Assembly (NCBI GenBank): GCA_025923075.1
Contig: JAICGN010000008.1
Location: 1 to 64,000, forward strand
Direction: 5' to 3'
Length of the DNA stretch: 64,000 nt
Source of the DNA: Chitinophagaceae bacterium
GTDB lineage: Bacteria; Bacteroidota; Bacteroidia; Chitinophagales; Chitinophagaceae
The notes below the pieces were generated by a model, which worked only from the letters and a program-made list of their open reading frames with translations, was not told where the DNA came from and did not search any database. Positions 1 to 64,000 of this stretch are shown here, piece by piece (position 1 is the first letter of the stretch; every line of letters begins with the position of its first letter). The position numbers were made by a program, and so were the translations under genes.

Positions 1-2230
1 AGACAATATTGGCTCTGAACAGATCTTTCAACTGGTCACCGACCATTTTTATCAGGTCGTCTGCATCTAACTGTGAAGCCAATGCCTTACTGATACTGTT
101 CACCGTACTTAATTCTGTCGCTCTTTGTTTAGCCTCTCCCAGTAACCGGTTTGATTCATCAAATAGACGGGCATTTTCCAGGGCCACACTCATGCTATTA
201 GTAAGGGTTGTAAGCAATCGAAGATCTGATTCGGTAAAAGCATTCTCTCTTTCAACATTCTGCAAACTGACGGAGCCTCTCACAACTTCACCAACTATCA
301 TGGGTACAAATAAGGCTGATTTTGGCGGCATTCCTTTGCTTACACCAGGACTTCCATGTTTCTGGGCCGTTTCAACATAGTTTTCATTAATAAGGATTGG
401 TTGTTTAGATTCAATCATCAATTTATTAGCCCAGATAAACGGACGCGGATTACTGTATAGCCGCTGACCTTTTTCGATGGCGTATTGCCAATGTTCCTGT
501 TGTGCCCGATGATCGAATGTGCGGATGATGACCGTTTGCGTATCAAACAGTTCACAGATGCGGGTACCGACGAGATCATAAATAGCCTGGATATTCATTT
601 CCCTGACAAGACCTTCCTGAACACTATTGATAACAGCCAATTCTGCAGTTCTCTGTTCGGTTTCCTTTAATAAGCGACTTGTTTCATCAAACAAGCGGGC
701 ATTTTCCAATGCTACACTCATACTATTTGTAATAGTGGTAAGCAACCGAAGATCAGAATCAGTGAAAGCATTTTCCTTATCTACATTCTGAAGACTCACG
801 GAGCCTTTTACCAAATCACCCACGGTCATTGGAACAAAAACGGCAGATTTTGGAGGTTGACCTTTTGTAACACCGGTACCACCATGCATTTTTGCTGTCT
901 CCATGTAATTAGTGCGAATATCCAGTGGTTTCCTTGTTGCTATCAATTCTTTGCTGCTCCAATTCAGTGGTCTTGATTCAATCGGAAACCTAACACCTTT
1001 TTCTATTGCGTAGTGAAAATGATCTAATCCCTTCTCATGATCAAATGTGCGGATCACCAGCGTCTGCGTATCGGGAAATAAGCTACAAAGACGGTCGCCA
1101 ACCAATTCATAAATTCCTTGTATATCCAGCTCCTTTGCTAACCCTTCCTGTACACTATTGATCACTGCTAACTCCGCTGTACGTTGTTCTGTTTCTTTTA
1201 ATAATCTATTAGTTTCATCAAATAGCCTTGCATTTTCCAATGCAACACTCATGCTATTGGCAAGGGTTTCAAGAAGACGAATATCTGAGTCATTGAATGC
1301 GTTTTCTTTATCTACATTTTGCAGACTGACATAACCCCTTACAACGCTACCGGACAGCAGTGGGACAAATAATAAAGATTTCGACATTCTTGTTCCGGCA
1401 ATAGCCGATAGGCCAAATTCATTTTTCGCCTGTTCTTCTGTGGCTATGTAAATACTTTTTTTCTTATCAATCAGAAGCTGTCTGACTTTATTAATTGGCC
1501 GGGAATCAGCCTTGACCTTTTTGCCATCTTCAAATAAATAATTGAAGTGCTCAATCTTGTTTTCCAGATCAAAACTTCCAATGATAACTGCTTGGGCATT
1601 GAAAAGATGCTGGACCCTATCGCCGATCAGGTTATAAATACCGTGCATATCAAGCTCCTTTGCTAAGCCTTCCTGTACACTATTGATCACTGCTAACTCT
1701 GCAGTACGTTGTTCAGTTTCTTTCAACAGGCGTTTGGTTTCATCAAAACGTTTTGCACTTTCAAGAGCGACACTCATACTATTTGCAAGTGTCGTCAGTA
1801 AGTTTACATCAGAATCTGAAAATGCATTTTCCTTGTCAAGGTTTTGAAGACTGATAACGCCGGTTACTTCATTTCCGGCGATCATCGGGACCATGATAAT
1901 TGATTTGGCACCTTCCCCACGCAATACAGTTTGATTGTATTTTGGTCTTTCCTGGTCGAGATCTTTAATTATCATCAAAGGCTTGGCGTTTTCTACGACA
2001 TGCTTTCTGAAACCTTTCAAAGGCATCGGCCCCGACAATGTTCGGTCGCCTTTTTCATAAACGTACTGGGTTGTTATCTGTTTTGTTGCGTTATCATAGG
2101 TCACAATGTCTATAACCTGTGCATTAAAGATTTCCCTTATCTTTTCGCCAACAAGATTATAGATAGCTTGCATATCCATCTCTCTTACTAGTCCATCCTG
2201 CACGCTGTTTATTACCGCCAATTCTTCCAC
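1..2230 (-). repeat. Tandem GAF-coding repeats, period about 525 bp
   Basis: The DNA encoding the GAF region repeats about every 520-540 bases. Equivalent stretches near 172, 692, 1231 and 1756 all read as variants of cattttccaatgctacactc. The copies closest to the window edge are the most alike, which fits recent unequal duplication inside the gene. The array continues past the left edge. Confidence 0.8.
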
Positions 2231-4693
2231 ACGATGACTCAATTGTTTTGTACGGTCTGCAACTGTTTTTTCCAACTCCCGATGTTTTTCATGCAGCTGC
2301 CTTGTACGCCAGCGTATCAATGAATAGACAACAATGGCGCCTAGAATTGCATACAATAAATAAGCCCACCAGGTGCGATACCACGGGGGCAATATTTCAA
2401 ATGAATACACAGCTTCGTCACTTTGCTTGCCGAAAATATTTATAGCTCTTACATGAAAAGTGTATTTACCAGTTGGAAGATTGGTGTACTCTTTATAATA
2501 ATTATTATCCAGGTCAGACCAACCTTTTTCAAATCCTTCCAGCCAGGTTTGGTATTGCGTTTTGTTTTCCTGTTCAAAATACGGTGCGGCATATTCAAAA
2601 CGGAGTGTATTATTTTTATAAGATATTGAAATTGGCTTACTACTGTTTCCGTACTCTGTACTTAATACTGTTTTTTCAGAACTGATGTGTCTTAATATAG
2701 CTTTAAATGACTGATCATTACCTTTTTCAAGGGTTTCATCATACCTGATCAAACCATCGGTTGTAGCAATCCACAATACACCATTATTTTCAGGGTAAAG
2801 GGATGAAAAGGAAAAATCAGATAAATTATTTAATAGGTTATTCTCTACCTGGTAGCTACCATCCGTTTTTTTGGTGGCTAATCTTACTTCTTTACCTAAC
2901 CTGAACCAGACTCTTCCGTTATTATCTTCCATTGCAATGAATTCAGAAGCCAGACCCCTGGTTCTCACGAAGAAAGTAGTATCATGTATAAACTTCTTTT
3001 TAACATCATCAAAAGTCATTAACGTCGAATCAGTCGAAAAATAGCTGATGCCATTCAGGGTTACCACAGTACCGGTCAAATTATTTATACCATTTTTTGG
3101 ACCATATTCTTCAAAACTTGTTTTAGACAAATTGATACGTCCATCCTCATCAAAGCCGAGAGTGATTTTGAAAACAATTGCATTTTGTGTTCCCGCCCAG
3201 ATCTTTCCATCTTTCGTTTCAGAAAAAGTCCATATCTGGTCTGAAATCCCTTTAATATATCCTTCGAAACGCCATTTGGCGCTGCCTGTCTCTTTTTGAA
3301 AAGCCGCCACACCAAAAGTTCCTCCTGCGATTACTACATCCGGATGCTTTTTGGGATTATATAAATTGGTTATAGAAAGGTCTCCGCTGATTGAAGGCCT
3401 TATTACAGTAGTTTTTTTATTTTTTATGGAATAAAGTCCGTCACCGGGAATCAGTAATTCATCCCCGATTTTCAGAAATCCGAAAATCTGGTTCTGAGGC
3501 ATACCCGTTACTGGTTCGAAATATTTTCTTGAACTATCATATACCAGGACACCATTGGTTGTTCCGATATATATAGTTCCATCTAATCTCGCCATGGATA
3601 GCACTGAAGTACTAATTCCGGATTGAAGTGTGAACTGAGAAAATGGCGAGGCTATTTCCACTCGTGAAATTCCATTATCAAGAGCCAGCCATAGTATCCC
3701 TTTTCTGTCCTGATAAATGCCGTAAACTGATTCGTCCTGTAACCCTACATTACGGTTTATAACATTAACAAGTTTTCCATCAGAATTTATAATTACAAGC
3801 CCCTTACCTGTAGTTGACAAAACATAATTTCCGTTTTCCAACCGGAGTCCTTTATATACGAGTGTGCCTGATTTTATTAATCCGTCTGCATCAGTGGTAA
3901 AAGGACGAAAAGTTTTTCCATTATAAATATAGAGTCCGCTGTAAAACATTCCTATCAGCCATTGTTTTTCGCCGTTGGCACCCGCCGGGTACGGCAACAT
4001 TACCTGCATTCTTTCTTTGCCAAGGAACTCGCTACCCTGGATTAAAACCAAAGAGTCATTGACCATTTTATAAAGCCCCAACCCTTGCTGGTGCACATAG
4101 TATTCATCATCTAAATCAAAGGCAAACATAAATTTGCTTTCAGGTTTCCACACCCTGGCATCTCTTGTACCGTCAGGTTTTTTTTCACTTAACCTGAAAA
4201 TATATTCACGGGATTGAAAATAGATCCCTCTTTTTGTTGTGTAAGTTGTCCAAACGTCCAAAAAATTCCGGTATTCAGAGGGGATCGACTGTAATAAAGA
4301 CTTCATAGTTGTTTGGCCCAGGCTGTCCTTCGCTAAAAATCCCAAATCTGAATATGCTCCATAATAAATCGTTCCATCAGTAGCTTTTGTCATTGATCTC
4401 ACCACAATGGCGGCTGAACTACCCTCTTGCGATATTTTTTTCCATTTTATTCCATCATATTCGAGGATATAATTCTGAATTCCGAAATACATCATTCCCC
4501 GGTCATCTTCCTGGGCGCACCATACCTGAGGTAAAGCCTTGAATGTTTTAGCAGCATAATTGGTAATAAAGGGAAGGCCTTTTTCCGATTCAGACTGGGC
4601 ATTTGCAATGCTTGGAAATAAAAAGATTGCACTTATAAAAGGCAATACAATTATTGCCTTAAACAAATTGTAAAAGACAGTGTCTTTCTTCAT
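1..4693 (-). CDS. Propeller sensor protein with tandem GAF domains (3' part missing)
   Basis: The frame is open from an ATG at 4693 to the left edge of the window, so about 1564 residues are visible and the C-terminus is missing. Residues 1-32 form a signal peptide ending near ANAQ. Residues 40-690 hold two-component-regulator propeller repeats such as GILWLALDNGISRVE and GVLWIATTDGLIRYD. A Y_Y_Y-type domain follows (about 700-765), then one membrane helix (about 775-795). After that come four complete GAF-like units of about 175 residues and the start of a fifth, each opening with a helix like AELAVINSVQEGL. The architecture is a membrane sensor that reads an extracytoplasmic signal through the propeller. 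The output domain (kinase, cyclase or phosphatase) lies outside the window. It is on the same strand as the LytS/LytT genes but 146 bases downstream of them. Confidence 0.85.
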   Translation of the reverse strand, partial: MKKDTVFYNLFKAIIVLPFISAIFLFPSIANAQSESEKGLPFITNYAAKTFKALPQVWCAQEDDRGMMYFGIQNYILEYDGIKWKKISQEGSSAAIVVRSMTKATDGTIYYGAYSDLGFLAKDSLGQTTMKSLLQSIPSEYRNFLDVWTTYTTKRGIYFQSREYIFRLSEKKPDGTRDARVWKPESKFMFAFDLDDEYYVHQQGLGLYKMVNDSLVLIQGSEFLGKERMQVMLPYPAGANGEKQWLIGMFYSGLYIYNGKTFRPFTTDADGLIKSGTLVYKGLRLENGNYVLSTTGKGLVIINSDGKLVNVINRNVGLQDESVYGIYQDRKGILWLALDNGISRVEIASPFSQFTLQSGISTSVLSMARLDGTIYIGTTNGVLVYDSSRKYFEPVTGMPQNQIFGFLKIGDELLIPGDGLYSIKNKKTTVIRPSISGDLSITNLYNPKKHPDVVIAGGTFGVAAFQKETGSAKWRFEGYIKGISDQIWTFSETKDGKIWAGTQNAIVFKITLGFDEDGRINLSKTSFEEYGPKNGINNLTGTVVTLNGISYFSTDSTLMTFDDVKKKFIHDTTFFVRTRGLASEFIAMEDNNGRVWFRLGKEVRLATKKTDGSYQVENNLLNNLSDFSFSSLYPENNGVLWIATTDGLIRYDETLEKGNDQSFKAILRHISSEKTVLSTEYGNSSKPISISYKNNTLRFEYAAPYFEQENKTQYQTWLEGFEKGWSDLDNNYYKEYTNLPTGKYTFHVRAINIFGKQSDEAVYSFEILPPWYRTWWAYLLYAILGAIVVYSLIRWRTRQLHEKHRELEKTVADRTKQLSHRVEELAVINSVQDGLVREMDMQAIYNLVGEKIREIFNAQVIDIVTYDNATKQITTQYVYEKGDRTLSGPMPLKGFRKHVVENAKPLMIIKDLDQERPKYNQTVLRGEGAKSIIMVPMIAGNEVTGVISLQNLDKENAFSDSDVNLLTTLANSMSVALESAKRFDETKRLLKETEQRTAELAVINSVQEGLAKELDMHGIYNLIGDRVQHLFNAQAVIIGSFDLENKIEHFNYLFEDGKKVKADSRPINKVRQLLIDKKKSIYIATEEQAKNEFGLSAIAGTRMSKSLLFVPLLSGSVVRGYVSLQNVDKENAFNDSDIRLLETLANSMSVALENARLFDETNRLLKETEQRTAELAVINSVQEGLAKELDIQGIYELVGDRLCSLFPDTQTLVIRTFDHEKGLDHFHYAIEKGVRFPIESRPLNWSSKELIATRKPLDIRTNYMETAKMHGGTGVTKGQPPKSAVFVPMTVGDLVKGSVSLQNVDKENAFTDSDLRLLTTITNSMSVALENARLFDETSRLLKETEQRTAELAVINSVQEGLVREMNIQAIYDLVGTRICELFDTQTVIIRTFDHRAQQEHWQYAIEKGQRLYSNPRPFIWANKLMIESKQPILINENYVETAQKHGSPGVSKGMPPKSALFVPMIVGEVVRGSVSLQNVERENAFTESDLRLLTTLTNSMSVALENARLFDESNRLLGEAKQRATELSTVNSISKALASQLDADDLIKMVGDQLKDLFRANIV

Positions 4694-4839
4694 AATTGTA
4701 GTTTAAGTAACAAGGACTTTCAATGGAAAAGGGCTAGGTGGCTTTTGCAGGGGGTAGAGACTATCTATCTGTCTCTAAATGTATATAAAATTCTTTTAAA
4801 GTCGAATTGAATAGCTGAGAAAACAAATAAATACAATGT

Positions 4840-5586
4840 TTAAAGGCCAAGTATCGCCTTTAATTTTGGATAACCGGTGCGGCTTACCGGAACTTTGACG
4901 CCGGAGCGAAGTACCGCAACATGATTTTCTTTTTCATAGGGGTCAATTCTGGTTATTTGCTGCAGGTTGACAATGTACGAACGATGAGAACGGACAAATT
5001 GGGAAGGATCGAGCACTTGCTCGAAATGACTCATCGTTTTATTTTTCAAAAAATAGCCTTCTTTGGTAAATACTTTTACAAAATCATCGGCAGCTTCTAA
5101 ATAAAATATATCCTGCACGGGAATTATTTTGATCTTGCTTCCGTCTTTAATTACTATTCGTTGGTTTTGCGGTGCAGTTAACGCAACATCATCCAGCAAT
5201 TGTTTTGTTTGCTTTTCGCCGGCTGACTTATTTTTTTGTTCTCTCCATTTTTTAATTGCTTTTTCAAAACGTTCCTGGTTAAATGGTTTTAGTAAATAAT
5301 CGATAGCATGCGCTTCGAAGGCCTTGATGGCATATTCATCAAATGCCGTGGCAAATATTACCGCCGGGGGATTCTCGATGAGCTCGAGCATTTCAAAGCC
5401 ATTGATCTTTGGCATTTGAATATCAAGAATGATCAGATCAGGCTTGTATTGTTGAATGGCTTTTACTCCTTCATAGCCGTTACTGCAAACTTGTGACACA
5501 ACAAGATCAGGAATATGCTGTATGTATTCGATCACGATGCTTCTGGCCAGTGGCTCATCGTCTATAATGATTACTTTGCTGCTCAT
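4840..5586 (-). CDS. LytTR-family response regulator
   Basis: This 248-residue regulator has an N-terminal receiver domain with the acidic pair in IDDEPLAR, the phospho-acceptor Asp in LIILDIQMPK (near residue 55) and the conserved Lys in YLLKPF. A C-terminal LytTR DNA-binding domain (about 145-245) carries typical motifs such as VRSHRSYIVNL. The start codon overlaps the stop of the upstream kinase gene by four bases (ATGA), so the two are translationally coupled. It should act as the transcriptional output of that kinase. The closest named relatives are LytT/AlgR-type regulators. The targets are not visible from the sequence, although the operon's own LiaF-like protein is a reasonable guess. 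Confidence 0.93.
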   Translation of the reverse strand: MSSKVIIIDDEPLARSIVIEYIQHIPDLVVSQVCSNGYEGVKAIQQYKPDLIILDIQMPKINGFEMLELIENPPAVIFATAFDEYAIKAFEAHAIDYLLKPFNQERFEKAIKKWREQKNKSAGEKQTKQLLDDVALTAPQNQRIVIKDGSKIKIIPVQDIFYLEAADDFVKVFTKEGYFLKNKTMSHFEQVLDPSQFVRSHRSYIVNLQQITRIDPYEKENHVAVLRSGVKVPVSRTGYPKLKAILGL

Positions 5587-6617
5587 GACTGTGGAATTTT
5601 TATAACAGTTGTAAAGATATTTTCTTTTGTTTCAGTGCTTACCAAATCATTTCTTGCGAATAGTAGGTACAATCTCCTTTGTACCGATTGTAATCCAAAG
5701 CCGGTTCCTTTTGGCGCTGACGTTTCCGGATCAAAAGGATTGGTTACGGACAATACCAGCTGGTTGTCTTCTTTTGCTGCCTTTAAATTGATCTCTATCT
5801 CATCCACAGTATCATACAATCCGAATTTGATGGCATTTTCCATTACGGGTTGTAAAAGCAATGCTGGAAGTTTCATTTCGCTGAGAGCTTCATCATATTC
5901 AATTTTTGTCGATAACCGATGGCCGAATCTTACCTTTTCAATATCAAGATAAAGCTGCAGGTATTGCAATTCTTCTTTTAGCGTTACCCATTGGTGCTCT
6001 TCCTTTTTTATAGTTCCCCTTAAAAAATCAGAAAGTTGCTGAACCATTTTTCTTGCTTCTTCCGGTCTTGACCCGATCAGCGCATTAATACTATTTAAAC
6101 TATTAAACAAAAAATGTGGTTGTAATTGCTGCCGCAGTTTAAAAAGTTCAGCTTCTTTTGCTAATTTTTCTGCATCCTGTTTTCTCTGCTCCTGTTCGCT
6201 TTGTTCCTGCCAGTTGTACCAGATCACACTGACAAGGATAAGACAGCCCAGTAAAAGAAAATCGAGACTGGCCCGTACCCACAACGAGCGATTAAAGAAC
6301 GTTATATACTCGCTATCGTCGGCAAATATGTGTTTCAAAATAACCTTAGTCAGTAAAATTGCAATTATTGTAAACAAGATGCACCAGGTAACGAGATGGA
6401 AATATTTTTCTCTTTGCGGTAAATAATAACGGAGCATCATGATGATAAGCACACACGTTAGAATGAGGAGGCCATCATTCACTACGCTATCGATGACAGC
6501 AGCTGTCCAGCTTAGCCCGAACCATCTTAATAGAAGGATATGATCTGCAGCTATTATCAACCAAGAGATGCTGAAAATAATTTTGAACCTCAATACAGAT
6601 AGTGGGGAATTGGCCAT
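5583..6617 (-). CDS. LytS/YehU-type sensor histidine kinase
   Basis: The protein has 344 residues. Four hydrophobic segments lie within residues 10-130, followed by a short linker and a His_kinase (PF06580) domain whose phospho-acceptor histidine is in QLQPHFLFNSLNSI (near residue 168). The ATPase domain keeps its N-box (LQPVMENAIKFG) and its glycine box (GTGFGLQSVQRR), so it should be catalytically active. There is no obvious periplasmic sensor domain, so signal detection probably occurs within the membrane, as in cell-envelope stress kinases. It lies between the DUF4288 gene (3 bases away) and the LytTR regulator (overlapping), in one operon with the LiaF-like protein. Confidence 0.93.
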   Translation of the reverse strand: MANSPLSVLRFKIIFSISWLIIAADHILLLRWFGLSWTAAVIDSVVNDGLLILTCVLIIMMLRYYLPQREKYFHLVTWCILFTIIAILLTKVILKHIFADDSEYITFFNRSLWVRASLDFLLLGCLILVSVIWYNWQEQSEQEQRKQDAEKLAKEAELFKLRQQLQPHFLFNSLNSINALIGSRPEEARKMVQQLSDFLRGTIKKEEHQWVTLKEELQYLQLYLDIEKVRFGHRLSTKIEYDEALSEMKLPALLLQPVMENAIKFGLYDTVDEIEINLKAAKEDNQLVLSVTNPFDPETSAPKGTGFGLQSVQRRLYLLFARNDLVSTETKENIFTTVIKIPQS

Positions 6618-6620
6618 GCG

Positions 6621-6980
6621 TTACACAAGTTGCAATAATTGATGTGAATCGGAATGAAGTATGCCTTGTGCCTTCTTGTTCACAATATCGGTGTAAATAT
6701 CGCCATCATCTCTTTCCTCTATGCGGGAATACAATTCTGCACCATCGATCATTTCGCCGATTTTATACAACTCACTTACATTAATAAATTTCCACTGTAC
6801 CAACTCGTGTTTCAGATTATAGAATTTTTCTTCTTCCTTTTTACCTGTATGTTGGGCTTTATAAAATGCATCTTCTTTGTTGGAGGCATTGATTAATCTG
6901 AGTTGTTCATCAAATTGCGGAGTATGATCCCCATCGCCGCAAACAATCCGGTAAACGATTTTAGCAAGATACCAGTTCAT
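6621..6980 (-). CDS. DUF4288 domain protein
   Basis: This is a 119-residue soluble protein. The opening WYLAKIVYRIVCGDGDHTPQ and the following QFDEQLRLI are characteristic of DUF4288, a small domain of unknown function common in Bacteroidota. The start at 6980 directly precedes this conserved segment. It sits three bases upstream of the LytS-type kinase gene and downstream of the LiaF-like gene on the same strand, so it is most likely co-transcribed with the stress-response pair. No catalytic motif is apparent. Its presence inside a sensory operon suggests an accessory role, but nothing in the sequence defines it. Confidence 0.85.
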   Translation of the reverse strand: MNWYLAKIVYRIVCGDGDHTPQFDEQLRLINASNKEDAFYKAQHTGKKEEEKFYNLKHELVQWKFINVSELYKIGEMIDGAELYSRIEERDDGDIYTDIVNKKAQGILHSDSHQLLQLV

Positions 6981-7030
6981 ATAAAAAGGTTGAGATTAAG
7001 GTTAAGGTTTAGATTTAGAAAGAGACAGGC

Positions 7031-7858
7031 TTAAAAGCTCTTTATGTCAATGCCACCAAAGATCACAGTGCCTCTTATCAGCAGCGTTTTTTCGGAGGCT
7101 TCAGTTACTGTCTGCATTCTCCTCTTATCCTCAATGCCACCGAAAATGGTAACAGCTTCTGATTTTACTGACCAGTTGGATGGAACAAGTAATTTCGTAC
7201 CGCCAAAAATGGTAGTGAGTTCGATTACTGCCGTGCCGGTAAAATCTGCCTGGGAAAGATCAAGCTCTGTGCCTCCGAAAATATTTTCCAGGGTCCCGCC
7301 TTTAAAATTTTTGGAAATGACGATCTTTTTTGCTCCGCCGAAGATCGACGTGCTTTCTACAAAATCGTCTTTTGAATAATCAATATCCTCAGTAAAAACT
7401 GAATCACTGCTTCCATCAGTCTTCTTTGTACCGTGTAATTTCCACCCGCGGCGGGGACGCAGGATAATAAATAACCCGATTACAATTAATACTACGGGCC
7501 AGATCTGGTTGAATGAAAAGGCAGGGTAAATTCTTCTGAGTAGGAAAATACCGCCAACAAGTACTAATACCAGCCATGCGCCACCACGAAAATTGTGACG
7601 TAGGCCAATGAACAAGCCGAATGCTAGTAGCAGTATCTCCCAACCGAATGCCCAACGAGGAAAACCGGGGATTGATGTTCTCATTAAAGCAAGAACACCA
7701 ATGGCAAGTATAAAAAGCCCTGTCAATAAATTGCTACTCCTGCTGTTTATTATCCCAAATTGGCCTTCTGCGCCATTAGCACATCTTTGCCTTCTTTCTT
7801 CCCTTCTTCTTTGCCGCTCCTGTCTTCTTTCCTCGCGGGAATCCTGTAGCTCTGTCAT
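7031..7858 (-). CDS. LiaF-like membrane protein
   Basis: The protein has 275 residues. A strongly charged N-terminus (Arg/Glu-rich, residues 5-26) is followed by four short hydrophobic helices (about 40-135), including a DUF5668/LiaF transmembrane segment. The C-terminal half is a beta-helix-like LiaF domain with four recurring IFGG motifs (near 173, 189, 217 and 238) and a final VIFGGIDI. LiaF-type proteins hold envelope-stress kinases inactive in Firmicutes. In Bacteroidota they are typically encoded next to LytS/LytTR pairs, as here. It is the first gene of the inferred four-gene operon running down to 4840, and a good consensus promoter lies just upstream. Confidence 0.88.
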   Translation of the reverse strand: MTELQDSREERRQERQRRREERRQRCANGAEGQFGIINSRSSNLLTGLFILAIGVLALMRTSIPGFPRWAFGWEILLLAFGLFIGLRHNFRGGAWLVLVLVGGIFLLRRIYPAFSFNQIWPVVLIVIGLFIILRPRRGWKLHGTKKTDGSSDSVFTEDIDYSKDDFVESTSIFGGAKKIVISKNFKGGTLENIFGGTELDLSQADFTGTAVIELTTIFGGTKLLVPSNWSVKSEAVTIFGGIEDKRRMQTVTEASEKTLLIRGTVIFGGIDIKSF

Positions 7859-7874
7859 AGTTGTAAATTTTAAT

Positions 7875-7905
7875 CAAATCTATGACGGGATCAGACAATA
7901 CACAA
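7875..7905 (-). promoter_or_regulatory. Bacteroidota promoter of the LiaF-like/LytST operon
   Basis: Read on the minus strand, TTG at 7905-7903 is followed after exactly 20 bases by TAGATTTG at 7882-7875, matching the Bacteroidota primary-sigma consensus TTG-N19..21-TAnnTTTG. The -7 element lies 16 bases before the ATG at 7858, so the leader is very short. Confidence 0.7.
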
Positions 7906-7979
7906 TGATCAATGGGTAATACTGGCCGGGATCTCGGTGAATGACGGGAAATGTCCGGTGAAAATGACGGAGACGATGC

Positions 7980-8267
7980 TTAGGACATAGAAAGACCCCA
8001 TTCGAGGCTGTAGGTATCTTTGCTCTCCTTTATGCAGGTAAACAGAAAGCTGGTAATAAAGGGAACATTGATCTGTTCATCGGGAGTTTCTATGGCCATG
8101 GTGCCGCTGACATACGTTTCAGTCGACGACGTTTCAAGCAAGTCTTTGTTGCCAGGTTTTGTTTCGCCAAGACCGGTATACGTATGGCGCAAGGCTAGTT
8201 TTTCAACCATATCTTCAAGAAAAGCTTCTTCGTCTATCGTGGCTTTAATGTGTAGAGTCTTTTTCAT
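7980..8267 (-). CDS. Small unknown protein, paralogue of the 148-residue neighbour
   Basis: The product has 95 residues, no signal peptide and no membrane segment. I do not recognise the family. The C-terminal half looks like alternating beta strands (VSGTMAIETPDEQINVPF, then a strand ending in YSLEWGLSMS). It aligns with the end of the next gene upstream (8426-8872): both have a V-x-GT strand, a VPFIT/VPVAT strand, a Cys-x-KE turn, and a Y-x-x-x-W-x-x-S-x-S terminus. The two are therefore diverged tandem paralogues. An inverted repeat lies directly in front of the start codon. Confidence 0.6.
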   Translation of the reverse strand: MKKTLHIKATIDEEAFLEDMVEKLALRHTYTGLGETKPGNKDLLETSSTETYVSGTMAIETPDEQINVPFITSFLFTCIKESKDTYSLEWGLSMS

Positions 8268-8269
8268 AA

Positions 8270-8314
8270 CAAGTGACTTGAGGGGTTACAATCATCTTTT
8301 TCCCTTGTCACTTG
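8270..8314. promoter_or_regulatory. Inverted repeat in front of the 95-residue gene
   Basis: CAAGTGAC at 8270-8277 is mirrored by GTCACTTG at 8307-8314, and the arms continue imperfectly inwards. The inner edge is three bases from the start codon at 8267, so the structure could be an operator or an mRNA hairpin covering the start region. No T-run follows, which argues against a simple terminator. Confidence 0.35.
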
Positions 8315-8425
8315 CCAGTATCACAGATGCTTGTTCCTTTCTGCCTGTTTATATGATGCTTTTATGGTCAAAACGGTTATAAATGATTTGTGAAAATCTG
8401 AAAGTCTTATGTTAAAGGTCATCGA

Positions 8426-8872
8426 CTAGGAAAGCGAATAACTCCAGGTTATTTTATACTTCCTCTCTTTTTCTTTAGTGCACACTACTCCAAAATTTGT
8501 AGCTACGGGAACACTTACATGTTTTACTGCTCTGTTATCAGGCGCTAAAAAACCGATTCTAAGCGTTCCTTCCACAGGTGAGTGTTCACAACACCAATTC
8601 AGACTTTCAAAATTCTTCCATAGAATATTGTCCAGGACCTGTCCTCTTTTGCCAAAGGATTTTTCTGCATGATGCATATTATTTATATGATCTTCAATTA
8701 ATCCTTCCGCAAGATGAACATTGGTTTCAACAGTTGTTATTGGTGTCTCTTTCATAAAAACCAGTTTTGACTTAAGTATCTTTTCCATGGTAAATAATTC
8801 AAGCGGGATGCCAGAATTTTTACGAACAGAACAAGCTGTTAAAGCCTTTGCTATATAACTGGTTATATCCAC
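8426..8872 (-). CDS. Unknown protein with beta-rich C-terminus
   Basis: The product has 148 residues, is soluble and matches no family I can name. The N-terminal two thirds are mixed helix (including ETNVHLAEGLIEDHINNM). The last 50 residues form the strand pattern shared with the 95-residue protein encoded just downstream (GTLRIGF, VSVPVATNFGVVCTKEK, YKITWSYSLS). The shared tail looks like one domain present in two genes, here with an extra N-terminal region. The genes are 158 bases apart on the same strand. Confidence 0.6.
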   Translation of the reverse strand: MDITSYIAKALTACSVRKNSGIPLELFTMEKILKSKLVFMKETPITTVETNVHLAEGLIEDHINNMHHAEKSFGKRGQVLDNILWKNFESLNWCCEHSPVEGTLRIGFLAPDNRAVKHVSVPVATNFGVVCTKEKERKYKITWSYSLS

Positions 8873-9054
8873 ACAGTAACCCAGGAATAAATTTTGCGCA
8901 ATATTTTTCCCACTATTTTCAGGGGCTGTTCAATATGTTTGAATTTTAAAGGCTGCTTTTTGACCGGGCCTGTTAGAGGTAATTTAGAATAGTTGATTAC
9001 CTGGGCAGTTTAAGAGAAAATCAACATAATATCCATTATTAAGGCAGGGAGATT

Positions 9055-10734
9055 TCACTTTGCTATAAGTTCAAATTTATCTCCATCAAACAAACCTTTG
9101 TCGCTCAGCTTTAAATGCGGGATTACAAGTAATGCCATGAAAGAAAGGGTCATAAACGGGGCAGACAGCGTCGATCCCAATTCTTCTTTCACCATTTTGT
9201 CAATAGCTGTATAGGATGCTGCAACTTTATAACCATCTTCATTACTCATTAGGCCGGCAACGGGTAAAGCAAGAACGATTTCTTTTACATTATCAACAGC
9301 ACTAATACCTCCTTGTTTTTCTATAATGAGGTTTACTGCTTTACAAATGCTTTCGTCATCTACACCTACTGCAACAATATTGTGACTGTCATGTGCGACA
9401 GAAGAAGCCATGGCTCCTTTTAATAATTTAAAATTGTTTATAAAAGCTTTTGCAATCGGCGCATCTTTATAGCGGTTAACTACAACTATTTTCAAAATAT
9501 CATCTTCTATATCACTTTCGAGTTTACCATTAATCAATGCCGGTTCATATAATATTTTATTTGTGATAAGCTGGCCGTCGAGTGCTTCGATTACAGGGAT
9601 CCTTAAATTACCAGCGCTATTCGCAATAAACGAATTCGACATAGGCTCTTTACGATCGTTCCCTCGTATTATTTCAAATTCTTCTATTTTCTTCTTATTA
9701 CATGAAAAATTGTTGATCACCCTGGATTTTCTACTTTCTATTTTCGATTTGCCATCTTCAGCAACTAATTGTCCATTGATAAAGGTTTTTGTCACTTCAA
9801 ATTTTTCTAAATCCTTTACCACAATAAAATCGGCGTCATCACCAACCCGTAATAATCCTACATCAAGTTTATAATGCAAGACGGGGTTTACGCAGGCAGC
9901 TTTTACGATTTTAAATACATCAATTCCTTTTGCTACAGCTCTGGCACATAATTGATTTATATGCCCATCCACCAGGCTATCCGGATGCTTATCATCGCTG
10001 CAAAACATCATTTGATTTGGATAATCATTCAGCAAATCAATCAGTGCTTCAAAATTTTTTGCCGCACTGCCTTCACGGATAATGATCTTCATTCCATTCT
10101 GCAGTTTGTCTGATGCCTCCTCCCTTGTAAAACATTCATGATCGGTAGTGATGCCGGCAGCGATATAGTTCTTTGCATCTTCTCCTCTAAGCCCGGGCGC
10201 ATGGCCATCAACGGGTTTTAATAAACGATGGGCGGCGGCAATCTTTTTCATCACTTCTTCATCTTCGTTCAGCACCCCGGGAAAGTTCATCATTTCACTC
10301 AAATATTTTATTTCATCTCTTTTTAAGAGGTTTTCAACATCAGTCGAATCAAGTGTTGCTCCTGCCGTTTCAAAAATTGTTGCCGGTACACAACTCGGTG
10401 CCCCAAAATTGAATTTGAATGGAACAGTTTTTCCGTTTTCGATCATAAATTCCACGCCTTCCTTTCCACAAACATTTGCTATTTCGTGGGGGTCACTTAC
10501 AGTTGCAACAGTACCGTGCACAACTGCAAGCTTTGCAAATTCAGCGGGCACAAGCATTGAGCTCTCAATGTGAACGTGGGAATCGATAAAACCGGGAAGT
10601 ATGTATTGACTTCCCACTCCTGACTCCCCACTCCTCACTGATTTAATCTTTCCATTTTCAACGTTGATTTCTGCAGGATAGATTTTTTTTTGATGAACGT
10701 CAACAAGATTCCCAATCATTGAAAATGAAAACAT
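9055..10734 (-). CDS. ade: Adenine deaminase
   Basis: The protein (559 residues) is an amidohydrolase-superfamily adenine deaminase converting adenine to hypoxanthine and ammonia in purine salvage. Visible hallmarks are the metal-binding [14 protein letters not shown] motif (near residue 50), the [11 protein letters not shown] motif, GHAPGL, the TDHE motif, FCSDDKHPD and the C-terminal Ade-specific domain with [13 protein letters not shown]. Two stretches look like low-complexity insertions: around residues 35-43 (SGESGVGSQ, from a pyrimidine-rich tract at about 10604-10640) and around 335-345 ([11 protein letters not shown], about 9722-9760). Both are in frame and fall between conserved blocks, so the enzyme is probably still functional. 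It is monocistronic. Confidence 0.95.
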
Positions 10735-10863
10735 ATTCCCGATTTTGATAAAGATAAACCAGAGAATTTAAAGACATGGCAGGGAAAACAGTACGGAGCA
10801 GAATTTTATTTCACCAGATAAGTTATCTTAACGTAATGGTTTTAAATTTTGACTTGAGAATTT

Positions 10864-12117
10864 ATGGATATGGAAAATGACAAATGGCTGATCTTATTAT
10901 TATCTCTTGGCTTAGGATTATTGGTTGGTATGCAACGCGAATCTGCCAAGTCTAAAACTGCTGGTATCCGTACGTTTCCTTTAATTACACTTACTGGCAC
11001 CGTTTGCGGTTTACTTGCAAAGGAATTCGACGCCTGGATACTAGCAGTTGGCTTACTTGCGATTACATTATTGCTCGTCGTTGGAAATCTTCACCGGATG
11101 AAAAACAACGTCGAAGGATCAGGCATCACTACGGAAATTGCTGTTTTATTCATGTATGCCATGGGAGCCTACCTGGTTTTTGGAGAGATGATGATTGCCG
11201 TTGTCCTTACCGGCGTGGTAACAGTTCTTCTTCATTTTAAAGCAACGCTGCATGGCTGGGTTGACAGGTTTGGCGCCGACGACCTTAGAGCTATTATGCA
11301 GTTCGTACTCATTTCGATGATCATATTACCGATCCTTCCGGATATCACTTATGACCGGTATGACTCATTAAATCCGAAAAATATATGGCTGATGGTTGTA
11401 CTTATTGTTGGGATAAGCCTGGTCGGATATTTTATTTACAAATTTATTGGTAGCAAAGCCGGTGTTCTTTTAGGGGGAATACTCGGAGGATTAATATCAA
11501 GTACAGCCACCACCGTTTCCTACTCACGAATGGCCCGCAATACTGAAGCAGTAAATAGGCTGGCCGCTTTTGTGATTCTAACAGCTTCAGCGGTTTCCAT
11601 GGTCCGGGTAATGATCGAGATCAGTGTAGTGGCACCATCGTCATTCAGATCTTTTATTTATCCATTAGCTGCCGAGCTACTAGTAATGATAATCCTTGTT
11701 GTTATCTTATTTTTTCGCAACAGGGAAGAAAAAACTAAAATGCCTGAGCAAAGTAACCCCGCCGAGTTAAAGGGGGCATTGATCTTTGCATTGTTGTATG
11801 GAGCTATCAGTTTTACTTCTGCAGCTGTGAAGGATAACTTTGGCGACCAGGCACTTTATATTGTTTCCATTATTTCGGGACTAACAGACCTTGATGCTAT
11901 AACATTATCTACGGCAAAAATGTCGGAACAAAATGGCCTGGAGCCAGGTTTGGGATGGAGATTGATACTCGTTGCTACCTTATCTAATTTAGTTTTTAAA
12001 GCGGGGATGGCAATGGTTATGGGTAACAGGAAGCTGGGCCGGATTGTTGGAATTTTATTTGGCATACTCATCATTTCAGGCTTGTTGATCATTTTCTTCT
12101 GGCCTTCTCAATTGTGA
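10864..12117 (+). CDS. MgtC/SapB-DUF4010 family membrane protein
   Basis: The product is a 417-residue polytopic membrane protein with about 12 hydrophobic segments. The N-terminal segment carries the MgtC/SapB signature (LLVGMQRESAKSKTAGIRTF). The rest matches DUF4010, including GGILGGLISSTATTVSYSRMA and ISGLTDLDAITLSTA, which read like two inverted halves of a transporter-like fold. MgtC-type proteins are linked to growth at low magnesium, but the role of the longer DUF4010 version is not established. It stands alone, divergent from ade. An ATG two codons downstream (10870) is an equally possible start. Confidence 0.9.
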   Translation: MDMENDKWLILLLSLGLGLLVGMQRESAKSKTAGIRTFPLITLTGTVCGLLAKEFDAWILAVGLLAITLLLVVGNLHRMKNNVEGSGITTEIAVLFMYAMGAYLVFGEMMIAVVLTGVVTVLLHFKATLHGWVDRFGADDLRAIMQFVLISMIILPILPDITYDRYDSLNPKNIWLMVVLIVGISLVGYFIYKFIGSKAGVLLGGILGGLISSTATTVSYSRMARNTEAVNRLAAFVILTASAVSMVRVMIEISVVAPSSFRSFIYPLAAELLVMIILVVILFFRNREEKTKMPEQSNPAELKGALIFALLYGAISFTSAAVKDNFGDQALYIVSIISGLTDLDAITLSTAKMSEQNGLEPGLGWRLILVATLSNLVFKAGMAMVMGNRKLGRIVGILFGILIISGLLIIFFWPSQL

Positions 12118-12212
12118 TTTTTTTTTATCACATCACCTAAATCAGTTCAGTTTGACTATTTTGTCAACGGCTTCTGTCATTTCCGTAAATTTCAATCCTT
12201 AATTCATCATAT

Positions 12213-15200
12213 ATGAAACTATTACTGCTTGCTATTACTGTATTTTTATCGATCAATTTAATTGCACAACGGAAAGTTGTTGTTGCCAAAACTCCTGACA
12301 CAGATTCAGCCTTATTTTCAACACTCAAATACAGATTAATTGGTCCTTTTCGCGGGGGGCGCAGCGCTGCCGTGGCGGGCAGTTATAAAAATAGAAATAC
12401 ATTTTATTTCGGTGCCACTGGTGGAGGTGTTTGGAAAACAACTGATGGCGGGAGCAATTGGATAAATATTTCAGATAAATATTTTGGAAGTTCCATTGGC
12501 GCGGTGGCCGTTGCGCCGTCGGATGAAACCATTATTTATGTCGGCGAAGGCGAAAACACAATGCGCGGTAATGTAAGCGAGGGCCTTGGTGGCATGTGGC
12601 GAAGTGATGATGGAGGAAAGAGTTGGAAAAATATTGGTTTAAAGGATGGCCGTCATATTCTTCGTATTGTTATTCACCCTAAAAATCCTGACATAGTTTG
12701 GGCAGCAGTCTTGGGGCACCTGTTTGGTCCTAATGAAGAACGCGGTGTCTATAAAACAACGGATGGCGGTAAAACTTGGAAAAGGACTTTATTCATAAAT
12801 AAGCAAACAGGATGCAGCGACCTGGTGATGGAGCCAGGTAATCCCAAAGTTTTTTATGCCGGCACCTGGCGATTAATAAGAACGCCATACTCATTGGAAA
12901 GCGGCGGTGAGGGTAGTGCTTTATGGAAAAGTACGGATGGCGGAGAAACATGGACAAATATTTCAACAAAGAAAGGATTGCCAAAAGGCGCATGGGGAAT
13001 TGTTGGCGTTGCCGTGGCGGCTTCCAACACGGATAAAATCTATTCCATCATTGAAAATGCAAATGGTGGATTGTATATGAGTGCTGATGGCGGGGAAACA
13101 TGGACATTAACATCAAGCGATAACAATATTCGTCAACGTGCATGGTATTATACAAAAGTTTTTGTTGATCCTAAAAACGAGAACCGTGTGTATTGTCCTA
13201 ATGTTGGTTTTATGAGAAGCAATGATGGTGGCCGTACATTTCAATCCATCAGTACGCCACATGGCGATCATCATGATCTTTGGATCGACCCTGAAGATGC
13301 GAACAGGATGATCGTTGCCGATGACGGTGGTGCACAGGTTTCATTTGATGGAGGAAATAACTGGAGCACCTATTTAAATCAGCCAACGGTCCAGATATAC
13401 CGTGTCAGCACTGATAATGCATTTCCTTACCGCATCATGGGCGGGCAGCAGGATAACAGTGCTTTCAGAATTAAAAGCCGTACATATGGTACTGCAATTA
13501 CCGCGGCGGATATGGAAAACACAGCGGGAAGTGAAAGCGGCTACGTAGTTGCTGATCCCTTGAATTCTGATATAACTTATGGTGGTAACTATATGGGTTC
13601 ATTACAAAGGTTGGATCACCGCACCGGTGAGAGCCGCGCCATAAACGTATGGCCGATCGATAATATGGGCGCCGGCGCCGAAGCAGCCAAGTACCGGTTT
13701 CAGTGGAATTTCCCCATTTTCTTTTCACCACATAATCCCAAAAAACTTTATGCAGCGGGCAATCATCTTTTCACAACTGAGGATGAAGGAAAAACATGGC
13801 AAATAATTTCTCCGGATCTAACCACAAATGATAAAAAGAAACAAGCGTCAAGCGGGGGACCGATAACGCAGGATAATACAAGCGTTGAATATTACTGCAC
13901 CATTTTCACTGCGGCAGAAAGTTGGGTGGAAAAAGATCTGTTATGGACAGGCAGTGATGATGGATTGGTACATGTAAGCAAGGATGCTGGTAAAAATTGG
14001 GAGAATGTTACTCCAAAAAATATACCGCAGTGGATAATGTGGAATTGTATTGAAGTTGATCCCTATAAAAAAGGTGCAGCCTATATTGTAGGTACAAGGT
14101 ATAAGTCGGATGATTTCAAATCATACATCTATAAGACTGAAGATTATGGCAAAACCTGGAAACAGATCGTTAATGGAATTAATCCTTTGCATTTTTCAAG
14201 AGCAGTAAGGGCCGATAGAAAAAGACAAGGCCTGTTATATTCAGGCACTGAATATGGAATGTATATTTCTTATGACGATGGTGCCAACTGGAAGTCGTTT
14301 CAACTAAATCTACCCGAAGTCCCGATCACTGATCTTGCCATCAAGAATAATGATCTGATAGTTGGTACACAGGGAAGAAGCATTTATATCTTAGATGATT
14401 TAACTGTAGTGCAGGAAAAAAATGCTGCTGTGTTGAATAAAAGCCTGCATGTGTTTAGTGTCAACCCTGCGTATCGTATGCCGGGTGGTGGAAGGCGAGG
14501 TGGCGGGGGCGGAGCAGGTCAACAGAATCTTCGTAATGTAGGAAGGAACCCACCAAACGGGGTTGTCTTTAATTATTATATGGCAAACGCAAACGATTCA
14601 ACAAAACTTACTATCGAAGTGCTGGATAAGAATAAAAAATCAATTAAGACTTTTTCTACATCAACAAAAGAAAATAAAATCGAGGTAGCAAGAGGAATGA
14701 ATCAATTTGAATGGGATATGAATTATCCGGAGGCTGAAAGGGTAGAAGGATTGATCTTGTGGAATGGCTTTATTAGCGGCCCAAAAGCAGCTCCGGGAAA
14801 TTATTTTGCAAAATTTAAATCCGGGAATGATTCAACGGAAGTGCCATTTACGATCCTTGCAGATCCAAATTATAAAACTTCACAGGCTGAACACGAAGAA
14901 CAGTTCAATCATTTGATCACAATCCGTAATAAATCAACTGAAATAATGAGAGCGATAAAAAATATCCGTGAAGTAAGACAGCAGATGAATGATTTCAGTA
15001 CAAGAGTTGGGAAAGATTTGCCAAAAGAAGTAAAACAACAGATTGACACTATCAATAAGCAGATGACAGCAGTGGAAGAAGCATTGCATCAAACAAAGGC
15101 AAAAAGTGGACAGGATGTGCTGAATTATCCAATTAAACTCGATGATAAGCTTTCCAGCATTTATAATGCCTCTGCTGCCGGACAGTCAGGACTTTCCAGA

Positions 15201-15347
15201 CAATCAAAAGATGCGTATGCAGAATTAGTGGTACTGATTGATGAACAACTCAACAAGTTGAAAAAAATAATGAATGAAGATGTCGAGAAATTAAATCAGA
15301 TTATTCATGAAAAGACATTGCCCGTAATAGGAGTGAAGAAGGAGTAG
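12213..15347 (+). CDS. Secreted Asp-box (BNR/VPS10-like) propeller protein
   Basis: This 1044-residue protein has a signal peptide (MKLLLLAITVFLSINLIAQ). Residues 35-740 contain many Asp-box repeats of the form S-x-D-G-G-x-x-W, for example KTTDGGSNW, RSDDGGKSW, KSTDGGETW and SKDAGKNW, as in sortilin/VPS10-like and sialidase-type propellers. A Gly/Arg-rich linker follows (RMPGGGRRGGGGG), then a C-terminal beta-sandwich and a helical tail. Similar proteins are often called glycosyl hydrolases, but no catalytic residues can be assigned here, so a binding or polysaccharide-processing role is only a guess. The stop codon is two bases from the convergent C11 peptidase gene. TTGACTATTTTGTCAA upstream (about 12151-12166) is a possible operator. 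Confidence 0.88.
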   Translation: MKLLLLAITVFLSINLIAQRKVVVAKTPDTDSALFSTLKYRLIGPFRGGRSAAVAGSYKNRNTFYFGATGGGVWKTTDGGSNWINISDKYFGSSIGAVAVAPSDETIIYVGEGENTMRGNVSEGLGGMWRSDDGGKSWKNIGLKDGRHILRIVIHPKNPDIVWAAVLGHLFGPNEERGVYKTTDGGKTWKRTLFINKQTGCSDLVMEPGNPKVFYAGTWRLIRTPYSLESGGEGSALWKSTDGGETWTNISTKKGLPKGAWGIVGVAVAASNTDKIYSIIENANGGLYMSADGGETWTLTSSDNNIRQRAWYYTKVFVDPKNENRVYCPNVGFMRSNDGGRTFQSISTPHGDHHDLWIDPEDANRMIVADDGGAQVSFDGGNNWSTYLNQPTVQIYRVSTDNAFPYRIMGGQQDNSAFRIKSRTYGTAITAADMENTAGSESGYVVADPLNSDITYGGNYMGSLQRLDHRTGESRAINVWPIDNMGAGAEAAKYRFQWNFPIFFSPHNPKKLYAAGNHLFTTEDEGKTWQIISPDLTTNDKKKQASSGGPITQDNTSVEYYCTIFTAAESWVEKDLLWTGSDDGLVHVSKDAGKNWENVTPKNIPQWIMWNCIEVDPYKKGAAYIVGTRYKSDDFKSYIYKTEDYGKTWKQIVNGINPLHFSRAVRADRKRQGLLYSGTEYGMYISYDDGANWKSFQLNLPEVPITDLAIKNNDLIVGTQGRSIYILDDLTVVQEKNAAVLNKSLHVFSVNPAYRMPGGGRRGGGGGAGQQNLRNVGRNPPNGVVFNYYMANANDSTKLTIEVLDKNKKSIKTFSTSTKENKIEVARGMNQFEWDMNYPEAERVEGLILWNGFISGPKAAPGNYFAKFKSGNDSTEVPFTILADPNYKTSQAEHEEQFNHLITIRNKSTEIMRAIKNIREVRQQMNDFSTRVGKDLPKEVKQQIDTINKQMTAVEEALHQTKAKSGQDVLNYPIKLDDKLSSIYNASAAGQSGLSRQSKDAYAELVVLIDEQLNKLKKIMNEDVEKLNQIIHEKTLPVIGVKKE

Positions 15348-15349
15348 CG

Positions 15350-16858
15350 CTAGTGTTTAAAGCTTCTAAAAACCAGACGTTGTTCGCTTTTTGGAGGAGC
15401 GGCACCAGCTAAGGTATCGGCTGGTTTGAATCCTTTTCTACTTCCAGGTCCAAACGGCATCGCCTTGGTTTTGGTGGGTATGTATTTATAATATTCATGA
15501 AGCAATTTTTTCCAGCCGGTTTTTTTATAGAAGCTCATTTTGTTGTTATTGAGAATTGACTGTTCTGCATGATCTTTAGTAGCGGGAAAACAAATTGAGA
15601 TCCCATTTCCCCCAATTGCTTTATCTCCTAAAATTGATTTTTTATAGTTGTTCCCAATATAACCACTGATAATATTGTTTTGTAACTGGTAAAGAACATT
15701 AAATATTTTTTCCTCTAATACCTGGTCTGTATTGTAAAACAAAAGATTTTCCAGCAGCCAGACGAGGTCAATATTAAACATCGGGAAGTCAATTTCGCTC
15801 GCCTGAAGGCTATCTGTGTCTTTATAAGTATAATCCAAACATTGTTTTCTTGCATTTTGAAAAAGATAATAGATGCGATTATCTTTTTCAATTAATCCCT
15901 TCGTTAAATGAGAACAAAGAATATTGAAGACATCTAAAAACTTTTCATACTCCTCAAGATAGACACTCGTGAGAGAAACACCCATTTCTCTGAATTCCGG
16001 CACATCGCTATCATAATCTGCGTAATTGTTATAAAAAAATATTGACACAAGTAAATTTGCCACTTCTTCGGCTTTTATAGCCGGCCTATTTATAAAGTGT
16101 TTACAAAGATGGGTATATCCCAGCCCCAAGGCAGGCATTTCATCGGCAGATGCTATAAAATGGTTTGTAAGACCTACAAAAGTATTTGCATTTTCAATTT
16201 GCTGCGCCCAGCAACAATCCATACAAATAAAGTCAAGTTGTTTTTTAAAAACGGCATCAAGGGCTTCGGCCAACTCGGTATATAAAAGTGATTTGCTATT
16301 CCCCCTGCTATAGATCAATAGCAGCGGCTTTTTCCTTACAGCGTTCTTCGTAACCACCGGGTACTCGCAATATCCTTCAAATGTCCAGCCCCTTTCGGCA
16401 TTTCCAAATTTTTCTTTAATTTCATCATCGGTTATCTTCGGATCTACCACCACCATTTTCGTATTAAAGGCACCTCGCGAAATATCGGTAGTGCCAGCGC
16501 CGCCATGACCTTTGTAAATGAAGCCATATTTGTCTGATGGGAAATTGGCAATGACTAACTTTAGCAACTTTTCCAGGTTTTTTTGATCCGTTAGTCCCGT
16601 ACCGGATGGCTTGAGCCGGTGAAAGCACGCATCGCTTATAAATGTTGCGCCTTTTGTTACATGGTAAATTGAAGGAGCAGCGAAACCTTTTGAAAATTTA
16701 TCTCCCTCTATGGCATCAAATAAGATCACGAAATCAACATCGTCGCTGCTGCCAATTGAATAAAGCTCATTGATGACTGACAATTGTTCATGGAATAGGT
16801 TATTTTTTGCACTGAGTAAAAAGATCAGTGTCCATTTTTTTCCAGGCTTCTTTTTCAT
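15350..16858 (-). CDS. Clostripain-family (C11) cysteine peptidase, copy 1
   Basis: The protein has 502 residues and no signal peptide, so it probably acts in the cytoplasm. It shows the caspase/haemoglobinase-like C11 fold: first strand WTLIFLLSA, catalytic His118 in FIYKGHGGAG and catalytic Cys near 215-216 in DFICMDCCWAQ. The C-terminal segment GNGISICFPATKDHAEQ and W-KKLLHEYYKY matches the second C11 protein of this window (29960-31774), so the two are paralogues. It starts only 57 bases from the divergently transcribed propeller sensor kinase, an arrangement repeated at the second locus. Clostripain-type enzymes cleave after Arg or Lys; the substrate here is unknown. Confidence 0.85.
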   Translation of the reverse strand: MKKKPGKKWTLIFLLSAKNNLFHEQLSVINELYSIGSSDDVDFVILFDAIEGDKFSKGFAAPSIYHVTKGATFISDACFHRLKPSGTGLTDQKNLEKLLKLVIANFPSDKYGFIYKGHGGAGTTDISRGAFNTKMVVVDPKITDDEIKEKFGNAERGWTFEGYCEYPVVTKNAVRKKPLLLIYSRGNSKSLLYTELAEALDAVFKKQLDFICMDCCWAQQIENANTFVGLTNHFIASADEMPALGLGYTHLCKHFINRPAIKAEEVANLLVSIFFYNNYADYDSDVPEFREMGVSLTSVYLEEYEKFLDVFNILCSHLTKGLIEKDNRIYYLFQNARKQCLDYTYKDTDSLQASEIDFPMFNIDLVWLLENLLFYNTDQVLEEKIFNVLYQLQNNIISGYIGNNYKKSILGDKAIGGNGISICFPATKDHAEQSILNNNKMSFYKKTGWKKLLHEYYKYIPTKTKAMPFGPGSRKGFKPADTLAGAAPPKSEQRLVFRSFKH

Positions 16859-16915
16859 GGTAATGGCTTGGTATCTAAAATTATTATTAATTTAATTCAT
16901 TATTATAGAGTTTCC

Positions 16916-19900
16916 ATGAGACTACCTTTAATTTTAATTATTTCTTTTCTTTTATTGGTGTTAAAGACAGCCAATTCGCAGCAGCTCAATGTGAAAACTT
17001 ACTCTTTTGCAGAAGGTCTCAATACATATAATATAAAGAAATCGCTCCAGGATAAATATGGGTTTATATGGCTCGCTACCCAGGACGGCGTTTACCGTTT
17101 TGATGGAACTTCTTTCGAAGCCTATAAGAAAAATGAGGATGTAAAAAACAGCCTAAGAGAGAATTTTATTTTTGATATAGCATTAGGAAACGATGAAAAC
17201 CTGTATATCGCTTCTTTTAATGGCGGTGTCGACGTCATCAACATACGAACCCAGAAAGTCACTCATCTTCTATCGCAAAAAAAAGAAAATGAAGAAGGGC
17301 TTCCAAATCTGTGGATAACAAAAGTCTTTTGTGATACAAAGAATAATTTGTGGATTGGCGCGCAGGATTTTTTAAAGATTTATAGTTTGAACGAACAGAA
17401 GTTTAAAGATTTTCAACTGCCCTCAAATCTTAACACTGATATCAACGTTTTATTTATACGGCCGGTAAATGAAAACCTTATTGCTGTCGGGATTAATAAT
17501 TATGGCGTTTTGTTTTATGATATCAACTCATTAACAATTCAGGACAGTTTAATAAGACTTGAAGGAATACAGGCTGATAATATAACTGTTAACGATCTGG
17601 CTGTGATAAATGACAGTTGTTATATCAGTTCAGGATCAAATATATTCAGCGGCGCGATCAATAATCGCCGCTGGGTTATGGAAAGAAAGATCACTATCCC
17701 GGCTATCAGTAATAATGTTATTAATTGTCTTGCCGCCGGGAAAGATAATGCGCTCTGGTTGGGAACAAATAGCGGTATTGGAAAGCTGGAATTGATCAAA
17801 ACTCAGTTTAGTCCTATTGTTAACAATGAATTTCTTAATGCCGATAATTTTATTACCGATCTTTTTCTTGACCGGGAAAATGGCCTTTGGATCAGTTCGT
17901 TAAAAAATCTTATCCGGATAAACCTTGCAGTCTCCCCCTTTACTGCATACACAAAAAGTAAAGATGGTAATACGAGGATGAATCATATTTATTCACTTAT
18001 TCCTGTAAGTAAAACCCAGCTCTTTGCATGTGGTACGGATGGTCTTTACCTGTCTGATCTTATTACAGGAGATATAAATAAAATAAAGGGTACTGCGGCG
18101 TTAGGTATTATACATTGTGTCTTAAAAATGGATGATGATACCTGGCTGGTATCATCCGCGGATGGTATGTATGTTTATCAGCAAGCGATAGGTGTCCTTT
18201 CAAAAGATCTGTTATTAAAATTGTATCCGGAATGGAAACCGTTTATAAGCCATTTTTTTAATAAAACTGTTAAGTCCGGGGATAAGATCTATTGGGCAAA
18301 TGAAGGACAGGGAGGATTATTAATATGGCAGCCCGAAAAGCATATGATAACTCAAAAAAAAGCAGGATCAGCGTTTTCTGGTGGGTTGCCCGAAAATCAT
18401 ATACATAATCTTAAGTTTGACAGGGACGGGTTTATCTGGATCTTATTTGACAATGCCGTCGCAAAATTCGATCCGTCGCTTGATTCCACTATTCAAATCA
18501 TTAACTATAAACGCAATCAAGGCGGGTTTAATTCCGGGATCTTTTTTGATATGTACGATGATGACTCCGTATTATGGTTTGGCACTTATGGCGGGGGTAT
18601 TAATGGCTACAATAAAAAAACGGGGGAATGGAAATACATTACTGAGCAAGATGGTTTGTGTAATAATGCTGTTTACGGTATACTCCCGGAAAAAGACAGT
18701 GTTTTTTGGGTGAGTACGAATAATGGAATTTCAAGGGTAAATTATGTAACAAAAAAATGTCTTAATTATTTTGTAGAAGATGGTCTCCAGGATAATTCTT
18801 TTGACGAAACAGGAGCACTGGCATTTGAAAATAGATTATTTTTTGCCGGAGTAAACGGATTTACAAGTGTTGACTTAGATAATTATTATAATACTTCATA
18901 TCCATTTCCTGTTTATATAAAAAGATTAGAATACATACGACAAGACAAAAAAGTTGTTTTGAATGACCTGGAATGGAAGAAAATTAAATTACCGGCAGGG
19001 ACTTCTTCTGCCACTATCTGGTTAAGTGCATTATCCTATACAAGCAGCAGGCCAAGGTTTAGTTATCTAATAAAGGGATTCCAGGATGAGTATTTGCCTG
19101 CCGGTGAAAAAAACAAAATCGAATTGAATGCCTTGAACCATGGTAACTATGAGATCGATATCCGGTACCTTAATGAGCAAGGTGAATTTGTTGAAGGTCA
19201 GGTTGGTATTGACATCGAGATCCTTCCTTTCTGGTATCAAACCTGGTGGTTCCGTTTGCTGGTGCTGTTATTTTCTTTACTCGCTGTCTTTTTTGTTGTC
19301 CGGCTTATCTACATCTCAAGATTAAGAAAACAACGGGCAGTGCTCGAAAGACAGCTGGCTGTTCAATTGGAAAGACAAAGAATTTCTTCCGAAATGCATG
19401 ATGATATTGGTGCCGGGCTTTCAGGTATAAAACTCTTGACCGAAATGACAAAAGGAAAAGTAAAAGATGAGACAGCTGGCGCTGAGATCGAAAAAATATA
19501 TCAATCAGTTGGCGATATTTCGGCTAAAATGAAGGAAGTGATCTGGAGTCTTAACACAGAGAACGATCAGTTGTCAAGCCTTATCTCATATATTCAACGT
19601 CAGGCGAGACTATGGTTGGAGCATTATCCCTGCGAGCTTACCGTTACAATTCCTGATGAAATACCTGACCTCGAACTTAATGGCGAATCAAGACGTAATA
19701 TCTTTCTTGCCATCAAAGAGGCAGTTCATAACATTATCAAGCATTCCGGAGCGGATAAGGTAAATATTGAGATAACATGTAAGGAGAATTTGAAAATTTC
19801 TGTTTCAGACAATGGAAAAGGAATTCAGCCAGGCGATACCAGTGATATGGGAAACGGTCTCAAAAACATGCAACAACGTATGCAGAATCTGAATGGAAAA

Positions 19901-19969
19901 TTCTTTTTACAAAACAATGATAATGGTCTTACTTTACTATTTGAAATTCCCTATAAACAGGCTGTATGA
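16916..19969 (+). CDS. Propeller/Y_Y_Y sensor histidine kinase, copy 1
   Basis: The ATG at 16916 is preferred because it gives a proper signal peptide (MRLPLILIISFLLLVLKTANS); an upstream TTG at 16868 is also in frame. Two-component propeller repeats (YGFIWLATQDGVYRFDG and others) fill residues 20-660. A Y_Y_Y domain (about 680-770) follows, then one membrane helix (FRLLVLLFSLLAVFFVVRLI). The cytoplasmic part is a HisKA_3 kinase with its phospho-acceptor in SEMHDDIGAGLSG and intact N-box (IKEAVHNIIKHS) and G-box (VSDNGKGI, MGNGLKNMQQRM). The next gene, a NarL-type regulator, overlaps its stop by four bases. The periplasmic propeller probably senses a glycan or another extracellular ligand. 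Confidence 0.92.
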   Translation: MRLPLILIISFLLLVLKTANSQQLNVKTYSFAEGLNTYNIKKSLQDKYGFIWLATQDGVYRFDGTSFEAYKKNEDVKNSLRENFIFDIALGNDENLYIASFNGGVDVINIRTQKVTHLLSQKKENEEGLPNLWITKVFCDTKNNLWIGAQDFLKIYSLNEQKFKDFQLPSNLNTDINVLFIRPVNENLIAVGINNYGVLFYDINSLTIQDSLIRLEGIQADNITVNDLAVINDSCYISSGSNIFSGAINNRRWVMERKITIPAISNNVINCLAAGKDNALWLGTNSGIGKLELIKTQFSPIVNNEFLNADNFITDLFLDRENGLWISSLKNLIRINLAVSPFTAYTKSKDGNTRMNHIYSLIPVSKTQLFACGTDGLYLSDLITGDINKIKGTAALGIIHCVLKMDDDTWLVSSADGMYVYQQAIGVLSKDLLLKLYPEWKPFISHFFNKTVKSGDKIYWANEGQGGLLIWQPEKHMITQKKAGSAFSGGLPENHIHNLKFDRDGFIWILFDNAVAKFDPSLDSTIQIINYKRNQGGFNSGIFFDMYDDDSVLWFGTYGGGINGYNKKTGEWKYITEQDGLCNNAVYGILPEKDSVFWVSTNNGISRVNYVTKKCLNYFVEDGLQDNSFDETGALAFENRLFFAGVNGFTSVDLDNYYNTSYPFPVYIKRLEYIRQDKKVVLNDLEWKKIKLPAGTSSATIWLSALSYTSSRPRFSYLIKGFQDEYLPAGEKNKIELNALNHGNYEIDIRYLNEQGEFVEGQVGIDIEILPFWYQTWWFRLLVLLFSLLAVFFVVRLIYISRLRKQRAVLERQLAVQLERQRISSEMHDDIGAGLSGIKLLTEMTKGKVKDETAGAEIEKIYQSVGDISAKMKEVIWSLNTENDQLSSLISYIQRQARLWLEHYPCELTVTIPDEIPDLELNGESRRNIFLAIKEAVHNIIKHSGADKVNIEITCKENLKISVSDNGKGIQPGDTSDMGNGLKNMQQRMQNLNGKFFLQNNDNGLTLLFEIPYKQAV

Positions 19970-20589
19970 TTAAAGTAGCAATCGTTGAAGACAACGATCA
20001 ATTCCGTAAAGCGTTAGAAACGATCATTAACCAGGAAAAAGACACTGAATTGCTTGGTTCATATACGAGCGCTGAAAAAGCGTTAAGTGCTCTGGAACAA
20101 TCACCTCCTGATATCGCAATAATTGATATCAGCTTGCCCGGAATGAAGGGTACCGAATTAATTGTCCGGCTTCGGGACAAATTGCGCCATACACTATTTA
20201 TGGTGTGCACTATTCACGACGATAACGATACCATTTTTGAAGCGTTGAAGTGTGGCGCCGCAGGGTATATTTTAAAGGACCCGGTCACCGCAGAGGAAAT
20301 TATCAAAGCTATTCGTGATCTGTACAACGGTGGTTCGCCGATGAGCCCTTTTATCGCAAGAAAAGTGATCGGCACTTTTCAAAAGCCAGTTATCAACGAT
20401 GTAAACTCTTTGCTGAGCCAACGGGAAAAGGAAGTGTTGGAACTTGTTGCACAGGGATTGCTTTACAAAGAAATTGCTTTGCGTCTTACTATCAGCGCAG
20501 AAACAGTAAAAAAACATCTTAAGAATATTTACCAAAAACTCCATGTGCAAAATAAAGTTGAGGCGCTTAATAAGTTTCGTTCCCGGTAA
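19966..20589 (+). CDS. NarL/FixJ-type response regulator
   Basis: This 207-residue protein has a receiver domain (VEDNDQFR, phospho-acceptor Asp in DIAIIDISLPGMKG near residue 53, Lys in YILKDPV) and a LuxR-type helix-turn-helix (SQREKEVLELVAQGLLYKEI, then SAETVKKHLKNIYQKL). It overlaps the preceding kinase by ATGA, so the kinase/regulator pair is coupled. The pair sits beside the C11 peptidase, which starts on the opposite strand upstream of the kinase, and that peptidase is an obvious candidate target. Confidence 0.94.
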   Translation: MIKVAIVEDNDQFRKALETIINQEKDTELLGSYTSAEKALSALEQSPPDIAIIDISLPGMKGTELIVRLRDKLRHTLFMVCTIHDDNDTIFEALKCGAAGYILKDPVTAEEIIKAIRDLYNGGSPMSPFIARKVIGTFQKPVINDVNSLLSQREKEVLELVAQGLLYKEIALRLTISAETVKKHLKNIYQKLHVQNKVEALNKFRSR

Positions 20590-20947
20590 TATATCCTCCT
20601 TAACATTACCCCGTCTATACGAAAAAGAAAGAGTTACGGATTTCAGTCACCAAAGGTTGCAGTACAGTAAGTAATTTTCATTTAAATAAAATCCGTTGTG
20701 AATCATCCTACGTAACTATCTGCACCTAGTGATCGATCATATAAATTAACCAGCACTGAAAAGAGAAAAGCAGCCATAAGTAATTCTTATCTGTATTCTT
20801 CGATCTGAGCGCCAATCTTACACAAAAAGAATCCGTTCATTTTTTAATGACAAGATCCTTTGTCATGGATTTGTACGCTATGAATAGCTGTTGAATATTC
20901 CGGTAGGCTTGTGAAAGCTCTTTTATTTACAAACAAAAATTTATTTT
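20590..20947. other. Intergenic region upstream of the DUF4331 gene
   Basis: There is no convincing gene in this stretch. An inverted repeat, ATGACAA (20847-20853) and TTGTCAT (20860-20866) with a six-base loop, lies about 80 bases before the DUF4331 start and could be an operator. I did not find a clean TTG-N20-TAnnTTTG promoter. Confidence 0.35.
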
Positions 20948-23065
20948 ATGAAAAGAAAAATCTATGCTTCCATTTTATTGGGAGCAATGCTCCTCAATGT
21001 GTTTCCTTACGGAGCATTTGCATCCAGCCACAGGGAAGCGCCACTAATTGCTAACGATCCCCTGGCGGATAATACAGATTTGTATGCGTTCCGCAGCCCG
21101 GATGATCCGACCAAAGTAACCATCATCGCCTGCTATGTTCCCGGCCAGTTGCCACAGGGAGGTCCAAATTATTATTCATTTGGAGAAAACATCCGTTATG
21201 AAATTCATGTGGATAATAACGTAGCCACGACTGGGGATGATATTACTTACCGTTTTACTTTTAAACAGGAAAACGAAGATCCTTCAACTTTCTTCAATGT
21301 CCGTTTAGGGAAACAAAACTTAAAAACCACTTACAAACTTGAAAAGAGTACCGATGGAGGAAAAAAATTTTCAACGATTGTAAATAATGGAACAGTTCCT
21401 CCACCAAATATTGGACCCCGCTCCATTAGTTCACCAGTGGGTTTGAATGCGCCCAACTATGAATCATTGATTCAAAGCTCAATTGCTACAGCAAGCAGCG
21501 GCGAAAAAGTTTTTTGTGGCACTTCCGATGATCCATTCTTTGTTGACCTCGGTGGAATTTTTGACCTGGGGGATGCACCGCGTACAACGGGTACACAATC
21601 GATCGATGGATTAAAATGTTTGAATGTTTCCACCATTGCCTTGCAGGTTGATATTTCTGCATTGCAAAAGGATCATAAGTCCGCTGCGCAAGCAGTCAAC
21701 ATTCTCGATCCGGATTATGTGATCGGAGTATGGGCTTCAGCAAGTCGTCAGAAAATAGCTGTATTAAAAGATTACAAGGACTATGAAAACGATAATAATG
21801 GAACCAGCAACAGCGGACCCTGGATCCAGGTGTCCCGTCTTGGAATGCCGCTTACAAATGAAGTGATCGTACCGATCGGTGATAAGGATTACTGGAACTC
21901 GTTAACTCCTTACCAGGACCTGGAAAGGCTGAATAAATTCGGAAACTATTTTTATAACCCCGAGCTTGGCCTTTATCTCGATGATGCTTTATTTGGTACT
22001 GCTGTTCCTGCATTATCAAAATTGAGGATTCAAAAAAATTCATTGGCTTGTGCATTTGGTGGTAATGGGTTTGGTTTTGGCAACGGACAAAATGGTTTAT
22101 TTGGAATAAAAGGCAATGCGTTATTAGACGGCACTGCACTTGCAGAAAGTTCTTTTGGCGGATTACTCTTGCCCGCTTCAAACTCGCCGCGTTCAGTTGA
22201 TCTCTGGCCGATCTTTAATACCGGGGTTCCGAATGCAAGACCTTATCAATTAGCAACAGGTAAAGGCGGTAATCCATTAGCAGCAGGAAAACCTTTTATT
22301 CATAACTTTTTACCAAATGGTGGCGATATGCTTCGATTAAACATGGCCATTCCCGTTACGCCAAGAAATCATCCTCAATTCAGTAACCTGGGCATTGTGC
22401 AAGCGGCCGTGTTGGGTTTAACAGATCCTGCGTATAATAGTAGCGCGGATTTGCAATGGATCCCTAACATGGATGGGTTTCCGAATGGGAGAAGGCTGGA
22501 AGATGATATTGTAAGAATAGAATTGCAGGCAGTAAGTGGTATTGCACTGGCAGCTATTGGTCTTTGGTATGATGATTACAATTGCGCCGGCAGTCCTGTA
22601 ACGCAGGACTTGTTGGATGTTCTTACTTATGATGCAGGGGTGACATCGAATGATCTAGCGCTGAAATCATCTTTTCCTTATGTTGCTTCGCCATGGCCGG
22701 GCACGCATAACTGTGATTGTGATAACACTACAGCAGGCCCGTCTACTACTAATGCAGGTGAAACACAAATGAAAAAAGTTCCTGCAACGCTTGGACTTTC
22801 TGCCCCCGAAGTCAATTTATCAACTTATCCTAACCCGGGATCAACTAACAATACGATACGGTACAGTGTAGATGCTCCTTCGCAGGTTAAGATAGTTGTT
22901 TATGATATACACGGAAAATTAGTGAAGCTGCTGGCAGACAAGAATCACGAAGCTGGTGTATATAATGTACAATGGGATATGAGTAAACTTTCAAGCGGTA
23001 CTTATGTGGTAACTGCTGTTAAAAATGGTAACGTGAAACAATCAATTAAAGTTGTAAAGAATTAG
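20948..23065 (+). CDS. DUF4331 protein with T9SS sorting domain
   Basis: The protein has 705 residues. A signal peptide (residues 1-26, ending GAFA) is followed by SSHREAPLIANDPLADNTDL, the hallmark of DUF4331, whose domain runs to about residue 590. The last 85 residues form a type IX secretion type-A C-terminal domain (LSTYPNPGSTNNTIRYS, IYD-type strand VYDIHGKLV, and the SSGTYVV and QSIKVVKN end strands). The protein should be exported through the T9SS and anchored at or released from the cell surface. The function of DUF4331 is unknown. The TPR gene 69 bases downstream is probably co-transcribed or functionally linked. Confidence 0.93.
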   Translation: MKRKIYASILLGAMLLNVFPYGAFASSHREAPLIANDPLADNTDLYAFRSPDDPTKVTIIACYVPGQLPQGGPNYYSFGENIRYEIHVDNNVATTGDDITYRFTFKQENEDPSTFFNVRLGKQNLKTTYKLEKSTDGGKKFSTIVNNGTVPPPNIGPRSISSPVGLNAPNYESLIQSSIATASSGEKVFCGTSDDPFFVDLGGIFDLGDAPRTTGTQSIDGLKCLNVSTIALQVDISALQKDHKSAAQAVNILDPDYVIGVWASASRQKIAVLKDYKDYENDNNGTSNSGPWIQVSRLGMPLTNEVIVPIGDKDYWNSLTPYQDLERLNKFGNYFYNPELGLYLDDALFGTAVPALSKLRIQKNSLACAFGGNGFGFGNGQNGLFGIKGNALLDGTALAESSFGGLLLPASNSPRSVDLWPIFNTGVPNARPYQLATGKGGNPLAAGKPFIHNFLPNGGDMLRLNMAIPVTPRNHPQFSNLGIVQAAVLGLTDPAYNSSADLQWIPNMDGFPNGRRLEDDIVRIELQAVSGIALAAIGLWYDDYNCAGSPVTQDLLDVLTYDAGVTSNDLALKSSFPYVASPWPGTHNCDCDNTTAGPSTTNAGETQMKKVPATLGLSAPEVNLSTYPNPGSTNNTIRYSVDAPSQVKIVVYDIHGKLVKLLADKNHEAGVYNVQWDMSKLSSGTYVVTAVKNGNVKQSIKVVKN

Positions 23066-23073
23066 AAAAATCA

Positions 23074-23108
23074 AACAACAGGTTCGCCCTAGAGGCGCGC
23101 CTGTTGTT
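23074..23108 (+). terminator. Strong hairpin between DUF4331 and TPR genes
   Basis: The arms AACAACAGG (23074-23082) and CCTGTTGTT (23100-23108) enclose a second short stem CGCC/GGCG. The T-run after it is weak, so it may attenuate or protect the upstream mRNA rather than terminate all transcription before the TPR gene at 23135. Confidence 0.55.
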
Positions 23109-23134
23109 CTTCACCAGTTTAGAACCAAAAAAAA

Positions 23135-24484
23135 TTGAAAATGAAAAAGAGATTTCTCTACCGGGCCTTCCTTATATTGTTTGTAGCAGCCTCTGCATTT
23201 ATGCTTATAGGAATTACAAACCGAAGCAATAAAGATGGACATGTTTATAGTGAGCTGCTTCCAAGAAAAGCTTCACTTGCTTACACAGCGGAATGGGCTG
23301 TAACAAAAAACAATGTCGAAGTATTGATCAGAAAAATAAAAGAAACTTCATCAAATATGAAATCGCTTCTCGCTTTAACAGCTTTGTATATCCAGGAAGC
23401 CCGTATTACAGGGAATTTAAATTATTATAATGAAGCTGCATTGAAATGCATCACTACGATATTGGAAAAAGATCCGAAAAATTTTGAGGCGCTTACTTTC
23501 AAATCCACGATTTTGCTTTCACAGCATCGTTTTGCTGATGGGTTGATAGTTGCGGCCCAGGCTCAACAACTTTATCCATATAATGCGTATGTATACGGAT
23601 TGCTGGTGGATGGTTATGTTGAATCAGGAAAATATAGAGAAGCGATAGAAGCAGCCGATAAAATGATTTCTATAAGACCTGATAGTCGTTCTTATTCACG
23701 GATTGCTTATTTGCGGGAAATTCATGGCGATATTCCCGGGGCAATTGAAGCAATGAACATGGCCGTGGATGCAGGCGCAGCCGGTGAGGAAAATACAGAA
23801 TGGTGCCGCGTCCAGCTGGGCAAATTATTTGAGAAGATTGGAAATATAGATGAGGCGAAAATGCATTATACGATCGCAGTCAATAACCGTCAAAATTATC
23901 CGTACGCACTAGCGGGTCTTGCAAGAATAGCTACAGAAGAAAAAGACTACACAAAAGCACTTGGACTTTACCAGCAGGCGGATTCACTCATCCCCGATCA
24001 TCTGTTTAAAGAAGGGATTGCAGACGTATATAATTTGACAGGCCAAAGTGAAAGAGCAAAAGAAGTTGTTAAAGAAATTTTAAACGACATGAAAAACTTT
24101 TCGGCAGCGGGTGAAGATAAGGTGGGACAGAACGAGGATCATGAAATGGCGCATGCGTACATGGGCGTCAATGATTACGAAAAAGCGCTGGAGTTTGCTT
24201 TACTGGAGCACAATCGTCGTCCGGCAAATATTGAAGTGAACGAAACAGTGGCAATGGTATATTACGGAAAAGCTGAATATACTATGGCGTTGCCTTATAT
24301 TGAAACCGCATTGAAAACAAATTGTAAAAATCCTGAATTACTTGGTCATGCAGGATTGATATATGCCAAATCAGGTAACAAGGCTAAAGCAAGAATGTTT
24401 CTGAACAGCGCATTAAAAAATAATCCTGTTATGTCACAGTCATTGAAAAACGAATGTGAACAAATGATGGAGTCGCTGAATTAG
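23135..24484 (+). CDS. Tetratricopeptide-repeat protein
   Basis: The product has 449 residues. An N-terminal hydrophobic segment (residues 7-27, FLYRAFLILFVAASAFMLIG) is either an uncleaved anchor or a signal peptide. At least eight TPR-like helical pairs follow between residues 80 and 445 (for example AKMHYTIAVNNRQNYPYALA and KALEFALLEHNRRPANIEVN). TPR arrays mediate protein contacts. Located directly after the DUF4331 surface protein, it may serve that protein's assembly or retention in the periplasm, which is an inference from position alone. A terminator follows the gene. Confidence 0.85.
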   Translation: MKMKKRFLYRAFLILFVAASAFMLIGITNRSNKDGHVYSELLPRKASLAYTAEWAVTKNNVEVLIRKIKETSSNMKSLLALTALYIQEARITGNLNYYNEAALKCITTILEKDPKNFEALTFKSTILLSQHRFADGLIVAAQAQQLYPYNAYVYGLLVDGYVESGKYREAIEAADKMISIRPDSRSYSRIAYLREIHGDIPGAIEAMNMAVDAGAAGEENTEWCRVQLGKLFEKIGNIDEAKMHYTIAVNNRQNYPYALAGLARIATEEKDYTKALGLYQQADSLIPDHLFKEGIADVYNLTGQSERAKEVVKEILNDMKNFSAAGEDKVGQNEDHEMAHAYMGVNDYEKALEFALLEHNRRPANIEVNETVAMVYYGKAEYTMALPYIETALKTNCKNPELLGHAGLIYAKSGNKAKARMFLNSALKNNPVMSQSLKNECEQMMESLN

Positions 24485-24509
24485 GATAATCCAATTTCGT
24501 AAAAGCGCG

Positions 24510-24538
24510 AAGGAGGGATCAAGCATTCCTCCTTTATT
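24510..24538 (+). terminator. Terminator after the TPR gene
   Basis: The stem AAGGAGG (24510-24516) / CCTCCTT (24528-24534) is followed by TATTTTAT. It lies between the convergent TPR and GH109-type genes. Confidence 0.65.
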
Positions 24539-24541
24539 TTA

Positions 24542-25990
24542 TCAGCTTCCCTGTTTTGAAATTTTTCTTACGGTAGTCGTGGCGCCTCCATTCAATGTCA
24601 TATCATGTGGTTTGTTTGTCTTCCATGTCCCTCTCGTAAAATCCGGCACGTCGACTGACTTTGATTTTGCTGCTACTGATTTTTCGCTGAGTGGCATGAT
24701 ACTGCTCCATGCTGCGGCGTCATAAACATCCTGGTCAAGCGGCAACCCATTGCGAAGACAATCGATCAGTCTCCAATCCATAATAAAATCCATGCCGCCA
24801 TGACCGCCCACTTCTTTTGCTATCTCACCAATGTGAGTAACGATGGGTGGCGAATATTTTTTATACAATTCATCCAATTCTTCTTTTTTTATCCAGGTAT
24901 GACCAAATGCAATTCTTTCAGGTCCCGGCCATTTTTGCGCAACTGCTTTTGTTCCGCTTACCAGGTGGATTCTTGAATAGGGTCGGGGAGTCGAAACATC
25001 ATGCTGGACCATGATGGTTTTGCCTTTATTAGTTTTTATTAAAGTAGTATTCATATTGCCGCGATAGGACTTATCAGCATACGGTTTAAAGAAATCATCT
25101 TGTGCAGCCATTTCCTTTGCAATATTCTTTAATGAAAAGTCATTTGTGCTCATGCTTGTTAAATGATCAAACTTATCACCACGATTTATATTCATACATT
25201 GAGCAACCGGGCCAAGACCGTGAGTAGGATAGAGATTTCCATTATGCCCGATATTTTCTTTTAACCTCCACATATCGGCATAAGCATTTTTATTAAACAA
25301 ATAATCTTTGCTCAGGTCATGCAGGTAAGCTCCTTCTGCATGCACTACTTCACCAAACATTCCTTGTCTTACCATATTTAATGTAAGCAATTCGAAAAAA
25401 TCATAACAGCAATTTTCAAGCATCATGCAATGCTTTTTTGTTTTTTCTGATGTTTCCACTAATTGCCAGCATTCATCAATTGTTTTAGCAGCGGAAACTT
25501 CCGTCGCAGCATGTTTACTATTTTTCATCGCATACACCGACATCGGTGTGTGAAGGCTCCAGGGTGTACAGATATAAACAAGATCGATTTCATTGCTTTC
25601 GCAAAGGGCTTTCCAGCCTTCATTCCCGCTATACTCTTTTGCTTTTGGCAAACCAGCTTTCACCAATATTTCCTGTGCTTTGGTAACACGGTCTGGATAC
25701 TTATCGCATAAGGCTTTAATCTCAACTCCTTCGATAAAGCTCATTCTTTCCACCGCACCCGGTCCACGCATACCCAAACCAATAAAACCAATACGAACTT
25801 TTTCGAGTTTTGGTGCAGCATATCCGCACATATTGAAGTGCTGCTTTCCGTAATCGGGCAATGCATTTGGCAGTTCTCTATTTTCTTGCTCATGAGCTTG
25901 TCGAAGGGTTCCCAAAGACGGAAGACTGATAGACAATGCACCGGTTCCCAATGAAAGATTACGTAAGAATTTTCTGCGATTTGATTTCAT
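24542..25990 (-). CDS. Tat-exported Gfo/Idh/MocA protein, GH109-like
   Basis: Starting at the ATG at 25990, the 482-residue protein opens with a twin-arginine signal, MKSNRRKFLRNLSLGTGALS. The conserved mature start HFNMCGYAAPKLEKVRIGFI contains the Rossmann NAD-binding motif GLGMRG. Later motifs (CTPWSLHTPMSVYAM, EVSAAKTIDECW, YPTHGLGPVAQCM, HGGMDFIMDWRL) are those of GH109 alpha-N-acetylgalactosaminidase-type enzymes, which use tightly bound NAD to cleave glycosidic bonds. A segment between the Tat signal and the enzyme (TLRQAHEQENRELPNALP) is encoded partly by a REP-like sequence. The substrate could be a GalNAc-containing glycan, but GH109 specificity is not decided by these motifs. Confidence 0.88.
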   Translation of the reverse strand: MKSNRRKFLRNLSLGTGALSISLPSLGTLRQAHEQENRELPNALPDYGKQHFNMCGYAAPKLEKVRIGFIGLGMRGPGAVERMSFIEGVEIKALCDKYPDRVTKAQEILVKAGLPKAKEYSGNEGWKALCESNEIDLVYICTPWSLHTPMSVYAMKNSKHAATEVSAAKTIDECWQLVETSEKTKKHCMMLENCCYDFFELLTLNMVRQGMFGEVVHAEGAYLHDLSKDYLFNKNAYADMWRLKENIGHNGNLYPTHGLGPVAQCMNINRGDKFDHLTSMSTNDFSLKNIAKEMAAQDDFFKPYADKSYRGNMNTTLIKTNKGKTIMVQHDVSTPRPYSRIHLVSGTKAVAQKWPGPERIAFGHTWIKKEELDELYKKYSPPIVTHIGEIAKEVGGHGGMDFIMDWRLIDCLRNGLPLDQDVYDAAAWSSIMPLSEKSVAAKSKSVDVPDFTRGTWKTNKPHDMTLNGGATTTVRKISKQGS

Positions 25991-26170
25991 ATTGCGATGA
26001 ATTGAGGTTGCTAAGTTCCGGAAATAAATAGCTTGGAGGTGTAATAAAAAAAAATAACTCAATCGTTTGTCAGACCACCAGATGTATTTAATGATTTTCA
26101 AAGTAGTTGATCAGAATACCCCGTCACCTGGATACAATGTGTTTGCCTTATCTGATGCATTAACCTTTCT

Positions 26171-26241
26171 TTTCCCGTGTTTTAGGGAAAAGAGTCGGTT
26201 AAAAGACCCTTGTTTGCCGCAACACTTTAGGAGTAAGTTTG
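26171..26241 (+). promoter_or_regulatory. Cassette promoter A with upstream palindrome
   Basis: A palindrome TTTCCCGTGTTTTAGGGAAA (26171-26190) lies 19 bases before TTG (26210-26212). A 21-base spacer and TAAGTTTG (26234-26241) follow. The layout recurs four more times in the next 3 kb. It precedes the small-gene/hemerythrin-like pair. Confidence 0.75.
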
Positions 26242-26272
26242 AATTGTATTCAAGCTATTAAACATCTCATTT

Positions 26273-26491
26273 ATGAAATCACTATTCTTTCAACTTGCAT
26301 ACCAGGCGGCTTCTACAGTCCTTTCACTGTTTTATGCATATAAATATCAACTGGGACAAAAGCAATACGATCAGGGAAGGAAGCTGCATCTTATAAATAA
26401 CGAATTAGCCAGGGAAGATATTGACCGCGGCAGGAATGCCTTTGGGACGGAGAATCCACCTTGCATTAATCTTAAAAACCACCGAAAATGA
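26273..26491 (+). CDS. Small unknown protein coupled to hemerythrin-like gene
   Basis: The product has 72 residues. The N-terminal 25 residues are hydrophobic and aromatic (SLFFQLAYQAASTVLSLFYAY); the rest is charged and helical (GRKLHLINNELAREDIDRG). I do not recognise it. Two things support it as a real gene: a consensus promoter lies 31 bases upstream, and its stop overlaps the next start by four bases (ATGA at 26488-26491), which implies translational coupling. Confidence 0.55.
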   Translation: MKSLFFQLAYQAASTVLSLFYAYKYQLGQKQYDQGRKLHLINNELAREDIDRGRNAFGTENPPCINLKNHRK

Positions 26492-27168
26492 ACAATGTTC
26501 GCCATAATTTGTTTGAAAGAACCCACAAGATCCTGAGCAGAATGGTTTTTGATGCTGGCATGTATCTCCAGCAAACGGAATTTTCCTGCCAGAACCAAGC
26601 AAAGCCGGTTATAGTACGGATGGAAGATTCGATTGATTTTTTCAGGTATCATATCATTCATGAAGATGCCCTGATCTATAATTCAATTGTAAATGCAGCG
26701 CCATATATTGTTGCTTTGATGGAAAAAGCCAATGCAAGAGATCTCAGGATGACAACTACGCTAGATGAAAAATTGAATGAATACAACAGTCTTTGTATAA
26801 AACAAAGTTTTGAGAATTTCGGTGATGAGATCAGGGCAATGTATTTTTCTTATACTACTGCTGTGTTACAGCATATCCATACGGAGAGTAAAGTGATCAA
26901 TGATATACTTTTTTCTCTCTTTGGCGATGAGCAGCTGGTGGATATCGAAATGCAGCTGGTGAGACAGATGTTTGCACCTGAAAATAACTGGTATGCCAGG
27001 CATATCATGAATTGGATAACCGGCCCGGAAATCATATCCTGGATCAACGGGATTGCGGCTAACGGATATTCAAATGAAGTTGAACAGTTGCTGGCAACAA
27101 CAAAACCCGCTATACCTTCAGAGCGTTGGCAAGTGATCAGCCAGAATTTTTCAATGCAAGTGGCCTGA
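26488..27168 (+). CDS. Helical protein, hemerythrin-like (tentative)
   Basis: The product has 226 residues, no signal peptide and is predicted to be almost all helix. Histidine/acid patterns spaced as in hemerythrin HHE domains are visible: FFRYHIIHEDALIYN (about residues 51-65) and LQHIHTESKVINDIL (about 130-144). Such proteins bind a di-iron centre and sense or bind oxygen or nitric oxide, or store iron. The match rests on motif spacing only, so the assignment is tentative. It is the second gene of cassette A, overlapping the 72-residue gene. A hairpin, GGAAACAG/CTGTTTCC (about 27203-27225), follows the gene. Confidence 0.6.
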   Translation: MNNVRHNLFERTHKILSRMVFDAGMYLQQTEFSCQNQAKPVIVRMEDSIDFFRYHIIHEDALIYNSIVNAAPYIVALMEKANARDLRMTTTLDEKLNEYNSLCIKQSFENFGDEIRAMYFSYTTAVLQHIHTESKVINDILFSLFGDEQLVDIEMQLVRQMFAPENNWYARHIMNWITGPEIISWINGIAANGYSNEVEQLLATTKPAIPSERWQVISQNFSMQVA

Positions 27169-27319
27169 TGTTATCCTTCATAATAATAAGTGCCATCGCG
27201 GGAAACAGGTATGTTTCTGTTTCCTTCGTTGTTTGGTTCCTCTAATAATCTTCAGCATTTTATTCATCTTACTTTATTCAGCAGCTTGCTTCATTACCTT
27301 TTCCTGGAACAAATTATCC

Positions 27320-27411
27320 AAGGTGTTTCCACGGTCGCATTTCAGCCAAAAGACCTGGGAAGAAACGGTTAATCAACGCTTGATTCGCCTGTCGCTGCAG
27401 CGCTATGTTTG
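27320..27411 (+). promoter_or_regulatory. Cassette promoter B with degenerate palindrome
   Basis: TTG (27380-27382), a 21-base spacer and TATGTTTG (27404-27411) precede the first lipoprotein gene. AAGGTGTTTCCACGGT (27320-27335) resembles the cassette D palindrome and lies 44 bases before TTG, the same distance as in cassette C. Confidence 0.7.
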
Positions 27412-27448
27412 GCGTGTTAATTTAATCAATAACCAATAAATTTTTTTT

Positions 27449-27997
27449 ATGAAAAAGCTCACTATCTCTTCAATCGTTTTACTGCTTGCGGTATTTGTTA
27501 TATCGTGTAACAAGCAAGCTGACCTTGTAACCCGGTCATTCACCGGAACAACTGTAACAACTGCGCCCCCGGATACTACCACCATCGTAAGCAATTGGTT
27601 TTCGCTTTCCGTCGACGATGTATCTGATGATATGGGTGGAGTTTATTTACAGGGAATGAAACCATTCAACAACCAGGCGGCGTATAATAGAAATCTTCAT
27701 GTGGAGTTGGCTTTTGTTTCAATGCCTGGCCAGCAGGATCGGATCATCCGCCATTTGCCAATGAACCTGGAGTTTACACAGGGTGGTTCCGACCAAACAT
27801 ATGGTTTTAGCTTTTGGCTGGGTAATTCCGAGTTTTTTCTTAGCATCCAAAATCTAAACGATGTTACTATAGCTCCCGACCCAGCTATTACCCAGGATTT
27901 CAAATACAGGTATATCATCATTCCAAGACAGGTGTATCATACATTGGGTATTGATTGGGATAACTATGATGAAGTAGCTCAAGCCTTAAATCTATAG
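27449..27997 (+). CDS. Unknown lipoprotein, paralogue 1
   Basis: The 182-residue protein has a lipoprotein signal: hydrophobic residues 5-18, then the lipobox VISC with Cys near 20. A Thr-rich linker (TGTTVTTAPPDTTTIV) follows, and then a compact domain with mainly beta strands. The domain aligns along its whole length with the next gene (28221-28772). Shared marks are WFSLS/WFNLS, HVELAFVSMP/HVELAYVMMP, QDFKYRYIIIP/QDFLYRYIVIP and the near-identical end IDWDNYDEVAQALNL. The family is not one I can name. It has its own promoter and a terminator of the CCAGCCC type, so it is a one-gene unit. Confidence 0.75.
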   Translation: MKKLTISSIVLLLAVFVISCNKQADLVTRSFTGTTVTTAPPDTTTIVSNWFSLSVDDVSDDMGGVYLQGMKPFNNQAAYNRNLHVELAFVSMPGQQDRIIRHLPMNLEFTQGGSDQTYGFSFWLGNSEFFLSIQNLNDVTIAPDPAITQDFKYRYIIIPRQVYHTLGIDWDNYDEVAQALNL

Positions 27998-28052
27998 TCC
28001 CGCTATCCCGATGTATCTATAAGTCATGTACAGTGTAGTATATTGATGCCGG

Positions 28053-28088
28053 CCAGCCCTTCGTTCAAATCAGTCGGGCTGGTTTTTT
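28053..28088 (+). terminator. Cassette terminator (CCAGCCC type) after lipoprotein 1
   Basis: The stem CCAGCCC (28053-28059) / GGGCTGG (28076-28082) is followed by six T. Terminators with the same stem end the next two cassettes. Confidence 0.8.
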
Positions 28089-28090
28089 AT

Positions 28091-28185
28091 TACCCGTGTT
28101 TTGGCGGTAATGAATCCAGTGAAAAAGCCTATTGGAAAACAGTTTATCAACGCTTGTTCCCTCTATCCCTGTCAGCGTATGTTTG
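28091..28185 (+). promoter_or_regulatory. Cassette promoter C with upstream palindrome
   Basis: TACCCGTGTTTTGGCGGTA (28091-28109) starts two bases after the preceding terminator T-run. It is followed 44 bases later by TTG (28154-28156), a 21-base spacer and TATGTTTG (28178-28185). This drives the second lipoprotein gene. Confidence 0.75.
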
Positions 28186-28220
28186 ACTTGTAAATCATTA
28201 ATCAATCAAAAAATCTTTTT

Positions 28221-28772
28221 ATGAAAATGATTAAAGCCGTTGGCGCCGTTTTAGCCCTCGCAATAACACCGGGATGTGCGTCTCTTTTCAACAATGGCAA
28301 TATCACAAATGGCAATAATTGTGTAAATCATACCTTATCACATACAGGTACAGAACAGACCATAATCAGTTCCTGGTTTAACCTGTCGCTGTTCCCCATT
28401 TCGGACAGAACCGAATTCTACCTGGAGGGTACCGCATATTTTAACAAGTCCGTCAACTATAACAAAGACTATCACGTAGAACTCGCATATGTTATGATGC
28501 CAAACGAGGGAGGACCTGTTTATAAACCCGTACCGATCAATCTTGCTTTGGTTACGGATAGAAAGACAGAGGAATTTAGCTTCCGTTTTGCAATAGATCA
28601 CAGTGGATTTAACCTGAGGGTCAGAAATCTCGACCCTGCTGTTATTACAATTGACCCCCGCATATACCAGGATTTCCTCTACCGTTATATCGTTATTCCT
28701 AGCTCATTATTCAACAGTTTAACGATCGACTGGGATAACTATGATGAAGTAGCTGCCGCCTTAAACCTATAG
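28221..28772 (+). CDS. Unknown lipoprotein, paralogue 2
   Basis: The 183-residue protein has a hydrophobic N-terminus and a Cys near residue 19 (LAITPGC); the -3 residue is unusual for a lipobox, so acylation is likely but not certain. Its mature domain is a tandem duplicate of the previous gene, most conserved in the last 35 residues (LYRYIVIPSS, IDWDNYDEVAAALNL). The two N-termini are unrelated beyond being hydrophobic, so the shared function lies in the beta-rich C-terminal domain. The unit has its own promoter C and a terminator at 28828. Confidence 0.72.
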   Translation: MKMIKAVGAVLALAITPGCASLFNNGNITNGNNCVNHTLSHTGTEQTIISSWFNLSLFPISDRTEFYLEGTAYFNKSVNYNKDYHVELAYVMMPNEGGPVYKPVPINLALVTDRKTEEFSFRFAIDHSGFNLRVRNLDPAVITIDPRIYQDFLYRYIVIPSSLFNSLTIDWDNYDEVAAALNL

Positions 28773-28827
28773 TCCTGATTAACCTGGTCTTTCGGTAACA
28801 AATTAAATCGGCGGTTATTGAACCCTG

Positions 28828-28862
28828 CCAGCCCGTTCCGTTCCGGACGGGCTGGTTCTTTT
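28828..28862 (+). terminator. Cassette terminator after lipoprotein 2
   Basis: The stem CCAGCCCG (28828-28835) / CGGGCTGG (28848-28855) is followed by TTCTTTTT. It belongs to the same terminator family as the neighbouring cassettes. Confidence 0.8.
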
Positions 28863-28865
28863 TAA

Positions 28866-28936
28866 TACCGTGAAAACACGGTATAGAATTCGGTTGAAAG
28901 ACGCTTGTTTGTGCCCTGCCCGTCTTTTTATTTTTA
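28866..28936 (+). promoter_or_regulatory. Cassette promoter D with perfect palindrome
   Basis: TACCGTGAAAACACGGTA (28866-28883) is a near-perfect inverted repeat, with the CCGTGTTTT core on the minus strand. After 21 bases comes TTG (28905-28907), then a 21-base spacer and TATTTTTA (28929-28936). No coding region follows before the next terminator. Confidence 0.65.
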
Positions 28937-29072
28937 TGTAAAGAACATAAGCAACAGTTTGTCGCTCTTTTCCCTATGATTGTTTTTATTATTATAAAGA
29001 CACGACCATAAATCTCCCATCCTTGCTATCCAGGCATCTGATATCAACAGTACAATTGATAGAGGATGTTAC
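28937..29072 (+). other. ORF-less cassette: possible small RNA or gene remnant
   Basis: Between promoter D and the terminator at 29073-29109 there is no plausible coding sequence. The last 60 bases (about 29013-29072) resemble the 3' untranslated stretch of the first lipoprotein cassette (about 28006-28050), so this looks like a cassette that lost its coding region. If the promoter works, a transcript of roughly 170 bases would be made. Confidence 0.4.
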
Positions 29073-29109
29073 GCCAGTCCTTCTTCGAGCCAGAGGGGGC
29101 TGGCTTTTT
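29073..29109 (+). terminator. Terminator of the ORF-less cassette
   Basis: The stem GCCAGTCC (29073-29080) / GGCTGGC (29098-29104), with one bulged T, is followed by five T. It is related to the two CCAGCCC terminators upstream. Confidence 0.65.
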
Positions 29110-29112
29110 CTT

Positions 29113-29182
29113 ACCCGTGTTTTAACGGGTGTCAAAAGGATAAAAAACGGTTGTTTGATAGATGGTCCCGGTGTTATGTTTG
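29113..29182 (+). promoter_or_regulatory. Cassette promoter E with upstream palindrome
   Basis: ACCCGTGTTTTAACGGGT (29113-29130) lies 20 bases before TTG (29151-29153). A 21-base spacer and TATGTTTG (29175-29182) follow. It drives the KAKILA-repeat gene with a leader of about 110 bases. Confidence 0.75.
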
Positions 29183-29299
29183 GATAGTGATTGAGATGAA
29201 AATATTTTGTGATGTTGGATGAAGGTGTTCAGGAATGTTGTACCTTAAAAGTTCGACTTTAAACAAGCGTCATCTTTTTAACCAAAATAAAATTTTTTT

Positions 29300-29816
29300 T
29301 ATGCCACTGAAAATATTAGCTGCTTTTGGACAAAACGGCAATGGAAGTATTAATTCTGATACATACAACGGAATAACTGCAGGAAATATTTATGAAAAGC
29401 CAAAGGCAAAAATTCTGGCGGGCTTAAATGATTTAAAAGCCAAGATACTTGCAGGTGCAGTTTTTATGGAAACATTAAAAGGTGAAATTCCGGATTATGA
29501 CCCTTTAGACAATGGTGTAAAAGCGAAAATACTTGCAAAGATACTTGCAGGGGGGCCACAGGTATTTGTTGAAATACCTAAAGGCGATATTCCGGAATAC
29601 GATCTTTTAACAGCTGACGCAAAAGCTAAAATACTTGCTAAAATACTGGCAGACCTGGTTGAAGACACAAACAATATCGTTGAGAAGAATTTGCCCGACT
29701 TGTATGAAGAAAGTATCTGCAACCCGTTCAAAATTGAAAACGAAAGATTAAGAAGAATGGTGGGCAATTTGTATGTTGAGAATTATAATCTTAAAAAGAA
29801 AAACGTGCCAATGTAG
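29300..29816 (+). CDS. KAKILA-repeat protein of unknown function
   Basis: The ATG at 29300 is chosen because it sits in the same T-rich start context as the two lipoprotein genes; an in-frame ATG at 29235 lies inside the apparent leader. The 171-residue product repeats the motif KAKILA five or more times (near residues 36, 46, 76, 110 and overlapping copies). Two longer units have the form KG-x-IP-x-YD-x-L, a linker, then AKAKILAKILA. The C-terminus is a charged, probably coiled-coil helix (ENERLRRMVGNLYVENYNL). There is no signal peptide. I cannot assign a family. It converges on the C11 peptidase gene 143 bases away. The Lys-rich repeats would be suitable sites for a clostripain-type enzyme, which is speculation. 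Confidence 0.65.
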
Positions 29817-29959
29817 TATGGTGTTTCTTATTGAACCTGCGGCGTATTTTTGGATTGGGTTTGTAAAGACAAGACGTTTTTTCTGGCAAATGGAGCATCC
29901 CCTTATCTTTCTTTGACTGTCAGGAGCTTTTTCGGCTACCAAATCCTGGTATACTTCTC

Positions 29960-31774
29960 TTAATTGGTACCCGGAGTACTATTCTTCAATAAGAACTCAG
30001 GAATCACATCAGTAATAATCCTATCCTTTTCGAGGAGGGCGGTAGTTAGTTCGTGTATAAAAGCTCCTCTTTCCTCCAATAATTGTTTCTTTTCATCGTC
30101 AGTGGTCACAAGGCTACCTTTGTAATTGCTTTTCTCGCCATAATACTTCATGTACTCAAATATCAGTTTATTCCAGGAAATATCTTTTGTAAACTCATTT
30201 GCAACAGGATTTCTTTTCTTTCCTTTTCCTTTTTCTGAAATTTCTCTATCAAAGAAAATCCCTAAATTTTTGTTGTTCTTATGGGCTTCCTCTGAGTCGG
30301 GAAAATAGATACCAACTCCATGACCCCCATACGAAAGTAAATAATTAAGACTGGGTATTCTGCCGGCTCCGATCCAAGACTGAATAATATACTCATCCTT
30401 CAGGAATTTTATTATGGTTTCGACAAGACCAGGCAATTCTTTTGGATGCTTGATATTATTTTTTGCAATAACTTCTTGAAGTTTTATGAAAAACCAGGTA
30501 ACATCAATAAAGGAATACATGTAATCATCTTCACCAAAATGCCTGCATTGTTTTCTTGCTGTCTTCATCATCTCCCAAACATCCTTTTTCATACTCTCAT
30601 CCTTAATATCGAGTACCATATCAGCGAATTTGCCCAGGTGTTCAGCTAACTTTCCGCTCTTCTTAAGATCAACGCAGGAAATAGCAAGTGATTGTCTTTC
30701 ATATTCGTTATAAGTATTTTTTACAGGGGCATCCAAGACTATTCTTTTAGCAAGTTCAGCAGGAGCCATCGAACAATTTTCTACCAAGGCCTTAAAACTA
30801 TCTTTGTAATTGTACCCGTCAAAATAAATCAATTCTTCGCTGGCTATATAATAAAATGATTTTTTGGTACCATTACTTTTCCTCAGTTCATATCCAAATT
30901 CCACCATTTGCATACAGCAACCCATTATTAATAGAATGTCAACGTCATTTTCTTTTTTCTTCAGACAATCCCTGATTTCTTGTTCGAACAAGCCATCAAG
31001 ATTTGACCGGGATGATAAATATTTTTTAAGTCTTTCTACTTGCGGATTCAATGGCTGCAGGTCATTTCTGTTCGGCAACAAGTCCATTAATTCCATTGAT
31101 CCAATTTTGGATCCGTCCCTATCTTTCAGGTCCTTATAGAAATCTGTTTTTCTTTTGAAAATTGTAATGTCGATTGATGTGGTACCCCGGAGTGTTAGTC
31201 TGATTCTGACCTTATTTCTATCCTTAAACAAGTTCTCCTTTTTAAGCTCCTCTTTAAGGATTATTCGCCGGGGCGACGCCAAATCTGTAATATCAGTCAC
31301 TGTAAGGTCGTTGCCATATAAGTCAATGATCCTTTGGTATGAATCCTCCAAACTAAACATACTCGATCCGCTTCCATGACCCCATAGAAACAATAAATTT
31401 TGAGCCGCATTACATCGTTCTTTACCCCATTTGATAAAGCCAGCCAAAGCATCCTTGCTTCCCATGGAAATCTTGAGAGTATCGTCTTTTACATCTAAAG
31501 GATACTCTAAAGAAAAGTTTTCATCTATTTCAAATCGCCTGGATCCAAAACCGCCCGGGTCGCCATTCTTAGGCGCCCAGTTCGTATAAGCCTGCAGACA
31601 AATTCGCACGTCCCGGTTTCCAAATTCGTTTGGTTTCTGCGCTGCAATAATATTCTTTAATGCGGCCAATTCATCCAGAAAGAGTTTTGACTGTGGGATA
31701 CCGTTTGCATCATCCACGGCCATATAAATCAGAATTGCCCATTTGCCCTTGGGACTACTACCGTTATTTGCCAT
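29960..31774 (-). CDS. Clostripain-family (C11) cysteine peptidase, copy 2
   Basis: The 604-residue protein has no signal peptide. C11 features are the first strand WAILIYMAVDDA, catalytic His133 in LFLWGHGSGS and catalytic Cys near 286-287 in ILLIMGCCMQM. An insertion of about 90 residues between the two catalytic strands makes it longer than copy 1. The C-terminal block GHGVGIYFPDSEEAHK and W-NKLIFEYMKYY matches copy 1. The start codon is only 34 bases from the divergent propeller kinase gene, so both promoters must overlap or face each other in that gap. It probably acts in the cytoplasm after a signal; the substrate is unknown. Confidence 0.85.
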   Translation of the reverse strand: MANNGSSPKGKWAILIYMAVDDANGIPQSKLFLDELAALKNIIAAQKPNEFGNRDVRICLQAYTNWAPKNGDPGGFGSRRFEIDENFSLEYPLDVKDDTLKISMGSKDALAGFIKWGKERCNAAQNLLFLWGHGSGSSMFSLEDSYQRIIDLYGNDLTVTDITDLASPRRIILKEELKKENLFKDRNKVRIRLTLRGTTSIDITIFKRKTDFYKDLKDRDGSKIGSMELMDLLPNRNDLQPLNPQVERLKKYLSSRSNLDGLFEQEIRDCLKKKENDVDILLIMGCCMQMVEFGYELRKSNGTKKSFYYIASEELIYFDGYNYKDSFKALVENCSMAPAELAKRIVLDAPVKNTYNEYERQSLAISCVDLKKSGKLAEHLGKFADMVLDIKDESMKKDVWEMMKTARKQCRHFGEDDYMYSFIDVTWFFIKLQEVIAKNNIKHPKELPGLVETIIKFLKDEYIIQSWIGAGRIPSLNYLLSYGGHGVGIYFPDSEEAHKNNKNLGIFFDREISEKGKGKKRNPVANEFTKDISWNKLIFEYMKYYGEKSNYKGSLVTTDDEKKQLLEERGAFIHELTTALLEKDRIITDVIPEFLLKNSTPGTN

Positions 31775-31808
31775 AACTGCTTGATTTAAACTTTTAATGT
31801 AATTTTAA

Positions 31809-34800
31809 ATGAACTCTAATGTCGCCATCATTATGCCTCACTTGAACTCATCCCTTTTTTTCAGACTTTTCATTACTTTTTTCCTAGCTATCCCCTCTCT
31901 CCATTTAACGGGTCAGGTTCAGTATATCAATTTCAGACATTATTCATTGTCGGATGGATTGAGTTCTTATAAGGTCGTGAAGGTTTTACAGGACCGGTTT
32001 GGTTTTATGTGGGTAGCCACACAGGATGGGCTCAATAGGTTTGACGGTAAAGGTATAATCATTTATAATAAAAGTGCAGGGGAAAAACACCTTTTATTGG
32101 GGAGTGATATCACGGATATGCTGGAAGATACCAGTCGGAATATACTCTGGGTAATATCTTCTTATGGAGGATTGAATGGTATAGACCTGAAAACCGGAGT
32201 GGTAAAATATGCAATGTCAGTGGACGACTCTGCCAGTCGGTTCACCAACCGCTGGTTAAAAACTCTTATCCAAAACAAAGATGAACTCTGGATTGGAACT
32301 TTTGATGGCATCACCGTGTACAATATCAGGGAAGGCCGGTTTAAAACGACTGTATCCATTCCCTTTCAGCGAAGTAGCAATAGCAATAACGAGTTTGACA
32401 TTAATCTTTTTCATCAAGATGAATTCGGCAGGATATGGGCTTTTGTCGCCAATTACGGAATGGTGATTTATTCAGGGCATGACAATTCAGTTCTCCTGTC
32501 TCACCCGCTTGCTGAACTACGGTTCCCGACAGGATTTATTGCCAAACGGGTAAGCGGTTGTAAAAATATTTCGCCACAACAAATTTTGCTGGCCACACAC
32601 AAAGGCATAAAAAAAATCAGTTACGATAAATCAGGTCTGATAAGTGTCCCTGAAGAAATGATGTCCGGCACTGATGGAAAAGCTATCAGGTATCTCAATT
32701 TTGACAGTGAAGGCAACCTGTGGATTGCAACCAACGAAGGGTTATACAGAAATTTTGTTAAGGAAGGCACTATGTCATCGGTAGAAGATGTAAACATCGT
32801 GGACCAGAAAAAGTGGATCAGTTCAGTGAATGATATTTTCTTTGACAGGCATAACAACCTCTGGCTGGGCACCCTTCAAGGATTCGCTGTTGCAACCAGA
32901 ACTCATAGCCCGTTTCTGCATTACTTTCAGTCTGCCGATTTAAAGGAAAAGATCAGCAGGGCCTTTTTTATTTTTCCTTATAATGACTCCGTGGAATATG
33001 TCTGTGCTGAAGATGGTTTTTACAGGGTCGATAACACTAAAAAAAATATTCAGCGGTTGAAAGGAGGACCTTTTTGGTTTATGTTCCGCCATAAGGACGG
33101 AAATCTTTTCCTCGGTACTGATAACCGTTTATTTTCTTTTCAACCACCGGATCAATTCATTGATATTGAAAAAATATATCCTGAACTCTCACCTATCAGT
33201 CATGAATTTATAATGGGCGCTGTTAATTGGAATGACTCGCTAGTGTATATGGGGAGTAAGGTTGGTAATGGTATATATGAATGGAATTATAAAAGAAGAA
33301 TACTTGCAAAACTTGACAGCCATTCCTCTGTCCCCCTCAAAAATGGTATTGTTAATTCAATTTATAAGGACAAACGAAACAGAATCTGGATTTTGTCCAA
33401 TAACAGCTTTGCCGTTTACAATCCCCACAATTATCAACTTGATAATTACGAATTGACCAACCCGGAAACCGGTCAGCCCTTAACTTTCTTTTTCGATATG
33501 TGCGAGGCTTCCGGTTCTTACTGGCTGGCTTCTTATGGATCCGGGATCATACAAATGGATGATAATTTACGGATAAAGAACATTATTTCTACCAACCAGG
33601 GTATGGCAAATGCCGGGCTATATAAAATTTTTCCGGTGAATGATACACTGTTATTCTGCACTTCCAATAATGGGCTAAGTAAAATCAATATCAGGAATTC
33701 TTCCGTTGCAAACTATTTTCAAAGTGATGGTCTGCATTCCAATGCCTTTGAGGAGCTTTGCGGAACTGTATATAAAGGAAAAATTTATGCCGGCGGACCA
33801 GATGGGTTTACCATCATTGATCCAAAATATATAACCACGAATACCATTGCGCCGGAATTATATATCAACAATATTGTCATCGAGACCCAATCGGGCCGAC
33901 AAGAGTTAAGCGACCTTCAAATGAAATCTGCAACGCTTCCCCGAAATCTTTTGCAGGCCACAATTTATTTTTCGGCCCTCAATTATACCAATCCTGAACG
34001 AACGACTTACGCTTATCGCATAAAAGGGCAACAGGAAGAATGGGTCAACCTCGGAACTCAGAATTTTGTGAATCTTATCGGCCTTAAACCAGACACCTAT
34101 ACACTCCAGGTGAAAGCAATTAATGAAGATTCCTATGCCAGCGAAATAAAAGAAATTCAACTCATCTTTCTTCCCAAATGGTATCAGACTTTTTGGTTTA
34201 AGGCTCTGGCTGTTTTACTGGCTCTTGGAATTATATATTTTGTTTATAAAGTTCGCATCAATCAATTAAAGAAAGAAAGAGAGATAAGAACGCACCTGGC
34301 CAGTGATCTGCACGATGACCTGGGCAGTACATTGAACAGCGTAAAAGTTTATGCAAATATGGCCCTGCTTGAAAAAGAAAATCACTCCTACCTGGAAAAA
34401 GTAAAAGAAAGCACACAGGAAGCAATTACTGGCGTAAGAGATATCATCTGGGTGCTCGATGATAAGAAAGATCTTCTTGATCACCTGCTTACAAGAATAA
34501 AGGCGTTCGCCGCTCCGCTTTGCGAGGCTCATCACATAAATTTTCAGCAGCAAATCAATGATTCACTGCTGAACTATAAACTTGGCAAAGAAGAGAAAAG
34601 GAACCTGTATATGATTATTAAAGAAGCTGTCAATAATAGTGTGAAATATGCAAAAGGGAATTCAATTTATCTTACAATTGAACACACACAAAACAAATTG
34701 ACGATAAAACTGGCTGACGACGGGATTGGTTTTGAGAAAGATAAAATAACTGAAGGCAATGGTCTGAAAAATATTATGAACCGCGCCATAGAAATAGGGT

Positions 34801-34862
34801 ATAAAGCAACTATTATTTCACAACCCGGCCATGGTACTACAATTCAACTGGAGAAGAACTGA
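31809..34862 (+). CDS. Propeller/Y_Y_Y sensor histidine kinase, copy 2
   Basis: The 1017-residue protein has a signal peptide within residues 1-37; an alternative ATG at 31833 would also fit. Propeller repeats fill residues 40-690 (FGFMWVATQDGLNRFDG, GNLWIATNEGLYRN, NNLWLGTLQG). A Y_Y_Y domain precedes one membrane helix (ALAVLLALGIIYFVYKV). The HisKA_3 domain has its His in ASDLHDDLGSTLNS, an N-box IKEAVNNSVKYA and a G-box ADDGIGF with EGNGLKNIMNRA, all intact. It is a paralogue of the kinase at 16916-19969 and shares its placement next to a divergent C11 peptidase. No regulator follows on the same strand. Instead a NarL-type regulator converges from the other side with one base between the stops. 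Confidence 0.92.
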   Translation: MNSNVAIIMPHLNSSLFFRLFITFFLAIPSLHLTGQVQYINFRHYSLSDGLSSYKVVKVLQDRFGFMWVATQDGLNRFDGKGIIIYNKSAGEKHLLLGSDITDMLEDTSRNILWVISSYGGLNGIDLKTGVVKYAMSVDDSASRFTNRWLKTLIQNKDELWIGTFDGITVYNIREGRFKTTVSIPFQRSSNSNNEFDINLFHQDEFGRIWAFVANYGMVIYSGHDNSVLLSHPLAELRFPTGFIAKRVSGCKNISPQQILLATHKGIKKISYDKSGLISVPEEMMSGTDGKAIRYLNFDSEGNLWIATNEGLYRNFVKEGTMSSVEDVNIVDQKKWISSVNDIFFDRHNNLWLGTLQGFAVATRTHSPFLHYFQSADLKEKISRAFFIFPYNDSVEYVCAEDGFYRVDNTKKNIQRLKGGPFWFMFRHKDGNLFLGTDNRLFSFQPPDQFIDIEKIYPELSPISHEFIMGAVNWNDSLVYMGSKVGNGIYEWNYKRRILAKLDSHSSVPLKNGIVNSIYKDKRNRIWILSNNSFAVYNPHNYQLDNYELTNPETGQPLTFFFDMCEASGSYWLASYGSGIIQMDDNLRIKNIISTNQGMANAGLYKIFPVNDTLLFCTSNNGLSKINIRNSSVANYFQSDGLHSNAFEELCGTVYKGKIYAGGPDGFTIIDPKYITTNTIAPELYINNIVIETQSGRQELSDLQMKSATLPRNLLQATIYFSALNYTNPERTTYAYRIKGQQEEWVNLGTQNFVNLIGLKPDTYTLQVKAINEDSYASEIKEIQLIFLPKWYQTFWFKALAVLLALGIIYFVYKVRINQLKKEREIRTHLASDLHDDLGSTLNSVKVYANMALLEKENHSYLEKVKESTQEAITGVRDIIWVLDDKKDLLDHLLTRIKAFAAPLCEAHHINFQQQINDSLLNYKLGKEEKRNLYMIIKEAVNNSVKYAKGNSIYLTIEHTQNKLTIKLADDGIGFEKDKITEGNGLKNIMNRAIEIGYKATIISQPGHGTTIQLEKN

Positions 34863-34863
34863 A

Positions 34864-35514
34864 TTATACCTGTACAATTCCGTTTTTAATAGCATAAATG
34901 ACCAACCCTGTTCTTGTCTTGATTTCAAGTTTTTGAAAAAGTGTATCCCGGTAGCCATCCACGGTACGGGGGCTGAGATACATCTTATCGGCAATTTCCT
35001 TGTAAGTCATTTCGGTGCACGCCATTTTAAGAAATTCAATTTCTCTTTCGGTAAGATGAAGTATTTGTTGGGAACCATGACCTTCATCATCCGTGCCTGC
35101 AATACTATGTACTAATCTGCCGGTTACCATTTCAGAATAATAAAAACCTTTTTGCAGGATCGCGTCAATTGCCGTTTTTAACTCCGAGGGTTCAGTGTCT
35201 TTCAGAATGTACCCTCTTGCTCCGTTCTTCAGCATACGGATCACAGCATTTTCATCATCGTGCATGCTTAAAGCAAGTATTCTAATATCAGGATAATTTT
35301 TTTTGAGCCAAAGCGAAGTCTCATAGCCATCCATTTGTGGCATGTTGATGTCAAGTAATACCAGGTCGGGAAGATTATCCGGTTTCAGTTTTTCACAAAA
35401 CTCTTTTCCATTGTTTGCCTCAAATAATACCGTGAACCCCAAGTTACTAACCAGATCTGCCAATCCTTTACGGAGGAGAACGTGGTCATCTACCAGTACA
35501 ATTTTTGCAGCCAT
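34864..35514 (-). CDS. NarL/FixJ-type response regulator
   Basis: The 216-residue protein has a receiver domain (VDDHVLLR, phospho-acceptor Asp in LVLLDINMPQMDG near residue 55, Lys in GYILKDTEP) and a C-terminal LuxR helix-turn-helix (LTEREIEFLKMACTEMTYKE, then SPRTVDGYRDTLFQKLEI). It lies 11 bases downstream of a degenerate kinase gene and converges with the copy 2 propeller kinase, either of which could be its partner. A CCGTGTTTT element upstream of this operon matches those of the cassettes at 26-29 kb, so it may control those promoters. Confidence 0.93.
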   Translation of the reverse strand: MAAKIVLVDDHVLLRKGLADLVSNLGFTVLFEANNGKEFCEKLKPDNLPDLVLLDINMPQMDGYETSLWLKKNYPDIRILALSMHDDENAVIRMLKNGARGYILKDTEPSELKTAIDAILQKGFYYSEMVTGRLVHSIAGTDDEGHGSQQILHLTEREIEFLKMACTEMTYKEIADKMYLSPRTVDGYRDTLFQKLEIKTRTGLVIYAIKNGIVQV

Positions 35515-35525
35515 AGTGTTGGTTT

Positions 35526-36305
35526 TTATTTATTCAATGGTAATACCAGTTTCACTTCGGTACCTTGTGTTTTCCTATTCAGGGTAAAATCAACATTGAT
35601 AATCTTGGCTCTCCGGTGCATTTTGCAGTAGCTCTTGTCCTGGCCTGAGCCGTTGTTTTCTTTAGGCAACTCCGCATCAGCAGACATTCCATCGCCAGTG
35701 ATCACGAGTTCCAGATCATGTTCAGAATTTTTCAATGATACATTGATATTCTTTGCAGCTCCATGTTGGATGAATTTATGCAAAGTTTCCTGGACGATCC
35801 GGAAAAGTATCAGCTCTTTTTGTGCATCAAGCCGGGGCAGATCACCTTCCATTTCGAGCTGGGTTTCATAAAGGTCGGGTTTTTTTATCTGCTCCAGTTC
35901 ATGTTCAATTGCATGGTACAGGCCCAGATTTTCAATTTTGTCTGAACTAAGATTTCTTAACAACCCCCTCAGATCGAGTATAGCTTGACCAACGAGATCT
36001 TTCGACGAGCATATCTTATCTGTTGCGTCCAGGTTAGAAACATCCGTCGTATTCAGGTTAAGCTTGGCCAGGCTAAGTACCTGTCCGATATTGTCGTGAA
36101 TTTCCTTCGATATGTTTTTCAGGGTTTGATCCTGGATCTCCAGTTTTGTACGAAGTAATTCCTTTTGAAACCGGGTCAGGAGCTGGTCCTTTTCACGCAT
36201 CTGCCGGTAATATCGTTTCTGGTAAAAGAAAATGTACACCGTGATCAGTACTACCAGAATTGTTGTGAGGATCATTCCTCCCGCTAAAAGTATATTCAAT
36301 TCCAT
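35526..36305 (-). CDS. Sensor histidine kinase with degenerate ATP-binding domain
   Basis: The ATG at 36305 gives 259 residues; a TTG at 36326 is also in frame. One N-terminal membrane helix (ILLAGGMILTTILVVLITVY) is followed by a coiled coil and a HisKA_3 dimerisation helix with a normal phospho-acceptor His (SKEIHDNIGQVLS). The ATPase part is eroded. The N-box reads ETLHKFIQHG where the related kinases have EAVNN or EAVHN. The G1 box reads ITGDGMSADAELP instead of a DNGKGI-like motif, and the G2 segment (NNGSGQDKSYCKMHRRAKII) lacks GxGLxNM. It may be a pseudokinase or act as a phosphatase or hetero-partner. It is co-directional with the NarL regulator. Confidence 0.85.
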   Translation of the reverse strand: MELNILLAGGMILTTILVVLITVYIFFYQKRYYRQMREKDQLLTRFQKELLRTKLEIQDQTLKNISKEIHDNIGQVLSLAKLNLNTTDVSNLDATDKICSSKDLVGQAILDLRGLLRNLSSDKIENLGLYHAIEHELEQIKKPDLYETQLEMEGDLPRLDAQKELILFRIVQETLHKFIQHGAAKNINVSLKNSEHDLELVITGDGMSADAELPKENNGSGQDKSYCKMHRRAKIINVDFTLNRKTQGTEVKLVLPLNK

Positions 36306-36366
36306 CACAAATACCCCTGTTTTCAATAGTTTAAATTGTATTAACCCACTGGTAATTCCAGTTAAC

Positions 36367-36413
36367 CAAATGTACCCCGGCTAAAGCCGCTATGTAAGGA
36401 GGAAAACACGGTA
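36367..36413 (-). promoter_or_regulatory. Promoter of kinase/regulator operon with CCGTGTTTT element
   Basis: On the minus strand, TACCGTGTTTT (36413-36403) is followed by a good -7 element TACATTTG (36374-36367). The -33 region is weak (TTA in place of TTG). The 11-base element matches the core of the five cassette palindromes. Confidence 0.5.
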
Positions 36414-36736
36414 TTTTAAGGATGTAAGAATGAATTGACTGTCAACGAAAGTCATAACAACGATTGTCAAGCACCAGGCAAGGCTTTTTTGGTTTGTGTA
36501 AATTTTATCAGATTTTGCAGAATACCTATCGGTTGCAATATGTAGAATTACCTCAAAAGTAAAAGTAAAAATCCTTTGAAAAGTCATAATGAAGGATAGA
36601 ATCTTAATTGCGCAGATATTGAATACTACACAAATTCCCTTAGCAAAACCAAAAATATTTCAAGCATAAATCCTCTATTGAAAAGCTTTTTTTGGCTTTA
36701 GTTTTGAATATATATAGTTGTACTAAATCCGTATTT

Positions 36737-36829
36737 ATGAAAAATGCACTTGTAGTAAATGTTAAGACATTTGCAATTAATGCACTGATGATCCTGCTGT
36801 ATTATGTTATCCTGTTACTGGTGTGCTGA
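36737..36829 (+). CDS. Possible 30-residue membrane peptide
   Basis: The reading frame encodes MKNALVVNVKTF followed by a hydrophobic helix AINALMILLYYVILLLVC, a typical single-span small membrane protein. TATAGTTG at 36713-36720, with TTG 18 bases before it, is a fair promoter. The leader is A/T-rich. There is no homology that I can recognise and it could be chance. Confidence 0.35.
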   Translation: MKNALVVNVKTFAINALMILLYYVILLLVC

Positions 36830-36866
36830 AGGGTGAGCAGGAGCTAAAAATGAGCCGAGCCAACTC

Positions 36867-37547
36867 TTACTGGTTTTCCAGCAAACCAGGTCTCCTTTCT
36901 CTTGTTCTTTTAAGTGATTGTTCATTCCTCCATTCTTCGATCAGCCTGTGGTTTCCACTAAGTAAAGCATCAGGTACTTTCCACCCTCTGAAATCTTCCG
37001 GTCTTGTATAGACAGGTGGCGCCAGTAAATTATCCTGGAAAGAATCGAATAAAGCCGATGTTTCATCATTCAAAACACCTGGAATCAACCTCCCGATACA
37101 ATCAACCAACACAGCCGCAGCTAATTCACCGCCACTTAGTACATAATTCCCGATAGATATTTCTTTGGTAACAAAATGTTCTCTTATTCTTTCATCAATG
37201 CCCTTATAATGGCCGCAGATCATCATGATATTTTCCTTTAATGAAAGTGAGTTGGCAATTTTTTGTTCCAGCATTTCTCCATCAGGAGTTAAGTAGATCA
37301 CTTCATCATAGTTTCTTTCTGCAAAAAGTTCTTCAATCGCTTTTGCAAGTGGTTCGCACATCATCACCATCCCGGCACCGCCTCCGTACTGGTAATCATC
37401 TACCTGGCCGTATTCATTTACTGCCCATTTACGCAGGTAATGAATATGAACTTTCAGTAAGCCTTTTTCCTGGGCTCTTTTCATGATGCTGTGTTGCATC
37501 GGGCTTTCAAGCAATTCGGGTAAGACACTTATAATATCAATACGCAT
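36867..37547 (-). CDS. trmD: tRNA (guanine37-N1)-methyltransferase
   Basis: The start at 37547 ([15 protein letters not shown]) is the family start; the 14 residues encoded upstream in frame come from repeat DNA. The 226-residue protein is a SPOUT methyltransferase that makes m1G37 in tRNAs from S-adenosylmethionine. Motifs are [25 protein letters not shown], the knot region [12 protein letters not shown] and [15 protein letters not shown]. It normally lies with rpsP and rimM. Here those genes are about 6 kb away on the same strand, with dinB, a dipeptidase and others in between. Confidence 0.96.
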
Positions 37548-38053
37548 GATAATTCCCCAACCCCTAAAGGAGAGCATGGGATGCCGCAAAGTTATCGAAG
37601 GATTTGTATGGTTCTATCTCAGCACGTTGATTAAACTTGAGTTGCGTCGACTCTTGTACATTATCGAATTTACTCAATCCATTCCACCTAAGTTCCCCCT
37701 TTAGGGGGACAGGGGGTTTATGATAATTCCCCAGCCCCTAAAGGGGAGCATGGGATGCCTCAAAGTTATCGAAGGATTTTTATGTTATCTCAGTATGGTG
37801 ATTAAACTTCCGTTGCGTCGACTATCGCACTTTATCAACTTTACGCAACACATTCAACCTAAGTTCCCCCTTTAGGGGGACAGAGGGTCTATGATAAACT
37901 CCCAGCCCCTAAAGGGGGCATAGGATGGCTCAAAGTTATTGAAGGATTTTTATGTTAGTTCCTGATTAAACTTCTGTTGTGTCATCTCTCACAGTTAACA
38001 ATTTTACTTAACACATTCCCCTTAAGTTCCCACCTTTAGGGGGCCAGGGGGTA
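37547..38053. repeat. Three tandem ~172-bp repeats with CCCCTAAAGGGG palindromes
   Basis: Units begin at 37547, 37721 and 37892 (periods 174 and 171). Each opens with TGATAAttCCCCAgCCCCTA and continues with a shared stretch containing CAAAGTTATcGAAGGATTT. Each closes with AAGTTCCCCCTTTAGGGGG-aCAGgGGG. The first unit abuts the trmD start codon. Copies differ by roughly 20-30%, so the array is not recent. It carries no plausible gene. Confidence 0.85.
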
Positions 38054-38090
38054 TAAAAATACCCCCGCCATAACCAAATGACGGGGGCAT
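38051..38090 (-). terminator. Terminator of hsp20
   Basis: The stem CCCCCG (38062-38067) / CGGGGG (38082-38087) is followed on the minus strand by ATTTTTATA, 20 bases after the hsp20 stop. Confidence 0.75.
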
Positions 38091-38108
38091 CTTCCATAAT
38101 TCATCCCA

Positions 38109-38567
38109 TTAGTTGATTGAGATGCTCTTAACCCTTTTTGGTTCTTTTACTTCCCTTTTTGGAATAACAATTTTCAACTCCCCATTTTTATATTCTGCAT
38201 TGATCTTGCCGGGATCGCAATTTTCCGGCAGCGTGAAGCTTCTGCTCCAGCTTGTGTAGTTATACTCGCGACGATTATACCGGCCACTTTTTTCTTCTTT
38301 CTCCTCTTTTTCTTTTTCTGCGCTAATGGTCAGCATATCATCGAAAGCGTCAACTTTGAAATCTTTCTTGTCTAAACCCGGAGCTCCAATTGTCAGTTTG
38401 AACTCCTTATCAGTTTCGTTGACATTCACTGCGGGAACATTCATTATTTTTCCTAATCCGAAAAATTCATCCAGTGGGGCATTGAAAAATTTTTCCATCA
38501 AGCCGCTTTCGAATGATGTCGGCCAGAATGTCCTGGGTTTTTCAACAGCTTTATTTTCCATATCCAT
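38109..38567 (-). CDS. Hsp20/alpha-crystallin small heat-shock protein
   Basis: This 152-residue chaperone has the alpha-crystallin domain at about residues 45-140 (VNETDKEFKLTIGAPGLDKK, FTLPENCDPGKINAEYKNGE, LKIVIPKRE) and a C-terminal IxI-like tail (VKSISIN). It binds unfolding proteins without ATP to prevent aggregation. It is monocistronic, with a clear terminator downstream. Confidence 0.95.
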   Translation of the reverse strand: MDMENKAVEKPRTFWPTSFESGLMEKFFNAPLDEFFGLGKIMNVPAVNVNETDKEFKLTIGAPGLDKKDFKVDAFDDMLTISAEKEKEEKEEKSGRYNRREYNYTSWSRSFTLPENCDPGKINAEYKNGELKIVIPKREVKEPKRVKSISIN

Positions 38568-38676
38568 TTATTTAGAGGTTATGAAATATTGTTAACAATT
38601 CTAAAGGTGACCATTTTATTTAGCCGAAAAAATGATGCCAGTGAGGAAGTGATATGATATTTGTCAACGAAAGTTT

Positions 38677-39060
38677 TCAACCCAGGAAATCCTCTATGTC
38701 ACGTCTTTGTTTTTTTGTTGGGCGGCCAATTTTACTCATTCGTTTGCCTGTATGAAAACTTGCCGACTGGTATTGAAGTCTTTCGATTTCTTCTTCAGGA
38801 GTGATATCAATATAATACTTAATAGCTTCGGCAAAAGCGACACGTTTGTATAATAATCCGCCTACACGTATCCGCCAGCGTTTTGCTTCTGTTTTTATTT
38901 CATACTCTTCACCAATATGTACCTGTTTTGCGGCTTTTGTTTGAACACCATTGAATTTTACTTTACCGTTATCGCAAGCGGTAGTAGCTTGCGTCCGGGT
39001 CTTAAAAAGCCGGATGGCCCATAGATATTTATCAAGACGGAGTTTTTCTTTTTCAGGCAT
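38677..39060 (-). CDS. S4-domain RNA-binding protein (Hsp15-like)
   Basis: Starting at MPEKEKLRLDKYLWAI (ATG 39060; another ATG at 39081 is in frame), the 127-residue protein has an S4 RNA-binding fold over its first 65 residues (RLFKTRTQATTACDNGKVKF, VHIGEEYEI). A basic C-terminal tail follows (SKIGRPTKKQRRDIEDFLG). This matches the Hsp15/HslR family, which rescues stalled 50S subunits with attached nascent chains. A CCCC/GGGG repeat lies between it and the preceding dipeptidase gene. Confidence 0.88.
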   Translation of the reverse strand: MPEKEKLRLDKYLWAIRLFKTRTQATTACDNGKVKFNGVQTKAAKQVHIGEEYEIKTEAKRWRIRVGGLLYKRVAFAEAIKYYIDITPEEEIERLQYQSASFHTGKRMSKIGRPTKKQRRDIEDFLG

Positions 39061-39131
39061 GATCAAAATTAGCAACCTCATGCAATTTAAATGAGGTTTC
39101 TCAAAGTCCCCTTTGGGGGATTTAAGGGGCC

Positions 39132-40499
39132 TTACATTTCCGCAAAATGTTTGTGGAAATAAGGAATGGTTTCAATTCCTTTATAATAATTGTCCAGGTT
39201 GAATTTTTCATTTGGACTATGGAGGTTGTCACTATCCAACCCAAAACCCATAAAAACAATTTTTACTCCCAGCTCCTGTTCGAATAAGGAACAAATTGGA
39301 ATACTGCCGCCACCCCGAACAGGTATTGGATCTTTTCCAAAGGTATCCTTAATAGCTGCTGCCGCTGCTTTGTATGCTTTACTGTCAATCGGCGTCATGT
39401 ACGGTTCACCGCCATGATGCGGTTCCGCGTTTACTGCCACAGTAGGTGGCGCAATTTTCTTTAAATGATTTATCAACAGGTCAGTGATCTTATTACTATC
39501 CTGGTCAGGAACAAGGCGTGCAGAAATTTTTGCAAATGCTTTTGATGGCAGCACAGTTTTGGAACCTTCACCTGTATAACCACCCCAGATACCATTTACT
39601 TCAAGCGTTGGACGAATGCCTGTTCTTTCATTTGTAGTAAATCCCTTTTCACCCCACAATTCCCTCACACCAAGATCTTCTTTGTATTCTGCCTCATCAT
39701 AAGGAGCTGCTGCCATTTTCTTTCTTTCTTCTGTTGTCGCCACTACAACATCATCATAAAACCCAGGAATCGTTATATGATTGTTTTCATCATGAAGCGA
39801 TGCGATCATTTTAGCAAGAACGGTAATTGGATTGGCAACAGCGCCGCCGTAAACACCACTATGCAGGTCACGATTAGGCCCGGTTACCTCTACTTCGATA
39901 TAACTTAAGCCACGAACACCAATATCTATTGAAGGGTTTTCAAGACTCAGCATTGCCGTGTCACTTATCAATATCACATCAGCTTTTAAAAGATCTTTAT
40001 GACCTTTTACAAAATCGGCAAGATTAGATGAGCCAACTTCTTCTTCACCTTCAATACAAAATTTAATGTTAGTGACAAGTGAATTGGTTTGGACCATTGT
40101 TTCTAATGCCTTTACATGCATGTAGAATTGTCCTTTATCATCACAGCTCCCCCTTGCAAAGATTTTTCCGTCTTTTATCACAGGTTCAAAAGGAGGGTTG
40201 TGCCACAGTTCCAAAGGTTCAACAGGCTGCACATCATAGTGACCATATACAAGGACAGTAGGTTTTTTGGGATCAATTATTTTTTCCCCATACACTATTG
40301 GGTGACCATTGGTTGGGAAAATTTCGGCCTTGTCTGCACCGGCTTCGAGGATACGTTTTTTTACCGCTTCAGCACATTTCACCATATCGGCTTTGTGTTC
40401 ACTTCTTGCACTTACACTGGGTATGCGGAGTAAATCCAATAACTCATTTAAAAAACGATCCTTATTTTTTTGCTGATAATCTTTCCAGGCTTGAGACAT
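39132..40499 (-). CDS. M20-family dipeptidase
   Basis: From the ATG at 40499 the product has 455 residues (the ATG at 40538 would add 13 atypical residues). It shows M20 metallopeptidase features: LLRIPSVSA near the N-terminus, the metal ligand/catalytic motif VYGHYDVQP, RGSCDDKGQ, the general base and ligand in CIEGEEEVGS, and a lid domain starting near LSYIEVEVTGPNRDLHSG. The C-terminal ligand region contains FGLDSDNLHSPNE. It is a cytosolic zinc enzyme hydrolysing dipeptides, probably part of peptide nutrition. Confidence 0.93.
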   Translation of the reverse strand: MSQAWKDYQQKNKDRFLNELLDLLRIPSVSARSEHKADMVKCAEAVKKRILEAGADKAEIFPTNGHPIVYGEKIIDPKKPTVLVYGHYDVQPVEPLELWHNPPFEPVIKDGKIFARGSCDDKGQFYMHVKALETMVQTNSLVTNIKFCIEGEEEVGSSNLADFVKGHKDLLKADVILISDTAMLSLENPSIDIGVRGLSYIEVEVTGPNRDLHSGVYGGAVANPITVLAKMIASLHDENNHITIPGFYDDVVVATTEERKKMAAAPYDEAEYKEDLGVRELWGEKGFTTNERTGIRPTLEVNGIWGGYTGEGSKTVLPSKAFAKISARLVPDQDSNKITDLLINHLKKIAPPTVAVNAEPHHGGEPYMTPIDSKAYKAAAAAIKDTFGKDPIPVRGGGSIPICSLFEQELGVKIVFMGFGLDSDNLHSPNEKFNLDNYYKGIETIPYFHKHFAEM

Positions 40500-40576
40500 T
40501 TTCAAATTTTTAGGTAGGCGAAGATAAGGATAAGACATTATTCACCTTTCCTAAGTATTCTTAATCAAAATAAAAA

Positions 40577-41335
40577 TCAAAATCTTATTTTGGGACAATC
40601 AAACCTGTTTCGTTTTCCAAATGAATAGATCAGGCCTGCCGTTATTGTATGATAGTGATCATTCTCATCAGGATTGGCGGACTGGCTGAAGCCATCCAGA
40701 TAATCAGTGTCAAGAATTCGATAGGTTCCTTCAAGTGAAAAGGAAAGTTTTTCACTGATTCCATATCGTACACCGGCGCCTATAGGTATTGAAAAAATTC
40801 CTTTTGGAAGTTTATGATTCATATCTTCCGTTAACCCGTTAAGCACGCCTGTTTGTCCTGCAAAATGCGAGTAATTAAAATTGCTCCAATCTCTTTTGAT
40901 GTTGAGAAATGAATAATTAAGTCCTGCAAAGACATAAGGACTAAAATTGATAATGCCCGCCTCATTTGGCAATAATCCGATAATGTTTCTTACAAGATGC
41001 AGCGATAATTCAGTAACCGGAGTTTTGAAATTGAAATTTCGTTGTTGCCGCCATGCAGGGTTTTCATATTTCGCATCATCGCCTTTTAACCACCCATGCA
41101 TTAATTGAAATCGTACTCCGTACAAACTGTTTATATTTCTTGTTGCTGAAAAACCAAAGCCTGGTTTCATTGTATTAAATGCGCCAAGGTCATAAGGAGT
41201 GAGGTCGCCCTGGTAAATAAATGCGCCCAGGTGAACACCAATCTCGTATTTGGGGATCAAAGATGATTGCCCGCTGACTTTTAAAATAGAAAAAAATAAT
41301 AAACACAAAATATAAACAGCACGGAAGGTTTTCAT
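40577..41335 (-). CDS. DUF6089-like outer-membrane beta-barrel protein
   Basis: The 252-residue protein has a signal peptide (MKTFRAVYILCLLFFSILKV, cleavage near SGQ) followed by about eight amphipathic strands. The opening EIGVHLGAFIYQGDLTPYD and the later SPYVFAGLNYSFLNI are typical of DUF6089 outer-membrane proteins in Bacteroidota. The C-terminus ends in strands (YHTITAGLIYSFGKRN) plus a short extra tail. It is probably a small barrel of structural or transport function, not characterised. Confidence 0.8.
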   Translation of the reverse strand: MKTFRAVYILCLLFFSILKVSGQSSLIPKYEIGVHLGAFIYQGDLTPYDLGAFNTMKPGFGFSATRNINSLYGVRFQLMHGWLKGDDAKYENPAWRQQRNFNFKTPVTELSLHLVRNIIGLLPNEAGIINFSPYVFAGLNYSFLNIKRDWSNFNYSHFAGQTGVLNGLTEDMNHKLPKGIFSIPIGAGVRYGISEKLSFSLEGTYRILDTDYLDGFSQSANPDENDHYHTITAGLIYSFGKRNRFDCPKIRF

Positions 41336-41536
41336 TACAGAAGTTTAATAATTTGAAACAATCAGGATACAGGTTATTGACCTGAAAAAATTCCTTTTTA
41401 AAGACTTAGGTGTAGAGTTAATTCATCAAAAACGTAGTGGTGGGATCCGGTTATTGATTAAAATATAGTCCACAAGTTTAATCAGCAGCAAAAATTTGAC
41501 CGGGATTTTTTGGCCGTTAAAAAAGAGATAAAAAAG

Positions 41537-41746
41537 TTAAGGGGGGCAATATATGATCAAACGACCGATATAGGGTGATCCGATAAACTCACGTTGCTGT
41601 ACGTAAAAAAGGTTGGTTTTGCCCATGTTAAGATGCATCATAGTATTTATCCGATAGCCGGCACTTATATCAACGACTGTAAAACCACCCCACGGTTCCC
41701 TGTCATCGTTTTTTAATATCGGCGGAAGATTGCCCTTTCCGTTCTC
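41537..41746 (-). pseudogene. Remnant: C-terminus of a TonB-dependent receptor
   Basis: The minus-strand frame from 41746 to the stop at 41537 encodes 69 residues that read like the last barrel strands of a TonB-dependent receptor. It contains WGGFTVVDISAGYRI, MHLNMGKTNLF and FIGSPYIGRLIIYCPP. A TGA at 41749-41747 closes the frame upstream and no receptor-like sequence is seen beyond it, so about 90% of the gene is gone. The rest of the 41336-41851 interval holds nothing recognisable. Confidence 0.65.
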
Positions 41747-41851
41747 TCACTTCAGAATGGATTAGCTGCTTTACTATTTTGATGGGTTTATAAATGACAA
41801 TGGGGCAAACCCGATGCGATTGCACAAGTAACCTTTGGGAAAAAAAATATA

Positions 41852-43072
41852 CTAAAGCGTTTTGCCTTTGTCATCAGGCTGTTTCTTCTTATTATGTTGG
41901 GAAAAATTAAAAGACTCTTCTTTTGATCCGGAATTAACAGCTTTAGTAACCATCTTGCTTCCAAACCTGTCCTTAATATCATCAACAGCTTTATAGAGTT
42001 GGAGTTTTTCTACTTTGTTGTCAAATAAACTCATTTGCATCGTAAATGGAATAAAATGACTGAAGCGAACGCCAAGCAAGCGTACTGGTCGGCCAACCTG
42101 GTATGCTTTATTAAAAATATCTTTTGCTTTAGCGATCAGCTCATCATCGAGTGCAGTATAATCAATTACTTCCTGGCGGGTTATTGTTTCAAAATCCTTG
42201 TAACGGATCTTTACCGTTACACATCCTGTAAGTTTTTCATCTTCTCGTAAGCCATAACAGGTTTTTTCTGTAAGTCGCACCAATTCTTTATGCAGGAATT
42301 CCACATCATTGTAATCTTTATCAAATGTATTTTCATGGCTCATGCTTTTTTGTTCCCAATCAGTGACCACTTCAGCGCTGCCAAGGCCCTGTGACTTCCG
42401 CCAAAGACTTTCACCCCATTTCCCAAGATGTTTTTCTAAGTATTCAGGCGTTGACCTGGCAAGGTCTTCAATTTTATAAAAGCCAAGCGACTTTAGTTTG
42501 ATTTCGGTTTCTTTTCCTACACCATTTATTTTTTCAACCGCCATTGGCCATAGAAAATCTTTTTCCTTTCCATGAGGGATTTCTAAAAAGCCATTTGGCT
42601 TTGCCTCATTGGTTGCCATCTTGCTGATAAACCTTGCCGATGATAAGCCACCCGAAATGGGTAAGCCTGTTTCATTACTAATATGCCGTCTTAAGTCCTG
42701 CGCATATTTACTGACACCAAAAAATTTATCCATACCACTGAGGTCAATATAAAATTCATCGATGCTGGCTTTTTCAAACAAAGGAACTTTTGATGCAATG
42801 ATATCAGTAACCCATCTTGAATATTTACTATACTGATCACGGCTGGCTGAGGTAATGATTGCATGCGGGCAAAGCTGCATTGCTTTTTTCATTGGCATAG
42901 CGGAATGGATACCGTACTTTCTTGCTTCATAGCTACAAGCGGCAACAACGCCACGTTCATAGCCACCAACCAAAACGGGTTTGCCTTTTAACGATGGTTG
43001 GTTCAGAATTTCCACCGAAACGAAAAATGAATCAAGATCGAAGTGGGCTATATGTTTTTTTGGTTCTTCCAC
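41852..43072 (-). CDS. dinB: DNA polymerase IV (Y-family)
   Basis: The GTG at 43072 gives MEEPKKHIAHFDLDSFFVS, the expected Y-family start. The frame also reaches an ATG at 43138, but those 22 hydrophobic residues come from low-complexity repeat DNA. The protein (406 residues) has the catalytic Asp residues in HFDLDSFFVSVE and SIDEFYIDLSG, the finger motif CSYEARKYGIHSAMPM, the thumb helix-hairpin-helix region (KINGVGKETEIKLKSLGF) and a little-finger domain ending FIPFTMQMSLFD. It performs error-prone lesion bypass. Confidence 0.93.
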   Translation of the reverse strand: MEEPKKHIAHFDLDSFFVSVEILNQPSLKGKPVLVGGYERGVVAACSYEARKYGIHSAMPMKKAMQLCPHAIITSASRDQYSKYSRWVTDIIASKVPLFEKASIDEFYIDLSGMDKFFGVSKYAQDLRRHISNETGLPISGGLSSARFISKMATNEAKPNGFLEIPHGKEKDFLWPMAVEKINGVGKETEIKLKSLGFYKIEDLARSTPEYLEKHLGKWGESLWRKSQGLGSAEVVTDWEQKSMSHENTFDKDYNDVEFLHKELVRLTEKTCYGLREDEKLTGCVTVKIRYKDFETITRQEVIDYTALDDELIAKAKDIFNKAYQVGRPVRLLGVRFSHFIPFTMQMSLFDNKVEKLQLYKAVDDIKDRFGSKMVTKAVNSGSKEESFNFSQHNKKKQPDDKGKTL

Positions 43073-43084
43073 GAAATTCAAAGA

Positions 43085-43240
43085 TACAATTAGGCATAAG
43101 CACCAAAAAACAAAAAACAAGAACCAAATAAAACTCAAATCACCAATTTGGAGCCTAATTGGAATTTGGAATTTTTTTGAGATTTGATATTTGTTTCTTG
43201 GTTCTTTTTCCGCGATTTGGAGTTTGGTTCTTTATTTTTA
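43085..43240. repeat. Low-complexity A/T repeat with inverted halves
   Basis: The stretch consists of short words such as AACAAGAACCAAAT, GGAATTTGGAATTTTTTTG and TTTCTTGGTTCTTTTT. The left part is roughly the reverse complement of the right part. It separates the divergent dinB and 43245 genes and could hold both promoters. Confidence 0.5.
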
Positions 43241-43244
43241 ACCC

Positions 43245-43721
43245 ATGGAATGGGAATGGTTGAAAACCGGAATTGGCCCGCTGAAAGATCTGATTACTTT
43301 TCTGAACAAGGAGAGTAAGACAAGTGACGTGCTGAAAAAGCAATTGATCCGTGAGTTGCGGAATAATCTGAATATTTTCAGTAATGGTTATCGCAATGAA
43401 GTGTCTGCGGATGTCATTATTGACCTGCTTTCAAACGATGCGATCAAAGAAGGAATAAAAAATAACTTCAGATTTAAAAAGCTGAAACCCGGCCGGATAG
43501 AACCTTACCACATTTATGACGAACGGAATCGTCGTTACCAGGGCTGGGATGCAGAAAAACTGATGGATAAGATCGATGAGAAGATCGAAGAGTTAAAAAA
43601 TATTAAGAAGATGAATAAGGGAACTGTTGAAAATGTGAGGAACAATATTTCATTGATGATGAGTAATCTTTATTACCGGATGAAATTAATGGCGGATTTT
43701 ATCCGATCTGAATTTAAATAA
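43245..43721 (+). CDS. Unknown helical protein
   Basis: The product has 158 residues, is soluble and charged, and is predicted to be largely helical (LKKQLIRELRNNLNIFSNGY, MDKIDEKIEELKNIKKMNKG). There is no signal peptide or recognisable domain. It is divergent from dinB and its stop lies two bases from the convergent rimM stop. I cannot assign a function. Confidence 0.6.
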   Translation: MEWEWLKTGIGPLKDLITFLNKESKTSDVLKKQLIRELRNNLNIFSNGYRNEVSADVIIDLLSNDAIKEGIKNNFRFKKLKPGRIEPYHIYDERNRRYQGWDAEKLMDKIDEKIEELKNIKKMNKGTVENVRNNISLMMSNLYYRMKLMADFIRSEFK

Positions 43722-43723
43722 GT

Positions 43724-44236
43724 TCATAAGTAAACATCCAGCAATCCTTCAGGCAGCTCTACAATCACTTCCTTTTTCTTATGATCGATCTTTTTAAGAA
43801 AGCTTTCATTAATAGGGATCAATACTTCTTTTTTATTTAATTCGATTCTGCAAAGCAATTGATGAGGTTGTTCAATTACCTCCAATATCTCACTCAATCG
43901 TTCTTTATTATTAATAACGGTATAGCCGAGTAAATTAGCTGGTGCCGATTTTGCAGACAGTCGTTTAAAATCTTCTTCGGTCAGCCATACTTCTTTTTGT
44001 GAGAATTTTGCAGCGGCTTCTCTTGTATTTATCGTTTCAAGTTTTAATAAGATATCACTAGCTGATCTTGCTTTTGCAGTTTCAATAAACCAGGGAATAA
44101 ATGAATCTTTCCTCTCCTCGATAAAGATTGCTTTTAAATCTTTCAATGAAGTTTTCTTTCCCAATTCATGTTTCAGAATCAGTTCGCCTTTGAGGCCATG
44201 AACAGCGACGAGTTTACCTGCTTTGAAATAATTCAT
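43724..44236 (-). CDS. rimM: 16S rRNA processing protein RimM
   Basis: The 170-residue protein has a beta-barrel N-terminal domain (FKAGKLVAVHGLKGELILKH) and a C-terminal PRC barrel with LLGYTVIN and a VELPEGLLDVYL end, both typical of RimM. It binds ribosomal protein S19 during 30S head maturation. It lies downstream of rpsP (281 bases apart), the usual order. A CCCCTTTAGGGG palindrome touches its start codon. Confidence 0.94.
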   Translation of the reverse strand: MNYFKAGKLVAVHGLKGELILKHELGKKTSLKDLKAIFIEERKDSFIPWFIETAKARSASDILLKLETINTREAAAKFSQKEVWLTEEDFKRLSAKSAPANLLGYTVINNKERLSEILEVIEQPHQLLCRIELNKKEVLIPINESFLKKIDHKKKEVIVELPEGLLDVYL

Positions 44237-44255
44237 ACCCCATCCCCTAAAGGGG
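44237..44255. repeat. CCCCTTTAGGGG palindrome abutting the rimM start
   Basis: The palindrome is at 44244-44255. On the minus strand the sequence continues GGGGATGGGGTATG, so the repeat runs directly into the rimM ATG (44236). The same element precedes cysN. A further G/C-rich repeat is at 44431-44455. Confidence 0.75.
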
Positions 44256-44317
44256 AGTTAAGAAACCCACCTTTAAACTTGAATTTGCAATAATTGTTGA
44301 ATAAAGAACAGAACGTA

Positions 44318-44335
44318 TCCCGATAGCTATCGGGA
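44318..44335. repeat. 18-bp perfect palindrome
   Basis: TCCCGATAGCTATCGGGA is perfectly self-complementary. It lies between rimM and rpsP, and such palindromes are usually dispersed intergenic repeats. It could also fold as a hairpin in the rpsP-rimM transcript. Confidence 0.6.
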
Positions 44336-44516
44336 CGATGCAACAAAAGGACTATAGTAGTACTACAGTCGGTCAACACATCGTAACGCAAATCTGAATA
44401 AAAGACTTTGTATTAAAAAAGGAAAATTCATAATACCCCTTCAGGGGATAGGGGTATAAAAAAATCCCCCGAAGCATCGAAGGATTGAGTTAGTTCAGAA
44501 AATCGGATGGTGCTTA

Positions 44517-44963
44517 TCATTCGCCACTGCTGCTTTCGGCTCTTCTTTCGGGGCGACGTCCACCCTGATGAGGCCTGCGGCCACCGCGACGATTTCTCAT
44601 TGCTTCTTCCTGGCGTTTTTTGATTTGCGCTTCATGTTCGCTGAACCATTTCTGGAATTTGTCCATTGCCGTGGCTTCATCAAAAAGATTAAGCGTCACT
44701 CCTCGCAACAAATGTTTCAGGTATAATACACCTTTAAAACTCAGGATACGGCGAACAGTATCGGTGGGTTGAGCACCTTTGTTCAGCCAATCCAATGCTC
44801 TTTGCCTGTCCAATTGAATGGTAGCCGGCATAGTCAGCGGATTGTAAGTACCAAGTTTTTGAATGAATTTACCATCGCGGGGAGCTCGGGCATCGGCAAC
44901 TACGATGAAGTAGAACGGCCTCTTTTTAGAGCCATGACGTTGGAGTCGGATTTTTACTGACAT
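44517..44963 (-). CDS. rpsP: 30S ribosomal protein S16
   Basis: The 148-residue protein has its conserved S16 core in residues 1-85 ([45 protein letters not shown]). A long basic, low-complexity C-terminal tail ([20 protein letters not shown]) follows, as commonly seen in Bacteroidota S16. It is an essential small-subunit protein, the first gene of the rpsP-rimM unit, with a consensus promoter about 60 bases upstream. Confidence 0.96.
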
Positions 44964-45025
44964 CTTAAATAGATATTTAATGTCGTTAACAATATTGTTT
45001 CAAACACCGGTAGACACCGGAACGG

Positions 45026-45056
45026 CAAATGTAAGCAAGGAATGGGATAATCCCAA
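45026..45056 (-). promoter_or_regulatory. rpsP promoter
   Basis: On the minus strand, TTG (45056-45054), a 20-base spacer and TACATTTG (45033-45026) match the Bacteroidota consensus. The -7 element is 63 bases before the rpsP ATG. Confidence 0.7.
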
Positions 45057-45189
45057 TTTGGGAGATTTTTATTTGTTGACCGGCAAACTAGTGCCGATTG
45101 AGCGTATCTGATAAGAATGAATAGTTGAATAAGTTGGGACCTTGGCACGATGGCCTTCCCTATCGGGGAAGGTCGGGATGGGGCCGGCG

Positions 45190-46518
45190 TCACCTCTTCA
45201 TTCCCGGCATCATTTTACCCCCAAACATCCCCGCCTTATTCATTCCTTTCATCATATCCCGCATTTGTTCAAATTGCTTCATAAAAGCATTTACGTCGCT
45301 GATATCTTTTCCACTCCCTTTTGCAATTCTTTTCTTGCGGCTCATATCGATCAGGTCCGGGTCTTCTCTTTCTGCCTTAGTCATGGAATTGATCATGGCC
45401 TCAATGCCTTTGAAAGAGTCTTCATTGATGTCAAGGTCTTTTATTTGTTTGCCAACTCCCGGGATCATGCCAAGCAGGTCCTTCATGTTTCCCATTTTCT
45501 TTATTTGCTCCAGTTGCATTTTAAAATCCGCAAAATCAAATTTGTTCTTGCGAATCTTCTTTTCCAGTTTTTTAACCTGTTCCTCATCAAATTGTTCCTG
45601 TGCTTTTTCAACAAGAGAGGTAATATCGCCCATTCCCAAAATACGCTGCGCCATTCTTTCCGGATAGAATACATCGAGCGTATCCATCTTTTCACCGGCA
45701 CTGGTAAATTTAATAGGCTTGTTAACAGTGTACTTAATAGAAAGAGCAGCACCGCCTCTGGTATCGCCGTCGAGTTTTGTAAGAACAACACCCGAAAAGT
45801 TGAGGCGATCGTTGAATGTTTTTGCCGTGTTGACCGCATCCTGGCCGGTCATGCTATCAACTACAAATAATATTTCCTGCGGATTGACGGCATTTTTAAT
45901 GTTCGATACCTCGGTCATCATCGCTTCATCAATTGCTAAGCGGCCCGCGGTATCTATAATTACAACATTTTTATTTTTACTTCTTGCTTCTTTGATTGCA
46001 TTTTGTGCAATGGCAACTGCATCTTTACTTTCTAACTCAATATGAACATCAACACCGATCTGTTCCCCAAGTACTCTTAACTGCTCCATCGCTGCCGGAC
46101 GGTAAATGTCTGCAGCGACCAGCATAGGAGAGAGACCTTTCTTTGTTTTCAGGTAATTTGCCAGCTTACCACTGAATGTTGTTTTACCCGAACCCTGTAA
46201 ACCAGCGATCAATATCACGGCCGGATTTCCTTTTGCGTTAAAAGTCGCTTCTTCACCACCCATCAGGTCAACCAATTGATCTTTAACAATTTTCACCATC
46301 AATTGTCCCGGGCTGATTGCGTTAATAACTTTTTCACCGATGGCTTTTTCTTTTACCCTGTCAGTGAAATCCTTAGCTATTTTATAATTGACATCAGCAT
46401 CGACCAGTGCACGGCGGATATCTTTCAGCGTGGCGGCAACATTAAGCTCGGTTACCCTGGCCTGTCCTTTAATATTCTTAAAGGCGGATTCGAGATGATC
46501 GGATAAGGAATTAAACAT
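45190..46518 (-). CDS. ffh: Signal recognition particle protein Ffh
   Basis: The 442-residue protein has an N domain, a GTPase G domain (P-loop GLQGSGKTTFSGKLA, DTAGRLAID, TKLDGDTRGG) and a Met-rich M domain (MKQFEQMRDMMKGMNKAGMF, ending GGKMMPGMKR). It binds 4.5S RNA and signal sequences and targets ribosomes to FtsY. It is located between rpsP and a GxxExxY insertion. A G/C-rich hairpin (about 45150-45185) next to its stop may terminate it. Confidence 0.97.
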   Translation of the reverse strand: MFNSLSDHLESAFKNIKGQARVTELNVAATLKDIRRALVDADVNYKIAKDFTDRVKEKAIGEKVINAISPGQLMVKIVKDQLVDLMGGEEATFNAKGNPAVILIAGLQGSGKTTFSGKLANYLKTKKGLSPMLVAADIYRPAAMEQLRVLGEQIGVDVHIELESKDAVAIAQNAIKEARSKNKNVVIIDTAGRLAIDEAMMTEVSNIKNAVNPQEILFVVDSMTGQDAVNTAKTFNDRLNFSGVVLTKLDGDTRGGAALSIKYTVNKPIKFTSAGEKMDTLDVFYPERMAQRILGMGDITSLVEKAQEQFDEEQVKKLEKKIRKNKFDFADFKMQLEQIKKMGNMKDLLGMIPGVGKQIKDLDINEDSFKGIEAMINSMTKAEREDPDLIDMSRKKRIAKGSGKDISDVNAFMKQFEQMRDMMKGMNKAGMFGGKMMPGMKR

Positions 46519-46552
46519 AATCGCGGATTAAAGGATTAAAAAGATTTGAGGA

Positions 46553-46939
46553 TTATTTCAATGTATTTATTAATCTCTTGAACTGTAGACTCGGGACACC
46601 GAAATTCATTAATAGACCAACTGCTAATTTGAAAACGCTGAGATAATTTAGAATTTGATTATAATCTCCATTATCAACTTCAGTAATAGCTTTCAATTCG
46701 ACAAGAACAACATCTTCGACAATTAAATCAAGTCTCCTTTTATTAATCAGTCGATCTTCGTATATAATGTCCTTTTCTACCTTGCACTTGAATTTTGAGC
46801 CAATCTTTTCCAGTTCAATGATTAATGCCCGTTTGTAAACTCTTTCCGGAAACCCAAGACCAAAATGTCGGTGAACCTTCATTGCACAACCTATGATTTT
46901 TTCCATAAGCTCATGATATTTCAGATCCTGGACGGCCAT
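46553..46939 (-). CDS. GxxExxY family protein
   Basis: The ATG at 46939 gives 128 residues (MAVQDLKYHELMEKIIGCAM). The family motif is present as GFPERVYKRAL, followed by VEKDIIYEDRLINKRRLDLI and DVVLVELKAI. The D and E-x-K residues resemble a PD-(D/E)XK nuclease core. The family's function is not established; copies are scattered in Bacteroidota genomes and elsewhere. A 12-bp hairpin with a T-run sits directly before the start codon. The gene lies within perfect inverted repeats. Confidence 0.88.
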   Translation of the reverse strand: MAVQDLKYHELMEKIIGCAMKVHRHFGLGFPERVYKRALIIELEKIGSKFKCKVEKDIIYEDRLINKRRLDLIVEDVVLVELKAITEVDNGDYNQILNYLSVFKLAVGLLMNFGVPSLQFKRLINTLK

Positions 46940-46942
46940 AAA

Positions 46943-46969
46943 AAAATGCAACTTATGAAGTTGCATTTT
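46943..46969 (-). terminator. Hairpin plus T-run directly before the GxxExxY start
   Basis: The arms AAAATGCAACTT and AAGTTGCATTTT form a perfect 12-bp stem with a three-base loop. On the minus strand the 3' arm runs into a total of seven T and then the ATG at 46939. It looks like an intrinsic terminator or attenuator isolating the gene from upstream transcription. Confidence 0.65.
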
Positions 46970-47083
46970 AATAAGGTCTGCAAAGATAAAACGAGTAAAC
47001 AATAAAATCAGCGAAATCTTTTTAATCCTTTAATCCGTGATTTATTAGAGTAGAATTTCTTTCAGTGTTACTGTTTTTATTTG

Positions 47084-47953
47084 TTATGCGCCTAAATAGG
47101 TTCTAAGAACCTGGCAACGTGTATTAGTTTTCAGCTTTGTAATTGCTTTGTCTTTGATCTGCCTTACTCTTTCCCTGGTCAGGCTGAATTTTTCACCGAT
47201 GTCTTCAAGACTCATTGGATGATCAACTCCGATTCCGAAGAAAAAGCAGATCACTTCTTTTTGCCTTTCAGTTAAAGTAGTTAAGCTTCTTTCAATTTCT
47301 GTATGCAATGATTCCTTATACATCAGGTTATCATCCGTTTTTTCTGCATTAGGATTTTCCAATACATCCAACAATGTATTTTCTTCCCCCTCAGACATGG
47401 GAGAATCCATACTTACATGTCTTGCAGATATTCCCATTGAAGCCGATACTTCCTCAATATCCATCTGCAATGCTTCTGCAAGCTCCTCAGCCGACGGTTC
47501 TCTTTCGAACTCCTGCTCCAGTTGGGAGTAGGTTTTCTGAATACGGTTGGTAAGCCCCACCTTGTTCAAAGGAAGGCGAACGATCCTGGCTTGCTCAGCC
47601 AATGACTGTAGAATACTCTGGCGTATCCACCATACTGCATAAGAAATGAATTTGAAACCACGCGTTTCATCAAAACGCTGGGCGGCTTTTATCAAGCCAA
47701 GGTTGCCTTCATTGATCAGGTCAGGTAATGATAATCCCTGGTTCTGGTATTGTTTGGCAACAGATACCACAAAACGAAGATTGCCTTTGGTTAAACGATC
47801 CAAAGCTTTTTGATCACCTTGTTTAATAAGGCGAGCCAGTTTTACTTCATCTTCGGGGGAAACTAATTCTACCTTGCCGATCTCCTGCAGGTATTTTTCC
47901 AGACTTTGCGATTCACGATTCGTAATCGACTTCGTGATCTTGAGTTGCCTCAT
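47084..47953 (-). CDS. rpoD: Primary sigma factor RpoD/SigA
   Basis: The ATG at 47953 ([20 protein letters not shown]) is the usual Bacteroidota start; the frame also reaches 47959. The 289-residue protein lacks the long acidic region 1.1 of proteobacterial sigma-70. It contains region 1.2 ([20 protein letters not shown]), region 2 ([34 protein letters not shown]), region 3 and region 4 with its helix-turn-helix ([20 protein letters not shown]). It directs transcription from the TTG/TAnnTTTG promoters seen in this window. Confidence 0.97.
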
Positions 47954-47959
47954 GCTCAT

Positions 47960-48262
47960 AGGTATATTGGGTGTTTAGGTTTTTCAGGGTAAAAAGAATA
48001 TTGGTTAGTTTTGGTAATAGTTACCCAAAAAATCCTCACGGTTTTCGTTATCTTCAGAACGTATTGAACGTCAAAGCAATTTAGTCAAATTAGTGATACG
48101 TCCAAAATATTCTTTGATAAGGTATTAACGAAGCATTAGGAGGTTTATTTTCCCCACATCTTAATAAAGAGGATTTCTGGGAAAAATAATAGGGAAAATA
48201 CTTTGACAGACTGATTAATTTTTTATTATTGCACGACTTGATACAAAACAATGAGTAAATAG
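47960..48262. other. Divergent intergenic region rpoD / START-like gene
   Basis: There is no gene here. On the plus strand, TTG (48203-48205), an 18-base spacer and TATTATTG (48224-48231) form a fair promoter for the START-like gene, 31 bases before its ATG. The rpoD promoter on the minus strand could not be pinned down. Confidence 0.5.
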
Positions 48263-48643
48263 ATGGCGCAAAAACAATTATATACTTTAGAATTTCCCGT
48301 AAGATGTTCGCCTGTTATTTTATATGAGTTCCTGGCTACGCCAGCAGGATTGCAGGAATGGTTTGCGGATAAAGTGGATGATCGCGATAATATTTTCAGT
48401 TTTACATGGAATGGTTCAGCAGAAAAAGCGGAAGTATTGGAAAAAGAACAAGACAAGTTCATCAGGTTTCATTGGCTTCATGCACCCAAGGAAGAATACT
48501 TTGAATTTAAAATTGAAAAATCAGAAGTCACTAACCAAACAATTCTTGTTATAAAAGACTTTGCTGAAAAAAAAGAGGTCAAAGACCAAAGTATGGTTTG
48601 GAATTACCAGGTGAAAGAACTTTTTCACCGGCTTGGAAATTAA
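48263..48643 (+). CDS. START-like domain protein
   Basis: The 126-residue protein has the helix-grip fold pattern of START-like/AHSA1-related proteins: an opening strand YTLEFPVRCSPVILYEFL, the loop TPAGLQEWFADKVD, and a long C-terminal helix (KDQSMVWNYQVKELFHRLGN). The family is common in Bacteroidota and is thought to bind a hydrophobic ligand; its role is not known. It is divergent from rpoD and its stop overlaps the convergent 48640 gene by four bases. Confidence 0.85.
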   Translation: MAQKQLYTLEFPVRCSPVILYEFLATPAGLQEWFADKVDDRDNIFSFTWNGSAEKAEVLEKEQDKFIRFHWLHAPKEEYFEFKIEKSEVTNQTILVIKDFAEKKEVKDQSMVWNYQVKELFHRLGN

Positions 48644-49248
48644 CAGAGACATTTTAAGAGTAGTTCATAATTCCTGCACAGCTTTTCTTCAATAGTTTCG
48701 AGAGAATCAATTGGAAATTTTATTGCAAGTTTCAAAAAATTATTTTCTGAAAATATTTTTTCCAATTCACCGATAGTAGCTGCTGATATTTTTTTGTATG
48801 CGGCAGGATCAAAATCGTGTTCCCATTCTTTTTGCCCCGCATATATGTAGAAGTCATTTTTTTCCAATAAGGAAATGCTTTCTGGATTTTTTCCCAAGAG
48901 ATCACTTTTATATTTTCCTGAAAGATGAAGCGTGATGCTAAAAAAATTTCCCCACCAGAACATAGTGCGAATGGCAAAAATATTGTTATGCTGAAAATGT
49001 CGCGGATTATCCAGTACCAGCCATGGTAAACCTTTATAATTTTCCCCTCTTGAAATTTTGGGTGAAATTTTAAGTACTTCTTCAGGAAATTTTGATGGAT
49101 ACTGTTTGAGTATATCCAATTGTTTTATTTGTAGTGCTTCAAAAAAGGATTTTATCTTTTGCAGAATGGCATTCTTTGTTAAAATAATTTCAGGACTTGA
49201 TACTAATTCCATCTCCGCCGGCAAAAGCTGTATTTTTGTTTGGATCAT
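48640..49248 (-). CDS. Unknown conserved-looking protein
   Basis: Starting at MIQTKIQLLPAEMELV (ATG 49248; an upstream start at 49284 adds 12 Cys-rich residues), the product has 202 residues. Blocks such as KISRGENYKGLPWLVLDNPR and RTMFWWGNFFSITLHLSGKY have the look of a folded soluble enzyme or binding domain, but I cannot name the family. It is divergent from the LptF/G gene 51 bases away. Confidence 0.65.
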   Translation of the reverse strand: MIQTKIQLLPAEMELVSSPEIILTKNAILQKIKSFFEALQIKQLDILKQYPSKFPEEVLKISPKISRGENYKGLPWLVLDNPRHFQHNNIFAIRTMFWWGNFFSITLHLSGKYKSDLLGKNPESISLLEKNDFYIYAGQKEWEHDFDPAAYKKISAATIGELEKIFSENNFLKLAIKFPIDSLETIEEKLCRNYELLLKCLC

Positions 49249-49299
49249 TCGCCAAAAATAACAACAAGCAAAGAGGCTCCGCACAGAAGAGCATAATTT

Positions 49300-50727
49300 A
49301 TGTTTAAGAAACTTGATAAACTTGTTATCAAAGCATTCATTGGGCCATTTATTGCCGTATTTTTTGTTACATTATTGGTATTAATTCTGCAATTTTTTTG
49401 GTTGTGGATCGATGATTTTGTTGGTAAAGGCCTTTCTACTAAAGTTATTTTTGAATTTATATGGTATCAAAGCGCGGTATTAGTTCCACTTGCCTTGCCT
49501 CTTGCGGTATTGCTTTCATCATTAATGACGTTCGGCAATCTTGGGGAAAGTCTTGAGTTGGTAGCTATAAAATCGGCTGGTATTTCATTACTCAGATTCA
49601 TGCGACCACTTTTTTTTGTGAGTCTTTTAATTTGCGGGGTTGCCTTTTTGTTTTCAAATTTCATTATTCCCGTTGCCGTTTTAAAATCACAGACGCTGCT
49701 CGCCGATATTGTTTGGTCAAAACCTTCATTTGATATACAGGAAGGAGTTTTTTACGATAAGATCGAGGGCTTTTCAATTAAGGTTGGTAAAAAAGAAGGC
49801 GACAGCATTGTGCATGATGTTATCATTTATGAGAAAGGTCCTAATAACCTGCAGGATAATTTCATCATAGCCAAAAGTGGTATTATGAAAACGACGGGTA
49901 ACAAACGATTTCTTGAATTCAATTTAAAGGATGGCTGGCGATACCAGGAACGAGGCGATCGTTTTAATAAAAACACGGAATTTATCCGTATTGGGTTTAA
50001 AGAATATAGTAAACAATTTGACCTGAGTTCTCTTGGATTACAGAAAAGAACTTCTGACAGTGTAAATAGAACCAATCACCGGATGCAAAGCATGCGGCAA
50101 CTATCAAAAGCAATAGATTCTATTCAAAAAGACATCAACCGGTATCCGACAAAAGTTAAGCAGGATATGTTTTCGTTTCTGACTTTTTCAAAATATATTG
50201 ATAGTGGTTATACAAAACCCCAATTAGAAAAAACAACAGCGAAAAGATTTGAAGAATTGATTCCCGATAGCAGTTTATTTGCCGTTAATCAAAAGGCAGC
50301 AACATTCATAGGATCTATTACATTACCTGCTGAAATTGCAAATACTGAATTCAGGATGAAACAAAAAGATCTTCGCTTGCATAAGATCGAGTGGCATAAA
50401 AAAATTACGCTGTCAATGGCTTGTCTTGTATTATTTCTGATCGGGGCACCGCTTGGTTCAATCATAAGAAAAGGAGGGCTGGGTACTCCTCTTGTATTTG
50501 CGATATTTTTATTTATGTTCTTTTTCTTTTTTAATACCAGCGGTGAAAAGTATGCAAAAGAAAACGTAATGACTGCCTTTGGCGGAATGTGGATGGCCAC
50601 TATGTTTCTTTTACCAGTCGGCATTTTTCTTACCTATAAAGCCATGCATGATTCCAACCTCATGAATAAAGAATTTTATTTCAGAAGCTGGAGAAAAATC
50701 AAAGCCCTTTTCCAAAGAACAGGATAA
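49300..50727 (+). CDS. LptF/LptG-family LPS transport permease
   Basis: The 475-residue protein has the YjgP/YjgQ layout: three N-terminal membrane helices (FIGPFIAVFFVTLLVLILQF, SAVLVPLALPLAVLLSSL, PLFFVSLLICGVAFLFSNFI), a periplasmic beta-jellyroll region of about 250 residues, and three C-terminal helices (SMACLVLFLIGAPLGSIIRK and others). It forms the inner-membrane part of the LptB2FG transporter that extracts lipopolysaccharide. It is the first of a run of closely spaced plus-strand genes. Confidence 0.93.
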   Translation: MFKKLDKLVIKAFIGPFIAVFFVTLLVLILQFFWLWIDDFVGKGLSTKVIFEFIWYQSAVLVPLALPLAVLLSSLMTFGNLGESLELVAIKSAGISLLRFMRPLFFVSLLICGVAFLFSNFIIPVAVLKSQTLLADIVWSKPSFDIQEGVFYDKIEGFSIKVGKKEGDSIVHDVIIYEKGPNNLQDNFIIAKSGIMKTTGNKRFLEFNLKDGWRYQERGDRFNKNTEFIRIGFKEYSKQFDLSSLGLQKRTSDSVNRTNHRMQSMRQLSKAIDSIQKDINRYPTKVKQDMFSFLTFSKYIDSGYTKPQLEKTTAKRFEELIPDSSLFAVNQKAATFIGSITLPAEIANTEFRMKQKDLRLHKIEWHKKITLSMACLVLFLIGAPLGSIIRKGGLGTPLVFAIFLFMFFFFFNTSGEKYAKENVMTAFGGMWMATMFLLPVGIFLTYKAMHDSNLMNKEFYFRSWRKIKALFQRTG

Positions 50728-50729
50728 TA

Positions 50730-51740
50730 TTGCAGGGATTTTTATCTGGTCAATTTTTGAAAACGCAAACACAAAATTTACAAGTTCAAAAATGGGTGGC
50801 GGCTATTTCTGTATTGCTGCTGGCGGTCAAGTTTATTGCGTATTATCTTACTCACTCGGTGTCTATTCTTACTGATGCATTAGAAAGCATTGTAAATGTT
50901 GCCGCCGGTTTTGTAGGTCTTTATAGTTTGTATATTGCTGCAAAACCCAGGGACATCGATCATCCGTATGGGCATGGCAAAGCAGAATTTATTTCTGCGG
51001 CGATTGAAGGAACATTAATCACATCTGCCGGTGCAATCATAATTTATAAAGCGATCAGAAGTCTGATTACACCGGTAGAATTGCAAAGACTTGATTACGG
51101 TATTTATCTTGTCGCCGTTGCCGGGATCATAAATTATATTGTTGGATTTATCACAGAAAGTAAAGGAAAGAAAAGTAAGTCGTTAGCCCTGACTGCAAGT
51201 GGCAAACATTTAAAGAGCGATAGCTATTCTACATTTGGAATCATTGCGGGATTGATATTAATATATTTTACGAATCTAGTGTGGATCGATCCTGCAGTCG
51301 CGATCATAGTGGGCATAATAATTATTTATACCGGATATAAAATCCTGCGGAAATCCATTGCGGGAATCATGGATGAAGCGGATATTGAGTTACTGAAAAA
51401 AATTGTTGACCTGTTAAATAAAAACAAAAGAGAAAACTGGGTTGACCTACACAATTTACGAGTGATAAAATACGGCTCCATTCTTCATATAGATTGCCAT
51501 CTTACAGTACCATGGTATTTGAATGTGAATGAAGCGCATGCTGAAGTGGAAGCGTTGTCCTCACTTGTAAGAAATGAGTTTGGTGAATCCGTTGAATTAT
51601 TTGTTCATGTGGATGGCTGCTTGCCGTTTTCCTGTAAAGTATGTAATAAACAAAATTGTAACGTACGAAAACATAACTTTGAAAAACGAATTGACTGGAC
51701 ACTGACCAACGTTTTACAGGATCAAAAACACAGGTTATGA
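50730..51740 (+). CDS. Cation diffusion facilitator (CDF) transporter
   Basis: The gene begins with a TTG at 50730, two bases after the lptF/G stop; no ATG lies nearby. The 336-residue protein has six membrane helices in the first 210 residues. It carries the CDF metal-site motif SILTDALESIVN, the HPYGHGKAE motif, and a cytoplasmic domain with HIDCHLTVP. A Cys-rich end (CLPFSCKVCNKQNC) is unusual and may bind metal. It likely exports zinc, iron or a similar divalent cation by proton antiport. Confidence 0.92.
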   Translation: MQGFLSGQFLKTQTQNLQVQKWVAAISVLLLAVKFIAYYLTHSVSILTDALESIVNVAAGFVGLYSLYIAAKPRDIDHPYGHGKAEFISAAIEGTLITSAGAIIIYKAIRSLITPVELQRLDYGIYLVAVAGIINYIVGFITESKGKKSKSLALTASGKHLKSDSYSTFGIIAGLILIYFTNLVWIDPAVAIIVGIIIIYTGYKILRKSIAGIMDEADIELLKKIVDLLNKNKRENWVDLHNLRVIKYGSILHIDCHLTVPWYLNVNEAHAEVEALSSLVRNEFGESVELFVHVDGCLPFSCKVCNKQNCNVRKHNFEKRIDWTLTNVLQDQKHRL

Positions 51741-52132
51741 CTATAACACACACAGTTTGGCATAAAGATCATGAATTCACAAGCAGCCTTGATCATAACA
51801 CGATAAAGATCGATGGAAGCCGTAAAAATGGGTTTGGTCCTAAGGCCCTCTTATTATCAGGACTTGCGGGATGCTCCGGAATCGATATAGTAGATGTGTT
51901 AAAGAAAATGCGGGTTGAATTTTCTGAATTTTACATAGACGTGAAAGCGGCACAAACAGAAGACTTCCCCAAAGTTTATAAAGACATTTATATTACTTAT
52001 AAAATGAAAACGGATAGGGATAATGAGGAAAAGGTGAGAAAGGCAATTGACCTGTCATTGGAAAAATATTGTGGCGTATCAGCTATGCTGCAGAAGAATT
52101 CACCTATTCATTATACCCTTGAAATCATATAA
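51737..52132 (+). CDS. OsmC/Ohr-family protein
   Basis: The 131-residue protein carries the two family cysteines in GLAGCSGIDIVDVLKKM and EKYCGVSAMLQK, which act as peroxidatic and resolving residues in hydroperoxide-reducing members. The ATG overlaps the CDF stop by four bases. It fits an oxidative-stress role, consistent with the Rrf2 regulator and peroxiredoxin that follow. Confidence 0.92.
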   Translation: MTITHTVWHKDHEFTSSLDHNTIKIDGSRKNGFGPKALLLSGLAGCSGIDIVDVLKKMRVEFSEFYIDVKAAQTEDFPKVYKDIYITYKMKTDRDNEEKVRKAIDLSLEKYCGVSAMLQKNSPIHYTLEII

Positions 52133-52135
52133 ACA

Positions 52136-52549
52136 GTGTTATCTAAAAGATCACAATACGCATTGAAGGCACTATCCTACCTTACGGAAAAATACCAGAA
52201 AGGACCGGTATTGATTTCTGAAATTGCAAGAAAGAAAAAGATCCCCCTTAAATTCCTTGAGAATATTTTACTGGAGCTGAAAATTATGGGGGTTGTTGAT
52301 AGCAAAAAGGGAAAGGGTGGGGGATATTTTTTAGTGAAGAATCCTGCCAAAGTGAGGGTCGCTGATATCATCCGAAAGGTAAATGGTCCGATAGCCATGC
52401 TGCCCTGTGTAAGTCTTTATTTTTACGAACGTTGTAAAAATTGTGACGAAAAAAGATGTGCCCTGCATGATATGATGATTGAAGTAAGAGACGCTACGCT
52501 AAATATTCTTGAAAAACGAACACTTGTGGACCTGCTCGCTATGCCCTGA
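52136..52549 (+). CDS. Rrf2-family transcriptional regulator
   Basis: The gene starts with GTG three bases after osmC. The 137-residue protein has a winged helix (SKRSQYALKALSYLTEKY, IPLKFLENILLELKIMGVVD) with the wing SKKGKGGGYFL and three cysteines in PCVSLYFYERCKNCDEKRCA placed where Rrf2 proteins bind an Fe-S cluster. Relatives include IscR and the cysteine regulator CymR. Its position just before peroxiredoxin and the sulfate-assimilation genes suggests it controls them, probably through the CTACC/GGTAG site at 52571. Confidence 0.93.
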   Translation: MLSKRSQYALKALSYLTEKYQKGPVLISEIARKKKIPLKFLENILLELKIMGVVDSKKGKGGGYFLVKNPAKVRVADIIRKVNGPIAMLPCVSLYFYERCKNCDEKRCALHDMMIEVRDATLNILEKRTLVDLLAMP

Positions 52550-52570
52550 TATAATTTTGTCAAAGCCAGT

Positions 52571-52609
52571 CTACCCGGTTGGTAGGGTAGGTCAATTGGC
52601 CTATCTTCG
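52571..52609 (+). promoter_or_regulatory. Promoter with overlapping operator before peroxiredoxin
   Basis: The inverted repeat CTACC-CGGTT-GGTAG (52571-52585) covers the -33 TTG (52579-52581). A 20-base spacer and TATCTTCG (52602-52609) follow. The overlap suggests repression, most plausibly by the adjacent Rrf2 protein. Confidence 0.55.
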
Positions 52610-52633
52610 TCATTCAACTAAAAACCTTTTTTT

Positions 52634-53269
52634 ATGGGACTACGTCTTGGCGATACAGCGCCCAATTTCAAGGCGCAAACGACCGAAGGTGAAATTGATT
52701 TTTATGAATACTTAGGCGATGGCTGGGGTATTCTTTTTTCACATCCTGCTGATTATACTCCCGTATGCACGACCGAGCTGGGTAAAACAGCGTTATTAAA
52801 AGAAGAGTTTGCAAAACGAAATACAAAAGTGCTTGCGGTGAGTGTCGACCCTTTGGATAAGCATTTTGGATGGCGCAATGACATTAACGAAACTCAAAAT
52901 TGCACAGTTGATTTCCCGATCATTGCTGATGAGGATAGAAATGTTTCCACATTGTATGACATGATCCATCCGGAAGTATCGCAAACTGTAACTGTTCGTT
53001 CCTTGTTTATCATTGGCCCGGACAAGAAAATTAAATTGATCATTACTTATCCGCAAACAACTGGACGCAATTTTTATGAAGTGCTTCGTGTACTTGAATC
53101 ATTACAGCTAACCGCCGGCTACAGTGTAGCCACTCCGGCAGATTGGCAGCACGGAGAAGACGTGATAGTTGCCTTATCAGTTACCACTGAAGATGCGCAA
53201 AAGAAATTTCAGAAAGGTGTTAAGATCGTAAAGCCTTATTTACGATATACGCCTCAACCGAATCTTTAA
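52634..53269 (+). CDS. Peroxiredoxin, 1-Cys (Prx6) type
   Basis: The 211-residue protein has the peroxidatic site HPADYTPVCTTELG (Cys near residue 45) and the Prx6-type C-terminal domain (ESLQLTAGYSVATPADWQHG, GVKIVKPYLRYTPQP). No second conserved cysteine is present. It reduces hydrogen peroxide and organic hydroperoxides in the cytoplasm using external thiols. It has its own promoter and stands before the sulfate-assimilation genes. Confidence 0.95.
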   Translation: MGLRLGDTAPNFKAQTTEGEIDFYEYLGDGWGILFSHPADYTPVCTTELGKTALLKEEFAKRNTKVLAVSVDPLDKHFGWRNDINETQNCTVDFPIIADEDRNVSTLYDMIHPEVSQTVTVRSLFIIGPDKKIKLIITYPQTTGRNFYEVLRVLESLQLTAGYSVATPADWQHGEDVIVALSVTTEDAQKKFQKGVKIVKPYLRYTPQPNL

Positions 53270-53317
53270 TAACGATTGTCGCTCTGCCATAAGAAGTAAG
53301 ATTTTAATAGCAAATAA

Positions 53318-54046
53318 ATGAGTGTTTTGTTAAGTGAATTATTGAATGAGTTAAAGGGAAAGGAAATTGCAGAGCAATTACAAATTCTTGCAAGCCGCTT
53401 TCCCGGTGAAGTTGTGTTTTCCACCAGTTTTGGTTTGGAAGACCAGGCAATCACTTTTTTTATCGCATCGAATAAACTCCCGGTAAAAGTGTTTACACTT
53501 GACACCGGGAGAATTTTTCCTGAAACATATACAACGTGGAGCCGGACTGTTGAAAAATACGGTCTGACTATTATGGCCTATTACCCCGATTCTTTTGCTG
53601 TGCAGGAATTTGTAACCGAAAAAGGCCCTAATAGTTTCTATGAATCGGTGGACAATCGTAAGCAATGTTGCCATATTCGTAAAGTAGAGCCGCTTCAAAG
53701 AGCATTAAAAGGAAATAAGATCTGGATCACTGGCATACGTGCCGAACAAAGCAGTAATCGTCAGGATATGCCGATGCTTGAATGGGATGAGGTGAATCAA
53801 ATAATAAAGTTTCATCCATTGCTTAACTGGACCTGGGGTCAGGTGAAACAGTATGTGAGCCGAAATGATGTTCCTTACAATCCTTTGCATGATAAAGGTT
53901 TTGTAAGTATTGGCTGTGCTCCCTGTACAAGAGCGGTTAAACCGGGTGAAGATTTTAGGGCAGGTCGCTGGTGGTGGGAAGACAGCAGTAAAAAGGAATG
54001 TGGTTTGCATATCCATGAAAACATAAACGAGGAAATAAAACAATAA
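53318..54046 (+). CDS. cysH: Adenylyl-sulfate (APS) reductase, CysH family
   Basis: The 242-residue protein belongs to the PAPS/APS reductase family, with the N-type ATP-fold loop VVFSTSFGLEDQ and the catalytic C-terminal motif KKECGLHIHEN. It contains the paired cysteines RKQCCHIRK and a CxxC in IGCAPCTRA. These bind a [4Fe-4S] cluster in the APS-reducing subgroup. It therefore probably reduces APS directly to sulfite, in line with the absence of an APS kinase gene here. It is the first of cysH-cysD-cysN-cobA. Confidence 0.94.
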   Translation: MSVLLSELLNELKGKEIAEQLQILASRFPGEVVFSTSFGLEDQAITFFIASNKLPVKVFTLDTGRIFPETYTTWSRTVEKYGLTIMAYYPDSFAVQEFVTEKGPNSFYESVDNRKQCCHIRKVEPLQRALKGNKIWITGIRAEQSSNRQDMPMLEWDEVNQIIKFHPLLNWTWGQVKQYVSRNDVPYNPLHDKGFVSIGCAPCTRAVKPGEDFRAGRWWWEDSSKKECGLHIHENINEEIKQ

Positions 54047-54066
54047 TTTTTTTTGTGAATAAACCC

Positions 54067-54081
54067 ACTAAGTTGGTAGAC
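54067..54081 (+). promoter_or_regulatory. Possible second Rrf2-type site before cysD
   Basis: ACTAAGTTGGTAGAC lies 13 bases before the cysD ATG and shares GTTGGTAG with the operator at 52571-52585. The left half is poorly conserved, so the assignment is tentative. Confidence 0.35.
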
Positions 54082-54094
54082 TAATAACAGGCTA

Positions 54095-55003
54095 ATGAAT
54101 CAGCATCATCTTAATTATTTGGATCAACTGGAATCGGAAAGCATTCACATATTTCGTGAAGTAGCGGCGCAGTTTGAAAAACCGGCTCTCTTATTTAGCG
54201 GCGGTAAGGATTCAATTACATTAGTTCATTTAGCAAGAAAAGCATTTGCTCCCGGGAAAATTCCTTTTCCATTAGTTCATATCGATACCGGCCACAACTT
54301 TCCTGAGGCGCTGGAATTTCGTGATCGGCTGGTTAATGAGGTTGGAGCAACACTGATTGTAAGAAAAGTGGAAGATACGATCAGACAAAGAAGCCTTACT
54401 GAGCCAAAAGGAAAATTTCCCAGCCGTAATTGGTTACAGACTTACACCTTATTAGATACGATCGAGGAATTCAGGTTTGATTGTTGTATTGGTGGTGCCA
54501 GAAGAGACGAAGAAAAAGCAAGGGCGAAAGAAAGAATTTTTTCTGTTCGTGATGAATTTGGACAATGGAATCCAAAACTGCAACGTCCTGAGCTTTGGAA
54601 TATTTACAACGGCAGAATTCATAAAGGCGAAAACGTAAGAGTATTTCCAATCAGCAACTGGACAGAACTGGATATCTGGAATTATATACGTTACGAAAAG
54701 ATTGATTTGCCTTCTATCTATTTTGCACACGACAGGAAAGTGATCGAGCATGAGGGACAGCTTGTAGCGATCAGTGAATTTGTACAGCCTGCCGATTCCG
54801 ATACCGTGCTTACAAAAAAAGTTCGTTATCGTACAGTTGGCGATATGACCTGCACTGCGGCTGTAGAATCGAATGCCGCAACACTCGATGAAGTGATCAA
54901 TGAAATTATTTCGACAAGGATAAGCGAAAGAGGAGAAACAAGGATTGATGATAAGGTGACCGAAGCAGCAATGGAAGACAGGAAGAAGAATGGATATTTT
55001 TAA
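54095..55003 (+). CDS. cysD: Sulfate adenylyltransferase subunit 2
   Basis: The 302-residue subunit has the PP-loop ALLFSGGKDSITLVHLA, followed by HIDTGHNFPEAL and GGARRDEEKARAKERIFS, all diagnostic of CysD. With CysN it makes adenosine 5'-phosphosulfate from ATP and sulfate, the reaction being driven by GTP hydrolysis in CysN. It follows cysH and precedes cysN after a 262-base gap. Confidence 0.97.
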   Translation: MNQHHLNYLDQLESESIHIFREVAAQFEKPALLFSGGKDSITLVHLARKAFAPGKIPFPLVHIDTGHNFPEALEFRDRLVNEVGATLIVRKVEDTIRQRSLTEPKGKFPSRNWLQTYTLLDTIEEFRFDCCIGGARRDEEKARAKERIFSVRDEFGQWNPKLQRPELWNIYNGRIHKGENVRVFPISNWTELDIWNYIRYEKIDLPSIYFAHDRKVIEHEGQLVAISEFVQPADSDTVLTKKVRYRTVGDMTCTAAVESNAATLDEVINEIISTRISERGETRIDDKVTEAAMEDRKKNGYF

Positions 55004-55265
55004 CCCCCTGTCCTCCGCCTCAGGCGGAGAGACTTAGGACGGGAAGTCAACATTTATTATAAACATTCTTTGCTTCGAAGATAAATTTTGAGTGTACTTA
55101 TTGAGACTTTATAAAATAATAGTATTGTTGGTGAACAGGAGTGCGATGTCCGGGACGTTGAAAAGAATTACAAATGATGATAACAATAAAAACATTTTCA
55201 AAATGCTCGGTTTTTCAAATAAGAAGGACTGATACAAACTAAGTTCCCCTTTAGGGGACAGGGGT
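55004..55265 (+). other. Gap between cysD and cysN with G/C-rich repeats
   Basis: A palindrome CTCCGCCTCAGGCGGAG (about 55014-55030) and a CCCCTTTAGGGG repeat (55246-55257) frame this gap. A 28-residue frame (55146-55232, MSGTLKRITND..., preceded by aggag) is possible but unsupported by homology. Confidence 0.4.
55246..55265. repeat. CCCCTTTAGGGG palindrome abutting the cysN start
   Basis: The palindrome at 55246-55257 continues ACAGGGGT into the cysN ATG (55266). It has the same form as the element at the rimM start. The AGGGG stretches may act as ribosome-binding sequence. Confidence 0.75.
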
Positions 55266-56510
55266 ATGGATTTATTAAGATTTATAACCGCAGGTAGTGT
55301 GGATGACGGCAAAAGCACTTTGATCGGACGTTTGCTATACGACAGTAAGAACATCCTGATCGATCAGTTGGAGGCGTTGGAAAAATCAACAAAGAATAAG
55401 GAGAATGGTGAAGTTGATTTGGCATTATTAACTGATGGCCTTCGTGCAGAGAGAGAACAGGGCATCACGATTGACGTTGCGTATCGCTATTTCTCTACTC
55501 CAAAAAGAAAATTCATTATTGCGGATGCCCCGGGGCATGTTCAATATACGCGAAACATGATCACGGGTGCCTCTAATGCAAACCTGATAATTATTTTGAT
55601 CGATGCAAGACAAGGTGTTGTTGAACAAACCCGTCGTCATTCTATTATTGCATCATTGCTGAAAATTCCTCATATCGTTGTTGCAGTAAATAAAATGGAC
55701 CTGGTGGAGTATTCGCAGGACGTATTTAATAATATTGTCATTGATTATCGTGAAGTAGCAAAACAATTGGGATTGGCTGATGTAACCTATATCCCTATCA
55801 GTGCATTAGATGGAGATAATATCGTTGACAGGTCAAAGCATATTACGTGGTACAATGGTAAAGCGCTACTGGAATTTTTAGAAGATGTGAAATTAGACAG
55901 CGATATTAATCTTACCGATGCAAGATTCCAGGTGCAGGTTGTTATTCGTCCGCAAACAGAAGATTTGCATGATTATCGCGGGTATGCTGGTAAAATTATC
56001 AGTGGCATTTATAAAAAAGGTGACAAGGTTAAAGTATTACCTCAGGGTATCGAAACAACTATTGCTTCTGTTGAGATCGCAGGAATGGAAGTTGAAGAGG
56101 TTTTTGCGCCACAAAGCGCTGTGATACAATTAGCTGATGATATTGATATCGGTCGCGGAGATTCAATTGTCAAAATCGGCAATCTTCCACTTGTTAGTAA
56201 TGAACTCGAAGTCTTATTATGTTGGCTGGACGACAAACCCCTGATCTCAGGTAATAAATATTTATTGCAGCACAATAGCCGGCAGGTAAGGGCCATGGTA
56301 AGAAATGTGGAATACAAATTGGATGTAAATAGTTTACAACAGCAGCCCGTAGAAGGAAATGTAAAGTTGAATGAAGTAGTGAAAGCAACGATTAAGACAG
56401 CTTCACCGTTAGTGTATGATGGATATGAGAAGTTGAGCGAGAACGGCAGCGCTATTTTGATCGATGAAACAAGCAATAGTACTGTTGCCGCTGTATTGAT
56501 AAGATCGTAA
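55266..56510 (+). CDS. cysN: Sulfate adenylyltransferase subunit 1 (GTPase)
   Basis: The 414-residue protein is an EF-Tu-like GTPase with G1 GSVDDGKSTLIGRLLYD, switch motif EREQGITIDVAYRYF, G3 IADAPGHVQYTRNM and G4 NKMDL. Beta-barrel domains 2 and 3 follow. There is no fused APS kinase (CysC) domain, which supports the APS-reductase route. GTP hydrolysis drives CysD. The start codon is embedded at the end of a dispersed palindromic repeat. Confidence 0.97.
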   Translation: MDLLRFITAGSVDDGKSTLIGRLLYDSKNILIDQLEALEKSTKNKENGEVDLALLTDGLRAEREQGITIDVAYRYFSTPKRKFIIADAPGHVQYTRNMITGASNANLIIILIDARQGVVEQTRRHSIIASLLKIPHIVVAVNKMDLVEYSQDVFNNIVIDYREVAKQLGLADVTYIPISALDGDNIVDRSKHITWYNGKALLEFLEDVKLDSDINLTDARFQVQVVIRPQTEDLHDYRGYAGKIISGIYKKGDKVKVLPQGIETTIASVEIAGMEVEEVFAPQSAVIQLADDIDIGRGDSIVKIGNLPLVSNELEVLLCWLDDKPLISGNKYLLQHNSRQVRAMVRNVEYKLDVNSLQQQPVEGNVKLNEVVKATIKTASPLVYDGYEKLSENGSAILIDETSNSTVAAVLIRS

Positions 56511-56519
56511 ATAAAACGA

Positions 56520-57317
56520 ATGCCCGAACAAAAAATAGATAAAGAAGGATTTGTTACTCTCGCTGGTGCGGGACCTGGTGATTCAGAACTGATCACACTA
56601 AAATTACAAAAGCGACTTACAGAAGCCGATGTGATCATCACCGATCGTTTAGTAAACCCTGATATTATTGCTGAGCATGCAAGAAAAGATGCATTGGTCT
56701 TATTTGCCGGAAAACAAGGCTACAACGACAGTTCTTTTTCACAGGAGGAAGTGACCGGACTGATCATTGAACACGGGGCACAAGGAAAAAGAGTTTTGCG
56801 ATTGAAAGGTGGCGATATTGCTTTCTTCAGTAATGTATTGGATGAGTTACAGGCATTGATCGAAAAAAACATCCCTTTTGAAATTATTCCCGGTATCACG
56901 GCTGCCTCGGGCGCATCAGCATACGCAGGCATTCCACTTACGGCAAGAGAACATTCACAGGGAGTACAGATACTCACTTATAATCCTACCAGTTATTACA
57001 ATCCGGAAACATGGAAGCATCTTGCCAATTCATCGAACACATTGGTATTTTATATGGCTGCTAAAAATATTTGTGACCTGGCAGAACTTATTTTACGGTA
57101 TTCAAAAAAACCGGCGACAAAACTTGCAGTTATTGAACAGGCGACCACGATTCACCAACAAGTTCATATTACTACCTTGATAGATTGCGCAAAGGATTTA
57201 TCAGGGAAAGCATTTAGCTCACCATCATTGGTTATTATCGGCGATGTGGTAAAACTTCATGAACAGTTCAATTGGTTCAATAGCACCGAAACCGGCACCG
57301 TTTTCCAGAATTTATAG
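56520..57317 (+). CDS. cobA: Uroporphyrinogen-III C-methyltransferase
   Basis: The 265-residue protein has the SAM-dependent tetrapyrrole methylase motifs VTLAGAGPGDSELITLK, ITDRLVNPDI, RVLRLKGGDIAFFS and PGITAASGASAYAGIPLT. It makes precorrin-2, the precursor of sirohaem needed by sulfite reductase, which explains its place nine bases after cysN. The dehydrogenase/ferrochelatase (CysG-type) domain is not fused. No sulfite reductase gene lies in the window. Confidence 0.95.
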   Translation: MPEQKIDKEGFVTLAGAGPGDSELITLKLQKRLTEADVIITDRLVNPDIIAEHARKDALVLFAGKQGYNDSSFSQEEVTGLIIEHGAQGKRVLRLKGGDIAFFSNVLDELQALIEKNIPFEIIPGITAASGASAYAGIPLTAREHSQGVQILTYNPTSYYNPETWKHLANSSNTLVFYMAAKNICDLAELILRYSKKPATKLAVIEQATTIHQQVHITTLIDCAKDLSGKAFSSPSLVIIGDVVKLHEQFNWFNSTETGTVFQNL

Positions 57318-57326
57318 TGAAAGACC

Positions 57327-58007
57327 TTAAAGCGAAGTGACATATCCTTCCAACCACTTCAGAACTGCAAGCGAGATCAGCAGCCAGAGCAAACCAATGA
57401 TAAATCCGCCGAGGACATCACTTGCATAATGAACACGCAGGTATATCCGGCTAAATCCAATCAATATTATTAATCCAAATACAAGGATAAAAAGAATCCA
57501 TTTCAACCAGTCAATGGTGATCGTATGTTGAAGAATATATATAAGTAATCCATAAAATGTCACAGCCATAATTGCATGACCACTGGGAAAGCTTAACCCT
57601 CTTGCTGCTTTTAATAACGGGGATAAGGGCCGCTTTCGCTGAAATAATTGTTTTAGTAACAACATTAACACTAAACTGCTTATTGCAATTGTGATGACAC
57701 GTATAGAAAACCAGGTTTGCTTTTTTACAACAATAAAATAAAAGATCAGGATGAGGTTGGCCGGAATCAAAAACTGGTGTTTACCCAAAAAGGTAATAAA
57801 CAGCATGATCTTATTGTTGAGCGAATTTACACGCGGCTTGATCCTATCGAAGATCATCATGTCAATGGGCTTGTGCTTACGGATGGGTTTGCGAATAGAA
57901 AAAACTATCAAAGCAATAATAGCAGAGAAAGTTGCCAGTGTTAACAACACTTCTCCGATTATCAATGTAGTGATCTCCCAGGTTCCCATTAGTTCTGCAA
58001 ATTGCAA
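57327..58007 (-). CDS. PAP2-family membrane phosphatase
   Basis: The 226-residue protein has six membrane helices and the three acid-phosphatase motifs: KRPLSP (KxxxxxxRP-like region near residue 128), FPSGHA, and SRIYLRVHYASDVLGG. It hydrolyses lipid phosphates such as phosphatidate or undecaprenyl pyrophosphate at the outer face of the inner membrane. It probably shares a transcript with the 49-residue gene 38 bases upstream. Confidence 0.92.
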   Translation of the reverse strand: MQFAELMGTWEITTLIIGEVLLTLATFSAIIALIVFSIRKPIRKHKPIDMMIFDRIKPRVNSLNNKIMLFITFLGKHQFLIPANLILIFYFIVVKKQTWFSIRVITIAISSLVLMLLLKQLFQRKRPLSPLLKAARGLSFPSGHAIMAVTFYGLLIYILQHTITIDWLKWILFILVFGLIILIGFSRIYLRVHYASDVLGGFIIGLLWLLISLAVLKWLEGYVTSL

Positions 58008-58045
58008 AACTCAATCCAAAACGGAAGATTTAACGAAGCAGGTTA

Positions 58046-58195
58046 TTAGTGACGCTTGAAGTATTGAATTTGTCGTTCATGTTTTTTAGCAGCTTCTAAG
58101 GAACCGAAAGTGCCAAGATTTCTGCGTTTATTTGTCTTGGGATTTTTCTTCCGTGAATAGATCCTGTATTCTCCGGATTTTAATTTCCTGATCAT
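58046..58195 (-). CDS. Small basic protein (49 residues)
   Basis: The protein reads MIRKLKSGEYRIYSRKKNP, then KTNKRRNLGTFGSLEAAKKH and ends ERQIQYFKRH. It resembles a widespread small conserved family with the pattern G-x-YR-x-YSRK-x-NPKT-x-KRRNLGTF. The high Lys/Arg content suggests nucleic-acid binding. It lies just upstream of the PAP2 gene on the same strand. Confidence 0.75.
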   Translation of the reverse strand: MIRKLKSGEYRIYSRKKNPKTNKRRNLGTFGSLEAAKKHERQIQYFKRH

Positions 58196-58283
58196 AGCTT
58201 GTATTTATAATTCTTAGGCAAGGTTTGTGCCGTCACATTTTTTTATAGGAATAGTTTTTGTGACTCCTATATAAATACATTTT

Positions 58284-58880
58284 ATGAGTGACTATATTCA
58301 ACTTGTTGGGTTATCAGGCAGTTTAAGGACAGGATCGTACAACACTTTATTGTTAAAAGCTGCTGCACAATTATTACCAACTGATGTTTCAATGGAAATT
58401 ATTTCCATCGCCGATATTCCTTTATACAATGCCGACCTTGACTTACCAGCTGCGAAGCAGCGACCCGAAGTTGTAGAACATTTTCGAAAAGTGCTTGCAG
58501 ATGCAGATGGTATTCTTATTTCATCACCCGAATACAACTATTCCGTTCCTGGCGGATTAAAGAATGCGATCGACTGGGCATCACGGGGCGAAGATTCCCC
58601 ACTGTTGCGAAAACCAATCGCAGTCATTGGCGCTACGACTGGACTCTGGGGCACAACAAGAATGCAAATGGCTTTCCATAACGTATTTCTTTTTTTAGAC
58701 ATGAAACCTGTCTACAAACCAGAGGTATTAGTCGCACAGGCAGAAAAAAAATTTGACAAAGACGGAAACCTGACTGATGAGACAACAAAAAAACTAGTAA
58801 AACAAAAACTCGAAGCATTAAAACAAATGATCCATTTGCAATCGCAAGTCGGAGACATTCTTGATACCAAGGTCATCTAG
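58284..58880 (+). CDS. NAD(P)H-dependent FMN reductase
   Basis: The 198-residue flavodoxin-fold protein has the FMN phosphate loop LSGSLRTGSYNTLLL, ISSPEYNYSVPGGLKNAIDW and the AVIGATTGLWG segment typical of the ChrR/YieF/Azo reductase group. It reduces flavins, quinones or chromate with NAD(P)H in the cytoplasm. It is divergent from the 49-residue gene and monocistronic. Confidence 0.92.
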   Translation: MSDYIQLVGLSGSLRTGSYNTLLLKAAAQLLPTDVSMEIISIADIPLYNADLDLPAAKQRPEVVEHFRKVLADADGILISSPEYNYSVPGGLKNAIDWASRGEDSPLLRKPIAVIGATTGLWGTTRMQMAFHNVFLFLDMKPVYKPEVLVAQAEKKFDKDGNLTDETTKKLVKQKLEALKQMIHLQSQVGDILDTKVI

Positions 58881-59054
58881 GTCCGTATCAATGATATTTT
58901 CCATATCTCCGCTGATCCTGGAAAAAGAATTGCAAAAAGATCTTTTGTTCTGTTCTCTTCAAATGCAATGAAGAAGTTTTGTTGATAAATCGGTTGTCAT
59001 AATATAAGTGATGCTCGAGTCCCAGGCTTACATTATTAACTGCTTATGAAAAAA

Positions 59055-59079
59055 CTGTGGTAGTGTAAAACTACCACAG
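59055..59079 (-). terminator. Terminator of the PepSY-like lipoprotein gene
   Basis: The stem CTGTGGTAG (59055-59063) / CTACCACAG (59071-59079), read on the minus strand, is followed by TTTTTT, 35 bases after the gene's stop. Confidence 0.85.
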
Positions 59080-59113
59080 CCTTCAAATTTAATCGGGGGT
59101 TTACCCTTTGCAG

Positions 59114-59623
59114 CTATTTCATTTTTGATTTAAGCACGACTCCGTTAAGATCTATCAAAGCAACCTGTTTAGTATCTCCGTCCCTTAGTACTACCTCATA
59201 TGCTATCCTGTCCTTATGGAATTCCTTGTTGACACTGCTGATACTATAGCCAGGATACTTTGTTTTGATAGCATCCCTCACCATATTTGGTAGCGTATTG
59301 TAGTCATTGACCACAATAGCTGAACCAATCCATTCACCGTTGCTGTCGTACCACGCATAATGCCTTTCATTGTCTATCTCAAATTGTACTGAATAGTCGT
59401 CACCATCCAAAACGGTCCAGCCAGTCATATCCCAATCGTTGAGAATAATGACATCCGGATCGTAGCGACTCCAGACAACATTAGCTGCATTTGGATATTG
59501 CAATTCGAATGCCCGTGTTGTCTCCGGCGATATTACAACGCCCGTGTCAGTTGCCCGGTAAGTTGAGCTACAGGCAGTAACTATTGCGATTACTGCCACT
59601 GCTAAAAAAGTCTGTAGTTTCAT
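59114..59623 (-). CDS. PepSY-like lipoprotein
   Basis: The 169-residue protein has a lipoprotein signal (MKLQTFLAVAVIAIVTACSS, Cys near 18). Two PepSY-like/beta-lactamase-inhibitor-like repeats follow: residues 35-100 (PNAANVVWSRYD, VQFEIDNERHYAWYD) and 105-165 (MVRDAIKTKYPGYSISSVNK, YEVVLRDG). Such proteins are periplasmic and of unknown function. The gene is monocistronic with a strong terminator. Confidence 0.82.
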   Translation of the reverse strand: MKLQTFLAVAVIAIVTACSSTYRATDTGVVISPETTRAFELQYPNAANVVWSRYDPDVIILNDWDMTGWTVLDGDDYSVQFEIDNERHYAWYDSNGEWIGSAIVVNDYNTLPNMVRDAIKTKYPGYSISSVNKEFHKDRIAYEVVLRDGDTKQVALIDLNGVVLKSKMK

Positions 59624-59812
59624 AGTGCTTCAATTTTAAATATTAACTAAAAATGGCAGCATACTGTGATTTTACCACAACCATGCCAGCCCATTTCGTT
59701 ACAACATCATTCCCCGCTTCCGTGTGTGAACATTGAATGGAACAATTTTATTGTTTCGTTAATATGAGTTGACTTATATTTGATGCTCATTTTTTTCCCA
59801 ACCTCAACATTG

Positions 59813-60394
59813 ATGAAACAGGCCACTCTTCTTGCAGCATTTATTGCAATTGTGTCATTCAGTGTTGCCATGCCTGTAATTAAGAACAATCAGCATGGGA
59901 TTTCGGGCGATACTTCCATGATGAAATACTCCGATGTAAGGGAAATGTTACAGGATATACTTGACATTACTGGTTTGAAAACGGAGATTAAATTGAAAGA
60001 AGCTAATGTGCTCAATATTGAAGCATCCATTTCACACAGAAAAAGATATATTTCATATAACCCAACTTACATTGCTTCTCTGAATAAGATCACAAGAAAT
60101 AAATGGGCTGTAATGACCTTGCTTGCGCATGAAGTCGGACATCATCTAAATGGGCATACAATCCGTAAAGGAGGAAGCACTCCGGAATTAGAATTAGAAG
60201 CTGATGAATTTGCAGGATTTATTTTACAAAAGCTTGGTGCCACGCTTCAGGAATCACAAAATGTTATGCATTATATCTCGATATCAAAAGAATCCCGTAC
60301 GCATCCTGCAAAAAAATCACGACTCAACGCTATTGAGAAGGGTTGGACTAAGGCTGCAGGAGCAGAACAGATAAACACTACAGCCAAAAAATAA
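59813..60394 (+). CDS. M48-like zinc metallopeptidase
   Basis: The ATG at 59813 (MKQATLLAAFIAIVSFSVAM) gives a signal peptide; the upstream ATG at 59780 adds 11 residues. The 193-residue protein has the zinc motif LLAHEVGHHLNGH (HExxH) and a third ligand in ELEADEFAGFIL, as in M48 peptidases. It is smaller than usual and has no tail of membrane helices. It likely degrades or processes proteins in the periplasm. Its stop is one base from the convergent topoisomerase gene. Confidence 0.85.
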   Translation: MKQATLLAAFIAIVSFSVAMPVIKNNQHGISGDTSMMKYSDVREMLQDILDITGLKTEIKLKEANVLNIEASISHRKRYISYNPTYIASLNKITRNKWAVMTLLAHEVGHHLNGHTIRKGGSTPELELEADEFAGFILQKLGATLQESQNVMHYISISKESRTHPAKKSRLNAIEKGWTKAAGAEQINTTAKK

Positions 60395-60395
60395 A

Positions 60396-61469
60396 TCATA
60401 GGCTTTCCAATATTTCCACCAGTTTTTTTTCAGCCGGCGATAAATCATTTTCATTTGTAGCGCTACTGTCATTGTCTGATAGCCATTTATCAAGTTTGCC
60501 GGCTTCGTATAATTCAAGGAGTGAAGGATGCACATAATATTTTTTGCAAACAGTTCTTGTGTTACCCAATTGCTCCGATACTTTATCCAAAACGGCTACC
60601 ACTTTTTTCTTTGAATCGCCTTCTTCCACTAAACCGTTTTCCGTAATTGCCGTTAATGCTGCCAGGGTACCACACCATGTACGCAGATCCTTTGCAGTAA
60701 AATCTTCTCCGGATAGCTTTCGTATATACTCATTCACCATTCCCGAGTCAATTGATTGACGATTGCCTGTTTCATCTATGTATTGAAATAATTCTTTACC
60801 TGGAATATCACGACAATTCTGAACGATCTTCGCCAGCTTCCTGCTTTTTAATGCTACCGTGTGCTCAACACCTTTTTTACCTCGAAAACAAAATTTTAGC
60901 CGACTTCCTTTGATTTCCGCATGTTTATCCTTGAATGTGGTAAGTCCAAATGAGCCATAAAGTTTTTCATAGAATTCATTGCCAATTCGAATGCCCGTTT
61001 TTTCCATCAGGCTGACGACAGCAGCAAGCACTTTTTCTTTTGGTAAACCCGGTAGCGCAAGATCAACGTCCAACTGTTTGCGGATGGTGGGTAATAGTTT
61101 TCCTAATTCAGGCAGGCGATAAAATTTTGTTTTATTGCGAAGCTCATTCCAATTTGGATGATACCGGTATTGTTTCCTGTTTCGTGCATCAAGACCAGTT
61201 GCCTGCAGGTGACCTTCAGCAATGCGGCATATCCAAACTTCACGCCATGCAGGTGGTATCACCAATGAACGGATCCGTTGCAGCGTAGTCTTATCTTTTA
61301 CTGTTTTGTTGCGATAAGTGTATTTGAATCCTTTTCCTGCAGCTACTCTTTCTATTCCTTCATCTTTGCTGCTTACATATACCAGTTGTATTGCCCTAGC
61401 AGTAGCAACAGGATCCTGAGCCAGTTTCTTCAAAGTGCTTTTTCTAAGTGCCGGAATGGATGAGAGCAT
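60396..61469 (-). CDS. Type IB DNA topoisomerase
   Basis: The 357-residue protein is a poxvirus-like bacterial topoisomerase IB. The N-terminal part contains FKYTYRNKTVKD and the conserved segment GHLQATGLDARNRKQYRYHP. The catalytic core has the Arg residues in KTGIRIGNEFY and KDLRTWCGTLAAL, and the active-site Tyr in KKYYVHPSLLELYE. It relaxes supercoils through a 3'-phosphotyrosyl intermediate. It stands alone. Confidence 0.94.
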   Translation of the reverse strand: MLSSIPALRKSTLKKLAQDPVATARAIQLVYVSSKDEGIERVAAGKGFKYTYRNKTVKDKTTLQRIRSLVIPPAWREVWICRIAEGHLQATGLDARNRKQYRYHPNWNELRNKTKFYRLPELGKLLPTIRKQLDVDLALPGLPKEKVLAAVVSLMEKTGIRIGNEFYEKLYGSFGLTTFKDKHAEIKGSRLKFCFRGKKGVEHTVALKSRKLAKIVQNCRDIPGKELFQYIDETGNRQSIDSGMVNEYIRKLSGEDFTAKDLRTWCGTLAALTAITENGLVEEGDSKKKVVAVLDKVSEQLGNTRTVCKKYYVHPSLLELYEAGKLDKWLSDNDSSATNENDLSPAEKKLVEILESL

Positions 61470-61712
61470 TGTTGTGGTTTATATGAACGAATATTGCCTT
61501 CATTTTTGCACAAACTATACCAAATAAGGCGGGAAGAAATCGTCGATCGAACTATAATGCTTCGATTAAACTTCGTTTGCACTAACTCTGTTCTAACTGC
61601 AAAATGATTAGTTGATTAAAAAAAGATAACCACAGCGGGCACAGATCCTGTCACTACCTTGTCCGCCGTGATCGCAATTCATTTATTAAGAGTGAGAAAA
61701 AATATCAACAGT

Positions 61713-61835
61713 TTAGCAGTTCACATAACCAAGTAACCAAAACACAATAAAGAAAACAATGATGCCCCCAAGACAACCACCTCCCCATTTCCAGCCTGCG
61801 TAGCCTGCAATTAATGATCTCCAAAAATTGTTCAT
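61713..61835 (-). CDS. Tiny Gly-rich membrane protein (40 residues)
   Basis: From the ATG at 61835 the product is MNNFWRSLIAGYAGWKWGGG, then CLGGIIVFFIVFWLLGYVNC: an amphipathic start, a GGG turn and one membrane helix. Similar 40-residue proteins with K-x-GGGC and FWLLGY motifs occur in Bacteroidota as far as I recall. The frame also runs up to 61916, but those residues lack this pattern. Confidence 0.55.
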   Translation of the reverse strand: MNNFWRSLIAGYAGWKWGGGCLGGIIVFFIVFWLLGYVNC

Positions 61836-61922
61836 AGTTGATTTTTCTATTCTTATAGAAAAACTGTGCCAAGTCTGTAACAGACCGGATTCGAGTTGAA
61901 TACAACAGGTGAACAATATGTA

Positions 61923-64000
61923 TCACACCTTAAGGAGATACGTTGATAGCATGCTTATCGCATAAAAAACAGCTGCGAAAAAAATCACGGTAGAAAACCC
62001 CGTTTCCACTGCGAGTAATGCAGCAAGTGCCGCGCTGATGACCGACACACCACTATTGATGCCCCATGCCCACGGAATATTTTTTTCCCCACTGCCGGCC
62101 AGTGCCCGCAGACCAAGTGGAAAGGGCATTCCCATAAGGATAGCAGGAAACGCAACAATTGGCAATGAAATAAGTATTTTTAAAAAATCAGGATAACCCG
62201 CAACCATATTTAACAACGGTGAAAGAAAAAATGTGTAGAGCAGCAGGATCAAAAATATCAGGAACAATATCCTTCGCATTACAGCTGGGGCGGGTAAAAG
62301 ACTTGGTGAGTAATAACTACCTCCACCCGACGATAATAGCATTGCACAAATAACAAATGCTGCAGCATAAACAGGATTGCCAAAAAACAAAATGAATTTT
62401 TGGATCAAAACAATTTCCAGCAACATATATCCCGCCCCGAGACCGCTAAAATAAAGAACTGTCCATCCCTTATTCGTTCCCCGCCACCCGGGCTTCACCA
62501 GTGGTAAGAGGATCAGCAAAACCGCCAGCAACGAGATCATTAAAAAATTTATAAGTGCTATCAGCCAGCCCAGTTCGAGGAATGAGACATTCTGCGAACC
62601 AAAAATGGCGCTGAGCTGCGGCAAGCTCTTCCACCGGAGAAACTGTGAAAAATAAGGCTTGTCGTCAGTCGCAGGACGGATATGAAATCCATAATCATTG
62701 TAAAACTTTTCCCTGTGGCCAGCTATCAACTCATCAGCATACACAAAAAAAGCAGAATCACTTATTTCATTATACGCTGTACGTTCTTCAGTTTTTAGAC
62801 CCGGAAGCCATAAAGGATCAAAAAAATAATCGTTGCAGAATTTCCGAAGCATTGCTGTATCCGATGCAGCAAGTGCAGTTTTTTTTAAGATGAAAGTTAT
62901 GGTACCCCAGCTGCGTATAGCAGCCAGATGCGACTGATGATCATTAATCCCGGCATCTTGTAACGTTTCAGCTAATGAAGCGGTAATCTTTAGTGAGTAC
63001 CTGAATGGATAATCCATCCATGCAGTGATGCTTATGACCCCATCTTCTTCCAGCAAATTCCACATTTCAAAAAATGCTTCTTTGGTAAGAGTGTATTCCT
63101 CACGCATGGCGTACAATCCGCTACCTCCTCCAAATGCGCCGAGAATGGGAAGCTGGATAAGATCATATTTGTCTTTGGTGGATGATAAAAAGCTGCGGGG
63201 TTCAGTAACATGCCTCTTTATTTCTGGGTAATAAAACAATGAATCGTTATGGGCAACGAGTTCATCTGTTAAAAGTTGATGGACACCACGATGGGGTTCC
63301 ACTGCATCGATCCGCAAAGCTCCATGACTAAGTGCATGTGAGACATATAAACCCGAACCGGCACCCAGCACAAGTACCTTGTTTCTTTCTTTTAGAAGAT
63401 AAGGCGCCGCCATGGTTGTATAATCCAGCAGGTGAAAACTATCTTTTACATTCCATGAGTCCACTGGCCCAAACCAATCTCCATTATTAAATATGGCGTC
63501 TTTCACAGCCACGTCATGGTTAAAAGCCAGACTCAAACCGGGTGCATATCTTAAGGCATCAGCTGATACCACTTCGACCAATCCATAAGGCCCCGGTTTT
63601 TGAATGCTGATCCGGGATGACGGCAGATTCATTGTCCGGCTCAGGCTTTTATATTCCGATAACTTTATAATAGCCGGTTCCTTTAGCCTGTAAAAAATAA
63701 AGACAGTTACTATGAATGTAAGCGCAACCATATACCCTTGTTTTTTCCATTGCAGCATTATCAACCCGGCAATCAAAGCAAGCAGCGCCACAACGATAGG
63801 AAGTGAAACAGGTAAGAAATACCATGAAAGTACTGCAGCCAACACCGCTCCGATTCCGGAGCCGACAAGATTTGAAAAATAATACCTGCCAATCTCCTGC
63901 ACATATTTTATAAATACAATTCCCAGAGCCAGTGCACCCAGCATAAAAGGAATAAAGTAAAATAAAGAATTGATAAGGAGTTTTAACCACTGCATGCGGT
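61923..64000 (-). CDS. Spermidine-synthase-like membrane protein (5' end missing)
   Basis: The frame is open to the right edge, and the first ATG in the window (63995) lies inside what looks like the second of several N-terminal helices, so the true start is outside. The visible 692 residues begin with membrane helices (YFIPFMLGALALGIVFIKYV, NLVGSGIGAVLAAVLSWYF). A methyltransferase-fold spermidine-synthase domain follows (VLVLGAGSGLYVSHAL, RIDAVEPHRGVHQLL, DLIQLPILGAFGGGSGLY, EDGVISITAW). The C-terminal half has about seven more helices. Such fused proteins are not proven polyamine enzymes. Confidence 0.82.
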   Translation of the reverse strand, partial: RMQWLKLLINSLFYFIPFMLGALALGIVFIKYVQEIGRYYFSNLVGSGIGAVLAAVLSWYFLPVSLPIVVALLALIAGLIMLQWKKQGYMVALTFIVTVFIFYRLKEPAIIKLSEYKSLSRTMNLPSSRISIQKPGPYGLVEVVSADALRYAPGLSLAFNHDVAVKDAIFNNGDWFGPVDSWNVKDSFHLLDYTTMAAPYLLKERNKVLVLGAGSGLYVSHALSHGALRIDAVEPHRGVHQLLTDELVAHNDSLFYYPEIKRHVTEPRSFLSSTKDKYDLIQLPILGAFGGGSGLYAMREEYTLTKEAFFEMWNLLEEDGVISITAWMDYPFRYSLKITASLAETLQDAGINDHQSHLAAIRSWGTITFILKKTALAASDTAMLRKFCNDYFFDPLWLPGLKTEERTAYNEISDSAFFVYADELIAGHREKFYNDYGFHIRPATDDKPYFSQFLRWKSLPQLSAIFGSQNVSFLELGWLIALINFLMISLLAVLLILLPLVKPGWRGTNKGWTVLYFSGLGAGYMLLEIVLIQKFILFFGNPVYAAAFVICAMLLSSGGGSYYSPSLLPAPAVMRRILFLIFLILLLYTFFLSPLLNMVAGYPDFLKILISLPIVAFPAILMGMPFPLGLRALAGSGEKNIPWAWGINSGVSVISAALAALLAVETGFSTVIFFAAVFYAISMLSTYLLKV

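Follow-up and report, generated by a model that had tools for sequence, protein, structure and literature searches.

A caspase-like peptidase of family C11 whose gene begins a few dozen bases from that of a membrane sensor kinase raises the question of whether the two belong together and, if so, what the kinase has to do with the protease. This arrangement occurs twice in the window, the 64,000-nt stretch of DNA from a Chitinophagaceae bacterium analysed here. To our knowledge, most caspase-fold proteases described in bacteria are secreted clostripains or parts of conflict systems.

Gene layout of the two modules

The genes of both modules are listed in Table 1. The spacing of 57 bases between C11 and kinase in module 1, given in the preliminary description, was confirmed from start codon to start codon; the kinase ORF itself opens at a TTG at 16868, with the ATG at 16916. 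Of the propeller/Y_Y_Y architecture described for this kinase, Reg_prop scored over its cut-off and Y_Y_Y did not, and the coupling to a NarL-type regulator was borne out by a gene encoding Response_reg and GerE domains that overlaps the kinase gene by 4 bp. The pairing does recur at 29960-34862, but its partners are paralogous only in part, the two C11 proteins being 17% identical and the two regulators of different types.

Table 1 Features of modules 1 and 2 in the window
Feature	Position	Strand	Remarks
Module 1 C11 peptidase	15350..16858	-	PF03415 2.3e-16, over cut-off; without signal peptide; His118/Cys216 dyad; S1 Asp214 kept
Module 1 head-to-head gap, C11 start codon to kinase start codon	16859..16915		57 bp, read from the sequence
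Module 1 propeller sensor and HisKA_3 kinase	16916..19969	+	Reg_prop, HisKA_3 and HATPase_c over cut-off; Y_Y_Y below cut-off
Module 1 NarL-type response regulator	19966..20589	+	Response_reg and GerE
Module 2 candidate third gene (unproven)	29301..29816	+	171 aa from ATG 29301; convergent to C11
Module 2 C11 peptidase	29960..31774	-	PF03415 1.9e-16, over cut-off; Met in place of S1 Asp
Module 2 head-to-head gap	31775..31808		34 bp
Module 2 propeller kinase	31809..34862	+	Pfam domains; membrane helix at about residues 797-815 (34197-34253)
Module 2 response regulator	34864..35514	-	Convergent to kinase; type differs from module 1 regulator
Second, small HisKA_3 kinase beside module 2 regulator	35526..36326	-	Pfam

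The regulator type of module 2 is widespread, with matches at E ≤ 1e-65 in 55 of the 98 genomes of the family, and the small HisKA_3 kinase is its frequent neighbour whether the C11 cassette is present or absent. No C11 gene besides those of the two modules was found in the 4.98-Mb assembly. It encodes about a dozen further propeller proteins (150 of 162 first-look candidates were scored), and no C11 was seen in eleven stretches around them (L169-L179).

Linkage of peptidase and kinase

A first search of genome contigs with a single protein as query returned no relative. Among 39 testable C11 loci in Chitinophagaceae, 38 had the C11 gene head-to-head with a propeller kinase of about 1000 aa, the sole unlinked C11 being secreted-looking. 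Outside the family, 23 C11 loci were fetched and none was paired in this way; many of these C11s had a signal peptide by eye, like classical clostripains, and six of one family did not. Checked against other genomes for unlinked positions, the pairing was not refuted within the family and did not extend to these 23 C11s outside it.

The reciprocal search gave the same picture. Kinases at E ≤ 1e-100 were present in 5 of 60 genomes, all five of them C11 carriers, and an extra kinase in G056 was found on closer look to have a cryptic C11 alongside. Each linked ectodomain had another linked relative at 346 bits or more, compared with at most 193 bits for 12 other propeller kinases tested; ten of these, from the genome of the window, reached 74-159 bits. 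Two candidates for unpaired sensors, L165:13774-16836 and L032:11550-15065, lie in tandem behind a linked pair with no C11 of their own; their ectodomains matched the linked set at 193 and 89 bits, near the scores of those ten, and they were taken as ordinary propeller kinases. The head-to-head order persists at a mean C11 identity of about 19%.

C11 and kinase form a single insert whose two flanking genes are direct neighbours in loci without the pair. The insertion site, between an MBL/rhodanese gene and the regulator gene, carries the cassette in 11 loci; among 15 regulator loci that were fetched, it was closed in 9. Since linkage is family-wide, presence reciprocal and the insertion site common, chance pairing was ruled out. 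That the peptidase gene moves together with the kinase gene, as the preliminary description had proposed, is strongly supported in Chitinophagaceae by these results and by the matching distances of C11 and sensor part given below.

C11 peptidases retain their catalytic residues

In a profile comparison, clostripain was matched at E 5e-30, and the structural model of the module 1 C11 (mean pLDDT 68) aligned with clostripain 9cip (Z 26.6, rmsd 4.2, 360 residues) and 6nag (Z 26.3, rmsd 3.4, 311 residues). The best non-C11 structure among the matches listed was SAVED-CHAT (Z 11.3, rmsd 3.5, 173 residues). The catalytic His/Cys dyad was present in all 31 aligned kinase-linked C11s, and dN/dS was 0.10-0.15 in four comparisons, part of them at saturated dS; a dead protease was therefore rejected. 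The S1 Asp, at position -2 from the Cys and associated with Arg/Lys specificity, is highly conserved in C11 according to a passage of PMC4850288. It was kept in 9 of the 31 (the module 1 clade, G145 and G111) and replaced in 22, including module 2. The linked C11s accordingly share fold, dyad and profile with clostripain, PmC11 and iotapain, but differ in the missing signal peptide, the frequent loss of the S1 Asp and the pairing with a sensor kinase. PHROGs returned no match for the window's two C11s, nor did the PADLOC models (2023 library) for these and the two kinases.

The kinase is a mosaic

Co-variation was analysed in 31 of the 38 linked loci, leaving out those with the kinase split over several ORFs (G003, G056a and G082), one very divergent locus (G056b) and three with an unsure start or at a contig edge (G972, G898 and L187). 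Ectodomain distances followed C11 distances with r 0.87 (0.83-0.86 in length-matched blocks), whereas the kinase domain followed C11 weakly (r 0.23, yet above all 1000 permutations), and the regulator followed the kinase domain (r 0.83, 19 loci). Co-evolution of peptidase and kinase, a check proposed in the preliminary description, was thus found for the sensor part and only weakly for the kinase domain. Because kinase domain and regulator co-vary weakly with C11, action of the C11 on either is disfavoured.

Sliding-window correlations placed the seam at the membrane helix, with the ectodomain following C11 on one side of it and the kinase following the regulator on the other. C11 type 1 formed one clade in the C11 tree (support 100/100), a grouping rejected by the kinase domain (AU test, p 1.9e-6), so that a single C11 type is combined with dissimilar kinase cores; in the kinase-domain tree, the core of module 1 was distant from that of most sister modules. 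The kinase is therefore a mosaic, joined at the membrane helix. All 31 kinases have the phospho-acceptor His. Adjacency alone could hold C11 and ectodomain together once the kinase end recombines.

A hypervariable small third gene

The third gene, like the mosaic structure, was absent from the preliminary description. A hypervariable small gene lay beside all 22 C11s without the S1 Asp (counting the unproven module 2 candidate) and beside none of the 9 with it; JAEUVL, whose small ORF is antisense to another gene, was counted as lacking one. Few evolutionary changes underlie this split. The genes encode 66-181 aa and are, in nearly all loci, transcribed separately and convergently and not as an operon. 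Signal peptides were not apparent by eye, although in G048 the small ORF has a hydrophobic start as called. Ten small proteins were scanned with Pfam, and none had a match over the cut-off. Their dN/dS of 0.07-0.21, partly at saturated dS, indicates purifying selection. Small-gene similarity followed C11 and ectodomain but not the kinase once near-copies were dropped. Conservation over 14 common loci fell from regulator (0.59) through kinase (0.47), ectodomain (0.31) and C11 (0.20) to the small protein (0.17).

The small proteins have C-terminal lysine motifs, in some as tandem repeats, and a conserved Gly-Lys in the C-terminal segment. The C-terminal motif, chosen post hoc, occurred in 14 of 25 proteins compared with 5.2 in shuffles (shuffle maximum 11), and repeated 4-mers in 9 of 25 compared with 3.2 (shuffle maximum also 9). 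In the motif, repeat and identity figures, G956_b was entered as a 116-aa ORF; its true small gene, related to that of G178 (181 aa, 34%), is located between C11 and kinase and was the one used in the co-variation test. Searches for small genes A4 and A5 in 125 genomes each returned only rows of the query alignments (G060; G007 and G106) and partial matches inside longer frames (G087, G015, G049 and G107; G025) at E 1e-5 to 4e-3, which were taken as chance.

The module 2 candidate occupies the position of the small gene in sister loci and contains seven KILA motifs with varied synonymous codons; its ORF opens at 29235. It had no homologue among the fetched loci, and its structure prediction was uninformative (pLDDT 43).

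Proposed function and alternative readings

The best explanation, quite possibly correct though short of probable, is an exchangeable cassette of sensor, protease and small protein, in which C11 would act on its small partner under control of the sensor and regulator. The propeller ectodomain in the periplasm, the C11 in the cytosol and, in most types, a dedicated small protein that is likewise cytosolic would make up one co-evolving block, joined through the membrane helix to a conserved chassis of kinase and NarL regulator. The small partner would be the most likely target of C11, more likely as a dedicated substrate than as an inhibitor, and the sensor/regulator pair would set when protease and partner are made; an outside cue could thereby be converted into intracellular proteolysis. 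A small substrate could not be universal, since no small gene adjoins the nine C11s that keep the S1 Asp. The parts that we infer are that C11 cleaves its small partner, which way control runs and what follows downstream. The earlier suggestion that an outside signal controls an intracellular C11 is compatible with the sequences. Yet C11 is coupled more strongly to the ectodomain than to kinase or regulator, which would also suit the opposite direction, with the protease producing whatever the sensor detects. No palindromic regulator site common to the head-to-head gaps and the regions upstream of small genes stood out above shuffles. Also counting against the cassette are the points that the small proteins may be inhibitors and that the window's own small gene is unproven.

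A rather unlikely alternative is a peptide-signalling (pherotype) locus like agr or comQXPA, in which C11 would mature a small precursor, the exported product would be read by the matched ectodomain, and kinase and regulator would be driven by it. Processing enzyme, precursor and sensor would then be the variable part and kinase and regulator the conserved one. The seam at the membrane helix, the small proteins following C11 and ectodomain, and the repeated motifs in some of them agree with this, as does the conservation order, which parallels that of ComA>ComP>ComQ>ComX, with a variable sensor N-terminus, reported in a passage of PMC4008528. However, no exporter domain was found by Pfam in 20 neighbour proteins, a minority of the neighbours (10 in the window and 10 in L044, L047, L049, L162 and L167); protease and, by eye, small proteins have no signal peptides, the G048 start aside; several small proteins, at 120-180 aa, are long for the precursor of a pheromone; a small gene is missing from type-1 loci; and recent divergence is purifying. 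In the boldest form of this reading, likewise unlikely, C11 would free a peptide signal from the small partner, or from itself where there is none, and the co-inherited ectodomain would recognise its own type alone, so that cassettes swapped onto a shared chassis of kinase and regulator would define communication groups in Chitinophagaceae. If so, this would be a Gram-negative pherotype system and a means of peptide communication in Bacteroidota.

Staphostatin silences staphopain, and the small protein could similarly be a dedicated inhibitor that silences the cytosolic C11, the two-component system balancing the two and the true C11 targets lying elsewhere in the proteome. A small cytosolic protein that adjoins a cytosolic protease and co-diversifies with it would suit such a role, and the conserved Gly-Lys segment could be a substrate-like loop. 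Separate convergent transcription in nearly all loci, the lack of a small gene beside C11s of the classical S1 type and the multi-copy motifs, which suit a substrate better, count against this distinctly unlikely reading.

In Clostridium perfringens, the VirSR two-component system controls an unlinked, secreted clostripain gene. That C11 is here merely one regulon member with general targets, inherited with the ectodomain through adjacency during recombination alone, is very doubtful. C11 lies next to the ectodomain and the kinase next to the regulator, and the observed correlations would also arise from recombination within the conserved kinase end, but no unpaired sensor of the clade appeared in the 60 genomes at 1e-100, the extra G056 kinase had its cryptic C11, and the gene order has survived great C11 divergence.

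Comparison with known systems

The gene block suggests an undescribed link between sensing and intracellular protein cutting. C11 genes adjoining sensor kinases were not described in the open-licence PMC titles and abstract starts among the matches listed. Here a caspase-fold protease is linked one-to-one with a membrane sensor kinase, usually together with a dedicated small protein, and they are exchanged en bloc. The cassette would provide a specific route, open to experiment, by which an outside cue leads to proteolysis within the cell, and the membrane-helix seam provides natural chimeras for matching sensor parts to proteases.

With agr and comQXPA, the cassette shares a hypervariable enzyme, small protein and sensor part on a conserved kinase and regulator, in the same conservation order, the variable sensor part following enzyme and small gene. 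It differs in that the enzyme beside the sensor is a cytosolic caspase-fold C11 and not AgrB or ComQ, the sensor is a large periplasmic propeller, the signal is putative, and the hosts are Bacteroidota and not Firmicutes. Like the Reg_prop/Y_Y_Y sensor kinases and HTCS of Bacteroidota, it has a periplasmic propeller sensor with a kinase; unlike them, it has HisKA_3 and a separate NarL regulator, with no Response_reg in either window kinase, and a C11 adjoins in every testable cytosolic case. VMAP/CHAT/C14 and bacterial gasdermin conflict systems similarly couple a caspase-superfamily protease to a sensor and a partner gene. Here, however, the protease is C11 and not C14 or CHAT, the sensor is a membrane kinase, and the ten small partners scanned, of the sizes given above, had no Pfam match over the cut-off; the 2023 PADLOC models matched none of the window's two C11s and two kinases. 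At one locus, a C14-nSTAND1 gene lay 6 bp after the C11 gene.

Organization of the modules

Sequence and domain reading confirmed the coordinates and gene content given in the preliminary description for both modules, in which a caspase-like C11 peptidase (PF03415) lies head-to-head with a propeller sensor kinase (see table). In module 2, the regulator is convergent and a second small kinase is present. By PF03415, the 4.98-Mb assembly had only these two C11 genes. About a dozen other propeller proteins are encoded outside the modules, and eleven stretches fetched around such proteins contained no C11. Two tandem related short genes in the window, with lipoprotein-like N-termini and 45% identity over 138 aa, had no Pfam match and no relative in the other fetched loci.

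Coordinates of features in the window and in fetched DNA stretches (L-numbers)
Feature	Position	Strand	Remark
Module 1 C11	15350-16858	-	57 bases between C11 and kinase start codons
Module 1 propeller kinase	16916-19969	+	ATG at 16916
Module 1 regulator	19966-20589	+	
Tandem short genes	27449-27997, 28221-28772		
Candidate small gene	29301-29816		
Module 2 C11	29960-31774	-	
Module 2 propeller kinase	31809-34862	+	gap to C11 34 bases
234-aa gene	L182:5640-6344, L185:6618-7322, L186:6310-7014, L165:7769-8473		between C11 and MBL gene
Small gene, 181 aa	L163:10227-10772	as C11	between C11 and kinase
Peptidase_C14 + nSTAND1 gene	L122:3869-8500	as C11	also in L184

Linkage of C11 and propeller kinase

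C11 genes were detected in 21 of 294 Chitinophagaceae genomes by PF03415 and in 31 of 394 (35 loci) by alignment of the linked C11s. One extra locus (G056b, on L168) was reached solely via its kinase, and a contig search added four contigs of inferred family (L182, L185, L186, and L187), giving 40 loci; G294, which stops at a contig edge, was left out. The C11 was head-to-head with a propeller kinase in 38 of the 39 testable loci, which strongly supports the proposal that peptidase and kinase travel as a unit within the family. The sole unlinked C11 (G278) has a hydrophobic N-terminus and resembles secreted clostripains. For other families, 395 genomes from the phylum and a further set of 298 from the order were searched; of the 23 C11 loci fetched (the weak match G779 not among them), none had a propeller kinase of this kind within four ORFs of the C11.

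For the 31 pairs used in later tests, the median start-to-start gap was 17 bp; negative values occurred, for which early-called kinase starts account at least in part, and the widest gap (886 bp, one locus) held an intervening gene. Searching 60 genomes with the module 2 kinase (E ≤ 1e-100; up to 13 first-look candidates scored per genome) gave seven matches, each of them linked to a C11; the five genomes concerned all carry C11. Two kinases in tandem behind linked pairs had no C11 of their own, and their ectodomain scores were like those of ordinary propeller kinases. In L032, L038, and L040 (G003, G082, and G056a), the kinase was broken into two or three ORFs with the C11 open, reflecting either assembly error or decay.

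Mosaic structure of the kinase

Among the 31 pairs, C11 distances correlated with those of the ectodomain at r = 0.87 (0.83–0.86 for three length-matched ectodomain blocks) and with those of the kinase domain at 0.23 (0.48 once the module 1 clade was removed), each exceeding all 1000 permutations. In this comparison of peptidase and kinase, co-variation was strong for the ectodomain and weak for the kinase domain. The whole kinase gave Pearson 0.82 and Spearman 0.42; therefore, the linear value is driven largely by close pairs. In 19 loci with a module 2-type regulator, values were 0.91 for C11-ectodomain, 0.49 for C11-kinase, 0.83 for regulator-kinase, and 0.44 for regulator-ectodomain. A sliding window placed the switch at the membrane helix (about residues 797–815 in the kinase of module 2).

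The module 1 C11 type (type 1; 7 rows, set by ectodomain distance ahead of tree building) was monophyletic in the C11 tree (support 100/100), whereas the kinase-domain tree needed four changes and rejected a single clade (AU p = 1.9e-6). The kinase cores of module 1 and G005 have a very long branch (5.15) and call for caution; the remaining five are likewise scattered, with G857 beside G130 of its own genus and three JA- rows among other types. These results indicate that one C11 and ectodomain set is carried on unlike kinase/regulator chassis.

A shared insertion site

Regulators of the module 2 type are widespread, with matches in 55 of 98 genomes (E ≤ 1e-65). Of the 15 regulator loci that were fetched, 9 (L190, L191, L193, L194, L197, L199, L200, L201, and L203) had the regulator directly convergent with an MBL/rhodanese gene, forming a closed site; in L200 this position is filled by a mere 220-aa relative of that gene. 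At 11 loci (G166, G106, G217, G228, G007, G957, G269, JABFRU, JAEUVM, JAEUVL, and G056b), the cassette of C11 and propeller kinase lay between the two, with additional genes in G957. One closed-site genome, G090, has a cassette elsewhere, and the other eight were not among the C11 positives of the PF03415 or linked-C11 alignment searches. C11 and kinase were therefore gained or lost jointly at this site.

Four loci have a 234-aa gene without Pfam match beside the MBL gene; the copies are 89–95% identical to that of L182, although the L165 C11 is of another type.

Properties of the protease

A structural model of the C11 of module 1 (mean pLDDT 68) matched clostripain with Z 26.6 (rmsd 4.2, 360 residues); C11 enzymes from Bacteroides/Parabacteroides gave Z 25–26. 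The best non-C11 match among those listed was SAVED-CHAT (Z 11.3, rmsd 3.5, 173 residues); caspase-6 gave Z 9.2 (rmsd 4.1, 175 residues). The catalytic His/Cys dyad was invariant in the 31 aligned linked C11s. The S1 Asp, two residues before the Cys and described as highly conserved across C11 (PMC4850288), was missing in 22 of the 31, and specificity has therefore probably changed in these. With the first core Trp at residues 4–22 in 30 rows (unaligned in one), there seems to be no space for a signal peptide in any of the 31.

The small gene

A small ORF (66–178 aa) converges towards the C11 stop, mostly within about 60 bp. A fixed rule (60–200 aa, ATG, -30 to 160 bp) found one at 23 of 31 C11s; for the 189 other genes in these loci that encode 250 aa or more, the number was 18. 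That of JAEUVL, antisense to another gene, was discounted, and in G956_b the true relative is the 181-aa gene of L163, akin to that of G178, which lies between C11 and kinase on the C11 strand rather than convergent downstream. After correction, a small gene lay beside 22/22 C11s without the S1 Asp (the window's candidate included) and 0/9 with it, a split underlain by few evolutionary changes.

Three comparisons, of which two share a row and one has high dS, gave dN/dS values of 0.07, 0.13, and 0.21, marking the small ORFs as coding. Over 22 rows, small-gene similarity followed that of both C11 and ectodomain, with Pearson coefficients of 0.88 and 0.87 and Spearman coefficients of 0.32 and 0.31, respectively, values reached in at most 1 of 1000 permutations; for the kinase they were 0.51 (0 of 1000) and -0.09. 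Dropping the near-copies G007 and G106 left 0.65, 0.66, and 0.01, respectively.

Ten small proteins scanned had no Pfam match over the cut-off. C-termini often carry Gly-Lys-(Val/Ile) or GKTQN; a motif picked post hoc occurred in 14 of 25 versus 5.2 in shuffles. Repeats are conspicuous in few, such as KTQN two or three times or KRYPAAAAEKP twice in G082; repeated 4-mers over the 25 numbered 9, equal to the shuffle maximum. In the window's own ORF, KILA occurs seven times with synonymously varied codons; this ORF has no homologue among the fetched loci and differs from the other small proteins in its C-terminal part, and it is therefore a candidate only.

Possible function

Ectodomain, C11, and usually the small protein form a co-inherited block on a conserved kinase/regulator chassis. 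Most likely, the C11 would act on the small protein and the sensor would control production of both; a regulator site was looked for and none was found. A serious rival is a peptide-signal system like the quorum-sensing locus ComQXPA, since conservation in 14 loci (regulator 0.59 > kinase 0.47 > ectodomain 0.31 > C11 0.20 > small 0.17) ranks like ComA>ComP>ComQ>ComX (PMC4008528). However, signal peptides seem to be absent, type-1 loci have no small gene, and no exporter domain occurred in 20 neighboring proteins scanned, a minority of the neighbors. Adjacency in recombination alone could also produce the C11-ectodomain matching.

Neighboring caspase-superfamily genes

In L122, a 1543-aa Peptidase_C14 + nSTAND1 protein starts 6 bp past the C11 stop, and a second C14 protein (629 aa) is convergent to it, giving three clustered caspase-superfamily genes.
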